A stretch of DNA of 42,289 bases, taken from NCBI GenBank assembly GCA_016188575.1, contig JACPHN010000059.1, forward strand, positions 1-42,289. Direction: 5' to 3'. The translations under genes and the position numbers were made by a program. Source of the DNA: Candidatus Schekmanbacteria bacterium. Lineage in GTDB: Bacteria; CSSED10-310; JACPHN01. Positions 1 through 42,289 of this stretch are shown here, in pieces; position 1 is the stretch's first letter; each line of letters opens with the position of its first letter. The notes under the pieces are model-generated. The model was not told the DNA's origin, searched no databases, and saw only the letters and a list, made by a program, of their open reading frames with translations.

Positions 1-246
1 CAAATGCAGAACATGTTGCACCGAACCATCCTCGCGGACGATCGCGACACCAGTCGTCCTGGCCCCCGGATCTAGCTTCAGGCGCAGCGGTGCGACCACG
101 CTGTCCTCGAGGACGCGATCGACCAGGCGGATGGTGAAGGGATGCAGGCGATGCACCCGCGCACGTCCCGCCGCGAGCAGCTTGCGCGCCCGCCCTTCGG
201 CGCACGGCGTCAGCGGCCGTTTGCGCTTGTCTAACACAAGAACCAT
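1..246 (-). CDS. iscB: IscB family RNA-guided nuclease, N-terminal part (runs off the window)
   Basis: The 82 visible codons start at ATG 246 behind a good Shine-Dalgarno (GGAGGT, about 5 nt upstream) and run off the left edge. Residues 1-45 form the basic N-terminal PLMP/RRXRR domain of IscB: VLDKRKRPLTPC, then GRARVHRLHPFTIRL. The family's PLMP tetrad reads PLTP here. Residues 56-70 (LKLDPGARTTGVAIV) are the RuvC-I strand with catalytic Asp59. IscB proteins are about 400-500 aa, with a split RuvC, an HNH domain and omega-RNA-guided DNA cleavage; HNH, RuvC-II and RuvC-III would lie to the left and cannot be checked. RRXRR-only proteins without a functional nuclease also exist, but a clear RuvC-I argues against that. 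The gene is preceded by a long structured non-coding stretch, as expected for IscB loci. Confidence 0.85.
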   Translation of the reverse strand, partial: MVLVLDKRKRPLTPCAEGRARKLLAAGRARVHRLHPFTIRLVDRVLEDSVVAPLRLKLDPGARTTGVAIVREDGSVQHVLHL

Positions 247-572
247 CGTGACCTCCAATACCTCCGAAGAGGTCCCCGTAAAGGGCTTGTGACGCCGCCA
301 AGCTGGCTTGCTCGACGGTCTCCCCTCGACCCTGTTGAACAGCAGCCCTCTGTGCACATCCGTTTCGTGCCGACCCTACGACTTGTCTGCAACGCACACT
401 TACAGTATCCGAGGCTGAGGAAGCACCTCGGAGTGTTACTTCTGCTTTCTGTCCAACGCATCTGTTTCAACGATTGCCAATCTCAACTACTTGGTCTGGT
501 CAACATGCAAGCCTCGCGGCTTACGACCTTCCTCCGGAGCAAGCTCCGGCCTTCAGGCCGGGGTAGTTGACC
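247..572 (-). ncRNA. Candidate omega-RNA scaffold upstream of iscB
   Basis: No protein gene is supported in this 326-nt stretch, which ends at the iscB start. Read on the minus strand it begins with GGTCAAC (572-566), which pairs perfectly with GTTGACC (504-498). Inside are stems 561-555/552-546 (AGGCCGG type), a competing 7-bp stem 549-543/540-534, and a 5-bp stem 522-518/513-509. Further on are a 7-bp stem 432-426/414-408 and a 5-bp stem with a TTCG-type loop 273-269/264-260 just before the ribosome binding site. The CAACTACCCCGGCC element is typical of IS200/IS605-type ends next to IscB genes. In known loci the omega-RNA is encoded directly upstream of iscB, and its 5' guide is taken from DNA flanking the element; the predicted guide here lies at about 573-588. 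The boundaries are inferred. Confidence 0.6.
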
Positions 573-628
573 TCACCGTCCTTTGCAGCGCACTGCGACT
601 CGTCGACATTCTCGCCCGCCCTTGCTGT

Positions 629-3307
629 CTAGCCCTCGCCCCCACTCGCGCGCAGCTCACGAATGCGCCGTTTCAACATCTGCAGCGTGGCCCGGACTTC
701 ATCCCGGGTGTTCAGGCTCAGCCGCTGCTCTGGCCGGTGCAGCGCCGTTTTCTCCAGACTCGACAGGATGTCCTGCGCCACGGTCTCATTGGTGTAGGGG
801 AAGGAAAACAGACACTTGGCCGCGTCTCGAACAACGACGTCGTCCCCGTCCAGCGCCAGGCGCAGGATGCGCACGGCGGCCGCGAGCGCCTCGTCGGTGA
901 GACCTTTTGCCGGGCCAATGATCCTGATTGCGGTCCTCATCGCTTCGCGATCCGGCTCGCGCCGGCCTTCGAGCAGCGGGGCGAGCCCCACGATCGCCTC
1001 GCTCCCGCCGATCATGACCAGGGTCTCGAGCGCCCGCGAGCGGATCTCCCCATGGGTCACAGGAAGCAGAGCCGCAATGCCGCGACACGTCTCGGCGCCG
1101 CCAATGCGGGACAGCGCATCCAGCGCCGCGGATCGCACCTGGTCCTGAGGATCCGTCAGCAGCTTCAGGAGGTCCGGCGTCGCCGCGCTGACGCTATTAT
1201 GGCCGAGCTCGAGCGCAGCCTGCTCGCGCTGACGCCAGTCCGGTGAGGAGAGCAGCCCGATGATGAGCTCGGTCCCGGCGGGATGGAGGCTCAGGATGGC
1301 CATCGCCGCTCGGCGCACCTCGAGGTGGTTGTCCCCACACCCCTTCACGACATACGGGAAAGCTGCCGCAAGGGAGCGTGCCGCCATGTGCCCGAGACCT
1401 TCAACGGCCTTGAGTCGAATTCCCCACTCGGAATCCTCGAGCTTCTCCGCAAGAAAATCCGGTGAGTCGGAAAGCAGGCCGGCAATCGGAATGGCCAGGT
1501 AGCGGAGCTCCAGATCCTCCTGCTGCGCGGCCTTCATGGCGATGGCGGTCAGGCGAGCGGTCGTGTCGGCGTCGAGGCCGAGCGATCCGTAAAGCGGCGG
1601 TTGCCCGGCCTCCGCCATGGACTTTGCGAGCACCTTGCCGAAAGCTTCAACGAAGAGCAGTGCCTCCTCGCGATCGGCCTGCGCGGGAAAGTCCTTGAGA
1701 TCATCGCCGAACTTGCGGTTGAAGCGCCCAAGCACAGCGGGAATTGCCTTGTTGCTGCCGATCTCACCGAGGCTGGCGATGAGCGCCTGGACGTGCGACG
1801 ACTGCGGCTTGCCGGGTTCCGAGGCGTCCGGGCTCCGGTTCAGTGCGTCGATGAAGCGGTCGGCCGCGCTCGCACCGATGCGCCCCATGGCGTCTACCAC
1901 CTGCCGGACGATGCGCACATTGTCCGCGTGGCGCTCGAGGCGATGCAGGAAAAACTCCACGGGATCGGTCACTCGCACGGACTTGAGCTGCTGGCTGACG
2001 AGGCGCTGGCGAACGGCGTTGCTCTCGTCCACCATCAATCGTTCCAGGACGCGTTCCGCGTTGGCGCCGCCGATGCGGCCGAGCGCCGTGACGATACGCT
2101 CGAAGAGGCCGGGTCGCCGTTCGTTCAGGGCGAGGTCCTCGAGCACGGGCACGAAAATGTCGGTACCGAGGTTACCCATCACCTCGATGATGCCGGCCTT
2201 GAGTGGGAGCGACGAAACGCGCTGCATAATAAAGACGAGCTGATGCTCCACGGGCGCCCCGCCGCGCACGGCCAGCTCTTCGAGCTTGCGGCGAAGCTCG
2301 CCCGCCGGCATGATTTCTGCGCGCCTGAGTATGGCCACCAGATCGGGGTCCAGCGAGGCCGGCGCCTCCGGTGCCACGGCAGCCAGTTCGGCAGGTTCTC
2401 CGTGCGGCTTTTCTGGACCCGCCTCGGGACGCGGCTCGGGGGCACTCGGCTCAGGGCGCGGCTCGTCTGTCACCGACCCCGTCGCCGGTTCCCGGCGCGG
2501 GCTCGGTTCCGCTCTCGGTGGGGGTGATACCCCAGTCTGATTATTGAGACGCGCGAGCACGTACGCCTCGAAGTGCGACTTGGCCCGCGGCGACAGGTCC
2601 AGGAACTGTCCCCGCACCAGTCGCCTCCCCGACCGGACGACCTTGATCCGCGCCGTCACGAGCTCGCGGATGCCCGGAAGCGCAAACTCCACCGGGAGCT
2701 CGTCGTCCGACGCAATGCTATCCGGCAAGTCATCGAACAGCGCCGAGCATCCCCCCAGGCTGACATCCTGGATGAGGCCGGAAAACCGCTCGCCATTGGC
2801 ATCCATGAGGCGCACCGGCACCGGCGCCTCCGGCGCCGGGACGACGCGGACGTGCCGTTGGCGATGGTGAAACGTCCGCGACAGGTTTGACAGCAGGTGC
2901 TCGATCCTGGAGCTGACCTCCGCCGGCGTCGACTTCTTGTCGAGAAAGCCCGTTACCCCCTCGCGCAGGCCTTCGAGCCGCAAGCGCCTGTCGTCCACGG
3001 CCGTGAAGACGATGATGGGTTGAAAAGGGAACGATATCTTGAACGCGCGGACAACATCCAGTGGGTCCCGGCCAGGCCACTCGCACTCCAAGATGATTGC
3101 CGTGACGGTTCTGTTTTCGTCGCCGGCATCCCCGTCGCCGCCGTTGCGCCGCTTCCTTTCGGTGGCCTCGCTGTCGGCGATTTGCAGCATGAGCGCCAGG
3201 GCCTCGGCTTGGCTTTCGGCGCAAAGAAGCTCTACGACCGCCCCGGCCAGGTATGGTTTCCATTGGGCGACGGCGACGGGATCGGGGTCGACGTAATAGA
3301 GCCGCAT
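629..3307 (-). CDS. Pseudo-receiver / PilZ / HEAT-repeat protein
   Basis: An 892-aa cytoplasmic protein. Residues 1-140 have a receiver fold: acidic DPD at 7-9, the Thr-Ala at 102-103 and Lys124/125. The phosphorylatable Asp position (ILECEWPG, residue 74) is Glu, so the domain is probably not phosphorylated and may mimic the active state. Residues 150-252 resemble PilZ, with the DVSLGG motif (181-186); the upstream arginine cluster RQRHVR is not spaced as the canonical RxxxR, so c-di-GMP binding is uncertain. A Pro/Glu-rich linker (260-320) leads to a C-terminal half of HEAT-like helical repeats (about 325-880; for example LEDSEWGIRLKAVEGLGH, LTDPQDQVRSAALDALSRIG). It is the last gene of the minus-strand operon, 91 nt after the acyl-CoA dehydrogenase stop. 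It is probably a scaffold or regulatory adaptor; the substrate is unknown. No strong ribosome binding site precedes ATG 3307. Confidence 0.85.
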   Translation of the reverse strand: MRLYYVDPDPVAVAQWKPYLAGAVVELLCAESQAEALALMLQIADSEATERKRRNGGDGDAGDENRTVTAIILECEWPGRDPLDVVRAFKISFPFQPIIVFTAVDDRRLRLEGLREGVTGFLDKKSTPAEVSSRIEHLLSNLSRTFHHRQRHVRVVPAPEAPVPVRLMDANGERFSGLIQDVSLGGCSALFDDLPDSIASDDELPVEFALPGIRELVTARIKVVRSGRRLVRGQFLDLSPRAKSHFEAYVLARLNNQTGVSPPPRAEPSPRREPATGSVTDEPRPEPSAPEPRPEAGPEKPHGEPAELAAVAPEAPASLDPDLVAILRRAEIMPAGELRRKLEELAVRGGAPVEHQLVFIMQRVSSLPLKAGIIEVMGNLGTDIFVPVLEDLALNERRPGLFERIVTALGRIGGANAERVLERLMVDESNAVRQRLVSQQLKSVRVTDPVEFFLHRLERHADNVRIVRQVVDAMGRIGASAADRFIDALNRSPDASEPGKPQSSHVQALIASLGEIGSNKAIPAVLGRFNRKFGDDLKDFPAQADREEALLFVEAFGKVLAKSMAEAGQPPLYGSLGLDADTTARLTAIAMKAAQQEDLELRYLAIPIAGLLSDSPDFLAEKLEDSEWGIRLKAVEGLGHMAARSLAAAFPYVVKGCGDNHLEVRRAAMAILSLHPAGTELIIGLLSSPDWRQREQAALELGHNSVSAATPDLLKLLTDPQDQVRSAALDALSRIGGAETCRGIAALLPVTHGEIRSRALETLVMIGGSEAIVGLAPLLEGRREPDREAMRTAIRIIGPAKGLTDEALAAAVRILRLALDGDDVVVRDAAKCLFSFPYTNETVAQDILSSLEKTALHRPEQRLSLNTRDEVRATLQMLKRRIRELRASGGEG

Positions 3308-3398
3308 CGGCAGAGCAGATTCTCGTTAGGTACGCGGTGCTGGTGCGCCGCCAGCAGGGGCGCTCGCAATTGTTTCATAGCGCGGTCTCCCCGGACCT

Positions 3399-4721
3399 TC
3401 AAGACACGGGACGCCGGGTGGGGCGCGGCGCGAAATCGGATTCTGCGAGGCCTTCGAATACCGCCAGGCGGTTGATCTGATTGGTGCCCTCGTAGATTTG
3501 CGTCAACCGCGCATCGCGTGCCGCCTTCTCCACGCCGTGCTGGCGCAGATAGCCCTGCTCGCCGAGCAGCGCCATGGCCTCCGTGCAAACCTCCCACGCC
3601 ATGTCGCCGCAGAACGATTTGGCAATTGAACCGGACGCCTGAAAGGGCAGCCGATATCGCACCGCCTGCCACACCAGAGCGCGGCCCGCCTGCACCTTCG
3701 CCGTCATTTCCGCGAGCTTCAGGCGAATGTCTTGATAGGCCGTGAGCGGTCGGGCGGCCAACCGCGTAGTCTCACAGAAAGCCACTGCGCGTTCCAACGC
3801 GCCGCGCGCGATCCCGACGGCGATGGCACCGACGATCGGCCGGGAAAAATTGAGAACGTTGCGATTGATCGCCCAGCCGCCGCCAACATGGCCAATCACG
3901 CGCGCTTCGGGGACGAACACGTCGTCGAGAACAAGCTCGGACGCATCGGCCGCGCGCTGCCCCAGCTTGCGCTCGGCGCGCCCGACTTGAAAGCCCGTCA
4001 TGGTCTGGTCCAGGAGAAAACACGTCCAGGAGTCAAACCCGCCGCCATCGACAGCGGCAAACAGCGTCACCCAGCGTGCGATACCGCCGTTGGAAATGAA
4101 ACACTTGCGGCCGGACAGGCGGAAACCGCCCGCGGCGCGGCGCGCAACCGTCGTCGGCCGCGCAGAGGCGGCGCCTTCCGTGTCCTCGGCGTCGGAACCC
4201 GCTCCAGGCTCGGTGATCGCGAAGGCGGCGATTGCCGGCTCACCCGCCCGGATTTCGTCATAGATCGCGCGCTGCCAGCGTAGAATCGCGCGCAGGTCCC
4301 CGGACACGAACAGCGGAGCGATACCCAGATCGTGCGCAAGGAGTGCCAGTCCGAGCCCCCCGCAGGCGGCGCAGAGCTCCTCCGCCTTGAGCGCCGCGGG
4401 AAACAGAAAGGAATGCGCCATCGCCTTCAGGCTCCCGCTGCCGAGCGGCCAGGGCAACAGCTCGGTCTGAAACCGCCAGCGCGCCGACTCGAGAAACAGC
4501 TCCACACACACGGCGTGATCAGGCCGCCTGTCCATCTGCAGCGCCCGCGGCGCCAGGTATGATTCCGCGAACCGCCTGCAGCGCCTGCGGTAGCGCCGCA
4601 GGTGCCACGACAGGGTCTCCGTATCGCGCTCCCAAAGCGTCAACGGGCGCACATCGTAGAGCAGCCTGCCCAAGGCGCCCAGGCGCGCCCTCGCCTCGCC
4701 GGGAGCAGTAGATCCGCTCAT
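3399..4721 (-). CDS. Acyl-CoA dehydrogenase, catalytic subunit
   Basis: A 440-aa FAD-dependent acyl-CoA dehydrogenase. It has the family signature AITEPGAGSDA, the FAD/substrate strand KCFISNGG, and near the C-terminus LTQIYEGTNQINRLAVFEGL, whose YEGT contains the catalytic base Glu. The start is taken as ATG 4721: it overlaps the stop of the upstream gene by 4 nt (ATGA) and has GGAG at a suitable distance. A GTG at 4736 would add five residues. Co-transcription and translational coupling with a sister dehydrogenase that lacks the catalytic Glu suggest the two form a heteromeric enzyme like the alpha2beta2 steroid side-chain dehydrogenases of actinobacteria (inference). The acyl substrate cannot be read from sequence. 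Confidence 0.9.
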   Translation of the reverse strand: MSGSTAPGEARARLGALGRLLYDVRPLTLWERDTETLSWHLRRYRRRCRRFAESYLAPRALQMDRRPDHAVCVELFLESARWRFQTELLPWPLGSGSLKAMAHSFLFPAALKAEELCAACGGLGLALLAHDLGIAPLFVSGDLRAILRWQRAIYDEIRAGEPAIAAFAITEPGAGSDAEDTEGAASARPTTVARRAAGGFRLSGRKCFISNGGIARWVTLFAAVDGGGFDSWTCFLLDQTMTGFQVGRAERKLGQRAADASELVLDDVFVPEARVIGHVGGGWAINRNVLNFSRPIVGAIAVGIARGALERAVAFCETTRLAARPLTAYQDIRLKLAEMTAKVQAGRALVWQAVRYRLPFQASGSIAKSFCGDMAWEVCTEAMALLGEQGYLRQHGVEKAARDARLTQIYEGTNQINRLAVFEGLAESDFAPRPTRRPVS

Positions 4722-5866
4722 TGCCGTGATCTCCACGACTCTTCGCCACCGCTCATCGCCACAAACCTGGCAAGATCATCTCGCCGTCCCCCCACAGACC
4801 GCAGGCAAACGGCGTCGCGCAGGTGCTTTTCCAGGCGGTATTCTTCCATATATCCATAACCTCCAAGCACTTGCAGGCACCCCGTCACGGCGTGCGCCGC
4901 GTTGTCGGCCGCAATCGCGCGGGCGAGCGCAGCGCGCCGCAGCATGTCGATACCCTTGCCGCGAGCAGCCGCGGCCTGTGCCACCGTCGCCGCCGCCGCC
5001 TCGATGGCCAGGTCGGCGTCACCGAGCAGAAGCTGAACCGCCGGGTGCCTGGCAATGGGCACTCCCGCCTGCACCCGCTCAGAGGCATACGCCCTGGCTC
5101 GCCGCCGCGCACCCACCGCGTTTCCCACCGCAATCGCCGCAACCCCGAGCCAGTACAAGGCGAGAAGCTCCGCCGCGTCGATCGCCGGTAGACGGGCAGC
5201 GGGAGCAATGAATGCGTCTTCGAGCGCGACCGACAGGACCTCGCACGCGGCCAGACCGGTGCGCTCCTCTGCGGCGACCCGCGTGATGCCCGAAGCCTCG
5301 CGATCGACGAGGACACCCACGTGCTCCCCGGAGTCATCTCGGCAAATTACCAGGAGGTTCACCGTATCCGGCACCGCGTACACGAAGGTCTTGGTGGCGC
5401 GCAACCGAAGCTCGCCGTCCCGCGCGGATACGCGCGCGTTCAGCCCGTCGAGAGGACCCTGCGGCGGACCGGTCCAGTCGCCAAGCCCAAACGGCGGCTC
5501 CAGAAGCGCAATGGCCGCGCGCTCACAGGTTTGACGCCGGGCCGCGACCAACGCCCGCGCCGCCAACCCGGCCACGTGCAACCCCATGGCGATACCCGCG
5601 CACCGCGAAGCGACGATCGCCAGCGCCTCGAGTGACGGCCCAATGTCTCCGCTCAGCGTCTCTGTGCCCCAGATGCCGTACTCGTACCCGGCGCTGCCCG
5701 GGTTCGCGGACGCGACGATCCCGAGCTCATCCGCCGAGAACATCACGCTCTTTACGCTCGTAAGATCGCCGTCACGTCCTTCGGTCCCGACGAGACAGCC
5801 GACAACTTCCACGGCAAAGCGCTCGACCGCTTCTCGCCGCGCTCTGACCTCCCAACTTTCGCTCAC
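4718..5866 (-). CDS. Acyl-CoA dehydrogenase-like subunit lacking the catalytic Glu
   Basis: A 382-aa protein with the C-terminal helical domain of acyl-CoA dehydrogenases (HPAVQLLLGDADLAIEAAAA, then QVLGGYGYMEEYRLEKHLRDA). At the place where catalytic members have YEGT it reads LRSVGGRRDDL, so no catalytic Glu is present. The N-terminal domain is also eroded: the TEPxAGSD signature is replaced by LLEPPFGLGDW. It starts at GTG 5866, 3 nt after the stop of the decarboxylase gene, and overlaps the next dehydrogenase by 4 nt. A non-catalytic partner in a heteromer is the simplest explanation; an independent enzyme with an alternative base is possible. Confidence 0.85.
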   Translation of the reverse strand: MSESWEVRARREAVERFAVEVVGCLVGTEGRDGDLTSVKSVMFSADELGIVASANPGSAGYEYGIWGTETLSGDIGPSLEALAIVASRCAGIAMGLHVAGLAARALVAARRQTCERAAIALLEPPFGLGDWTGPPQGPLDGLNARVSARDGELRLRATKTFVYAVPDTVNLLVICRDDSGEHVGVLVDREASGITRVAAEERTGLAACEVLSVALEDAFIAPAARLPAIDAAELLALYWLGVAAIAVGNAVGARRRARAYASERVQAGVPIARHPAVQLLLGDADLAIEAAAATVAQAAAARGKGIDMLRRAALARAIAADNAAHAVTGCLQVLGGYGYMEEYRLEKHLRDAVCLRSVGGRRDDLARFVAMSGGEESWRSRQ

Positions 5867-5869
5867 GCT

Positions 5870-6706
5870 CTAGATCCCTGTAAGGTAGCGAACGGTGTGC
5901 ACGCCGGCAGCTTGCGCACCGGAAAAACCGTTCAGCGGTCGCGCCACATTGCGAGCAACGACCTCGCCTTCCGCCAATATTGCGCTGCGCTCGAGGAAAA
6001 AGCGTGTCACCACCGGACGAGAGGAAATCCCGAGCGCCGCGAGCTCGCTGGCGACCGGGTGCGACCCGAGCGCGAACTGGACGCCGCGAAAGCCAAGCCC
6101 GACCCGATAGACGGAGCGCTGGCGAATGGTCGTACGAACCAGGTCGCCGCCCCGCGTGGAATAGGTTACCAGCGGCCGATTGTCGCGGACAAGGATGCCG
6201 CGCCGCGGCACGCGAATGCTCATGAGCTGCTGGCCTCCTTCCGTAAGCTCGCAACTGCCAAGCTCGGGAGTCATCTCAAACTCCATGTCCGCCACGAACT
6301 TGGGATAACCCCAGACGGAGCGCCCTGCGTCACGCGCCACGGCGGTGGTTACGGGCAGATGCAGCACAACCATTCCGAAGCCGGGGTAGCGTCCCTCCAG
6401 AAGCGCGGGCAAGATCGGCAGCGGGCGGCGGTTCCACACCGCCGGCACGACGATCGCCACCTCGCCGTAGGAGCCGATCGTGGTATCGATATAATTGAAG
6501 ACGGCGATGCCGACGAAGGCCCGCGACGCCGTGGCGCAAACGGGAAACAGACGGTCCGACGGCATTTGCTGCGTGACGCGGGCGCGATCCGCCGTGAAAA
6601 AAAGTGCAAAACAGTCATCTCTGAAGTACAGGATGGGCAGCTCGAAGGTAGTGCTGCCGGCGCTCTTGGTGGCACCGGGTCGGGTGCGAGCGAAAAAGCC
6701 TTCCAT
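5870..6706 (-). CDS. Acetoacetate decarboxylase family protein
   Basis: A 278-aa protein of the acetoacetate decarboxylase (ADC) fold. GSYGEVAIVVP (78-88) matches the strand carrying the conserved active-site Glu, and SVWGYPKFVADMEFE matches the Schiff-base Lys segment (Lys136 in GYPKF). ADC decarboxylates beta-keto acids through that lysine; related family members act as aldolases, dehydratases or hydrolases, so the reaction here is open. The ribosome binding site GAGGAA lies 6-7 nt before ATG 6706. The gene sits 51 nt downstream of the sigma54-type regulator and 3 nt upstream of the dehydrogenase pair, consistent with a short pathway that handles acyl or keto-acid intermediates. Confidence 0.85.
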   Translation of the reverse strand: MEGFFARTRPGATKSAGSTTFELPILYFRDDCFALFFTADRARVTQQMPSDRLFPVCATASRAFVGIAVFNYIDTTIGSYGEVAIVVPAVWNRRPLPILPALLEGRYPGFGMVVLHLPVTTAVARDAGRSVWGYPKFVADMEFEMTPELGSCELTEGGQQLMSIRVPRRGILVRDNRPLVTYSTRGGDLVRTTIRQRSVYRVGLGFRGVQFALGSHPVASELAALGISSRPVVTRFFLERSAILAEGEVVARNVARPLNGFSGAQAAGVHTVRYLTGI

Positions 6707-6757
6707 TGCGTTTCCTCATTTGGCCTTTGGCCCGCCGATGAGCCCCGCGGGCGCTCT

Positions 6758-8203
6758 TCAATCTCCGAAGAGGTTGAACCGCTTCAGTTTCTCGATGAAG
6801 GTCGTTCGCTTCATCCCGAGCAGATCGGCAGCCTGGCTCTTGTTGCCGCCGGTACGCTGCAGCGATCGCAAGAGCAGCTCCCGTTCGATTTCACTCACAA
6901 ACGTCTTGAAGTCAACCCCTTCGTCGGGGAGCGGCACGGTCGGAGGAGGGCTCGCCTGGGCGCTGGGCTGGATGTCCGGCGGCAGGTCCGTCGCGAGCAG
7001 ATGATCGCGCTCCCCGGCAAGCGTCACCATGCGTTCGATGACGTTTTCAAGCTGGCGCACGTTGCCCGGCCATTCATAGCGCATCATCTGGCGCAACAAC
7101 CCCTGGCTCGTCGCTTTGACACGCCATCCGTTCTGGCTGCAGGAGCGCCGCACAAAGTGCTGCGCGAGCAAGGGAATGTCCTCGGTCCGATCTCGCAGCG
7201 GCGGCAGGCTGATCGGGATAACGTTCAACCGGTAGAAGAGATCCTTGCGAAACGTCCCCTCCGCGACGCGTCGCTCCAGATCGGCGCTCGTGGCGCCGAT
7301 GAAACGCACGTCGACCTGAATCGTCTTCGTGCCGCCGACGCGTTCAAACTGCCGCTCCTGCAAGACCCTCAGGAGTCGGACCTGCAGGGCCTCGCTCATG
7401 TTGCCTACTTCGTCGAGAAAAAGCGTGCCGCCGTCGGCGAGCTCGAAGCGGCCTGCACGGGTCCGGTGCGCGTCGGTGTAGGCACCTTTCTCATGGCCGA
7501 AAAGCTCGCTCTCCAGGAGCGAATCCGAGAGCGCTCCGCAGTTCACACAGACCAAGGACGCAGGGTTGCGATCTGAGGCCACATGGATGGCCCGCGCGAC
7601 CAGCTCCTTTCCGGTGCCGCTCTCGCCGTAAATCATGATGGTAGACTGGCTACGCGCGACCTTCTCGACCAGTGTCAACATTTCGCGGATCGGCGGAGAC
7701 TGTCCGATGATCCCCCGAAACGGCAGCACCGCCTCCGTCGGCGCCGGCGTCGCCGCGGCACGCTCATCGCGTTGACGCCGTTGATCGATGTGGTCGCGAA
7801 TCTGGGACACGACGGCCGCCGTCTCGGCCACAGGCGCCAGGCAGGACACGCCATCGGGCATGACCAGGCCACTGTGCCGCCGCAGCGTGTCCCGGGTCTC
7901 CGGCACGAGAAAAATCCCCATGTCGGGGAAGAGCTCCCGCGCCCGCCCGACCATGGGCATCAGATCCACGGTGCCGTTTTCCGCAACGACGACGAGGAGG
8001 TCGTAGATCTCGCGGCTCATGCGCAGCAGCAGGTCCGACGACTTGGCGCGGAAGTCGACGGACGCACTTGTCCCGCTTCGCAGGGCCGCCGCAAGTCGGC
8101 TTGCCTGCTCGTTGCGGTTCGATTCTGCTACGAGTAGGATTTTCTCGTCGGACAACGTATCCGCCAGGGGGGACGGGGGCTTGTTGCCGTAGTCATATAG
8201 CAT
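6758..8203 (-). CDS. Sigma54-type AAA+ transcriptional regulator with altered GAFTGA loop
   Basis: A 481-aa protein. Residues 19-140 resemble a receiver domain, but the phosphorylation-site strand reads YDLLVVVAENG with no Asp, so it is a pseudo-receiver. The AAA+ domain (about 163-395) has Walker A GESGTGKE (193-200), Walker B TLFLDEV, and RNVRQLENV-type sensor residues (WPGNVRQLENVIER). The sigma54-contact loop, normally GAFTGA, is GAYTDA (240-245). The C-terminal Fis-type helix-turn-helix is NKSQAADLLGMKRTTFIEKL. The start is taken as ATG 8203, because longer in-frame versions (to 8431) run into the divergent decarboxylase gene and match nothing in the family; ATG 8281 is an alternative. 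It heads the operon running to 629 and probably controls it or the divergent gene. The loop change makes normal sigma54 activation doubtful. Confidence 0.9.
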   Translation of the reverse strand: MLYDYGNKPPSPLADTLSDEKILLVAESNRNEQASRLAAALRSGTSASVDFRAKSSDLLLRMSREIYDLLVVVAENGTVDLMPMVGRARELFPDMGIFLVPETRDTLRRHSGLVMPDGVSCLAPVAETAAVVSQIRDHIDQRRQRDERAAATPAPTEAVLPFRGIIGQSPPIREMLTLVEKVARSQSTIMIYGESGTGKELVARAIHVASDRNPASLVCVNCGALSDSLLESELFGHEKGAYTDAHRTRAGRFELADGGTLFLDEVGNMSEALQVRLLRVLQERQFERVGGTKTIQVDVRFIGATSADLERRVAEGTFRKDLFYRLNVIPISLPPLRDRTEDIPLLAQHFVRRSCSQNGWRVKATSQGLLRQMMRYEWPGNVRQLENVIERMVTLAGERDHLLATDLPPDIQPSAQASPPPTVPLPDEGVDFKTFVSEIERELLLRSLQRTGGNKSQAADLLGMKRTTFIEKLKRFNLFGD

Positions 8204-8213
8204 ATATTGCAAC

Positions 8214-8227
8214 GCGATTGGGATCGC
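8214..8227. promoter_or_regulatory. Small inverted repeat in the divergent intergenic region
   Basis: GCGAT-TGGG-ATCGC lies 11 nt upstream of the regulator start, between the regulator and the divergent decarboxylase (8204-8341). It could be an operator half-site pair. The repeat is short, so chance occurrence is possible. No convincing -24/-12 or -35/-10 promoter was seen in this gap. Confidence 0.2.
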
Positions 8228-8341
8228 AACACTTTTCCGCAGGTAGGCGGGGGCGGTCGACCGTAACAGGCACGCCGACATTTGGACCGGCGCACGGGCG
8301 ATTCCGCCTGAAGGTCCGCGTTTCGGACTGGATTGGCCAGG

Positions 8342-9601
8342 ATGAGTAAAACAAGCGAAAATGACGCAAACGACGAACTGGTGCCGAAGCCCGGCAGCTT
8401 CGTGCCGGCGAACGGCTTGTGGTGGCTGCATGAGAGCTATTCACTCACGGATGGCGACGTGCTTCTGGAGGGAAGCTCGCTGCTTGACCTTGCGGCGCTG
8501 CACGGTACCCCTCTCTACGTCTACAGCACCGCGACCATTCAGCGCCAGTTGCAGCGGTTGGGAAACGCGCTGTCCAGCGCTGCAGCGGCGCACCGAATAT
8601 TCTACGCGATGAAGGCAAACCGCCATCCGGATATTCTCGCGGCGGCCCTCAAAGTCGCGGGCGTGGGGCTGGACACCTGCTCCCCTCGCGAGGTGCAGCT
8701 CGCGCTGGCCTGCGGGTGTCCTCGGGAGGCCATTTCCTTTAACGCCGGGATGCTCTCTGACCGGGATCTTCGCTACCTTGCCGAGCAGCAGGTGCACTGC
8801 ACGCTCGATACGTTCTCCGCGCTGCGCCGCTATGGTCGGGTGGCAGCACCGGGAACTAGCATCGGTCTGCGCTTCGATCCGGGCGTGCGCGCGAGCTATG
8901 GTGGCGACCCCCGCATGAGTTATGGACAGGCCAAGTTCGGGTTCGATCCCGATCAGGCCGCGGCTGCGATCGCCGAAGCCGCGCGCGTCGGCCTCGCCGT
9001 CGACACGGTGCACATGCACCTCGGCTGGGGGTTGCCGGGGGAAAGCCGCGGGCTGATGGCCGCCGCCTTCGCGCGGCTGGCGGCTATCGCGGCAGCATTC
9101 CCGCAAGTTCGGGCGGTAAACGTCGGGGGTGGGCTCGGCGGCCGGTACGTCGAGTCCGATCGCCCCATCCTGGTGCCGGAATGGGCGGATATCATCGCCA
9201 CGGCTTTCGGACCGCTAGGGGTGGAAGTCTGCTGCGAGCCCGGAACCTTCGTGGCCGCTCCCGCTGGAATCCTGCTGGTCGAGGTCAACACGGTCGAGCG
9301 CCGTCGGGGCCACGACTGGCTCGGCGTGGACGCTGGCTCGGCCGTTAACGTCAACTCTGCGCTCTATGGCATTCCGCTGACGGCGCTGCTGCTGCGCGCC
9401 GCTACCGCTCCACCCACCCACCGGTACGCCATTGGCGGCAACATCAACGAAGCCGGCGATGTCTGGGGGTACGACGTGCGCCTGCCGGAAGCCAGGGAGG
9501 GGGACATTCTCGCTTTCTTGCCGGCAGGCGCCTATGGCGCCAGCATGTCGAGCGACCATTGTTTGCGCGGACAGGCGAAGCAGGTGGTGGTGAGCGCCTG
9601 A
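8342..9601 (+). CDS. PLP-dependent decarboxylase, diaminopimelate/ornithine (group IV) family
   Basis: A 419-aa fold-type III PLP decarboxylase. It has the PLP-lysine motif IFYAMKAN (Lys91), the HMHLGWG strand, the phosphate-binding GGGLGG, and CEPGTFVAAPAG. The C-terminal GNINEAGDVWGYDVRLPEA and GAYGASMSSDHC correspond to the substrate-carboxylate loop and the dimer-interface region. The usual CGExCxSxD motif is altered to GGNINEAGD, and the usual SxYN motif is SSDHC, so substrate specificity probably departs from true LysA or ornithine decarboxylase. ATG 8342 is preferred over TTG 8333. It is transcribed divergently from the sigma54-type regulator and converges on the lipoprotein gene, with the two stop codons 1 nt apart. 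Confidence 0.85.
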   Translation: MSKTSENDANDELVPKPGSFVPANGLWWLHESYSLTDGDVLLEGSSLLDLAALHGTPLYVYSTATIQRQLQRLGNALSSAAAAHRIFYAMKANRHPDILAAALKVAGVGLDTCSPREVQLALACGCPREAISFNAGMLSDRDLRYLAEQQVHCTLDTFSALRRYGRVAAPGTSIGLRFDPGVRASYGGDPRMSYGQAKFGFDPDQAAAAIAEAARVGLAVDTVHMHLGWGLPGESRGLMAAAFARLAAIAAAFPQVRAVNVGGGLGGRYVESDRPILVPEWADIIATAFGPLGVEVCCEPGTFVAAPAGILLVEVNTVERRRGHDWLGVDAGSAVNVNSALYGIPLTALLLRAATAPPTHRYAIGGNINEAGDVWGYDVRLPEAREGDILAFLPAGAYGASMSSDHCLRGQAKQVVVSA

Positions 9602-9602
9602 A

Positions 9603-11096
9603 TCACCCCCATCCGCCGGGCGCTCGATCGCCGCGACCGTGCCGAGCTGATGCTTCCGCGTCACCACCGGGCACGGCCTGGCTCGACAGCCAACCGCGCT
9701 CGGCCCTCGTCGCCAGAGTCGCAGAGCGGGCCGCCGAGCATCGCGAGAAAGCAATCAGACCGGGCCCGAGGCTCAGGACGAGGAAGCCCGCCCAGGGCGC
9801 CGACAGCGCCCCGACCGCGACGAGCTCGAAGCGAATCGGCCTCCGGACGACGTCCGTGTCGAAGGCGCCCCCGAAGTCTGGGTTGTAGGGACCTTGATTT
9901 CCGTCGCCGTACCCGTCGGCCGCATAGACCAGCCACCCCTCCTGACCGGTGATTTCAAAATTCGGGTCGGGCGCGTTGAAGTCGACAATCCGCGGGTAGC
10001 CGATACCGGGGACGTCCGAATTCGCGTCGCAGGGCGCAAAAGGCGCGAAGAATTCCAGAAGAAAGCGCGGCTCTTCCCACGTAATCAAGTCGGGAGAGAG
10101 AGAAAACCAGAACCCGCACCGGACCTCGCCGTCCTGATCGGGGAGAACGTCCGCCCCTACCAGCATGTACTCGTTGAAATAGGTGTTGTACGACAGGTTG
10201 CTATGCATCTCGCCGATGGTGGCCTTGGCGATGGGCGCACAGAGCTGGGACGCCGGATCCGGAAGCTCTTCCTCGTACGGGTTGACCATCTTCAGCTCGA
10301 AGCCCGCGCCGTCCCATGCTCTCCAACTCGCCGCGTCCGAGAGGTCGGCCGTGCGCATGATACACGTCTTGCTGCCACCGTAGTCGATGTCGTTCCTGCG
10401 GAACATGGCGTAGTAGAAGCCGTCGGACTGATGACGGATGATATTGCTGGGCTCCATGTAACCGTAGGCAGGCGGGTAGGTGAGAGGCCAGTCGGGAGCG
10501 AGCGGCTTGGGGTCCCACTTGAAGGGAAAGGGTGCGACGAGGTGGCTCGGGCTGGCGGGCTGGACAAAGGTATGTCCGCCGTCGGTTGAGCGAGCGGACG
10601 AGATCGCGTTGTACCAGCAGGGATTGGCCGGGCTGAACACCCCGGGGCTACATGCCGCTGCAAACGGATCGTGGTACTCATCGTGGATGAGCGCATGCAC
10701 CGTGGCGCCGTCGGTGGTGTAGGTGCTGGAGATCCACTGATTGGGCTTCATGACCGTCACGTCCGTGTTTTCCTCGGAGTCCATGGCGCCGGTACAGTCG
10801 CGGATCAGGTTCGCCGGGGAGGATCCCACCGAAATGAAGTTCTTGGGCGGCCCCGCGGCGACAAGGATCAGCTCGCCCAGGTGATTTCGGAAGAACTGCG
10901 GCACCACGTCGGGTAAATCCTCGAGGCGGCAGTGACTCAGCTCCCAGTCGTACACGATCTCCTTCGACCCGAGTGTGATCTTCACGCCCTTGTCGACGAG
11001 GACCGTCTCGGCCGAGCTCGTGGTGTCTACACATCCCTGTGCGATCATGATGGCCGACATGAGCCACAGCCGCCGACGAGACATGATCCGTGTCAT
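9603..11096 (-). CDS. Predicted lipoprotein with beta-propeller (glycosidase-like) fold
   Basis: A 497-aa protein. From ATG 11096 the N-terminus RRRLWLMSAIMIAQGC ends at a lipobox-like Cys22, suggesting signal-peptidase II processing and lipid anchoring. The body has recurrent short beta-strand motifs of 5- or 6-bladed propellers (SSARSTDGGHTFVQP, GFYYAMFRRNDIDYGG, GFWFSLSPDLITW, GWLVYAADGYGDG). A hydrophobic stretch near the C-terminus (VGALSAPWAGFLVLSLGPGL) may be a second anchor. No family could be named with certainty. It follows the 6-heme cytochrome by 74 nt on the same strand, so it may belong to the electron-transfer operon, perhaps as an outer-surface partner (inference). A longer start at 11120 is possible. 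Confidence 0.7.
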   Translation of the reverse strand: MTRIMSRRRLWLMSAIMIAQGCVDTTSSAETVLVDKGVKITLGSKEIVYDWELSHCRLEDLPDVVPQFFRNHLGELILVAAGPPKNFISVGSSPANLIRDCTGAMDSEENTDVTVMKPNQWISSTYTTDGATVHALIHDEYHDPFAAACSPGVFSPANPCWYNAISSARSTDGGHTFVQPASPSHLVAPFPFKWDPKPLAPDWPLTYPPAYGYMEPSNIIRHQSDGFYYAMFRRNDIDYGGSKTCIMRTADLSDAASWRAWDGAGFELKMVNPYEEELPDPASQLCAPIAKATIGEMHSNLSYNTYFNEYMLVGADVLPDQDGEVRCGFWFSLSPDLITWEEPRFLLEFFAPFAPCDANSDVPGIGYPRIVDFNAPDPNFEITGQEGWLVYAADGYGDGNQGPYNPDFGGAFDTDVVRRPIRFELVAVGALSAPWAGFLVLSLGPGLIAFSRCSAARSATLATRAERGWLSSQAVPGGDAEASARHGRGDRAPGGWG

Positions 11097-11170
11097 CCCT
11101 GCCAATCCTTCCTGCATCACCTGCTGTCGCCGAAGCCGCGGCCGCCGTCACTCCTTCGCCAGGAGAACGC

Positions 11171-12682
11171 CTACTCCCCTCCAGCCTCCTCTCCCTCCTC
11201 CTCTTCTTCCGCCGTCCACGGTTCGATGGACGGGTCGCCCAACGACCGCAACGTCGCGGGAACGTCCTCGGGCGCCTCTTCTTCGTGCAGGAGATAGTGA
11301 CAAAGGTCGCAATCCTGGCTCAAGGCCTTCTTGTCCTTGGTTACGTGCTTGTCGTCGTGACAGCGGAAGCAGCCGCGCGTGTCGTCCTCGCTGCCCCGAT
11401 GACCGATGTGCGCGGGATACGTGTCCCACCTTACGCCCATGTCCGGAAAGATATTGCGGAGATAGATCTCGGCCAATACCTTCGCGATTTTGTCCAGAAC
11501 TTCGTCGCCTGGCTTATCCTGCGGATGCTCGGCCGCGTAGCGTTCGCCAAGCAAACGCCTGAGCTCCGGCTCCGCCCGGTCGCGCGGAATCGCGATGTTC
11601 TCCTCCAGCGTCTTCACTGCCACTTTTCTCAGGAAAGGCAGGTTCCGATCCAGTCGGCCGGCATCGATGGCGCTGTCCACCGCCGTGCCCGCGGAGCGGT
11701 CGTAAATGTGGGTCGGCCGATTGTGGCAGTCGACGCAATCCATCACGCGCTCCTCGCTCACCGCGCCTTCCTGGCCGGGCCGCTCATACACGGCCTTGAC
11801 CTCACCGTTCTCCGACTTCGTCACTCTCCCAATTTTCTCGCGCGCGCCGTCAAGCGCCTGATAACGGACTTCGACGTTGGGGCTGACGTGCCAGTGAATG
11901 CCTCGGAACTCCCCCGTTTTCGGGTCGACACCGCCGACGCGAAGCAGCAGTGCGGTCATCTCAGCGCTGTTCTCCCTGTCGTTTTTGTAGTGGGTATAGA
12001 TTCCCAGGCGCCCACCGTGAAACTTGGCCGGCCAGTGACAGCGCTCGCAAGTTTCCCGTGCCGGTCGCAAGGAGTGCACCGGCGCCGGTATGGGCCGATC
12101 GTACGTATTGGTAAGCACGGCCCAAACCTGCTTCAACCCATCGACTTTCGCCTTTGCCGCCCAGGTTGCGCCCGCGCCGATGTGGCAATCCACGCAAGGG
12201 ACACGCGAGTGGGGAGATCGCTGATAGGCCTGAAATTCCGGCTGCATGACGCTGTGGCAGACGGTTCCGCAGAACTGCGGCGAATCGACGAAGTGCAGCC
12301 CGCGATACCCCGCAACGGTGAGGATCGCCACGTTTGCCACGGTCAGGGCCGCCACGAAAATCACCAGGTTGCGCGCGCGCGGATACGTGTAGATCAGCTC
12401 GAAGGCAGCCTGGAAGGCGCCTCGCACGGGATCGTCCGTGTGTTTTCCGGCAAAACGGCGTTCGTAGAACAGGCCAACGGGAATCAGGAGGAGCCCGACC
12501 ACGAAGAGAGTCGGGAGGATCAAATACAGGAGTGAGGAGGCGTATTGATTGAGCTCGGCGCCGGCGAGCTCGACGCCGACGCCGATGATGAGGGCGAGTC
12601 CGGTGAAGGTGGTCAAGACCGCGCCAAAGAGCGTGATCAAATTCGACCAGAGCTTGGGAATAAACGCAGCCAGTCTATTCAT
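11171..12682 (-). CDS. NapC/NirT-like membrane-anchored hexaheme cytochrome c
   Basis: A 503-aa protein. Three hydrophobic segments (about 15-38, 48-72, 106-126) precede a periplasmic domain with six CxxCH heme sites: CGTVCH (138), CVDCH (163), CERCH, CVDCH, CFRCH and CDLCH. FCGTVCHSVMQPEFQAYQRSPH is the signature of NapC/NirT/NrfH quinol-oxidising tetraheme cytochromes; this protein has two more hemes and extra N-terminal membrane segments. The C-terminus is very Glu-rich. It lies 41 nt downstream of the CbcL-like gene and would pass electrons between the menaquinone pool, the 13-heme protein and periplasmic carriers. The terminal acceptor or donor is unknown. Confidence 0.88.
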   Translation of the reverse strand: MNRLAAFIPKLWSNLITLFGAVLTTFTGLALIIGVGVELAGAELNQYASSLLYLILPTLFVVGLLLIPVGLFYERRFAGKHTDDPVRGAFQAAFELIYTYPRARNLVIFVAALTVANVAILTVAGYRGLHFVDSPQFCGTVCHSVMQPEFQAYQRSPHSRVPCVDCHIGAGATWAAKAKVDGLKQVWAVLTNTYDRPIPAPVHSLRPARETCERCHWPAKFHGGRLGIYTHYKNDRENSAEMTALLLRVGGVDPKTGEFRGIHWHVSPNVEVRYQALDGAREKIGRVTKSENGEVKAVYERPGQEGAVSEERVMDCVDCHNRPTHIYDRSAGTAVDSAIDAGRLDRNLPFLRKVAVKTLEENIAIPRDRAEPELRRLLGERYAAEHPQDKPGDEVLDKIAKVLAEIYLRNIFPDMGVRWDTYPAHIGHRGSEDDTRGCFRCHDDKHVTKDKKALSQDCDLCHYLLHEEEAPEDVPATLRSLGDPSIEPWTAEEEEEGEEAGGE

Positions 12683-12723
12683 GGTGCCTTTCTCCGCGCG
12701 ATGGCGCCCGTCGCGAGTGCGCG

Positions 12724-14904
12724 CTAGTGCCAGATGACCTGCAGGCCGGCGACGATCAGGAAGATTCCCAGGAGCAGGCCGAACCCGAGGGCAGCGAACC
12801 CAAAGAGGTAGGCCAGCGTCTTGGTCCGCTCCATGGGAGGCGGCACGATGAGTCGCTCCAGCTCCCCGGAAGCGGTCAAGCGTTCGTACTCGAGAGGGCG
12901 CTCTTCCTGGAAACGATGCAGGGGCATGCGGCCGGTGAAAATGACGGGATCCAGGGGGAAGGATTCCGGCCTCATGTGAGTGTGGAAGAAGTGAAAGAAG
13001 AAGATGAAGCCGGTTGCCAGTAGCGCCTCATCGCTGTGCACAATATACGCGATGTTAAGCGTCCACCCTGGCAGCACGCTGGTGACGGCGCGGGGAAACC
13101 ACAGCATCAGGCCCGAGAACCCGATGATCGGGACACCCCAGAACACTGCAAAGAAATCGAACTTCTCCCAGTACGTCCAGCGGTCGAGTCGAGGACGATC
13201 GCCGACATAAAGGAACCACCGAATGTTCTGCATCAGGTCGGCGAGATCCTTCTTGCTCGGAGCCATGGATTTCCAGCCCCACAAGATGTCGTACCGCTTC
13301 TTCACGATGACCTGGACGATCAGGTACACGAGGTAGCAGCCCGAGTACGCGAACGTGAGAACACCCGCGATGCGATGGAGCCATCGAGCCCCCGTGGGGC
13401 CGCCGAAGAAGCCCGCCGTCGGCTGAGCCCACTCAAGGTAGCTGAACTTGAGCGGCAGTCCCGTGGCCGCCAATAGCAGAAACGTCACCACAATCGCCAG
13501 GTGGATCCCGATGTGGAAGGGGCGGAAGCGCCGGATGTAGACCTCGCCGATGTTGCGTGCCGGGGCGAGCTCGCCGCGCGCAAAGCCCACGAGCGATCGC
13601 TGAAACCAGAGAAGGGTATGGAGGCTGAAAAAGGCGAACACGGCGATCAACAAGGAGGTCATGAAAAGCCAGATGTAGTGCACGACCGGGAGCCGGGCGG
13701 GACTGGTGGGGTCGAAGTGAGGCTCGAACTGCACAAACGACTTGGTAACCTCACCGTGGCACTTCCCACAGGTTTCCTGGAGGTTGTCGGGGTGAACGGT
13801 AGAAGATGTTTCCTTGGCCGGGAGCATTTTGTGGGCGGAATGGCAGTCCGCACAGGTCGCGGCGACACCCAGACCGAGCTTCGCGGCCTTGCCGTGGAAG
13901 CTGTCCCGATAGCTGTCATATTGCTGGGGATGACATTCGCGGCAGCTCGTCAAGGTGTCGAGCAAATTACCGCCGAGCCTGGGGTCGACGATCTCGTGAC
14001 CGGGGTGGCAGCTCGTGCACACCGGAGGTTCGGTCGGCCTGGTCGCCTCGCCTTCCTTGGAAACCGCGACGGGTTCTGCCTTGCTGAGGTTTGCGCCGCG
14101 CGCAGCAGCCTCCTTCCAGAGGCGACCGTGGATGCCTTTCGTCCAGCCGGCAAGCACAAACTTGTGGCAGCCGCCACAGGTCGACGGGACGTTCATCTTG
14201 GCAATCTTGGCCCGCTTGTCCTCGACAGGAGCAACGTCGTGGCTGCCATGGCATGTGGCGCAGGAGGCGGAGACCGCGAGACCGGACTTCAGCACGCCTT
14301 CCCCATGCACGCTTCTGCGGAACTCCCGAACGTTTTTGGAGTCTTTGTGACAATCACCGCAGGTCCCGATCTGACCGAGAATCGAGACGGGGGACTGGAA
14401 GCTATCGAGCGGCGCAAGCTCGTGGACGTCCGCGTGGCAATCGGTGCACAGGAGGTCCTCTCCATGAACGCTTGGGCCGAGCGCTTTCGCCGGCTTCTCA
14501 TGACACTCGCCGCAACCATCGGAGCCCATGACCATGCCGCCGTGAACGTCGCCATGACAACTGTCGCAGCTTTCGCTCTCGTGTCGGCTCGCGGTCACCG
14601 CATCGCGCAGCTCCTTGTGGCAACGCGCACAGATGTCGTCCGGGGTGAGGCTTGACATCGCCTCTTCATGGGCTTCGTCGCCGGGTGCGATGTTCGTGTG
14701 GCACTCGCCGCAGGCGAGATTTTTGTGCTCGTCGGCGCCGTCCGGAATATCGTGAACGGTGACCGTTGCCGCCTCGTGGCATTCGGCGCACGCTTTCTTC
14801 TGCTGCGTCTGCCCCAGAGCGGCGCCCGGCATGGCCAGCAAGAGGCACAGCTCGGCAGCAACAAGGGTGCGCGCGCGCCATCCGGATGCAGTGCAACGAT
14901 CCAT
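12724..14904 (-). CDS. CbcL-like fusion: 13-heme cytochrome c plus cytochrome b membrane domain
   Basis: A 726-aa protein. A signal peptide (residues 10-31, ending GAALGQ) is followed by thirteen CxxCH motifs between residues 39 and 383 (CAECH, CGECH, CARCH, CDSCH, CGECH, CTDCH, CGDCH, CATCH, CGGCH, CTSCH, CRECH, CADCH, CGKCH). Residues 409-726 form about six membrane helices with His residues placed as in FdnI/HydC-type diheme cytochrome b (FFSLHTLLW, IGIHLAIV, LHRIAGV, FFFHFFHTHMRPE). Geobacter CbcL has this fusion and works as an inner-membrane quinol oxidase in extracellular electron transfer; by analogy this protein moves electrons between quinone and periplasm. Start ATG 14904 has GGAGGT upstream and gives a clean signal peptide; the frame is open to 14943. 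Confidence 0.9.
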   Translation of the reverse strand: MDRCTASGWRARTLVAAELCLLLAMPGAALGQTQQKKACAECHEAATVTVHDIPDGADEHKNLACGECHTNIAPGDEAHEEAMSSLTPDDICARCHKELRDAVTASRHESESCDSCHGDVHGGMVMGSDGCGECHEKPAKALGPSVHGEDLLCTDCHADVHELAPLDSFQSPVSILGQIGTCGDCHKDSKNVREFRRSVHGEGVLKSGLAVSASCATCHGSHDVAPVEDKRAKIAKMNVPSTCGGCHKFVLAGWTKGIHGRLWKEAAARGANLSKAEPVAVSKEGEATRPTEPPVCTSCHPGHEIVDPRLGGNLLDTLTSCRECHPQQYDSYRDSFHGKAAKLGLGVAATCADCHSAHKMLPAKETSSTVHPDNLQETCGKCHGEVTKSFVQFEPHFDPTSPARLPVVHYIWLFMTSLLIAVFAFFSLHTLLWFQRSLVGFARGELAPARNIGEVYIRRFRPFHIGIHLAIVVTFLLLAATGLPLKFSYLEWAQPTAGFFGGPTGARWLHRIAGVLTFAYSGCYLVYLIVQVIVKKRYDILWGWKSMAPSKKDLADLMQNIRWFLYVGDRPRLDRWTYWEKFDFFAVFWGVPIIGFSGLMLWFPRAVTSVLPGWTLNIAYIVHSDEALLATGFIFFFHFFHTHMRPESFPLDPVIFTGRMPLHRFQEERPLEYERLTASGELERLIVPPPMERTKTLAYLFGFAALGFGLLLGIFLIVAGLQVIWH

Positions 14905-15016
14905 GAAGCCGGGACCTCCCCGCGAGCAGGATTGCCAACCCACGGCCGGTAGGGCCCGATCCCGCCCCGGAGAGTCAACGTCCTCCGAGGCGGAGCCGGG
15001 ACCCGCAAGCAGCTAG

Positions 15017-15469
15017 TTACTTCCTCGCGGCATCGGCAGCCTTTGCCGCGGCTTCATCCTTGAGGGTCACGAGCCAGCCGACCAGGGCGTCGAGCTCTTC
15101 CTTCTTTCCTTTGAAGCGCTTCTTGTGCTTCTTGCCCTCAATGGCTTCCCGCTTGTTGAGGTATTTGGTGAGGAATTTGTCATCGTGCTTGGTGCCGACC
15201 GCGGAGAGATCGGGGGGATTCTTCTTCTCCTCAGTCCCTGCCGCGGCTTCGCCCTCGCCCTCGTCATCGGCCTCTTCGGCTTCGCCTTCCTTGCTCTCGA
15301 CCACGGCGATGCCGGCAGTCTGGACGCTGTGGCACTTGGCGCACTTCTGATCCTGAAAGATCTTCGTGCCGTCCGGATCCGCGGCCGCGGCTCGCGTCGC
15401 CGCGGTGGCGAGCACCACCATGGCGGCGGCAAGGCACAATGAGATGGTTACACCGCGAGCTACGTTCAT
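15017..15469 (-). CDS. Small periplasmic monoheme cytochrome c
   Basis: A 150-aa protein whose start at ATG 15469 is fixed by AGGAGG 7 nt upstream and a signal peptide (residues 1-30, ending AAAA). One heme site CAKCH (43-47) sits in the class I context GTKIFQDQKCAKCHSV. There is an acidic low-complexity insertion (residues 59-80, rich in Glu, Asp, Gly and Ala). The end has the usual C-terminal helix EELDALVGWLVTLKD, but the segment that normally carries the axial Met reads KKHKKRFKG, and the mature protein has no Met at all. The sixth ligand must therefore be His (His115 is the candidate), Lys or absent. It is the first gene of the cytochrome operon and probably the soluble electron carrier. 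Confidence 0.85.
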   Translation of the reverse strand: MNVARGVTISLCLAAAMVVLATAATRAAAADPDGTKIFQDQKCAKCHSVQTAGIAVVESKEGEAEEADDEGEGEAAAGTEEKKNPPDLSAVGTKHDDKFLTKYLNKREAIEGKKHKKRFKGKKEELDALVGWLVTLKDEAAAKAADAARK

Positions 15470-16219
15470 CTTTCGCCTCCTGGTTTCCCCGAGCACAACT
15501 GGCATTGCCCAGGTTGGGCAAGACCGTGCCAGGTGCTCAAAAGCGACCCCGCATGGCGCGCGCCGGCTCGCCAGCAGTAACGCGAACCAGCGGTCAGGCC
15601 CAGCGCCTTGCCGCTTTCGGTCGCGACCCATGGGAGTCCCACTACGCTATCGTCAGACGAAAACGTGCATCTGTCCGGGTTCTTCAATACGTAGCGCCGG
15701 CTCAGCGGCGACAAGCGGAGCAAGGCGGCTCCCGGAGCGGTCTCTCCGTACCAGGAGGCAATTCCCCTGGCCGCCGAGCCCCTGCGCGCGCTGGCACGCG
15801 GCCGTCGTGGCCCACCACCCCCAACGGGAAACCGGTCTCCCCGGCACCGTTCGCGCTGGCGCCCAGGGCTGCCGAGCCGTTGCAGCCCGCACCCTCGCTG
15901 CGCATCGGCACTCAGCTTACGCCCACGCCTGTCTGGCATGATCAAGCCCCTCACAAGCAGGTGAAGTACTGTCCACAGGAGATGCAACAATGGGGCACTG
16001 ACAGGATGGCACTATATGCGGGTGCCGGGACTGTTGTCAACTGGGCCTGCGGGCCAAAGTCCACCATCCATTCGCCGTCGGCGCGACCATACTCCCCTCC
16101 CTCCCCCGCTTGCGGGGCAAGGTGAGTTGGGGATCTTCGTGATGCGCATTCCGCACAGCTTGCGGTCGAACTGGCGGTGGATCCAGGCGGGCATCGCTGG
16201 TGCGCGGCCCCACCACCCG
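15470..16219. other. 750-nt stretch without a supported gene
   Basis: This separates the monoheme cytochrome start (15469) from the response regulator stop (16220). Open frames exist on both strands but have arginine- and proline-rich shadow composition and no recognisable motif. Next to the cytochrome start are its ribosome binding site and, at 15518-15531, a sigma54-like TGGCAC/TTGC pair whose spacing is one base short. At 16104-16117 is a small CCCCG-CTTG-CGGGG hairpin, possibly part of the terminator of the response regulator operon. Nothing else is recognised; it may hold a decayed gene. Confidence 0.5.
16104..16117. terminator. Possible hairpin downstream of the response regulator gene
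   Basis: The CCCCG-CTTG-CGGGG hairpin lies about 100 nt beyond the response regulator stop. No T-tract follows on the minus strand, so it is at best a weak or factor-dependent terminator, or a remnant of a dispersed palindromic repeat. Confidence 0.2.
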
Positions 16220-16939
16220 TCAGAGCGGATCGTATCGGTAGCCAACAGTGTGGATGGTGACGATCACCCGCGGCCGCGACGGCTCGGGCTCTACCTTCTT
16301 GCGCAGGCGCACGACGTACTGATCAAGTGTCCGCGTAGCGCCGTCGTAGTCATCTCCCCACAGCGCCTCGAGAATGTCCTCGCGGGCAAGGACCGCACCC
16401 GGCGACTCATGAAAGAGCAACAACAGCTCCAACTCCTTGGGCGACAGCTTCAGTCTGCTCCCGGCGCGGACCGCAGCATGCTCCCGGCAGCGAACCTCCA
16501 CCGCTCCAAAACAAAACGTGTCGGGCCGCGGGCGCGACAGAGCAGTCATTTCCGGCGAGCGCCGCTGCCCCCGCCGGAGCAACGCGGCGACCCGCGCTAA
16601 CAACTCGTGGATGCCAAATGGCTTGGTCAGGTAGTCGTCCGCCCCGAGGCGCAGCCCGACCACTTTGTCCAGCTCCTCGCTCTTGGCCGTCAACATCAGG
16701 ATGGGAACGGTTTCGTCACGGGCGCGCACCGCGCGGCACACCTCGAAGCCGCTGGCCCCTGGCATCATGACGTCGAGAATGAGCAAGTCGAAGGTCGCTT
16801 CGACCCAGGACTGCAAGGCGGCCCTGCCGTCGGCCACCGCGGTCACGCGGTAGCCGTCACCCTCCAGCGTGTCAACTAGCCCGGGTCGCATCAGCAGGTC
16901 GTCCTCGGCGAGCAAGATGTGAGCGCGCCATGCCGTCAT
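16220..16939 (-). CDS. OmpR-family DNA-binding response regulator
   Basis: A 239-aa protein. The receiver (1-120) has the acidic pair Glu12-Asp13, phospho-acceptor Asp56 in LLILDVMMPG, Thr84 and Lys106 in LTKPFG, all intact. The winged-helix output domain (about 140-239) has LSPKELELLLLF, REDILEALWGDDYDGATRTLDQYVVRLRKKVE and TVGYRYDPL. Its start codon overlaps the kinase stop by 4 nt (ATGA at 16936-16939), so the two are translationally coupled partners. Targets are unknown; the cytochrome operon downstream on the same strand is a reasonable candidate (inference from position only). Confidence 0.95.
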   Translation of the reverse strand: MTAWRAHILLAEDDLLMRPGLVDTLEGDGYRVTAVADGRAALQSWVEATFDLLILDVMMPGASGFEVCRAVRARDETVPILMLTAKSEELDKVVGLRLGADDYLTKPFGIHELLARVAALLRRGQRRSPEMTALSRPRPDTFCFGAVEVRCREHAAVRAGSRLKLSPKELELLLLFHESPGAVLAREDILEALWGDDYDGATRTLDQYVVRLRKKVEPEPSRPRVIVTIHTVGYRYDPL

Positions 16940-18513
16940 GCCCCACCCCCCTCTGCCACCTCAAGTCGCAGCGAGAAACAGGCGCCCATGCCATCACCCG
17001 GCGCCTCGAGGCACAGCTCGCCGCCCATCTCACGCGCCAATCTCCGCGCGATGTAGAGCCCCAGACCGGAACCCGGCTGCTCGGCGGTCAGTGAGCCGTC
17101 TACCCGAAAAAATTTCTCGAAGATGCGCTCGCGCAACCCGTCGGGGACGCCGGGGCCGTAATCCCGCACGCGCAAGGTCACGAGACGGCCGGCGCCGGAA
17201 ACCTCAATCGATACTTCCATTTTCCCTCCGCGGCCACCGTATTTCATTGCGTTGTCGATCACGTTTAACAAGATCCGCTCCAGCGCGTCGCGATCGACGT
17301 TCACCCGCGCGCACGTGGCCGGCAAGCGTTCCTCCACGAGCACTCCGCGCGCCGCAAGCTGCTCGCCAAGCCCCACCAGCACGCCGCGCAGTACTTGAAC
17401 CAAATCGTGAGGTTCGCTGCGACATGACCTGCTCCCCCGCTCCAGCCGACTGAAGTCCAGCACGTTGTGCACCAGCCGCGTCAAACGCTCACTTTCACTG
17501 ACGATGATCTTGAGATACTGGTCGCGCTTCACCGCATCGGCCGCCCGGCCCGCGCTCAGCAGCTCCGCATACATGCGAATGTTGGTCAGTGGCGTCTTGA
17601 GCTCGTGCGACACGTTCGACACAAACGTGGTCTTCCTTTCCGCGTCCAGCCAGCTCTGGCGCGCTTGCCACGTCAGCAGCGCGCCGCCGAGCACCACTGC
17701 GGCCAGAAATGTGACCACAAGTAAACCACCGGCGAGGCGAAACGAGCGCGCCGCGGCATGGCCGAGCGGCACATCGCCGGCAAACGCCACGACCTCCCAT
17801 TGAGGCAGTGTCGGCGCCAGCGAGACCGTGACCTCCGGCACCGCGCCTGCCGGGACAATCGCTCGCCCGAGCTGGTGAAAAACCCTCCCCGCCTCGTCCC
17901 GCAGTGCAACCGTATAGCCGGGCGGCGACTGTGCCGGAAGCTCGCCGATGACCCGCGCCATGACCGCCAGCAGCGCCAGCTCGGCGCCACAAACGACGCC
18001 TCCCGCCGCGGGCCGGACCCACCCGAGCAGATGCACGCGGCTGTCCGCAAACCACGGTATCCAACCCTGCGCAGCTCCTCCTCCCTGCTCACCGGAATCG
18101 GCAATCGGCATATGCCACGGCTGACGTTCCGCGAATAGCGGTTCGTATCTCGCCAGGAACCTGCGCTCCTCGGCCGTCCAGCCGTGCGCGTACGCGGGAA
18201 ACACGAGCCCGCTATCGGGTGTCCACAAGAAAGCTGTGGCCACGTAGGGTTGCCGGCGTTGCAGCTCCATGAGTACCTCCGGCGTACCGCGAGATGCTGC
18301 CAGCAACAACTCCGCGCTCACCTCCTCCTGGGCCCGCCGCACGCCGGCGGCGACGGTGGCCGCGAGCGCCCGCAAATGCTCACGCGTTGCCGCGCGCGCG
18401 ACTTCCGCGATCCGTTGCTCCTCGCCCTGGAGCGCGCGGAACGCGAAAATCGCGATCACCACGGCCGGCAGCAAGAGAAAGCACCAACTCACCGCAATGA
18501 ACCGGCGGGTCAT
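16936..18513 (-). CDS. Membrane sensor histidine kinase
   Basis: A 525-aa protein with a membrane helix at about 7-27, a large periplasmic sensor region (about 30-258) and a second helix at about 259-282. The HisKA H-box is FVSNVSHELKTPLTN with phospho-acceptor His303. The ATPase domain has N-box NVIDNAMKYG, G1 DYGPGVP, the F-box IFEKFFR, and G2 GSGLGLYIA. The periplasmic part has no family I can name. No HAMP domain is evident; the second helix runs into the H-box through a short linker. It is paired with the OmpR-type regulator directly downstream. Confidence 0.93.
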   Translation of the reverse strand: MTRRFIAVSWCFLLLPAVVIAIFAFRALQGEEQRIAEVARAATREHLRALAATVAAGVRRAQEEVSAELLLAASRGTPEVLMELQRRQPYVATAFLWTPDSGLVFPAYAHGWTAEERRFLARYEPLFAERQPWHMPIADSGEQGGGAAQGWIPWFADSRVHLLGWVRPAAGGVVCGAELALLAVMARVIGELPAQSPPGYTVALRDEAGRVFHQLGRAIVPAGAVPEVTVSLAPTLPQWEVVAFAGDVPLGHAAARSFRLAGGLLVVTFLAAVVLGGALLTWQARQSWLDAERKTTFVSNVSHELKTPLTNIRMYAELLSAGRAADAVKRDQYLKIIVSESERLTRLVHNVLDFSRLERGSRSCRSEPHDLVQVLRGVLVGLGEQLAARGVLVEERLPATCARVNVDRDALERILLNVIDNAMKYGGRGGKMEVSIEVSGAGRLVTLRVRDYGPGVPDGLRERIFEKFFRVDGSLTAEQPGSGLGLYIARRLAREMGGELCLEAPGDGMGACFSLRLEVAEGGGA

Positions 18514-18680
18514 GTCAAGCGCGCCTCGCTTTGCTCTTTGCCCATCTCTGCCTCGGTCCGCTTCTTCGCTTCACACTTCGCCGTTCGTGGGGCAAACCGC
18601 GACACCGGAACGGGGCGAGACATCCCTCGCCCGCGTCCCGCGCTTCGCGCCATGCTGCGGAGCGTGCCAAAAATCGCGGA

Positions 18681-20063
18681 TCAGTTCGCTACATTCTGCT
18701 GATTGAGCACCTGCTGACTTACCGTTTTCAGACGCTTGCGGTCGCGATTGGAAAGGCCTTCTTCCTTGATCGCCTTGGCGTCCGCGGCCGCGCCCTTCGC
18801 CTTGGCGCTGAGCTCCTCCTCGCCCAGCGACCGCCCAAGCTCATCGAGCTGGTGTGCCGACTCCTCGAGGGTCATTACCGCCTCATTGAGCTTCCCCTCG
18901 TCGGCCAGCGCCACCGCCTGCTGCTCCGCGATCGAGCTCAGTACCAGCCCGTGCTCACGGAGGACTTCCTTGTCTGCCGATGACGCGACCTCGGCTGGAG
19001 CGCTGCTGAATCGCGCCGATGCCGTCGCGCTCTGAGTTTGCCGTCGTTTCGCGACAGGATTGTCGTAGGAAACCTCCGCGGCCGCGACTTGCATCTGCTC
19101 TCCCGCCGCGCGGCCCGCGATGTCGACCTCGATCAACGCATACTTCGCCTGTCCGCCGTAGATTTGGTTGAGCGCCAGCTCGACCGTCTGGCCGCTAATT
19201 CTGCCGTCCCTGCCGAGGATCGCGAGCGGCCGGGCGCCGTCGGGAAAGGTAACGCGCACATCGACCTTCTGCGCCACGACCTTGAGCACGTCACCGAGCT
19301 CGGAGGCGAAAAAGCCCGCCAGGTTGCGGCTCTGCTCGACGAAATACGTGTTGCCGTCACTCGCCTGCGCCAGCGCCGCCATCAAGTCCTCGTTGTAGTC
19401 CAGCCCCAGGCCGATCGTCGTCACTGCCATGCCCTCCTTGCGCAGGGAAGTGCCGAGCAGCGCGAGCTCCGCAGGGCTGCTCGGACCGACGTTTGCCTGT
19501 CCATCGGAAAGCAGGATTACCCGCTGCACCGCCTGCGCATCGAGGTGTTGGCGCAGCGCGCCGGCTGCTTGCGCCACGCCCGCAAAGAGGGCGGTACCGC
19601 CTCCGGTCTGCAGGTCGCGAATCGCTCCTTCAATGTCCAACTGTGCGGACGCGGGCGCGTTATCGATCAACACCTGAGCCGTGTTGTCATAGGTGATGAT
19701 CGATACGAGATCGCCCGCCGAAAGCATGCGGACGGCCTCGATTGCAGCCTCCTTGGCCTTTGCGAGCTTGTCGCCCGACATCGAACCGGAGCGATCTATG
19801 GCGACCGAAAGGTGCACCGGTGGCCGCTGATCCGTGACGGTGGGCGCCACTCCATCGAGCGTCACCTTGAGCACGGCGCGATTTCCGGAGCCTGCCGGCA
19901 ACACGCTTCTGTCCAGGGCGAGTCGCACATTCACAGCCTGATCTGCGATTCGAGCGTGGGCGATCGCGAGCCAGGACCAGCATCCGACGGCCACGGACGC
20001 CATTACGCCGATCGCCACCCAAAGGCGGCGGCTCGCTTCATCTGCAGTGGATAAGGCGCGCAT
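18681..20063 (-). CDS. Membrane-anchored VWA domain protein
   Basis: A 460-aa protein. ATG 20063 has AGGAG 8 nt upstream and is preferred to the open-frame start 20165. One hydrophobic segment (about 14-36) acts as an uncleaved signal or anchor. The von Willebrand factor A domain (about 84-270) has a complete metal-ion-dependent adhesion site: DRSGS (90-94), Thr157 in GGGTALF and Asp187 in LLSDGQ. A C-terminal region rich in Ala, Glu and Lys is likely helical or coiled coil. Related bacterial proteins bind peptides or act in envelope assembly; the role here is not known. It lies 167 nt upstream of the kinase gene on the same strand. Confidence 0.9.
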   Translation of the reverse strand: MRALSTADEASRRLWVAIGVMASVAVGCWSWLAIAHARIADQAVNVRLALDRSVLPAGSGNRAVLKVTLDGVAPTVTDQRPPVHLSVAIDRSGSMSGDKLAKAKEAAIEAVRMLSAGDLVSIITYDNTAQVLIDNAPASAQLDIEGAIRDLQTGGGTALFAGVAQAAGALRQHLDAQAVQRVILLSDGQANVGPSSPAELALLGTSLRKEGMAVTTIGLGLDYNEDLMAALAQASDGNTYFVEQSRNLAGFFASELGDVLKVVAQKVDVRVTFPDGARPLAILGRDGRISGQTVELALNQIYGGQAKYALIEVDIAGRAAGEQMQVAAAEVSYDNPVAKRRQTQSATASARFSSAPAEVASSADKEVLREHGLVLSSIAEQQAVALADEGKLNEAVMTLEESAHQLDELGRSLGEEELSAKAKGAAADAKAIKEEGLSNRDRKRLKTVSQQVLNQQNVAN

Positions 20064-20216
20064 TCTCGATCTCCTTGCTCGCCGTACGTCCCCACAACGA
20101 CCTGGCCGAGCAGCGCGCCCCATGACGCGCTCGCTGTGTGGGAGCCGGCGACGGCTAGTACCCATGTTCCTCTTTATCCTGGTTACCAGGCACCAGCGCC
20201 ATCCGCTGGTCGCCTG

Positions 20217-20240
20217 CCTCGGCCTCGGCCTCGGCCTCGG
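20217..20240. repeat. Four tandem copies of the hexamer CCTCGG
   Basis: A perfect (CCTCGG)4 tract in the 282-nt gap between the thioesterase stop (20346) and the VWA start (20063). On the minus strand an open frame over it would read alternating Thr/Ala-Glu, but no start with a ribosome binding site supports a gene. It is about 154 nt upstream of the VWA start codon and could be a slippage-prone leader element. Confidence 0.7.
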
Positions 20241-20345
20241 TCAGAAACATAGGTTCGCCGCACGAGCGAGTTGTTGCCGAATCCTGAACGGCACGTAAAT
20301 GAGTTGTAAATGCCGCACCGACGGTAGCCGCCGCGTGTGCCGTGC

Positions 20346-20774
20346 TCACCCACTTGCGCGTTCCACGATGGCGATTGTCACCGAGGCCTTGGCCACGAGT
20401 CGAACCGATTCGCCCGTCGTGCCGAAAACTTCGGACTCCACGAAGGAGAGGCGGCGACCCGCCCGCAGCACCTTCGCAACACATCGCAGCCGTTGCGCGC
20501 GGGCAGGCTGCAGCAACATGATCTTGAACTCAGCGGTCAGCACGCGCCGATCCTCTGCCATCACAGATGCCGCGGCGGCCCCCGCTGTATGGTCCGCCAT
20601 CGTCGCGAGGACGCCGGCGTGCACGTATCCGTCCTGCTGCAAGTGATCTGGGCGCACCTCGAGCACAGACTCGCATGTCCCGGCGTCGACTCGGTCCAGC
20701 TCCAGCCCCAGGGCGGCGACAAACGGCGCTTCGCGAGCGATGCGGTCAAGCTCGCTCCCGCGTGGAGCAGTCAT
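20346..20774 (-). CDS. PaaI-family hotdog thioesterase
   Basis: A 142-aa single hotdog domain. QQDGYVHAGVLATMADHTAG matches the family's central helix motif (xGxVHGGxxxxLxD), with Asp61 of MAD as the likely catalytic carboxylate; TAEFKIMLLQPA and FVESEVFG are the following strands. Family members hydrolyse acyl-CoA thioesters, often aromatic or medium-chain. The start at ATG 20774 has a GAGGAAGG ribosome binding site. It is 21 nt downstream of the Ca-motif protein gene, so probably in one operon with it. The substrate is not predictable from sequence. Confidence 0.9.
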   Translation of the reverse strand: MTAPRGSELDRIAREAPFVAALGLELDRVDAGTCESVLEVRPDHLQQDGYVHAGVLATMADHTAGAAAASVMAEDRRVLTAEFKIMLLQPARAQRLRCVAKVLRAGRRLSFVESEVFGTTGESVRLVAKASVTIAIVERASG

Positions 20775-20795
20775 CGCGGATTCCCTTCCTCGCGC

Positions 20796-21272
20796 CTACC
20801 GGCCGAGGGAACCGGCGCCCGTAAGCCCCCCAGCCTGCCCCGCCAGCCGCGCTACCCGCTTGAGCGGATTGTCTGTCATCGGCGTGTCCGATGCGTCACC
20901 CGGATCACTGCCGGCGCCCATCTCCTGAGTGTTGCTAAAGCCGTCACCGTCCGCGTCGTCGGACTCTTTCCCGCGCTTCGACCGGTCCAGTGGCTTGCCG
21001 TCGCCGTGCAGCAGATGCTCCTGAATCCCCGCGAACAACGCCGAGAGATCGAGATTGGGCAGATCCTGATACGACTCGTACGCATCCTCGGTGTCGATGA
21101 GCCCCCCAGGGGTCCCCACCTGCTGCACCGGCTGATCGACCAGCTCCACGCCACCGGGCTGCCCGAACACCGACGGATCGACGCGGCCGTTGTTGCGGGA
21201 GATATCCTCGAGCACCGTCGGGTTAACGTTCACCCACTGCAAGCCTTGGCTGGTCTCGAACGGAATGTTCAT
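20796..21272 (-). CDS. Hypothetical protein with thrombospondin-3-like Ca-binding motif
   Basis: A 158-aa protein starting at ATG 21272 with AGAGGAGAG upstream. It has no signal peptide or membrane segment. Residues 103-127 (SDDADGDGFSNTQE, followed by GSDPGDASDTP) form the calcium-binding DxDxDGxxDxxE-type motif seen in thrombospondin type 3 and dockerin-like repeats, which are usually secreted. The rest is low in recognisable motifs and rich in Gly, Asp and Pro. Its export route, if any, and its role are unknown. Confidence 0.7.
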   Translation of the reverse strand: MNIPFETSQGLQWVNVNPTVLEDISRNNGRVDPSVFGQPGGVELVDQPVQQVGTPGGLIDTEDAYESYQDLPNLDLSALFAGIQEHLLHGDGKPLDRSKRGKESDDADGDGFSNTQEMGAGSDPGDASDTPMTDNPLKRVARLAGQAGGLTGAGSLGR

Positions 21273-21336
21273 CGGTCTCTCCTCTGGTAGCGATTCTCAC
21301 CGTCGGCCGCTCACGTCTGTCGGTGACCGCGGCCAT

Positions 21337-21360
21337 ATGCCCGATCGTAATGCCGGGCAT
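21337..21360. promoter_or_regulatory. Inverted repeat in divergent promoter region
   Basis: ATGCCCG (21337-21343) and CGGGCAT (21354-21360), spaced by 10 nt, lie between the divergent Ca-motif gene (start 21272) and the propeller gene (start 21479). It could be an operator or a hairpin. A TATAGT about 70 nt upstream of the propeller gene is a weak -10 candidate without a matching -35. Confidence 0.3.
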
Positions 21361-21478
21361 GCTGTCGAGCAAGGACGAAGCGACCCATAGAGACCGGGCA
21401 GCAATGCGACTATAGTGCTTGCAGGAAAGCGGGTGGCGCGGGCCCCCGCCGATTCGCCCAGCGAGGAGTGAGAGTGTC

Positions 21479-23992
21479 ATGATGATCGGTCGTACCCTGT
21501 CGCGAAATCCGTACACCTGGGCGGCGGCCGCCGTCGCCGCTGGGGCTGTCCTTTTGACTCTGCCCGGGGATCGTGCGGGGAGCCTGCAGGACGCGTATCC
21601 AGCGCCGCGGTCACCCGTTCCGAATCTTGCGGCCCACGCGGAGGCTGGCACCGCGGCTCCGGCCAGGAGCGAACCCGCCACGGCTCGCGATGACGACGAT
21701 CCGCGGGGGAGGCAGTCGCTCTTCTATCGCCGGCGCGCCTACCCCTTCGACACCATTCCGCACGGAGCCCGCCTGGCTGCCCTCGAGACCGCTCGGAGGA
21801 TCCGCCGAGAGACCGAGCAACATCGGCGGGCGGAAGGTCTGTGGACCAACATCGGCCCCTTCGGCGCGGATCTCGTGGCGGGCGCCTGGTCGCCGCCGGC
21901 GTGGGGCCGCACCGCCGGACGCATTCGCGCGCTCGCCGCCCACCCGACCAACCCGAGCGTCCTGTACGTGGGCGCGGCAGACGGCGGCTTGTGGAAAACA
22001 AGCGACGGCGGCCAGACGTTTCTGCCCATGACCGATCAAGAAGTATCACTCGCCACGGGTGCCATCGCCATCGACCCGTCGAACCCGGAGACGGTGTACG
22101 TCGGCACCGGTGAAATGGCGCTTTCCGCCGACTCCTACTACGGCGCCGGGGTGCTCAAGTCGACCGACAGCGGATCCTCTTGGCAGCGCCTCGGCGCCAC
22201 GGAGTTTTCTCAGGTCGCCGTAGCCTCCATCGTGGTCCATCCGAGCGCCAGCGGCACGCTGCTCGTCGGGACGGGCTCGAGCTGCTGCACGACGGGGAGC
22301 ACCATGCCGCCCGAGGGCAAGGGCGTTTACCGCTCAACGGACGCTGGGGCGACCTGGACGCAGACGCTGAAGGGCGAAATGTGGAGCGTCGTCGGCGACC
22401 CCACCAACGGTGCGTTCGTTTACGCATCGATGCGCGCCGACGCCACCAACGCCGGCTTCTGGAAATCGACTGACGGCGGACAGACCTGGGATCATCCCCG
22501 CCTCAATGGTCTGCCGGTGTTCACCTCATTCGACTATATCCGCCTCGCCATCGACCAGCGCAACCCCGCAACACTCTTTCTCAGCTACGGCGGCTCCGTC
22601 AACCAGAAAGATTCCTATCGCTCCACCGACTCCGGAGCGAGCTGGGCGAAGCTGAGCACCGCCGATATCTGCGGCGGGCAGTGCTGGTACGATCAGTACA
22701 TCGCCGTGCATCCGCTCGACAGCAATCAGGTCTTCATCGGCGGCATCGGCTGGGCACGCTCCACCAACGGCGGGGACGACTGGGAGACCGTATTTGCGAC
22801 CACGAACAGCCCGAGCTGGATCGATGCGCCTGTTCACGTGGATCATCACGCGATCGCGTTTCACCCGACCGACCCCTCCACGTTTTACCTCGGGAACGAC
22901 GGGGGTCTGTGGCGAACCACCGACAACGGCCAGTCCTGGCTCAGCCTGAATGACCGCGGCCTGTCGATCACGCAGTTCTACCACGTCGCTCTGCACCCCA
23001 CATCCAGCGACTACATGCTCGCTGGCGCCCAGGACAACTCCCCGCACAAGTATTCGGGCAACGCCGTGTGGCAGGCGATCGCCACGGGCGATGGCGCCTT
23101 TTCCGCCATCAATCCCGCAAATCCGAGCATCCAGTACATCTCCACCCAATACCTCAGCCTCCAACGTTCCACCGACCACGGTGGCACCTGGACGTCTATC
23201 GGCCCTGACCCCGCCGACGCGGGATTCATCGCCCCGTTCGTCCTCGACCCCGCCGACCCGAGCCTCGTCATCGGCGCCACGACGCGCTTCCTGCTCGGGA
23301 GTAACAACGGTTCAGACTGGACCTACCTCGGCGATCCGTGGCCGGTACAGGAGTACGACACGGCATCCGCACTTGCCGTGGCCGGGTCGACGCCGCGGAC
23401 ACTGTACGGCGGTACGGACTACGGAGCGGTCGTCGTGTCCACGGATGGTGGACAGACCATGGTCGCCTCGTCGGGCCTTCCCGATCGGTCCGTCACCGAC
23501 CTGGCCGTGGACACCGCAGACGCCAACCACGCCTTTGTCACCTTCTCGGGTTTCGGCACCGGCCACGTGTATCGGACGACAAACGCGGGGCAAGACTGGT
23601 TCAATGCCTCGGGTAACCTGCCCAACGGGCCGGTGAATTCGATCGTGCTCGTGCCGGCAACCACCACCGCCGAAGCCGAAGCGCGCGCCGGCATGCGGCT
23701 CTTTGTCGGCACCGACGTCGGGGTATTTGTCTCGGAGGACCTGGGCGCAACTTGGGCGGACTATTCTCCGGGCTTGCCGAACGTCGTGGTGATGGAGCTC
23801 GCCTACAGCGGCAGCAGCGGCAAGCTCGTCGCGGCGACGCACGGGCGGGGAGTGTGGGTCTTCGACGCCGACGCGACGCCTCCTGTCCCCGTCGGAAACG
23901 GCACGGCGATGCTCATTCTCGCCGCGACGTGCGCCGTCCTTTGGCTTGCCGGGCGCCGCTGGCGGAGCCCGGAACCGGGTGCCGCCGCCTGA
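21479..23992 (+). CDS. Exported BNR/Asp-box beta-propeller protein (sortilin/sialidase-like repeats)
   Basis: An 837-aa protein. The start is ATG 21479 (or 21482) with GAGGAG upstream. The N-terminal signal is RNPYTWAAAAVAAGAVLLTLP. About a dozen Asp-box motifs follow, such as KTSDGGQTF, KSTDSGSSW, RSTDAGATW, KSTDGGQTW, RTTDNGQSW, RSTDHGGTW, RTTNAGQDW and SEDLGATW, each after a YVG or FIG strand, as in VPS10/sortilin-type and BNR propellers. Near the end a single hydrophobic helix followed by RRWRSPEP (GNGTAMLILAATCAVLWLAG) resembles a C-terminal sorting or anchor tail. The family includes glycan-binding and hydrolytic proteins as well as assembly factors, so the function is open. It is followed after 17 nt by another propeller protein. 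Confidence 0.85.
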   Translation: MMIGRTLSRNPYTWAAAAVAAGAVLLTLPGDRAGSLQDAYPAPRSPVPNLAAHAEAGTAAPARSEPATARDDDDPRGRQSLFYRRRAYPFDTIPHGARLAALETARRIRRETEQHRRAEGLWTNIGPFGADLVAGAWSPPAWGRTAGRIRALAAHPTNPSVLYVGAADGGLWKTSDGGQTFLPMTDQEVSLATGAIAIDPSNPETVYVGTGEMALSADSYYGAGVLKSTDSGSSWQRLGATEFSQVAVASIVVHPSASGTLLVGTGSSCCTTGSTMPPEGKGVYRSTDAGATWTQTLKGEMWSVVGDPTNGAFVYASMRADATNAGFWKSTDGGQTWDHPRLNGLPVFTSFDYIRLAIDQRNPATLFLSYGGSVNQKDSYRSTDSGASWAKLSTADICGGQCWYDQYIAVHPLDSNQVFIGGIGWARSTNGGDDWETVFATTNSPSWIDAPVHVDHHAIAFHPTDPSTFYLGNDGGLWRTTDNGQSWLSLNDRGLSITQFYHVALHPTSSDYMLAGAQDNSPHKYSGNAVWQAIATGDGAFSAINPANPSIQYISTQYLSLQRSTDHGGTWTSIGPDPADAGFIAPFVLDPADPSLVIGATTRFLLGSNNGSDWTYLGDPWPVQEYDTASALAVAGSTPRTLYGGTDYGAVVVSTDGGQTMVASSGLPDRSVTDLAVDTADANHAFVTFSGFGTGHVYRTTNAGQDWFNASGNLPNGPVNSIVLVPATTTAEAEARAGMRLFVGTDVGVFVSEDLGATWADYSPGLPNVVVMELAYSGSSGKLVAATHGRGVWVFDADATPPVPVGNGTAMLILAATCAVLWLAGRRWRSPEPGAAA

Positions 23993-24009
23993 CCGCGGGA
24001 GATTGCGCC

Positions 24010-25020
24010 ATGGCCTGCCCCGTCGTGAGCTGCTACCGACTTCGCATCGGGCTGCTGCTTGTCCTCTCCCTCGGTTGCGCCGGTGAGAGCGATTCTGGTC
24101 GAGCCAACCCGTGTCTCGACCTGGCTCTTGAGGAACGCGCCAAGCTCCCGGCAATCACTCAGGTTGAAACTTGGCGTCAAAATCGCGTGGTTGGGCCGGA
24201 GGACGCTGGCGCGCCCAGTGTCGTCCGGCTCCTCTCCGGCGACGTACGGATCTTCTGGAACGCGCCCGCAGCGGGCGGTATTGCGAGCGCGACATCCAGT
24301 GACGGCTGGTCGTTTACCGATGACCCCGGCTTGCGCGTCGCCAATGGTGCGTCAGATAGCCTCGATGCGCTGGCATCACATCCATGGGTCGTTGCCGCGG
24401 CCTCGGGCCAGACGCAAGGCTACCGCCTGTACTATCAGGCCAAGCCGGCGGCCCAGGATAGCTCGTTCCGCATCATGAGCGCGTGGTCGGCGAACGGACT
24501 CGATTTTGCCAAGGAGGGGATCCGGATTGACGTTGGAGCCGAGACCGGGCTCCTTCACGCGGCGCACGGTCGCGCCATTCAGCTAGACGATGGTCGCTTC
24601 CGGATGTGGTTTTCGGCAAGTCTGATCACGGATGGCGGCCCCGCCGACATTCTCGGCGCACTCAGCACGGACGGAGGCCTGTCATGGGCTCTCGATCAGC
24701 AACCGCTTCTCCCCGACGGCCACGACCCAGCGATCGCGCGCATCGGCGCCCAATATCACATGTACACGTCCTATCTCGCTCGCAACCTCATCCATCTCGT
24801 ATCAGACGATGGTTTTTCTTTCCGCTCCGTGGCCTGGGTCGAGCTCTACGACGCCGCCGGCACCTACTACGAGGAGTTCGGTGACGTCGACGTCATGAGC
24901 TTCGGCGGCAGCGACTTCGCCACCGCCGACCTGCGGCTCTTCGGAAGCGGCAAGCTGTGCGGTAGTACGACCGGCCTGCGCGGCCAGGCGATCATGGTGC
25001 GGGCTCAGGCGGCTTCCTGA
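24010..25020 (+). CDS. Predicted lipoprotein with 5-bladed propeller (GH43/GH32-like) fold
   Basis: A 336-aa protein starting at ATG 24010. The signal peptide ends in LVLSLGC, a lipobox-like site (Ser rather than Leu at -3, so somewhat weak). The body has repeated strands typical of arabinanase/levansucrase-like propellers: GDVRIFWNAP, YRLYYQAKPA, DGRFRMWFSAS, QYHMYTSYLA and ATADLRLFGSG. The catalytic carboxylate triad of GH43/GH32 was not clearly placed, so it may be a binding protein. It is on the same strand and 17 nt after the BNR protein, so probably co-transcribed. Confidence 0.7.
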   Translation: MACPVVSCYRLRIGLLLVLSLGCAGESDSGRANPCLDLALEERAKLPAITQVETWRQNRVVGPEDAGAPSVVRLLSGDVRIFWNAPAAGGIASATSSDGWSFTDDPGLRVANGASDSLDALASHPWVVAAASGQTQGYRLYYQAKPAAQDSSFRIMSAWSANGLDFAKEGIRIDVGAETGLLHAAHGRAIQLDDGRFRMWFSASLITDGGPADILGALSTDGGLSWALDQQPLLPDGHDPAIARIGAQYHMYTSYLARNLIHLVSDDGFSFRSVAWVELYDAAGTYYEEFGDVDVMSFGGSDFATADLRLFGSGKLCGSTTGLRGQAIMVRAQAAS

Positions 25021-25057
25021 GCAGACGCGGCACGGCCAGGCGCCCGGGGCGCCGGCC

Positions 25058-26527
25058 TCAGCCCGCACCAGCGAGCTCGCCCCTCTGTGCTTTCCCGTCG
25101 CCTTCGGCGATCCGCAAGGCACACCAGGCGGCAAACACGCAGATTCCACTGAGCAACGCACGATTGACCGACAAGATGAACGCCGCGGCACCATCGCCCA
25201 GCACGTCGACAGGCGCTCTGCTCGACCAGAACGAGATCGGGTCGATTACCGCCGCAAGTTGCGACCACAGCGGCGCTCCCCAGTGAAACGAATGTACTAC
25301 CAGCAGTGGAAGGTGCATGGCCCACAGCACGCGCAGCCGCCGGTGGTGGAGGCGCATGACCGCCCAAAACGGCACCGCCCACATGGCATAATGTGGATGA
25401 AAGAAGCAAGTCGCGAACAGCAGCAGGAATACCGCCAATCCGTAGCCGAGGAACAGCTCGAAATCGGCCTCCGGTTGGGCCTGGCGTCCGAGCGTCCTCC
25501 CGGCGAGGCGCAGCCAGACGAGAAAGAGCGCGAGTGGAAACAGCAGAACATCCGCGGGGATATGCGGCACGCCAATGGTCCCTACCGCACCCTGAGTGCC
25601 GGCGACGCCAACTGAAGCCGCAGCGGAGGGCGGATCGGCGGTCGGGAGACGCAGCTCAAACAGGTAGTCGTTGTGCCGGAACTTCGAGAACGAGCCGAGC
25701 TCCGATCGATTGCCCGTCACGGTCGCTGAGGCCAGCAGCAGAATGCCAGGAACGAGCAGCGCCAGCCCCAGTCGTACCCTGCCTCTCAGCCGGCTCTGCA
25801 GTCCTAGCACTGCGCACGGCGCCAACAGAAACGGGTACATCTTGAGAATGGCACCGAGGCCAAGCCACACCATCCCTGAGAGCTGCCTTCCACGCTTGAT
25901 CGCAAGCAGCGCGGCGAGCACCGCCAGCACCGAGACCACCTCGTAGCGACTGAACACGTACAGCACGAACACGCAAACCGGATTCAGCAGCCAAAAACGC
26001 GCCAGTGCGTATGCGTCCTCTTCCGTATCCGCCAGGCGGGTGAGGAGCGCCGCCCCGAGCAGGTCGAGGCCGATGTACGGCAGCTTGAACAGCGCCACCG
26101 CTCGCATTGCCGCGGGATGGCCGAGAAAAAAGCGCCAGTCCTCAAGGGTCGTCATGCCGGGGCTGTCCGCTTCGCCCCACGGGTGCCGAAAAAGCTCGTG
26201 CGGATCGGGGAGCAGCGGCGAGACGAGCCACAGGCTCGCGACGTGCCAGTAGTGGGTCAAGGAAAACGGGAAAATTCCCCCCATGACCTCGAACGGAAAG
26301 CGACCGTCAAACGCACGAATGTGGGCAACCCAGTATTCGGTGAGCAGGTCGAGGTGCGTGAAAAGCGGAAGCAGCAGAACCCGAATTACCAAAGCTCCGA
26401 GGAGCAACCGCCGCAGGCGCCGGCCCGTTGCCTCACCCACACACGCTGGCCACAGCCGCGCGCGAGGCGGCCGACCGGCGCTGCCTCCGGCGGTCGCCGC
26501 AATGACCGCCGTGTCGGGTTTGCCCAT
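25058..26527 (-). CDS. Polytopic membrane protein, GT87/mannosyltransferase-like
   Basis: A 489-aa protein with about ten hydrophobic segments. It shows the general pattern of DUF2029/GT87 and related GT-C enzymes that use polyprenyl-phosphate sugars: an N-terminal loop with acidic residues after the first helix (FTHLDLLTEYWVAH), the segment ALARFWLLNPVCVFVLYVFSRYEVVSVL, and the Lys-containing AILKMYPFLLAP. The next upstream gene is the M42 peptidase, which ends 15 nt before, so the two may be co-transcribed. The acceptor is not known. It converges with the lipoprotein gene ending at 25020. Confidence 0.7.
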   Translation of the reverse strand: MGKPDTAVIAATAGGSAGRPPRARLWPACVGEATGRRLRRLLLGALVIRVLLLPLFTHLDLLTEYWVAHIRAFDGRFPFEVMGGIFPFSLTHYWHVASLWLVSPLLPDPHELFRHPWGEADSPGMTTLEDWRFFLGHPAAMRAVALFKLPYIGLDLLGAALLTRLADTEEDAYALARFWLLNPVCVFVLYVFSRYEVVSVLAVLAALLAIKRGRQLSGMVWLGLGAILKMYPFLLAPCAVLGLQSRLRGRVRLGLALLVPGILLLASATVTGNRSELGSFSKFRHNDYLFELRLPTADPPSAAASVGVAGTQGAVGTIGVPHIPADVLLFPLALFLVWLRLAGRTLGRQAQPEADFELFLGYGLAVFLLLFATCFFHPHYAMWAVPFWAVMRLHHRRLRVLWAMHLPLLVVHSFHWGAPLWSQLAAVIDPISFWSSRAPVDVLGDGAAAFILSVNRALLSGICVFAAWCALRIAEGDGKAQRGELAGAG

Positions 26528-26542
26528 CGGTTCCGGCCCAAG

Positions 26543-27598
26543 CTAGCCGAGCTGCGCCCGGGAGCTCGCCACGAACCGCGTGACGAGGGCCACGGTCGCG
26601 TCGAAATCGTCCAGGCGAAGCAACTGCAGCGGCGTGTGCAGGTACCGGCACGGCACCGACACGACTCCCACCGGCACGCCGGTTCGCGTGCGCTGAATGG
26701 GACCCGCGTTCGTCCCTCCGTAGATCGGCCGCTTGTACTGGTAGGTTACCCCCTCCTCCTCGGCCGCCCGCTCGAGCGCCTCAACCACCCTCCTCGGCAC
26801 CACCACAGAGCTGTCGGCGATCGTGATCACGGGCCCCTTCCCGAGCTGTGCCGGCTGGCGAGCTTCGGGGACTCCCGGCGTATCCGCGGCCATGGTTCCC
26901 TCCAGCGCCAGCGCCAGATCGGGCTGAATGTCGTATGCCGCCGCCGGCGCTCCGCGCGCTCCGACCTCTTCGGACACCGAAAAACAACACGCCAGATCGA
27001 GGTTCAGATCGACTCCGGCCAACGCCTCGAGCACACGAATGGCCACGGCGCAACCGGCACGGTCGTCGAAAGCCTTCCCCACTACCTGGCGGGTACCGAG
27101 CGGGCGAAACGGGTAGTGGATCACGGCCGGGTCGCCGATACGCACGCCCATGGCGGCCACCTCGGCAGCGTCGCGCGCGCCGATGTCGATGTAGAGGTCG
27201 TCCAGTGGGATCGCCTTCGTCCGGTCCTCCGGTGGCGTAATATGAATCGGGCGCGTCCCCACGATGCCAAATACCCTCTCGCCCTGCCGGGTAACGATTG
27301 TCACCCCATGCGCTGGAAGATCACGTACATCCCACCCCCCCAAAGTTGCAAACCGCAAGAATCCCCCACTGTCGATCGCGCTGACCATCAGACCGACTTC
27401 ATCCATGTGCGCGTCGAGCATCAGCTTGAATCCCGCCCGGCCGCGCCGCGTTGCGATGAGGTTGCCGAGGACATCGGTGCGGACCTCGTCGGCGACCGGC
27501 GCGATGAGCCCGCGAATGACGGATCGCACCTCGTCCTCGAATCCAGGGACACCGATCGCGTCTGAGAGCTGGCGAAGTATTGTTTCCGACTCAGTCAT
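26543..27598 (-). CDS. M42 family (glutamyl) aminopeptidase / cellulase M-type peptidase
   Basis: A 351-aa cytosolic dinuclear metallopeptidase. Metal and catalytic residues are in place: LDAHMDEVG (His64, Asp66), KAFDDRAGC (Asp178), SVSEEVGARG (Glu210 catalytic, Glu211 metal) and RYLHTPLQ (His321). The fourth metal ligand region reads ALEGT (Glu233) where many members have Asp. YGGTNAGPIQ is the conserved substrate loop. The start at ATG 27598 with AAGGA upstream agrees with the family N-terminus; the open frame extends to 28069 but that part overlaps the divergent gene. It probably trims peptides in the cytoplasm as large tetrahedral oligomers. Confidence 0.93.
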   Translation of the reverse strand: MTESETILRQLSDAIGVPGFEDEVRSVIRGLIAPVADEVRTDVLGNLIATRRGRAGFKLMLDAHMDEVGLMVSAIDSGGFLRFATLGGWDVRDLPAHGVTIVTRQGERVFGIVGTRPIHITPPEDRTKAIPLDDLYIDIGARDAAEVAAMGVRIGDPAVIHYPFRPLGTRQVVGKAFDDRAGCAVAIRVLEALAGVDLNLDLACCFSVSEEVGARGAPAAAYDIQPDLALALEGTMAADTPGVPEARQPAQLGKGPVITIADSSVVVPRRVVEALERAAEEEGVTYQYKRPIYGGTNAGPIQRTRTGVPVGVVSVPCRYLHTPLQLLRLDDFDATVALVTRFVASSRAQLG

Positions 27599-27617
27599 GC
27601 TGTTGTTCCTTTGCGTG

Positions 27618-27637
27618 CAGGCAAGATCTGATGCCTG
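27618..27637. promoter_or_regulatory. Inverted repeat just upstream of the M42 peptidase gene
   Basis: CAGGCA-N8-TGCCTG, with the palindrome AGATCT inside the spacer, is 20 nt upstream of the peptidase start in the divergent gap 27599-27772. The dyad could be an operator for a dimeric repressor or a 5'-leader hairpin. Confidence 0.3.
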
Positions 27638-27772
27638 GGCTTCACCCCATGCGGTCGATTCGCGCGTTAGTGTACGCGCTGAGATCCAGGGCCGCCACTC
27701 TTGCGGGCGCCGCCCAGGCGGTGGTAATCGGATCTTACGGAGAACCGATGGACGCATTGAAAGGGGCCGCGC

Positions 27773-28966
27773 ATGAGCACATCGCCCGGATTTCGCTATG
27801 CCGTTCTCGGCGCTGGAAGGCAAGGATTGGCGGTCGCTTATGACCTCATGTGCCAGCCGGACACCGCTGCCGTAGTGCTTGCGGATGCCAGCGAGGCGGC
27901 AGTGGAAGCGGGCCTCGCGAGGCTCGCAGAGCTGCGGACCGCAGATACCGAAAGCGGCGCCGACGTCTCCGGGAGCGTCGTGGATGCGCTGGCGGCCGAA
28001 TCCGTGAGAGCGCTGCTGGAACCCGTCGACGTCGCCGTTTCGGCCGTCCCGTACGATCTCAACGCCCACCTGGCGCGGGTGGCGGTCGCCGCGAAGACAA
28101 GCTTTTGTGACTTAGGGGGTAACACCGATGTCGTGCTCGCGGAGCTTGCAATGGACTCCGAGGCGCGCGCGGCCGGGGTCAGCATCGTCCCCGATTGCGG
28201 CCTCGCCCCCGGCTTTGCACAGAGCCTGGCGGCGTACGCGCTGCACATATTCGAGCAGAGCGCGGGCCAGCGCGCATCCTGGATCCGCGTCTACTGTGGG
28301 GGGCTGCCGCGCCAACCCCGTGGACCTCTCGGGTACAGCTTGTCCTTCAGCCTCAAGGGCCTCATCAACGAGTACACCGGCGACGCGGTGGTGCTCAGGG
28401 GTGGCGAGGTTTGCAAGATCCCGGCGCTGAGCGAAGTCGAGCTCGTTTCCACAGGGATCGGGGAGCTCGAAGCCTTTGTGACCTCGGGAGGGACGTCGAC
28501 CGCGCCGATGACCTTCGCCGGGCGGCTCGACTCCTACAGCTACAAGACGCTTCGCTACCCGGGCCACGTCGCAATCATTCGGGCGCTCGACTACCTCGGC
28601 CTGTTCGACCTGGTCGAGCGAGAGCTTCCCGGAGTCGGGCGCGCTGTCCCGCGGCAGGTTTTTGCGGCCATCGCCGAGCCGCATCTGGACCACGGCCGCG
28701 TCGATGACATCGTGATCCTGAAGGTGCGCTGCGGCAGCACCGCGGCCCCGGAAGTCGAGATCGAGCTCATTGATCGGCACGACGAGGTGACGGGGTTGTC
28801 TGCAATGGAGCGGACGACGGGGTTTCATGCGGCCATCGTGGCCGAAATGATCGCGCGCGGCGAAGTCGCTGCGGGCGCCCAAAAGCTCGAGTCCGACGTT
28901 CCCGCAGCCGCGATCGTGGCCGCCTTCAAGCAGCGCGGAGTGTGGCTTTCCGAATCCTTTTCGTGA
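27773..28966 (+). CDS. Saccharopine dehydrogenase / lysine 6-dehydrogenase-like oxidoreductase
   Basis: A 397-aa NAD(P)-dependent enzyme. It has a Rossmann motif VLGAGRQG (11-18). The family core is VPDCGLAPGFAQSLA, with YCGGLPRQPRGPLGYSLSFS and LINEYTGDAVVLRGGEVCK, which is characteristic of lysine 6-dehydrogenases and related saccharopine-reductase-like proteins, rather than of carboxynorspermidine synthase. These oxidise or reduce the epsilon-amino group of lysine-type substrates; the true substrate is uncertain. The start at ATG 27773 has AAAGGGG upstream. It is divergent from the M42 peptidase and followed after 10 nt by a VWA protein. Confidence 0.85.
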   Translation: MSTSPGFRYAVLGAGRQGLAVAYDLMCQPDTAAVVLADASEAAVEAGLARLAELRTADTESGADVSGSVVDALAAESVRALLEPVDVAVSAVPYDLNAHLARVAVAAKTSFCDLGGNTDVVLAELAMDSEARAAGVSIVPDCGLAPGFAQSLAAYALHIFEQSAGQRASWIRVYCGGLPRQPRGPLGYSLSFSLKGLINEYTGDAVVLRGGEVCKIPALSEVELVSTGIGELEAFVTSGGTSTAPMTFAGRLDSYSYKTLRYPGHVAIIRALDYLGLFDLVERELPGVGRAVPRQVFAAIAEPHLDHGRVDDIVILKVRCGSTAAPEVEIELIDRHDEVTGLSAMERTTGFHAAIVAEMIARGEVAAGAQKLESDVPAAAIVAAFKQRGVWLSESFS

Positions 28967-28976
28967 CGGGGGCCGC

Positions 28977-29894
28977 GTGCGGCGCAGTGCTCTGGTTCCG
29001 GCGATCCTGCTATTCGGCATCTGGTCGCTGTCGGGTCGAGCCGCAGCCCAGGACGATCCCAGCGCGTATTCGCTCAGCGTCGATGTCCGCCTTGTCGAGC
29101 TGACCGTAACCGCGATTGACCGCCGCGGTCGCTGTGTCGCCAACCTGAAGCAGGATGACTTCGCTGTCTTCGAGGAAAACCAACCGCAGCGCATCGACGT
29201 CTTCTCGCCGGGAGCCGATACTCCTGTGGACCTTGCGTATCTCGTCGACGTCAGCGGCAGCATGGCGCTCGATAACCAGCTCGGCCTGGCAGTCTGGGCA
29301 GCGAAGGTTTTTATTGGGCGCCTGCGCGAGCGCGACCGCGCGGCGGTCCTGGCATTCGCCGATGCGGGGCTGGAAACGATCGGCGATTTCGGCACATCGC
29401 GGCAACAACTCGCGCGGCAGCTCGACGAGCTCTACGCCTACGGAAAGACCGGCCTGGCCGATGCACTGGCCACACTGCCCGGGCGCCTCCCGGGACGCAG
29501 CGAGGCGCTCCGCGCTGTCGTCTTGCTTACCGATGGGCTGGAAAATGCCTCGAACATCGCCATGGACCAGGCCTTGCGCGACGCGGCACGCAGCGAGGTG
29601 CCATTCTTCCCCATCGCCTTTGCGCGCGCCGACCGCGACCGCTCCGGACCGCCCCGGCAGGATCTCGCACTTCTGGAAGAGATCGCCCGCGCCACCGGCG
29701 GCCAGTATCACCTCGTCGGCGGGCCAGCCGAGCTGCACGTCGCCATGCGCGCCATCGAGGCCGACCTGCGGTGCTCATACCGAGTCGGCTACTACCCCAC
29801 CTCGCTCGGCGACCGGGGGACGTTTCAGCGCGTGCGCGTCGTGACCCCGGGTCGCGCGTTGCGGACGCGAACGCGAAGCGGATACTTCCGCTAG
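28977..29894 (+). CDS. Secreted VWA-domain protein (VWFA-related acidobacterial-type domain)
   Basis: A 305-aa protein from GTG 28977 with a signal peptide ending SGRAAAQ. The N-terminal strands SVDVRLVELTVTAIDRRGR and LKQDDFAVFEENQPQRI are the hallmark of the VWFA-related domain common in Acidobacteria and some deltaproteobacterial genomes. The VWA core has DVSGSMALDNQ (adhesion-site DxSxS), the Thr of KTGLADAL and LLTDGLENAS. The C-terminal YRVGYYP is typical too. It lies 10 nt downstream of the dehydrogenase gene. Its role is probably protein binding in the periplasm or at the surface. Confidence 0.88.
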   Translation: MRRSALVPAILLFGIWSLSGRAAAQDDPSAYSLSVDVRLVELTVTAIDRRGRCVANLKQDDFAVFEENQPQRIDVFSPGADTPVDLAYLVDVSGSMALDNQLGLAVWAAKVFIGRLRERDRAAVLAFADAGLETIGDFGTSRQQLARQLDELYAYGKTGLADALATLPGRLPGRSEALRAVVLLTDGLENASNIAMDQALRDAARSEVPFFPIAFARADRDRSGPPRQDLALLEEIARATGGQYHLVGGPAELHVAMRAIEADLRCSYRVGYYPTSLGDRGTFQRVRVVTPGRALRTRTRSGYFR

Positions 29895-30120
29895 GCAGCA
29901 GGTAGAGCGGTGAACGGCGGATCCCTTCCGCGCCTTGCGGCGCGTGAGGTGACCTCCGTTTCCTGCCACGGCGCTCTCGCGTGTCCAATGCTCGCCCAAG
30001 AAGTTGTGCACGCGTCCCACCGAGGCCCCGCACACCGCTGGCCGCTGGCGCTAGTTGTGCTGCAGGTGCCGCTTCGCGCGAACCCTCTCGCGGCTCAGCC
30101 GCAGGAAAAGGAAGGAAACT

Positions 30121-31884
30121 GTGATCGGATGGACCATCTGCCTCCTCGCCGCCGCTTCCGCCGCCGCGCCGCTCTGGATCGTCGACGCCGACCTCTCATC
30201 GCCCCATGACTACCCAAGCGACTCCGACGTCGTCGCGGAGCTCACGGTCCCGGGCGCAACCACCGTGCGCGTCCACTTCGACCGCATCGAGGTGGAGGAA
30301 GGCCGCGACTTCGTCTCCGTGCTCGATGGCGCAGGCAGGGAGATCATGACTGTTACCGGAATGCACCGCGACCTGTGGACGTCAGCATTCGCGACCGACA
30401 CCGTCAAGGTCAGGCTGACTTCCGACGCGGAGGTCAGCGACTTCGGGTACGAAGCCAGAAAGATTCTGGCGACCGGACCGGCGCAACCCCGGTCCCTGCC
30501 GGATATTCCAATCGACGCGGCAGTCGCCTGGGAAAACGGCAAGGTCTACTTTTTTAGCGGCCCGCAATACATTCGCTACGACGTTTCGGAGGATCAGGCC
30601 GACGATGACTATCCCCGCCTGATCGCCGGTAATTGGCCAGGGCTCTGGCCAGGCGGCATCGACGCCGCGGTGAACCTCGGAGACGGCACTGCCCTGTTTT
30701 TCCGGGATGGCGAGCTCGCTCGCTACGACGTTGCCGCGGACCGTGTCGCCGCGGGCTATCCAAAGGCCATTGCGCAGGCGGCGCCTGGCGTCTGGCCCGA
30801 CGGCGTAGACACCGCGTTGCGAGGGACCGACGCCAAGATCTACCTTTTTCACGGCGACGAGTACATCCGCTTCGACGTCGGAGCGTGGAAAGTAGACGCC
30901 GGCTATCCGCGGCCAATCGCGCAGGGTTGGCCAGGGCTCTGGCCGGCGGCGATTGGCGCCGCCACGTCGATGGACGACTCCAGAGCCTATTTCTTTCGCG
31001 GCGCAGAGTATTCCCGATACAACCGAGCAACAGACGTCGTGGACAGCGGCTACCCCCTGCGCGTGAAGTACTACTGGCCCGGCCTTTGGGATGCCACCGA
31101 GGGTGGTTCCCAGGTGTCGGCGCTGCCTCCGGAGATCCGCACCGAGCTCGCGCGGAGACCACCGGCGGCCGAGGTCGCCGCGCGGCGAGCGCGCGTGGCC
31201 AGATCTCTGTCGACTGATGAGGTCGACCTCACGGACAGCTACCCGCGCTTTGTGGACTCGGTGGAAGACATCCTGCACACCTACGGTTGTGGGCTGATCC
31301 GGAGGCCGAACAGTGTCTTTCGCTTTCGGTGCGCCACCGATACGGCGGGTCCTCAGGCACTCGAGCTTCCGGAGATCAACGTCCAGAGCATTGACTGGCG
31401 TGCGGCAAGCTACCACATCGAGCAGGTGAATCAGGGCGACTTCGGGGCAGCGGCACTGACACCGTTGAGCATCCTGGCGGCGGATGACGGCGAGTATTTC
31501 ATCGACGCGATCGGGGCCAATGGCGCGACAGGCGGAATCAGCGCCGGCGCCTGGGCACAGGTCAGCTTCCGCGTTGATGGCGTGAAAAAGAGGATCAGCT
31601 TCGCGCACCTGGCGGATCGTTTTCCGCGATACGTCGTGACCGCCTGGAAGGAAAAGCGGCCATTGCGGACTGGCGTTGCCTTTGGGTTCATCGGGCATAC
31701 AGGCAACCTGTGGATCGGCACGCCCCCTGCGGCAGATGGGCCCTACAGCGGCGATGGCAACTCCCTACCGCGCTCGCACTCGCACGTCTGGTTCATCGGG
31801 GATCCGGCCAACCACATGAAGCTGACACCGTGGGCGCGGCGGTCTCTGGACTGCACGGTAGCGTATCGCTACGGCGGGGGTTAG
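30121..31884 (+). CDS. Exported CUB - hemopexin x4 - M23-like protein
   Basis: A 587-aa protein. GTG 30121 is chosen because AAGGAAGG precedes it and a signal peptide follows (IGWTICLLAAASAAAP); the upstream ATG 30055 gives a basic, non-signal N-terminus. The first domain is CUB-like (SSPHDYPSDSDVV, FDRIEVEEGRDFVSVLDG, SDFGYEARKI). Four hemopexin repeats follow (IDAAVAWENGKVYFFSG; IDAAVNLGDGTALFFRDG; VDTALRGTDAKIYLFHGD; IGAATSMDDSRAYFFRGA), each ending in a PGLW- or PGVW-type motif, so one complete four-bladed propeller. The C-terminal part (about 430-587) resembles M23/LytM peptidases: SFAHLADR, GFIGHTGNLW and RSHSHVWF in the place of the HLHFE motif. The usual first HxxxD is not clear, so activity is uncertain. 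Its stop overlaps that of the convergent UbiX gene. Confidence 0.8.
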   Translation: MIGWTICLLAAASAAAPLWIVDADLSSPHDYPSDSDVVAELTVPGATTVRVHFDRIEVEEGRDFVSVLDGAGREIMTVTGMHRDLWTSAFATDTVKVRLTSDAEVSDFGYEARKILATGPAQPRSLPDIPIDAAVAWENGKVYFFSGPQYIRYDVSEDQADDDYPRLIAGNWPGLWPGGIDAAVNLGDGTALFFRDGELARYDVAADRVAAGYPKAIAQAAPGVWPDGVDTALRGTDAKIYLFHGDEYIRFDVGAWKVDAGYPRPIAQGWPGLWPAAIGAATSMDDSRAYFFRGAEYSRYNRATDVVDSGYPLRVKYYWPGLWDATEGGSQVSALPPEIRTELARRPPAAEVAARRARVARSLSTDEVDLTDSYPRFVDSVEDILHTYGCGLIRRPNSVFRFRCATDTAGPQALELPEINVQSIDWRAASYHIEQVNQGDFGAAALTPLSILAADDGEYFIDAIGANGATGGISAGAWAQVSFRVDGVKKRISFAHLADRFPRYVVTAWKEKRPLRTGVAFGFIGHTGNLWIGTPPAADGPYSGDGNSLPRSHSHVWFIGDPANHMKLTPWARRSLDCTVAYRYGGG

Positions 31885-32468
31885 CCCCAGCGGTGGTAGA
31901 GATCGTTGTCGACGCCCGCAAGGTCGAGAGCGCGACCGACGATGTGTCCGATCATGCTGTCCAGATCGGTTGCTCCGGAGTAGGTGGTCAGCACCGCGGG
32001 CAGGACAATGCCGCCGGCGCGCGCCACCCGCCGCATGTTTTCGATGTGGATCAAGCTGAGCGGCGCTTCGCGCGTGATCAGCACGAGCGGCCGCCGCTCT
32101 TTCAAGCATACGTCCGCGGCGCGCAGCAGCAGGTTGTCCGAGTACCCGCTCGCAATGCCCGCGAGGGTCTTCATGCTGCAGGGCGCCACGATCATGCCGC
32201 GCGTGGGGAAGCTCCCCGAAGCGATCGGTGCGGTGAGGTCATCGGGCGCGAAGTCCCGCGTGGCCAGCCCCGCGATGGCGGCGGCGGGCCGGGCGAGCTC
32301 ATGCTCGGCGACGCGACGCGCCGTCGAGGTCATGACCAGATACGCGGTTACCCCCAACGTGCGCAGGGCTTCGAGAAGCCGCACCCCGATGAGCGTTCCG
32401 GAAGCGCCACTGATCCCAACCACGATCCCTGCCGCGGCGCCCCGAGCGATCGCGCTAGCCGTGGTCAT
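31881..32468 (-). CDS. ubiX: UbiX-type flavin prenyltransferase
   Basis: A 195-aa protein with the FMN-binding GISGASGTLIG, PCSMKTLAGIASGYSDNLLLRAADV and LITREAPLSLIHIENM motifs of UbiX. UbiX joins dimethylallyl (mono)phosphate to FMN and makes the prenylated FMN that UbiD-type decarboxylases need. The start overlaps the end of the AcnX small subunit gene by 14 nt, and the gene is last in the operon that begins with a UbiD homologue, so it most likely supplies the cofactor to that enzyme. Confidence 0.95.
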   Translation of the reverse strand: MTTASAIARGAAAGIVVGISGASGTLIGVRLLEALRTLGVTAYLVMTSTARRVAEHELARPAAAIAGLATRDFAPDDLTAPIASGSFPTRGMIVAPCSMKTLAGIASGYSDNLLLRAADVCLKERRPLVLITREAPLSLIHIENMRRVARAGGIVLPAVLTTYSGATDLDSMIGHIVGRALDLAGVDNDLYHRWG

Positions 32469-32850
32469 CGGTGACGCTTATCGTCCCGGCGGTCGCATCC
32501 ACCTCCACCCGGTCACCGGTCCTCAGCCCCCCGATGTCGATGCCATCCACGCACGGAATGTCCGCCAGGATCGCACCAGTCGCGACGATCGTCTCGACTT
32601 CCGCGGTGACGATCGCGCAGGGAGCTACCCCGTTCTTCTTCAGACCGTAGATGACGTAGGAGCCGACGGTCGAGCCCTTGCCGCACGGAAACACGAGCAC
32701 GGTGCCCGCAACGCTGCGTCCTTCCAGAGGATGACCGACTTCGATCACGACGCCCGTGCGCGCATCCACGCCGCCGTAGAAACCAATCGGCGCCGGCGAG
32801 ACCAGGGCCAGTCCGGAAGCCCGCCCAGGGGATACCGATCGCCCCGTCAT
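32455..32850 (-). CDS. Aconitase X small (swivel) subunit
   Basis: A 131-aa protein with the aconitase X swivel domain: VGHPLEGRSVAGTVLVFPCGKGSTVGSYVIYGL contains the G(R/K)GS-type loop whose Ser is the catalytic base in the family, then IVTAEVETIVATGAILADIPCVDGID. Its ATG overlaps the stop of the large subunit (ATGA, 32847-32850). Two-subunit AcnX proteins are phosphomevalonate 5-phosphate dehydratases in archaea, or cis-3-hydroxy-L-proline dehydratases in some bacteria; the first is favoured here by the UbiD/UbiX genes in the same operon (inference). Confidence 0.92.
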   Translation of the reverse strand: MTGRSVSPGRASGLALVSPAPIGFYGGVDARTGVVIEVGHPLEGRSVAGTVLVFPCGKGSTVGSYVIYGLKKNGVAPCAIVTAEVETIVATGAILADIPCVDGIDIGGLRTGDRVEVDATAGTISVTDDHG

Positions 32851-34040
32851 TGTGGCATTCCCCCGCCGCGCAACAGGTCGTCCAGGCGGCGGAACAAGAC
32901 TCTCTGAGAGCAAAATCCGGGCAGATAGCTCGCCGCTTTTCCCGAGGTTACCGCGGTGGCGTCGACCCCCATTCGCTCGAGTGGCGAAACGACCATACAC
33001 GTATCCGCGACAATGCGACCGCCCGCCGCCTGAATCACTTCGTCCAGCCCCAGTTGCACCGCCTCGTCCTTGGTCGCGCGCGCCGTGCAGATCCACAACG
33101 GCGCCGCGAGCCGGCGCCCGCGCACCTTTTCGGCGATGACGGCAATCTCGGACAGCGACGCATGCGGGCATCCCACCACGATGAGCTGCGCTTCCTCCGT
33201 GCTGCTGAGCGCCTGGTACGTCGCGTCGAGCTCCTCCTGCGGGACGACGATGGCGGGCAGGTCTTCCACGTCGACATCGCCGGCCTCCGGTGTGACGCCC
33301 TCCACGTGAAACAACGCCACCGCTCCGCTTGCCGCCATTGCCGCTCCAAGTGCCTTCAGGTCGTCGTTCCGCGGCACCTCGAGGCCGCGGAAATACGGCA
33401 CGCGATTCTTCACCTTCTTGCCTACGAGATAGCCCAGGGCGCCGAAGTCCGCGTTGTCCGTGACTTTGGCGGCGACCTCGACAACCACGTGCGGTTGCCG
33501 GTTTTCCGAAAGGTGAAGGCCGTGCTTCGGCGTGCACCCACACAGCGCCGCGGCGAGCGCCGAAGGCCCGCCTTCGCGGTTGGTCCGCGCTCCGAGCACC
33601 GAATTGGCGTAGCTCACAGCGGAGCTCTCGGCCCACGCAACGTGCTCGCCGGCGCGCGGAACGTTTCCCGTCAGGTAGGGGGCGCAGGTCGGCGAGGCGC
33701 TGATGCCGAGCGCGCGAAAGGCGGCCATGATGCGCAACTGCTTCTCGGCGAAATCTGCGGGCACGCCCATCTCCCGCCAATCGTGCAGATCCATGCCGGC
33801 AGGGTTCAGGGTCGTCGCCACGCGCACCCGCGCGCCCTGGCTGGCGAGGTCCTCGAGAAACTCGAGCCCGGGATCGCCTAGCGATTTGTACGAGACGCCG
33901 GACACCTGTACCGAGTGGATCGGAACCATCTCCGTCGCGCCAAACACCGTGCCGAGCCGCGCCAGCAAGCGCATCTGCCTCTGCAGCACGCTGCCATGGG
34001 CTCCGCTCATCATCAAATCCTGCTCGGCGGTCAGGCGCAT
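32847..34040 (-). CDS. Aconitase X large (catalytic) subunit
   Basis: A 397-aa protein. It carries the AcnX core SPTCAPYLTGNVPRAGEHVA, WAESSAVSYANSVLGARTNR and CGCTPKHGLHLSENR, and the C-terminal VTSGKAASYLPGFCSQRVLF. Candidate Fe-S ligands are Cys near 119, 290 (VVGCPHASL), 347 (VADTCMV) and 376. The enzyme dehydrates a 3-hydroxy acid. In the archaeal modified mevalonate pathway AcnX converts mevalonate 5-phosphate to trans-anhydromevalonate 5-phosphate, which a UbiD homologue then decarboxylates to isopentenyl phosphate; bacterial homologues act on cis-3-hydroxy-L-proline. It overlaps the HAD phosphatase gene by 10 nt and the small subunit by 4 nt. Nothing in the region points to proline metabolism. 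Confidence 0.93.
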   Translation of the reverse strand: MRLTAEQDLMMSGAHGSVLQRQMRLLARLGTVFGATEMVPIHSVQVSGVSYKSLGDPGLEFLEDLASQGARVRVATTLNPAGMDLHDWREMGVPADFAEKQLRIMAAFRALGISASPTCAPYLTGNVPRAGEHVAWAESSAVSYANSVLGARTNREGGPSALAAALCGCTPKHGLHLSENRQPHVVVEVAAKVTDNADFGALGYLVGKKVKNRVPYFRGLEVPRNDDLKALGAAMAASGAVALFHVEGVTPEAGDVDVEDLPAIVVPQEELDATYQALSSTEEAQLIVVGCPHASLSEIAVIAEKVRGRRLAAPLWICTARATKDEAVQLGLDEVIQAAGGRIVADTCMVVSPLERMGVDATAVTSGKAASYLPGFCSQRVLFRRLDDLLRGGGMPQ

Positions 34041-34690
34041 CTGGCTCTCCGCGACAGATCTGTGGCAAGCTCCTCGAGCGAGTCGGCAATGATATCCGGC
34101 CTGCTCGCGAGGATGTCATCGAGGCGCCCGAAGTCCCAGGATATCGGCGCGTAAACGATTACCGCGAGGCCGCCGCCTGCGTGAGCGTCCTCCACGTCGC
34201 GAGCCGTATCTCCGACATAGTAAAAGCGGCCACGCGCAATCTGGAGCGATGCGGCGAGCTCACGAAGCGCCGCATCCTTGCCGGCGAAGCCGTCGTCAGC
34301 ACTGACGATGCGCCGCAAGAAGCGCGCGAGGCGATGATGCTCCAGCACCGCGCGAGCATATGCCCCGCAGCTATTCGTCACCACGCAAAGCTCATGGTGC
34401 GCGGCGAGCTCCGCCAGCGCCGCTTCGGCAGCCGGTGCCGCGGCCATTTCGGCGGGTGCCGCGGCCATCACTGCTCGCACCTGCGCGGTCAGGCCCTCCC
34501 TTACCTCTGCTCGTCCCACAAGATCGAGCGGGATCAACGCCTCGAGCCACTGCCCGACGTGCGCGACCCTCCGCGCGCGAACCACCTCCGCGGTCAGCGC
34601 GAGACCTACCGAACAAAGCGCCGCCTGCATGACCTCGCCATAACGCTCCGCCGAATCGATGAGCACTCCATCCAAATCGAACGCGATCAT
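34031..34690 (-). CDS. HAD-superfamily phosphatase
   Basis: A 219-aa protein of HAD subfamily IA. Motif I is FDLDGVLIDS, motif II LCVVTNS, motif III Lys in GFAGKDAAL, and motif IV YYVGDTARDVEDA. A helical cap (about 15-85) carries a small Ala-rich repeat (MAAAPAEMAAAPAAEAALAE). It starts 3 nt after the UbiD stop and overlaps AcnX-L by 10 nt, so it is embedded in the operon. It might dephosphorylate a pathway intermediate or product (for example a prenyl phosphate), or clear a damaged metabolite. Only the phosphatase fold is secure. Confidence 0.9.
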   Translation of the reverse strand: MIAFDLDGVLIDSAERYGEVMQAALCSVGLALTAEVVRARRVAHVGQWLEALIPLDLVGRAEVREGLTAQVRAVMAAAPAEMAAAPAAEAALAELAAHHELCVVTNSCGAYARAVLEHHRLARFLRRIVSADDGFAGKDAALRELAASLQIARGRFYYVGDTARDVEDAHAGGGLAVIVYAPISWDFGRLDDILASRPDIIADSLEELATDLSRRARCA

Positions 34691-34693
34691 GGT

Positions 34694-35971
34694 TTACACA
34701 TAGTCGGCCAGGTTGACGGGCATTGGGGGTTGCGCGCGCAGGAAATACTCGCGGGGGCGATCCCACGGAATCGTGAGGTCGAAGCCGACCTTCGTGGTGC
34801 TGTTCGCGGGATGCTCGGCCGACGGGTCGAGCGACGACCCCTTCTCGCCAGGCAACACGATGAGGTCCCGATGCGCCTGAAAACGGGTCGCCATCGCCCA
34901 CTCCAGAGCGAGCGGGTCGTCGATGTCGATGTCTTCGTCTACGATGAACACGTGCTTCATCGAGGCGTGGCCGCGAAACGCCGCTCGAATCGCGCGCCGG
35001 CCGTCGTCGGCATGGGCCTTGCGGATCTTTACCGCACCGTGGAGCCACGAACAGCCACCGGGAGTAATGCGAACGTCCAGGCACGTGCACTCCTTCGCCA
35101 CTTCCCGAAAAATAGTCGGCTCGCGCGGCGTTCCCATCAGCACCTTGTGCTCGAGGTCGCCCGGCAGCAGCGCGTGATACAGCGCACCCGGGCGCGCGAA
35201 CACGCGATCGATGCGAGCCACCGGCTGTTGCCGCACGATGTCGAACGTCTCGGTCAAGTCGAGAAATGGCCCTTCGTCATGCAGCTCGCCAGTCAGCGTG
35301 CAGATCATGACGATCTCGGCCGGTGGCACCAGGTGACCCGCCACCTCGACTACCGGCGATGGCGCCAGCGCGTGCGCAATGGCGAGCTCGCTCTTGCCGA
35401 TCTCCACGGAAACGGCCGCTGCCAGCAACACGGGCAATGGGTTGCCGATGCAAAATGCGAATTCCCGCAACCCTCGCCGAATGAATGCGCTGAAATGGCG
35501 ATCGACGATGCGCAGCGCGAGAAGGTCGGCGCGACACACCATGGCGCGATGAAAGGATGCGTTGATGCCATACTCCGCGTCGCGGGCAATGACGATGCCC
35601 GAGGCCACGAATGGTCCTCCATCCTGCGGGTAGTGCGTGAGGATCGGCAACTTCGTCGCGTCGGGAGCAAGCTCGTGGTAAGCGTGAGCGCTCTCGACCG
35701 GCGGCTCCACCGGGTGCTCGATCGCCTCACCGACCTTCGCCAGCAATGCCGCCTTCTCCACTCCGAGCGCCATGGCGAGCAGATCCCGCGATGCGCACAC
35801 ATTCGAGACAACCGGCATCGAGAAGCCCGTAACGTTCTCGAAAAGCACCGGCCGGCCGCGCAGCGCTCGCGCCACGGTCGAGATTTCGTACACCGTGTCC
35901 ACGGAGCGGCGCACCCGCTGCAGGAGCCCGCGCTCGTCAAGGACATCGACAAACGTGCGAAGAGTCGTCAT
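34694..35971 (-). CDS. UbiD-family prenyl-FMN-dependent decarboxylase
   Basis: A 425-aa protein starting at ATG 35971; the frame stays open to 36280, but that extension overlaps the PKD protein gene and has no family match. The N-terminus TLRTFVDVLDERGLLQRV, the active-site strand GINASFHRAMV (Arg near 142), GELHDEGPFLDLTETFD (the EGPF Glu near 233), and the C-terminal IVDEDIDIDDPLALEWAMATR are all UbiD hallmarks. These enzymes decarboxylate alpha,beta-unsaturated acids with prenylated FMN. It is the first gene of the operon UbiD-HAD-AcnX(L)-AcnX(S)-UbiX. By analogy with archaeal anhydromevalonate phosphate decarboxylase it could yield isopentenyl phosphate; other unsaturated acids are possible. 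Confidence 0.93.
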   Translation of the reverse strand: MTTLRTFVDVLDERGLLQRVRRSVDTVYEISTVARALRGRPVLFENVTGFSMPVVSNVCASRDLLAMALGVEKAALLAKVGEAIEHPVEPPVESAHAYHELAPDATKLPILTHYPQDGGPFVASGIVIARDAEYGINASFHRAMVCRADLLALRIVDRHFSAFIRRGLREFAFCIGNPLPVLLAAAVSVEIGKSELAIAHALAPSPVVEVAGHLVPPAEIVMICTLTGELHDEGPFLDLTETFDIVRQQPVARIDRVFARPGALYHALLPGDLEHKVLMGTPREPTIFREVAKECTCLDVRITPGGCSWLHGAVKIRKAHADDGRRAIRAAFRGHASMKHVFIVDEDIDIDDPLALEWAMATRFQAHRDLIVLPGEKGSSLDPSAEHPANSTTKVGFDLTIPWDRPREYFLRAQPPMPVNLADYV

Positions 35972-36057
35972 CGCGCAGCTTTCGGGTGCTCCATCAGTGA
36001 ATGTCTGTCTCACCCTTGCCCGGCGCGCCAAAAAAGTCAATGCTGCAGCCGCTGCGT

Positions 36058-37686
36058 TTACCAGTACCGTCGTGGGGTCGGGAAAGGTGTTTGGCCTGGA
36101 GCCAACGTGGGCGTCGGGCCAAGGCGACCCTCGTACAGCAACTGTCGCATCTCTTCTTGCGACACCTGAGATTTGCCCAGTACCTCCATGCTCTTGCGAA
36201 TCATCCACTCCTTTCGCGGGTCGCGGACGGGTTCGCCTTCCGGACCCAGGGGGTCGGCGGTCGGGGCCATGATTTCCCACCGCGCCTCGACGCGGTAGTC
36301 GTCATCCGTAAAGCCAACCAGCGCGTATGCGATCATCAGCACGTCTGGATCGGTAATCTCCATTTCGACGTCGATCTTTTCGAGCGGCCCAATGACATCG
36401 GCTTGCAGCACCTGCCGCCATTCGACCCGCTCGGTGGTAACATTGTCCTCCAGCTTCTCGTCCTTCACGTGCACCTCGCGAGCCAGCGCCTCCGGGTAGA
36501 TTGCGTGGTCGTACACATTCTTGAGGCGAATGGTCTGCCGCGACACGTCACCCTGGCGCACGGCGTATCGCGGAATCTTCTCCACCAGGAGCGTCACCAC
36601 GCCCTTGAACAGGAAGTTCTCCTGGAACCGGCTGGAGATTTCGACGCCCGCGCGCCCGGTAACCTGGTCACCGTTGTTTCCTGTGATCGTCACTTTTACG
36701 AGAAAGCTGGAGTACAGATTCTTCGCCTCCGCGATCGCGTCTTCGTAGGAATGAGTGACTCTCGGCACGTCCGAGCGGAGCTTCGTGCCGTCGCCGAAGT
36801 CCCACTCATAAGCGACGGGGACGAATTCCTTGTCGGCGACGAGGTAGGCGAAGAACGCAAATCCGGCCTCGGTATTCGGCACCGCCTCATGCTTGACCCA
36901 GGCATGGCGGCGTTCCTTGGGCCCGCACTTCTTGACCTTGTAGCGCGGCACCTCGAGGACCGTTCGCGTGCCGCCTCGCCCCCAGACCGCCGCCTTTGCG
37001 GCGTACCTGTTGAGGCCGTCAGCGCCGGGTTCATTCATCGTGGGAATCTTGTTGCCGGCGCCCTTCTTTGGCCCGATGAGCTGGTAGCGGAGGTAGGTGT
37101 CATCGGCGTTACCTTCGGTGTGGGCCTTGATGGTCACCAGGTTTTCCTCGTCCTCGCAGACCTCCTCCTTTTCGAGGATGACCTCGTCGATGATGGGGGG
37201 GGAGGGCGGCGGCCCGGCGAGAGCTGGGGCGCGCTTGAAGCGCGACACGCGTTTTTCCGGGTCCCCCGAGGCTGGCGTCGCGCGCAAGGTGACGGAGGCC
37301 TGACCATTCTGGTAGCCCGGCAGAGATGCGATCACCGTGATTTCGGCGTCGCCGGGCTCCGGTCCGGGGAACCAGCGCGCGATATTTCCGTCGGAAAGCA
37401 GGTGTCCCTGCGTCGCCGACCACTCGAACAGGATGCCCATGAGGAGCTCTTCCTCGGTGAGTTGGAGACGGCGCACCAGCGCGCGGAGCTCGATAGCGCC
37501 CTGTCCAACCGCGATGCGGTCGCGCTCGGCATCGACCCGCACCTCGAGGGCCGGCACCTGCGGCGGACGCCTACCCAAGAACAGCAGCAGGACCCCGAGA
37601 GCCAGCACCGACAAGGCCATGAAGACCGCGGCAAGGCGCGCTCCGCGGCTGCGCGCGGCGGAAGTTGATGACGCGGACGCGATCAC
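36058..37686 (-). CDS. Membrane-anchored protein with PKD-like domain
   Basis: A 542-aa protein from GTG 37686 with GAGGAG upstream. One membrane helix (about 16-39) leaves a large periplasmic part. Recognisable are an Ig-like region (FEWSATQGHLLSD, then ITVIASLPGYQNGQASVTL) and a PKD domain (YEWDFGDGTKLRSDVPRVTHSY), followed by an uncharacterised C-terminal domain ending in a Pro-rich tail. Such proteins mediate surface or protein-protein contacts; the exact role is unknown. It starts 110 nt downstream of the next gene, which a strong terminator separates from it. It ends 86 nt before the UbiD start. Confidence 0.75.
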   Translation of the reverse strand: MIASASSTSAARSRGARLAAVFMALSVLALGVLLLFLGRRPPQVPALEVRVDAERDRIAVGQGAIELRALVRRLQLTEEELLMGILFEWSATQGHLLSDGNIARWFPGPEPGDAEITVIASLPGYQNGQASVTLRATPASGDPEKRVSRFKRAPALAGPPPSPPIIDEVILEKEEVCEDEENLVTIKAHTEGNADDTYLRYQLIGPKKGAGNKIPTMNEPGADGLNRYAAKAAVWGRGGTRTVLEVPRYKVKKCGPKERRHAWVKHEAVPNTEAGFAFFAYLVADKEFVPVAYEWDFGDGTKLRSDVPRVTHSYEDAIAEAKNLYSSFLVKVTITGNNGDQVTGRAGVEISSRFQENFLFKGVVTLLVEKIPRYAVRQGDVSRQTIRLKNVYDHAIYPEALAREVHVKDEKLEDNVTTERVEWRQVLQADVIGPLEKIDVEMEITDPDVLMIAYALVGFTDDDYRVEARWEIMAPTADPLGPEGEPVRDPRKEWMIRKSMEVLGKSQVSQEEMRQLLYEGRLGPTPTLAPGQTPFPTPRRYW

Positions 37687-37729
37687 GGTGAGCCTTCTCC
37701 TCGACGAGGGAATCAGACGAAAAAAACAA

Positions 37730-37755
37730 AAGGGGCGACGGATCGCTCGCCCCTT
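37730..37755 (-). terminator. Rho-independent terminator
   Basis: A perfect 9-bp stem AAGGGGCGA (37730-37738) / TCGCCCCTT (37747-37755) with an 8-nt loop. Read on the minus strand it is followed by a T-rich run (TTTTGTTTTTTT), the classic intrinsic terminator layout. It ends transcription of the papain-like gene (stop 37797) just before the PKD gene. Confidence 0.9.
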
Positions 37756-37796
37756 CTTCGCTGGCCTGCGCTACGCTCGCCGGGAGCCGCCCCTTT

Positions 37797-39056
37797 TCAG
37801 AAGTAGCAGCCACAAACCTCGCCGCCCTGATTCCAGGAGAGGTAGTAGCTCGAGGCATCGTACCATGGGCTATTATAGGAGGAAGACGCGTAGCTGCCAT
37901 AGCCGACGAGGGAGTCGGGCAGATTCCCATACATCGCGGTGGAGCCTTGCCCGTCGAGGTATTGGTACCACTTCGAGGCGGTGTAGTAGAGGTAGTCCGG
38001 GTAGGTATCGTAAAAAACTTCCTGCTCGCCGTCGTCGCAATCGCCGGACGACGTGCCCACGCAGTTGACGAACTGGTTGGCGGCGCGCTCGGCCAGCGTG
38101 GCATTGCCTGCCCAGCACACCAGATCTGCAAGGCTGAACCCTTCGAGACCATCTTCGGCGGCTTCTCGCACCGAGGACCAGGCCTGATAGGCGAGATCCT
38201 CGACCACGGACGTGCTCAGAGTGTGCGAGCTCAGCACGCGGCCGGCGCCCTTGTACAGGCCCCAGCCCTGGGTCGTGGTGCAAACCATGCCGTGCCGAGA
38301 AGAGGTGTCGTCGCTGGTGCGATTTTGGTTCTGCACGAAGGTGTACAGAGAGTACGGCTGCTCGTAGATCGTGCCCCCGTCCTCGACCTTGTGCATCCAG
38401 ATGCGCTCGGCATCACTACCGTAGCTGAAGCGCCCGCTGGCCTTGGAGCTCACCTCCACCTTGTAGCTGCTGGACCGGCCGTCGAACCAGTCGGCGGAGG
38501 CGCGCGCATCGTCCATGTCGCTGCCGCTCATCGAGTCGCTGTCAGTGCACCCGGAGGGGACGCTATACGCGCCGTTGTAGGTCCAGTTGTTGGCGTAGCA
38601 AGCGGAAGACCAGTAGCGGGGTGTCTCGGTGACATTGCTGTCGGGAGCGTCGTCGTAGGCGATATACATCCAGGCGTACAGGCCTCCCTGGCGCATCTGG
38701 CTCACGCCCGGGTACGGTTCGGTAAGCTGATCTTGGTCGATGGGATTGGAGCAACTTCCGCCGGCAGGTGCCGCCATGGTGGAATGGACAACGCTGTCCG
38801 GGCTGCCGAGGGACAAGGCAACGTGGGTGTAGTGCGAGCCCGCGGTCTGTTGCACCTCACCGAGCGGGCCGTCTTTTTGGAACGTCATCAGCGCGCCTTC
38901 ACCGGCGTTGTGGTGAGCGGGAGCGCAGGCACAGGCCTGCTTCTCGTCGGCTCCCGAAATGCTATCGCCCCAGCCCGCCCGGGCCGGTGCGGGAGCGTTG
39001 GTCAGCAGAATGATCCCTATCGCACTGATCCCAAGAACCCCAATGCTTCGTCGCAT
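37797..39056 (-). CDS. Secreted protein with permuted papain-like (NlpC/P60, YiiX-type) peptidase features
   Basis: A 419-aa protein. AGGAGG sits 7 nt before ATG 39056 but directly abuts ATG 39062, so 39056 is the likely start. The signal peptide is RRSIGVLGISAIGIILLTNAPAPARA. GALMTFQKDGPLGEVQQT followed by SHYTHVALSLG is the His-first half of the permuted papain fold (His78 candidate). RHGMVCTTTQGWGLYKGAG (Cys259) matches the late catalytic Cys. The C-terminus is Tyr/Ser/Trp-rich and ends in CGCYF; cysteines are numerous (for example CACA at 42-45), suggesting disulfides after export. Family members cleave cell-wall peptides or lipid amides. Activity is inferred. It is divergent from the HEXXH protein gene. 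Confidence 0.7.
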   Translation of the reverse strand: MRRSIGVLGISAIGIILLTNAPAPARAGWGDSISGADEKQACACAPAHHNAGEGALMTFQKDGPLGEVQQTAGSHYTHVALSLGSPDSVVHSTMAAPAGGSCSNPIDQDQLTEPYPGVSQMRQGGLYAWMYIAYDDAPDSNVTETPRYWSSACYANNWTYNGAYSVPSGCTDSDSMSGSDMDDARASADWFDGRSSSYKVEVSSKASGRFSYGSDAERIWMHKVEDGGTIYEQPYSLYTFVQNQNRTSDDTSSRHGMVCTTTQGWGLYKGAGRVLSSHTLSTSVVEDLAYQAWSSVREAAEDGLEGFSLADLVCWAGNATLAERAANQFVNCVGTSSGDCDDGEQEVFYDTYPDYLYYTASKWYQYLDGQGSTAMYGNLPDSLVGYGSYASSSYNSPWYDASSYYLSWNQGGEVCGCYF

Positions 39057-39554
39057 CCTCATTCCTCCTTGCCCGTGCCGCGAGCTCATCGCTCCCGGCC
39101 CTTCACCTCGCTCTCCCTCGAGCGCGTCGCATGCCGCGAAACCTGTTGTGCAAAGGCTGTGCCGTAAGCAACCGATGCCTCCACTACGCGATCGTTTCTC
39201 GTCGGTTTCACGATTGCTCACAACTAAGGGCAGCGACACGCGGCTCTGGTTGCGATTGTTGCCGGTTTCGCCGCGACTTCGACAAAAATTTCCAGACGCT
39301 TCCGTCCGGCCGCTTTGCGATGATAATCTGCAGCGGACCGCTTTTCCGGATATTTCATCTTTGGCCGATACGAGACACAGGCGACACATGCTTTCAATAG
39401 TGATCAGGGACGCCGTGTTTTCTTCGCATTGCGGACGGCGAGAGTGCTGCACGATCCCAGCGCAGAGGCGGCAATGGCAGGAGCCTTCCCCGTGAGAAAA
39501 TACCGACGAGCTTTTGGTGGGCACGTACCGGGCGTCTTCGTGGCGTGTAACGAC
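39057..39554. other. 498-nt divergent intergenic region
   Basis: This separates the papain-like gene (minus) from the HEXXH/barrel gene (plus). Open frames run through it (minus to 39626; plus from TTG 39429), but their N-terminal parts do not look like signal peptides or any domain. A GATAAT at about 39321-39326 could be a -10 box of a plus-strand promoter, without a good -35. No RNA gene or repeat was recognised. Confidence 0.4.
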
Positions 39555-40910
39555 ATGAGGAAGGTGAGGCCGCACAGGGCGTGGTTGGCGACGTGGCTGT
39601 TGGCGTCCCTGATTGTCGTGCCGCACGCAGCGGGGCAGGACGGCGGAGCGGCGTCACCCAAGGCTGGCCGTCCTGTCTTTGACCTCATGCTCCTGGACCT
39701 CCGCGACAATGTCGGCGGGCAATATGCCTATCCCTCGATGAAACAAGCCCTGCTGTTGACCAAGAGCTTCTACGGTGTGGCGCACGAGGCTCTCGGCGCG
39801 GCCGCGGGCGATAGGTTATGGTTGCGCATTCTCAGCATTTCGCTCTTCGACGTTGCGGCAACCTACCTGCCGCCGGGCGATTCCTGGCTGCACGAGGAGT
39901 GGCATCGGTCGGTAATGAACAGCCGCGGGATCGGCAGCTTCAACGACGTTTATCGGTTTCGGCTCTTCGCGGAAACGATCGCCGTGAGCCACGTCAAGGA
40001 CGCCGACCTGATCCGCCTGAAGCGGGACCACCCCGCGGACCAGGTGCGGCTCGCGGAGGCGGGCATCGAGGGGCAATACGCGCTGGTCACGGAGCTCGAA
40101 AAGGATGCTTTTTTCCGCGGCGCCCAGCAATGGCACCTGACCACGTACTGGCTGAACGTGGCAAACTCCATCTACTACGTCTGGTCGGGCGCGACAGCGG
40201 AGGCCGACGAGCTGACGGACGAAATGAACGCGCAAGACGGACCGGACGTCGAGGCCCGTGATTTTACCGGACACGACTTCACTGCCTGGGTCTACGACCT
40301 GCATCGTCCCGACGAACCTTATGAGGCGCGGGGCGTTCACCCGTCGGGAGTCGGCATCGATCGCTACATTCGCTACTCCGACTTGAGCGGCGAAGAGCAA
40401 TCGTTCTTGAGGTTGCAGGGTCGCCTCGCGCTGCTCAACTTGCTAGACCCTAACCTGCTGGGCCTGGACGGCTGGTGGGTGGACGACGCTCAGACCTGGC
40501 GTCTGGGCGCCGCGGTCCGCCACTACCTCACGTCATTTGGGTACGCGGTGGACGCGAATGCGTTTCTGCGCCGCAGACTTGGGCTGTTCCTGACGGCGCA
40601 CCTGTACCGGAATGCACAGCGTTGGTTCCCGGGGCTTGAGGCCGAAGCGTTGGAGCTGCCGCTGATGATCGCCGGGCTGGAGCTGCGCCTGGACGTGCGC
40701 AGCGCGGTTTGGATGCAGCCGGCGGCGCAGCGGTTCCGGACGTCGGCCGCGCAAGCGGGGTACCTCGGAGGGCTGCGGGTGTCACTGCCCGTGGGGCGGC
40801 ATCTGACGATCTATGCCGAGGCGGAGCGGAAAGCCGCCGGGTGGGTCGCCGGAAACGTCCATCTTGATAGCGCCACGGCGCTGCGAGTGGGACTCCGCGG
40901 CGGCTGGTGA
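39555..40910 (+). CDS. Exported HEXXH-motif protein with probable C-terminal outer-membrane barrel
   Basis: A 451-aa protein from ATG 39555. The signal peptide WLATWLLASLIVVPHAAGQ makes this start likelier than upstream frame starts (TTG 39429, ATG 39474), although no strong ribosome binding site is seen. DSWLHEEWHRSVMNSRG contains HEEWH (113-117), an HEXXH zinc-metallopeptidase-type motif. The C-terminal third alternates hydrophobic and polar residues (LGLFLTAHLYRNAQRW, LELRLDVRSAVWMQPAAQRF, LTIYAEAERKAAGW) and ends in Gly-Gly-Trp, like the last strand of an outer-membrane beta-barrel. No family could be named. It may be a surface or periplasmic hydrolase; the HEXXH could also be structural. 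Confidence 0.65.
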   Translation: MRKVRPHRAWLATWLLASLIVVPHAAGQDGGAASPKAGRPVFDLMLLDLRDNVGGQYAYPSMKQALLLTKSFYGVAHEALGAAAGDRLWLRILSISLFDVAATYLPPGDSWLHEEWHRSVMNSRGIGSFNDVYRFRLFAETIAVSHVKDADLIRLKRDHPADQVRLAEAGIEGQYALVTELEKDAFFRGAQQWHLTTYWLNVANSIYYVWSGATAEADELTDEMNAQDGPDVEARDFTGHDFTAWVYDLHRPDEPYEARGVHPSGVGIDRYIRYSDLSGEEQSFLRLQGRLALLNLLDPNLLGLDGWWVDDAQTWRLGAAVRHYLTSFGYAVDANAFLRRRLGLFLTAHLYRNAQRWFPGLEAEALELPLMIAGLELRLDVRSAVWMQPAAQRFRTSAAQAGYLGGLRVSLPVGRHLTIYAEAERKAAGWVAGNVHLDSATALRVGLRGGW

Positions 40911-40931
40911 TGGGCGTCCGGTGGACGCGGA

Positions 40932-41528
40932 TCAGCGGACCGCGCCGAGGAGCTCGTCGATCATACGCAGGGTCAATCCCCAGATCTTCCGGCCGCCGAA
41001 GAAGATGCACGGCAATGGCATACTCAGGCCGCCCACGCGATAGGCGAAGGACTCCCGATTGGCGGGGTTGGCGAGAAAGGCGAGCGGAACCCAGACGATT
41101 TCGGCGACCTCGGAGCTCGGCTGGAGCTCGACAGGCGCATCCGGGGCCAGATGAAAGAGGTACGGAACGATGACCATGGGCAGCGGCCGTCCCTGGGCGC
41201 GTGCCATGAGATGCGATAGCCGGCCGATTCTGTCGGCGTGGCGCTGCAGGTCGAGCCCTACTTCCTCCTGTGTCTCACGGATGGCGGCAGCCAGACTGTC
41301 GGCGTCAGTCTCGTCGCGGCGCCCGCCGGGAAAAGCCATGTGTCCGGACCACGGATCCTGAGGGTGCTCGGCGCGGCGGATCAGGAGAAACTCCGCGCCG
41401 CGACCATCCGCTCCTTCCCGCAAGATCGCGGCGACGGCGGCCTGCTTGAGCAGAGAAGCTCCGGGGATGCTGCGCGGGCGGTAGTGGCGGAAGGCGCCTC
41501 GCACGCGCTGAACGGTAAGGTCAGTCAT
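40932..41528 (-). CDS. Nudix hydrolase, CoA pyrophosphatase type
   Basis: A 198-aa protein. The Nudix box is GGRRDETDADSLAAAIRETQEEVGL (69-92), with both catalytic glutamates of the EExG. The preceding FLLIRRAEHPQDPWSGHMAFPGG matches the CoA-specific UPF0035/NudL group, which hydrolyses CoA and acyl-CoA to acyl-phosphopantetheine and 3',5'-ADP. The start is ATG 41528. It has no clear ribosome binding site, and a TATACT sits only 9 nt upstream. It converges with the HEXXH gene (stops 40910 and 40932). Confidence 0.92.
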   Translation of the reverse strand: MTDLTVQRVRGAFRHYRPRSIPGASLLKQAAVAAILREGADGRGAEFLLIRRAEHPQDPWSGHMAFPGGRRDETDADSLAAAIRETQEEVGLDLQRHADRIGRLSHLMARAQGRPLPMVIVPYLFHLAPDAPVELQPSSEVAEIVWVPLAFLANPANRESFAYRVGGLSMPLPCIFFGGRKIWGLTLRMIDELLGAVR

Positions 41529-41537
41529 TATTCGGGA

Positions 41538-41543
41538 AGTATA
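41538..41543 (-). promoter_or_regulatory. Possible -10 box close to the Nudix start codon
   Basis: TATACT on the minus strand ends 9 nt before the Nudix ATG. If used, transcription would begin only a few nucleotides before the start codon, giving an almost leaderless mRNA, which fits the absence of a Shine-Dalgarno. No strong -35 is present. Confidence 0.25.
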
Positions 41544-41673
41544 GCGCGAAAGACCGGCAGCGAAAACGGCGGGGGCGGCCCCGAATCTACCGCCGCTTCG
41601 GCGTCGACGGGACAGTGCCCGCCTCCGTCCCTCCCCTCGAGCGTGTGAGTGAAATTGCGCGAAATACCGCCGG

Positions 41674-42012
41674 CTATCGGAGGCAATCGCACAGAGAATA
41701 TCCAGGACATCCAGTCAAACATTTATGGGTCAGGGCCAAGTTGAATGCCGCGATTCTTGCGCCCAGGCGCGCCAGCAGCCCGCACCAACTTCGAGCCCTC
41801 GGAAACTTCAATCCCAGGTCGCTCGCCAACCACTGGAAGGTGGTCTCTACGGGCTGCCGCAAGCCCGACAACCAACGACAGTGCTTCTTCCGCTCGTCCG
41901 GCGGCAGCGTGCGGTAATCGTCCTTGGTCAGAGCTGCGACACCATCGCGCTTGAAGGGCGGCGGCGGGATGGATTGTCGGCCGGTGGCCACCGCGCTACG
42001 CTGATCTGCGTA
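41674..42012 (-). pseudogene. Transposase remnant (DDE type, IS982/IS5-like C-terminus)
   Basis: The C-terminal part of a transposase: DDYRTLPPDERKKHCRWLSGLRQPVETTFQWLASDLGL followed by RARSWCGLLARLGARIAAFNLALTH. RQPVETTF is the place of the catalytic Glu in DDE transposases, and the following GLLARLGARIAAFNL segment is typical of IS982/IS4-IS5-type C-termini. The N-terminal catalytic Asp residues are absent; upstream the frame runs on as unrelated sequence to 42174, overlapping the hsdM start. It is a decayed fragment; no terminal inverted repeats were recognised. Confidence 0.6.
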
Positions 42013-42142
42013 TGAAGGACAGGACAACCGGAGCCAGGGGGTGGGAACCCCGCTGGAGTCCCCCACGGAGGTCCGTCGAATTGGCGTTGGGCCGATGAAG
42101 CGAACCCGTCGTGACCTGGGGAGCAACAGTGAGCGATAACGC

Positions 42143-42289
42143 GTGAACAACTTCGGCGAGAAGGTCAGCTTCATCTGGTCGGTGGCCGACCTGCTGCGCG
42201 GTCCCTACCGGCCGAACCAGTACAAGGACGTCATGCTCCCCATGACCGTCCTGCGGCGCCTCGACTGCGTGCTGGAGCCGACCAAGGAC
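42143..42289 (+). CDS. hsdM: HsdM type I restriction-modification methyltransferase, N-terminus (runs off the window)
   Basis: The 49 visible codons, from GTG 42143 (in-frame stop TAA at 42137-42139), read NNFGEKVSFIWSVADLLRG then YRPNQYKDVMLPMTVLRRLD. This is the conserved N-terminal helical domain of HsdM, the modification subunit that methylates adenine with HsdS. Only the beginning is in the window; the methyltransferase core and the hsdS and hsdR genes would lie to the right. The proximity of a transposase remnant fits a mobile or defence-type locus. Confidence 0.9.
   Translation, partial: MNNFGEKVSFIWSVADLLRGPYRPNQYKDVMLPMTVLRRLDCVLEPTKD

Follow-up and report, generated by a model that had tools for sequence, protein, structure and literature searches.

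The stretch of DNA analysed here (the window, 42,289 nt) belongs to a Candidatus Schekmanbacteria genome and carries on its minus strand five tightly packed genes in the order UbiD - HAD - AcnX-large - AcnX-small - UbiX (Table 1). The large and small AcnX subunits are encoded by separate tandem genes joined by an ATGA overlap (-4 nt), and the remaining junctions are +3 nt (UbiD/HAD), -10 nt (HAD/AcnX-large) and -14 nt (AcnX-small/UbiX). All five proteins score far above the curated family cut-offs. Coordinates, junctions and family scores thus confirm the five-gene operon with a two-subunit AcnX, UbiD, UbiX and HAD that was reported in the initial annotation. The start of AcnX-small lies at 32850, a minor correction of that annotation. 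A search of the 9.2-Mb genome revealed a single AcnX and a single UbiD, and their adjacency is therefore not due to chance.

Table 1. Genes of the AcnX-UbiD operon (positions within the window)
Product	Position	Strand	Length (aa)	Family evidence
UbiD	34694-35971	-		UbiD/UbiD_N/UbiD_C domains
HAD hydrolase, phosphoglycolate-phosphatase-like	34031-34690	-	219	HAD_2; all four motifs present
AcnX large subunit, proposed phosphomevalonate dehydratase large subunit	32847-34040	-	397	AcnX, 515 bits
AcnX small (swivel) subunit	32455-32850	-	131	AcnX_swivel, 114 bits
UbiX flavin prenyltransferase, predicted prenylated FMN maker for UbiD	31881-32468	-	195	Flavoprotein/UbiX family

Assignment of AcnX, UbiD and UbiX

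In the phylogenetic comparison proposed in the initial annotation, AcnX-large groups with archaeal phosphomevalonate dehydratases and not with hydroxyproline dehydratases: it falls inside the archaeal clade (30 rows) with support 100/100 in a tree where plasmid-borne bacterial AcnX served solely as outgroup, and is ~60% identical to archaeal AcnX, mostly from Thermoplasmata. The mevalonate-5-phosphate (MVA5P) and Fe-S residues of the T. kodakarensis enzyme (TkAcnX) were taken as the reference for comparison (PMC8184944). The kept residues are Gly48, Val49, Ser50, Asn79, Cys119, Glu138, Ser139, Ser140, Cys291, Cys348, Lys368 and Tyr372, which include every one of the Fe-S ligand cysteines (Cys119, Cys291 and Cys348), and Thr61 of AcnX-small aligns with Thr63 of TkAcnX. 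The sole changed crystallographic MVA5P contact is Asn53, replaced by a Ser that is also found in the Thermoplasmata and euryarchaeal rows. The sequence follows the rule for AcnX type IIb, in which sites A, 1 and B each provide a cysteine for the cluster but site C does not (PMC10040528); Val350 aligns with the type I site-C cysteine. Based on these comparisons, we propose that the AcnX pair is a phosphomevalonate dehydratase of AcnX type IIb.

Bacterial AcnX is best known as a cis-3-hydroxyproline dehydratase, and this activity is the sole NCBIfam AcnX equivalog matched by the large subunit, but at 297 bits against a cut-off of 700 bits. Placement of AcnX-large with the cis-3-hydroxyproline dehydratases is rejected by the AU test (p-AU 8e-9), and among PDB structures it scores 367 bits with TkAcnX versus 232 bits with the hydroxyproline enzyme. 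The protein has a site-1 cysteine absent from the type I rows and, as read from the alignments, lacks the type I site-C cysteine as well as the hydroxyproline contacts Trp35, Thr72 and Asp203; none of the window proteins that could be identified was recognised as belonging to hydroxyproline metabolism. Tree, AU test and residues together speak against a hydroxyproline dehydratase identity, which we regard as very improbable.

UbiD possesses the fold domains of its family and belongs to the clade of UbiDs encoded next to archaeal AcnX. It is 61-62% identical to the UbiDs of an Aenigmatarchaeota MAG and a Planctomycetota MAG, forms a clade with both (100/99), and keeps 87 of the 89 columns that are invariant across 14 related UbiDs. 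Both UbiD and UbiX cluster with genes adjoining archaeal AcnX, and their nearest relatives are the same. UbiX scores 219 bits against NF004685 (cut-off 188), and a predicted supply of prenylated FMN (prFMN) is thereby encoded in the operon. We propose that UbiD is a trans-anhydromevalonate phosphate decarboxylase (AMPD), an assignment made by synteny and trees that include no biochemically characterised AMPD sequence.

Dozens of archaeal loci share the gene order UbiD - AcnX-L - AcnX-S (- UbiX). In one of them (L010) the order is mevalonate kinase - UbiD - AcnX-L - AcnX-S - UbiX - isopentenyl phosphate kinase - FMN_dh protein, the last of which is probably IDI-2. Homologs of the HAD gene were found neither in the archaeal clusters examined nor on plasmids; two archaeal operons contain other hydrolases, namely an HD protein between UbiD and AcnX (L010) and a NUDIX protein after UbiX (L045).

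Isoprenoid genes elsewhere in the genome

HMG-CoA reductase, mevalonate kinase and isopentenyl phosphate kinase, the genes that the initial annotation had named as a check on such a branch, are all present, the first as three homologs, and the genome also encodes HMG-CoA synthase and a type-2 IDI (contig C6). The HMG-CoA synthase, of the bacterial MvaS type, and the mevalonate kinase are identified as best matches that lie under the respective cut-offs (332 vs 360 bits, and slightly under at 151 vs 163 bits in NCBIfam). Contig C235 carries mevalonate kinase, phosphomevalonate decarboxylase (PMD) and isopentenyl phosphate kinase in one operon. This PMD retains the catalytic Asp287, Lys193 and the PMD histidine, and its nearest solved structure is the A. 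thermophila PMD 6n0x. The archaeal-type pathway needs no GHMP-family decarboxylase, yet PMD is present; the organism is therefore a hybrid of two pathway types, and the position of PMD beside isopentenyl phosphate kinase yields two predicted routes from MVA5P to isopentenyl phosphate.

DXR was not found in the 94% complete draft genome, and none of its only three GHMP kinases is IspE or phosphomevalonate kinase; these absences are provisional due to the draft state of the genome. With DXR and IspE missing at this completeness, the MEP pathway is provisionally rejected as the isoprenoid source.

Proposed lower mevalonate branch and alternative explanations

We suggest, with a probability of about 0.86, that the operon encodes a lower mevalonate branch of archaeal type and was gained by horizontal transfer. 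HMG-CoA synthase (C3), HMG-CoA reductases (C129 and C197) and mevalonate kinase (C235) would provide the upstream steps. The two AcnX subunits would dehydrate (R)-mevalonate 5-phosphate on a [4Fe-4S] cluster to trans-anhydromevalonate 5-phosphate, which UbiD, charged with the prFMN made by UbiX, would decarboxylate to isopentenyl phosphate. From this product the isopentenyl phosphate kinase would form isopentenyl diphosphate, to be isomerised by the type-2 IDI, and PMD with ATP would give the same isopentenyl phosphate product by a parallel second route. The transferred archaeal-type branch, one of two readings put forward in the initial annotation, is well supported as a prediction: the trees, the residues of the active site, the synteny and the gene content of the genome all favour it, and neither of the two sequence-based objections named there, grouping of AcnX with hydroxyproline dehydratases or a lack of mevalonate genes, applies. 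The isopentenol end point that it also considered is not retained, the most likely end product being isopentenyl diphosphate formed by the C235 kinase. We infer each reaction, the flux and the reason for keeping both routes.

Several other explanations can be weighed against the archaeal-type branch. An origin of the operon from archaeal DNA contaminating the bacterial bin, or from a chimeric contig, would agree with nearest relatives that are mostly archaeal and with the detection of AcnX in 0 of 7 other genomes of the phylum searched, but composition does not support it: the GC content of the operon is 0.661 versus 0.657 for the genome, GC3 and the tetranucleotide profile also match the host, and nothing therefore suggests a chimeric contig. 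Moreover, operon genes of two measured relatives have a GC content of 0.52-0.58 versus 0.66 here, the flanks are bacterial, and sister genes occur in a Planctomycetota MAG, whose UbiD lies on a 16-kb bacterial contig; we give this explanation almost no weight. It is improbable, too, that the operon encodes a new dehydration-decarboxylation pathway whose substrate is not mevalonate phosphate and in which HAD strips the phosphate from the product. The embedded HAD gene and the second gene set for isopentenyl phosphate would fit such a pathway, but the clade and substrate-contact residues of AcnX match archaeal phosphomevalonate dehydratase, the conserved columns of UbiD are nearly all kept, and the genome encodes both mevalonate kinase and isopentenyl phosphate kinase. 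Finally, the enzymes may be as proposed but constitute a minor or decayed backup, with the flux passing through the PMD route, as the shared operon of PMD with both kinases and its retained catalytic residues would allow; the operon is intact, its key residues are kept and its composition is fully host-adapted, and we consider a backup role possible but doubtful.

As to why both routes are kept, low oxygen may favour the ATP-free Fe-S/prFMN route. As a counterpoint, the co-existing PMD makes the branch redundant on paper, and one of the two could have drifted. It is rather unlikely, though conceivable, that two full non-homologous routes from MVA5P to isopentenyl phosphate, the ATP-dependent PMD route and the ATP-free PMDh/AMPD route, both run, perhaps with oxygen or energy supply deciding between them, and that the archaeal-type module has gained a new component in the co-translated HAD, which could be a phosphohydrolase making dimethylallyl phosphate for UbiX or trimming isopentenyl phosphate.

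Relation to known pathways

The anhydromevalonate phosphate route was formerly described as archaea-specific. The system described here shares with the archaeal modified mevalonate pathway (Aeropyrum pernix PMDh/AMPD; Hayakawa 2018, PMC10040528) the two-subunit AcnX type IIb, UbiD and UbiX, identical Fe-S and substrate residues, and the mevalonate kinase, isopentenyl phosphate kinase and IDI-2 encoded in the genome. It differs in the bacterial host, the HAD gene inside the operon, the location of the kinases on another contig, the bacterial MvaS-type HMG-CoA synthase and the additional PMD. The mevalonate kinase - PMD - isopentenyl phosphate kinase (IPK) operon resembles the Haloarchaea/Chloroflexi-type pathway, defined by PMD and IPK (Dellas 2013, PMC3857490), here found alongside the archaeal dehydratase/decarboxylase branch. 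The cis-3-hydroxyproline dehydratases (AcnX type I) share the AcnX fold and family, but form a separate clade with other cluster cysteines and substrate residues, and need no UbiD.

An archaeal-type branch in bacteria is already precedented by a single published case, Ca. Promineifilum breve (Chloroflexota; Kanno 2024, as cited in PMC13001223), which, according to the published description used for this comparison, likewise has phosphomevalonate dehydratase and AMPD; the present host presumably belongs to another phylum. The present system adds a further bacterial lineage, the double route, the embedded HAD gene and the Planctomycetota relative. Together, this genome and the Planctomycetota MAG broaden the bacterial range of the route, whose genes were inherited jointly, as a module, from a single archaeal gene lineage. 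Since the PMD route is kept and no MEP pathway is seen, the organism lends itself to studying which variant of the lower mevalonate pathway is used in a cell, and for what reason. The high-GC bacterial PMDh/AMPD enzymes are also possible parts for isoprenoid engineering.

Operon layout and genomic context

The initial annotation described a five-gene operon encoding a UbiD decarboxylase, a HAD-family protein, the two subunits of aconitase X (AcnX) and UbiX, and this arrangement is borne out by the gene coordinates, all on one strand. In gene order, the junctions measure +3, -10, -4 (ATGA) and -14 nt, so that translation is probably coupled. The operon is flanked upstream by a PKD-domain gene ending 86 nt before UbiD and downstream by a convergent gene. 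Searches of the draft genome (9.2 Mb) identified single copies of AcnX and UbiD. The operon matches the host in GC, GC3 and tetranucleotide composition, which argues strongly against a contaminant origin of this DNA; if transferred, it was ameliorated long ago.

Coordinates of the operon genes and of additional Planctomycetota AcnX loci
Feature	Sequence	Position	Strand	Family assignment
UbiD	window	35971-34694	minus	Pfam and NCBIfam, well above cut-off
HAD	window	34690-34031	minus	Pfam and NCBIfam, well above cut-off
AcnX-large	window	34040-32847	minus	Pfam and NCBIfam, well above cut-off
AcnX-small	window	32850-32455	minus	Pfam and NCBIfam, well above cut-off
UbiX	window	32468-31881	minus	Pfam and NCBIfam, well above cut-off
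AcnX large and small, Planctomycetota	L152	8523-10132
AcnX large and small, Planctomycetota	L153	6951-8667
AcnX large and small, Planctomycetota	L154	2001-3589

Archaeal affinity of AcnX, UbiD and UbiX

A single scan of genome contigs with AcnX-large yielded 66 relatives, most of them 50-62% identical and nearly all archaeal, with Thermoplasmata in the majority and a single Planctomycetota MAG (62%). In the maximum-likelihood tree, the window protein pairs with the Planctomycetota one (support 98/86) within a 30-row archaeal clade (100/100), distant from the hydroxyproline dehydratases; forcing it to group with them costs 99 log units (p-AU 8e-9), and such a grouping is rejected. The PDB scores agree with the tree and the AU test (367 bits for Thermococcus kodakarensis AcnX, TkAcnX, vs 232 bits for the Agrobacterium tumefaciens enzyme). 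The mevalonate 5-phosphate- and cluster-binding residues defined in TkAcnX (PMC8184944) are conserved in the alignment, including Cys119, Cys291 and Cys348, and Thr61 of AcnX-small corresponds to TkAcnX Thr63. The sole changed contact, Asn53 to Ser, is shared by the Thermoplasmata and euryarchaeal relatives examined. The window AcnX also carries the cysteines of sites A, 1 and B, a pattern associated in phosphomevalonate dehydratase with its [4Fe-4S] cluster (PMC10040528).

The archaeal kinship extends to UbiD, which is 61-62% identical to, and forms one clade (100/99) with, UbiDs of a Planctomycetota MAG and an Aenigmatarchaeota MAG, the latter adjoining AcnX. This putative trans-anhydromevalonate phosphate decarboxylase retains 87 of 89 columns invariant among 14 related UbiDs. 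UbiX clusters with its counterparts from both MAGs and two further archaea. The Aenigmatarchaeota locus (L010) reads mevalonate kinase, UbiD, chaperone-like protein, HD hydrolase, AcnX-large, AcnX-small, UbiX, isopentenyl phosphate kinase and an FMN_dh protein, probably type-2 isopentenyl diphosphate isomerase (IDI-2). Given these shared relatives and this gene order, one archaeal-type block explains four of the five operon genes.

The fifth, HAD, has all four HAD motifs and a merely generic likeness to phosphoglycolate phosphatases; homologues were detected neither in the archaeal clusters examined nor on plasmids. Since two archaeal operons carry other hydrolases in this place (HD in L010, NUDIX in L045), we speculate that these hydrolases provide UbiX with dimethylallyl phosphate.

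Mevalonate genes and the proposed route

The mevalonate genes that the initial annotation proposed to look for, encoding HMG-CoA reductase, mevalonate kinase and isopentenyl phosphate kinase, were all found in the genome. Three contigs encode HMG-CoA reductase homologs: the C129 protein scores above the TIGR00533 cut-off, the C197 protein just below it, and the one on C52 may instead be related to fatty acyl-CoA reductase (FcrA). The C129 gene directly adjoins a CrtC/lipocalin-polyprenyl synthetase fusion (L096 5779-8130), and the 917-aa C52 protein has a C-terminal APH-like kinase domain (L071 283-3036). HMG-CoA synthase (C3; TIGR01835, 332 bits) falls below its cut-off of 360, and IDI-2 (C6) reaches 379 bits vs a cut-off of 281. 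Mevalonate kinase, a GHMP decarboxylase and isopentenyl phosphate kinase form one operon on C235, downstream of which lies a B12-binding radical SAM protein (TIGR04190-like; L095 6441-8105). The best NCBIfam family for the decarboxylase is the generic diphosphomevalonate decarboxylase model; its nearest structure is the A. thermophila phosphomevalonate decarboxylase (6n0x), and by the criterion applied in PMC11052028 it has Ala21 in place of the lysine typical of DMD and retains the histidine typical of PMD (His201). DXR was not found in the draft genome. Only three GHMP kinases were identified there, a homoserine kinase and the C235 mevalonate kinase and decarboxylase, and thus none is IspE or phosphomevalonate kinase.

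From gene content and homology we infer the reactions and flux. Most likely, AcnX would dehydrate mevalonate 5-phosphate, prFMN-UbiD would decarboxylate the product to isopentenyl phosphate, and isopentenyl phosphate kinase and then IDI-2 would phosphorylate and isomerise it; the ATP-dependent decarboxylase could provide an alternative source of the same isopentenyl phosphate. The oxygen-labile, ATP-saving AcnX/UbiD route may serve low-oxygen growth; according to PMC11052028, the archaeal route supposedly fits an anaerobic lifestyle.

The archaeal pathway has been called unique to archaea (PMC10040528), and hybrid sets are reported in Asgard archaea (PMC11052028). According to a citing paper (PMC13001223), Kanno et al. 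2024 report the archaeal pathway in Ca. Promineifilum breve (Chloroflexota), and the pathway type is therefore not new in bacteria. New here are the double route (AcnX/UbiD plus phosphomevalonate decarboxylase) and the added HAD. Both key enzymes were reportedly shown to be active in the Ca. Promineifilum breve work.

Distribution in other genomes

AcnX was not found in the seven other genomes of the phylum examined (eight including this one), and DXR is absent from this genome and one relative and present in six others. One relative, G007 (L069/L134/L135), encodes a 736-aa HMG-CoA reductase-mevalonate kinase fusion and a decarboxylase whose Lys and Met signature is of the DMD type, and DXR was not found in it; the phylum thus appears to mix MEP, classical mevalonate and hybrid routes.

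A close AcnX (62%) occurs in one of 392 Planctomycetota genomes, MAG DeMMO2_28 (G008; L133, L002, L166, L167), which has sister UbiD, AcnX and UbiX genes; its UbiD is encoded on a bacterial contig of 16 kb. This MAG also has IDI-2 and an operon for HMG-CoA synthase of archaeal type, a thiolase and an OB-domain protein, but the search for GHMP kinases found none in it, so the pathway is incomplete as seen. The AcnX proteins of three further Planctomycetota genomes (L152-L154; about 48-50% identity) keep every phosphomevalonate dehydratase residue, including Asn53, and are placed outside the archaeal clade; UbiD was not seen nearby within the stretch read. They possibly represent a second bacterial phosphomevalonate dehydratase lineage. 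An uncultured archaeon (L062 834-7200) is another double-route genome: it encodes a GHMP decarboxylase (41% identity to the C235 enzyme) clustered with isopentenyl phosphate kinase, AcnX, UbiD and UbiX.
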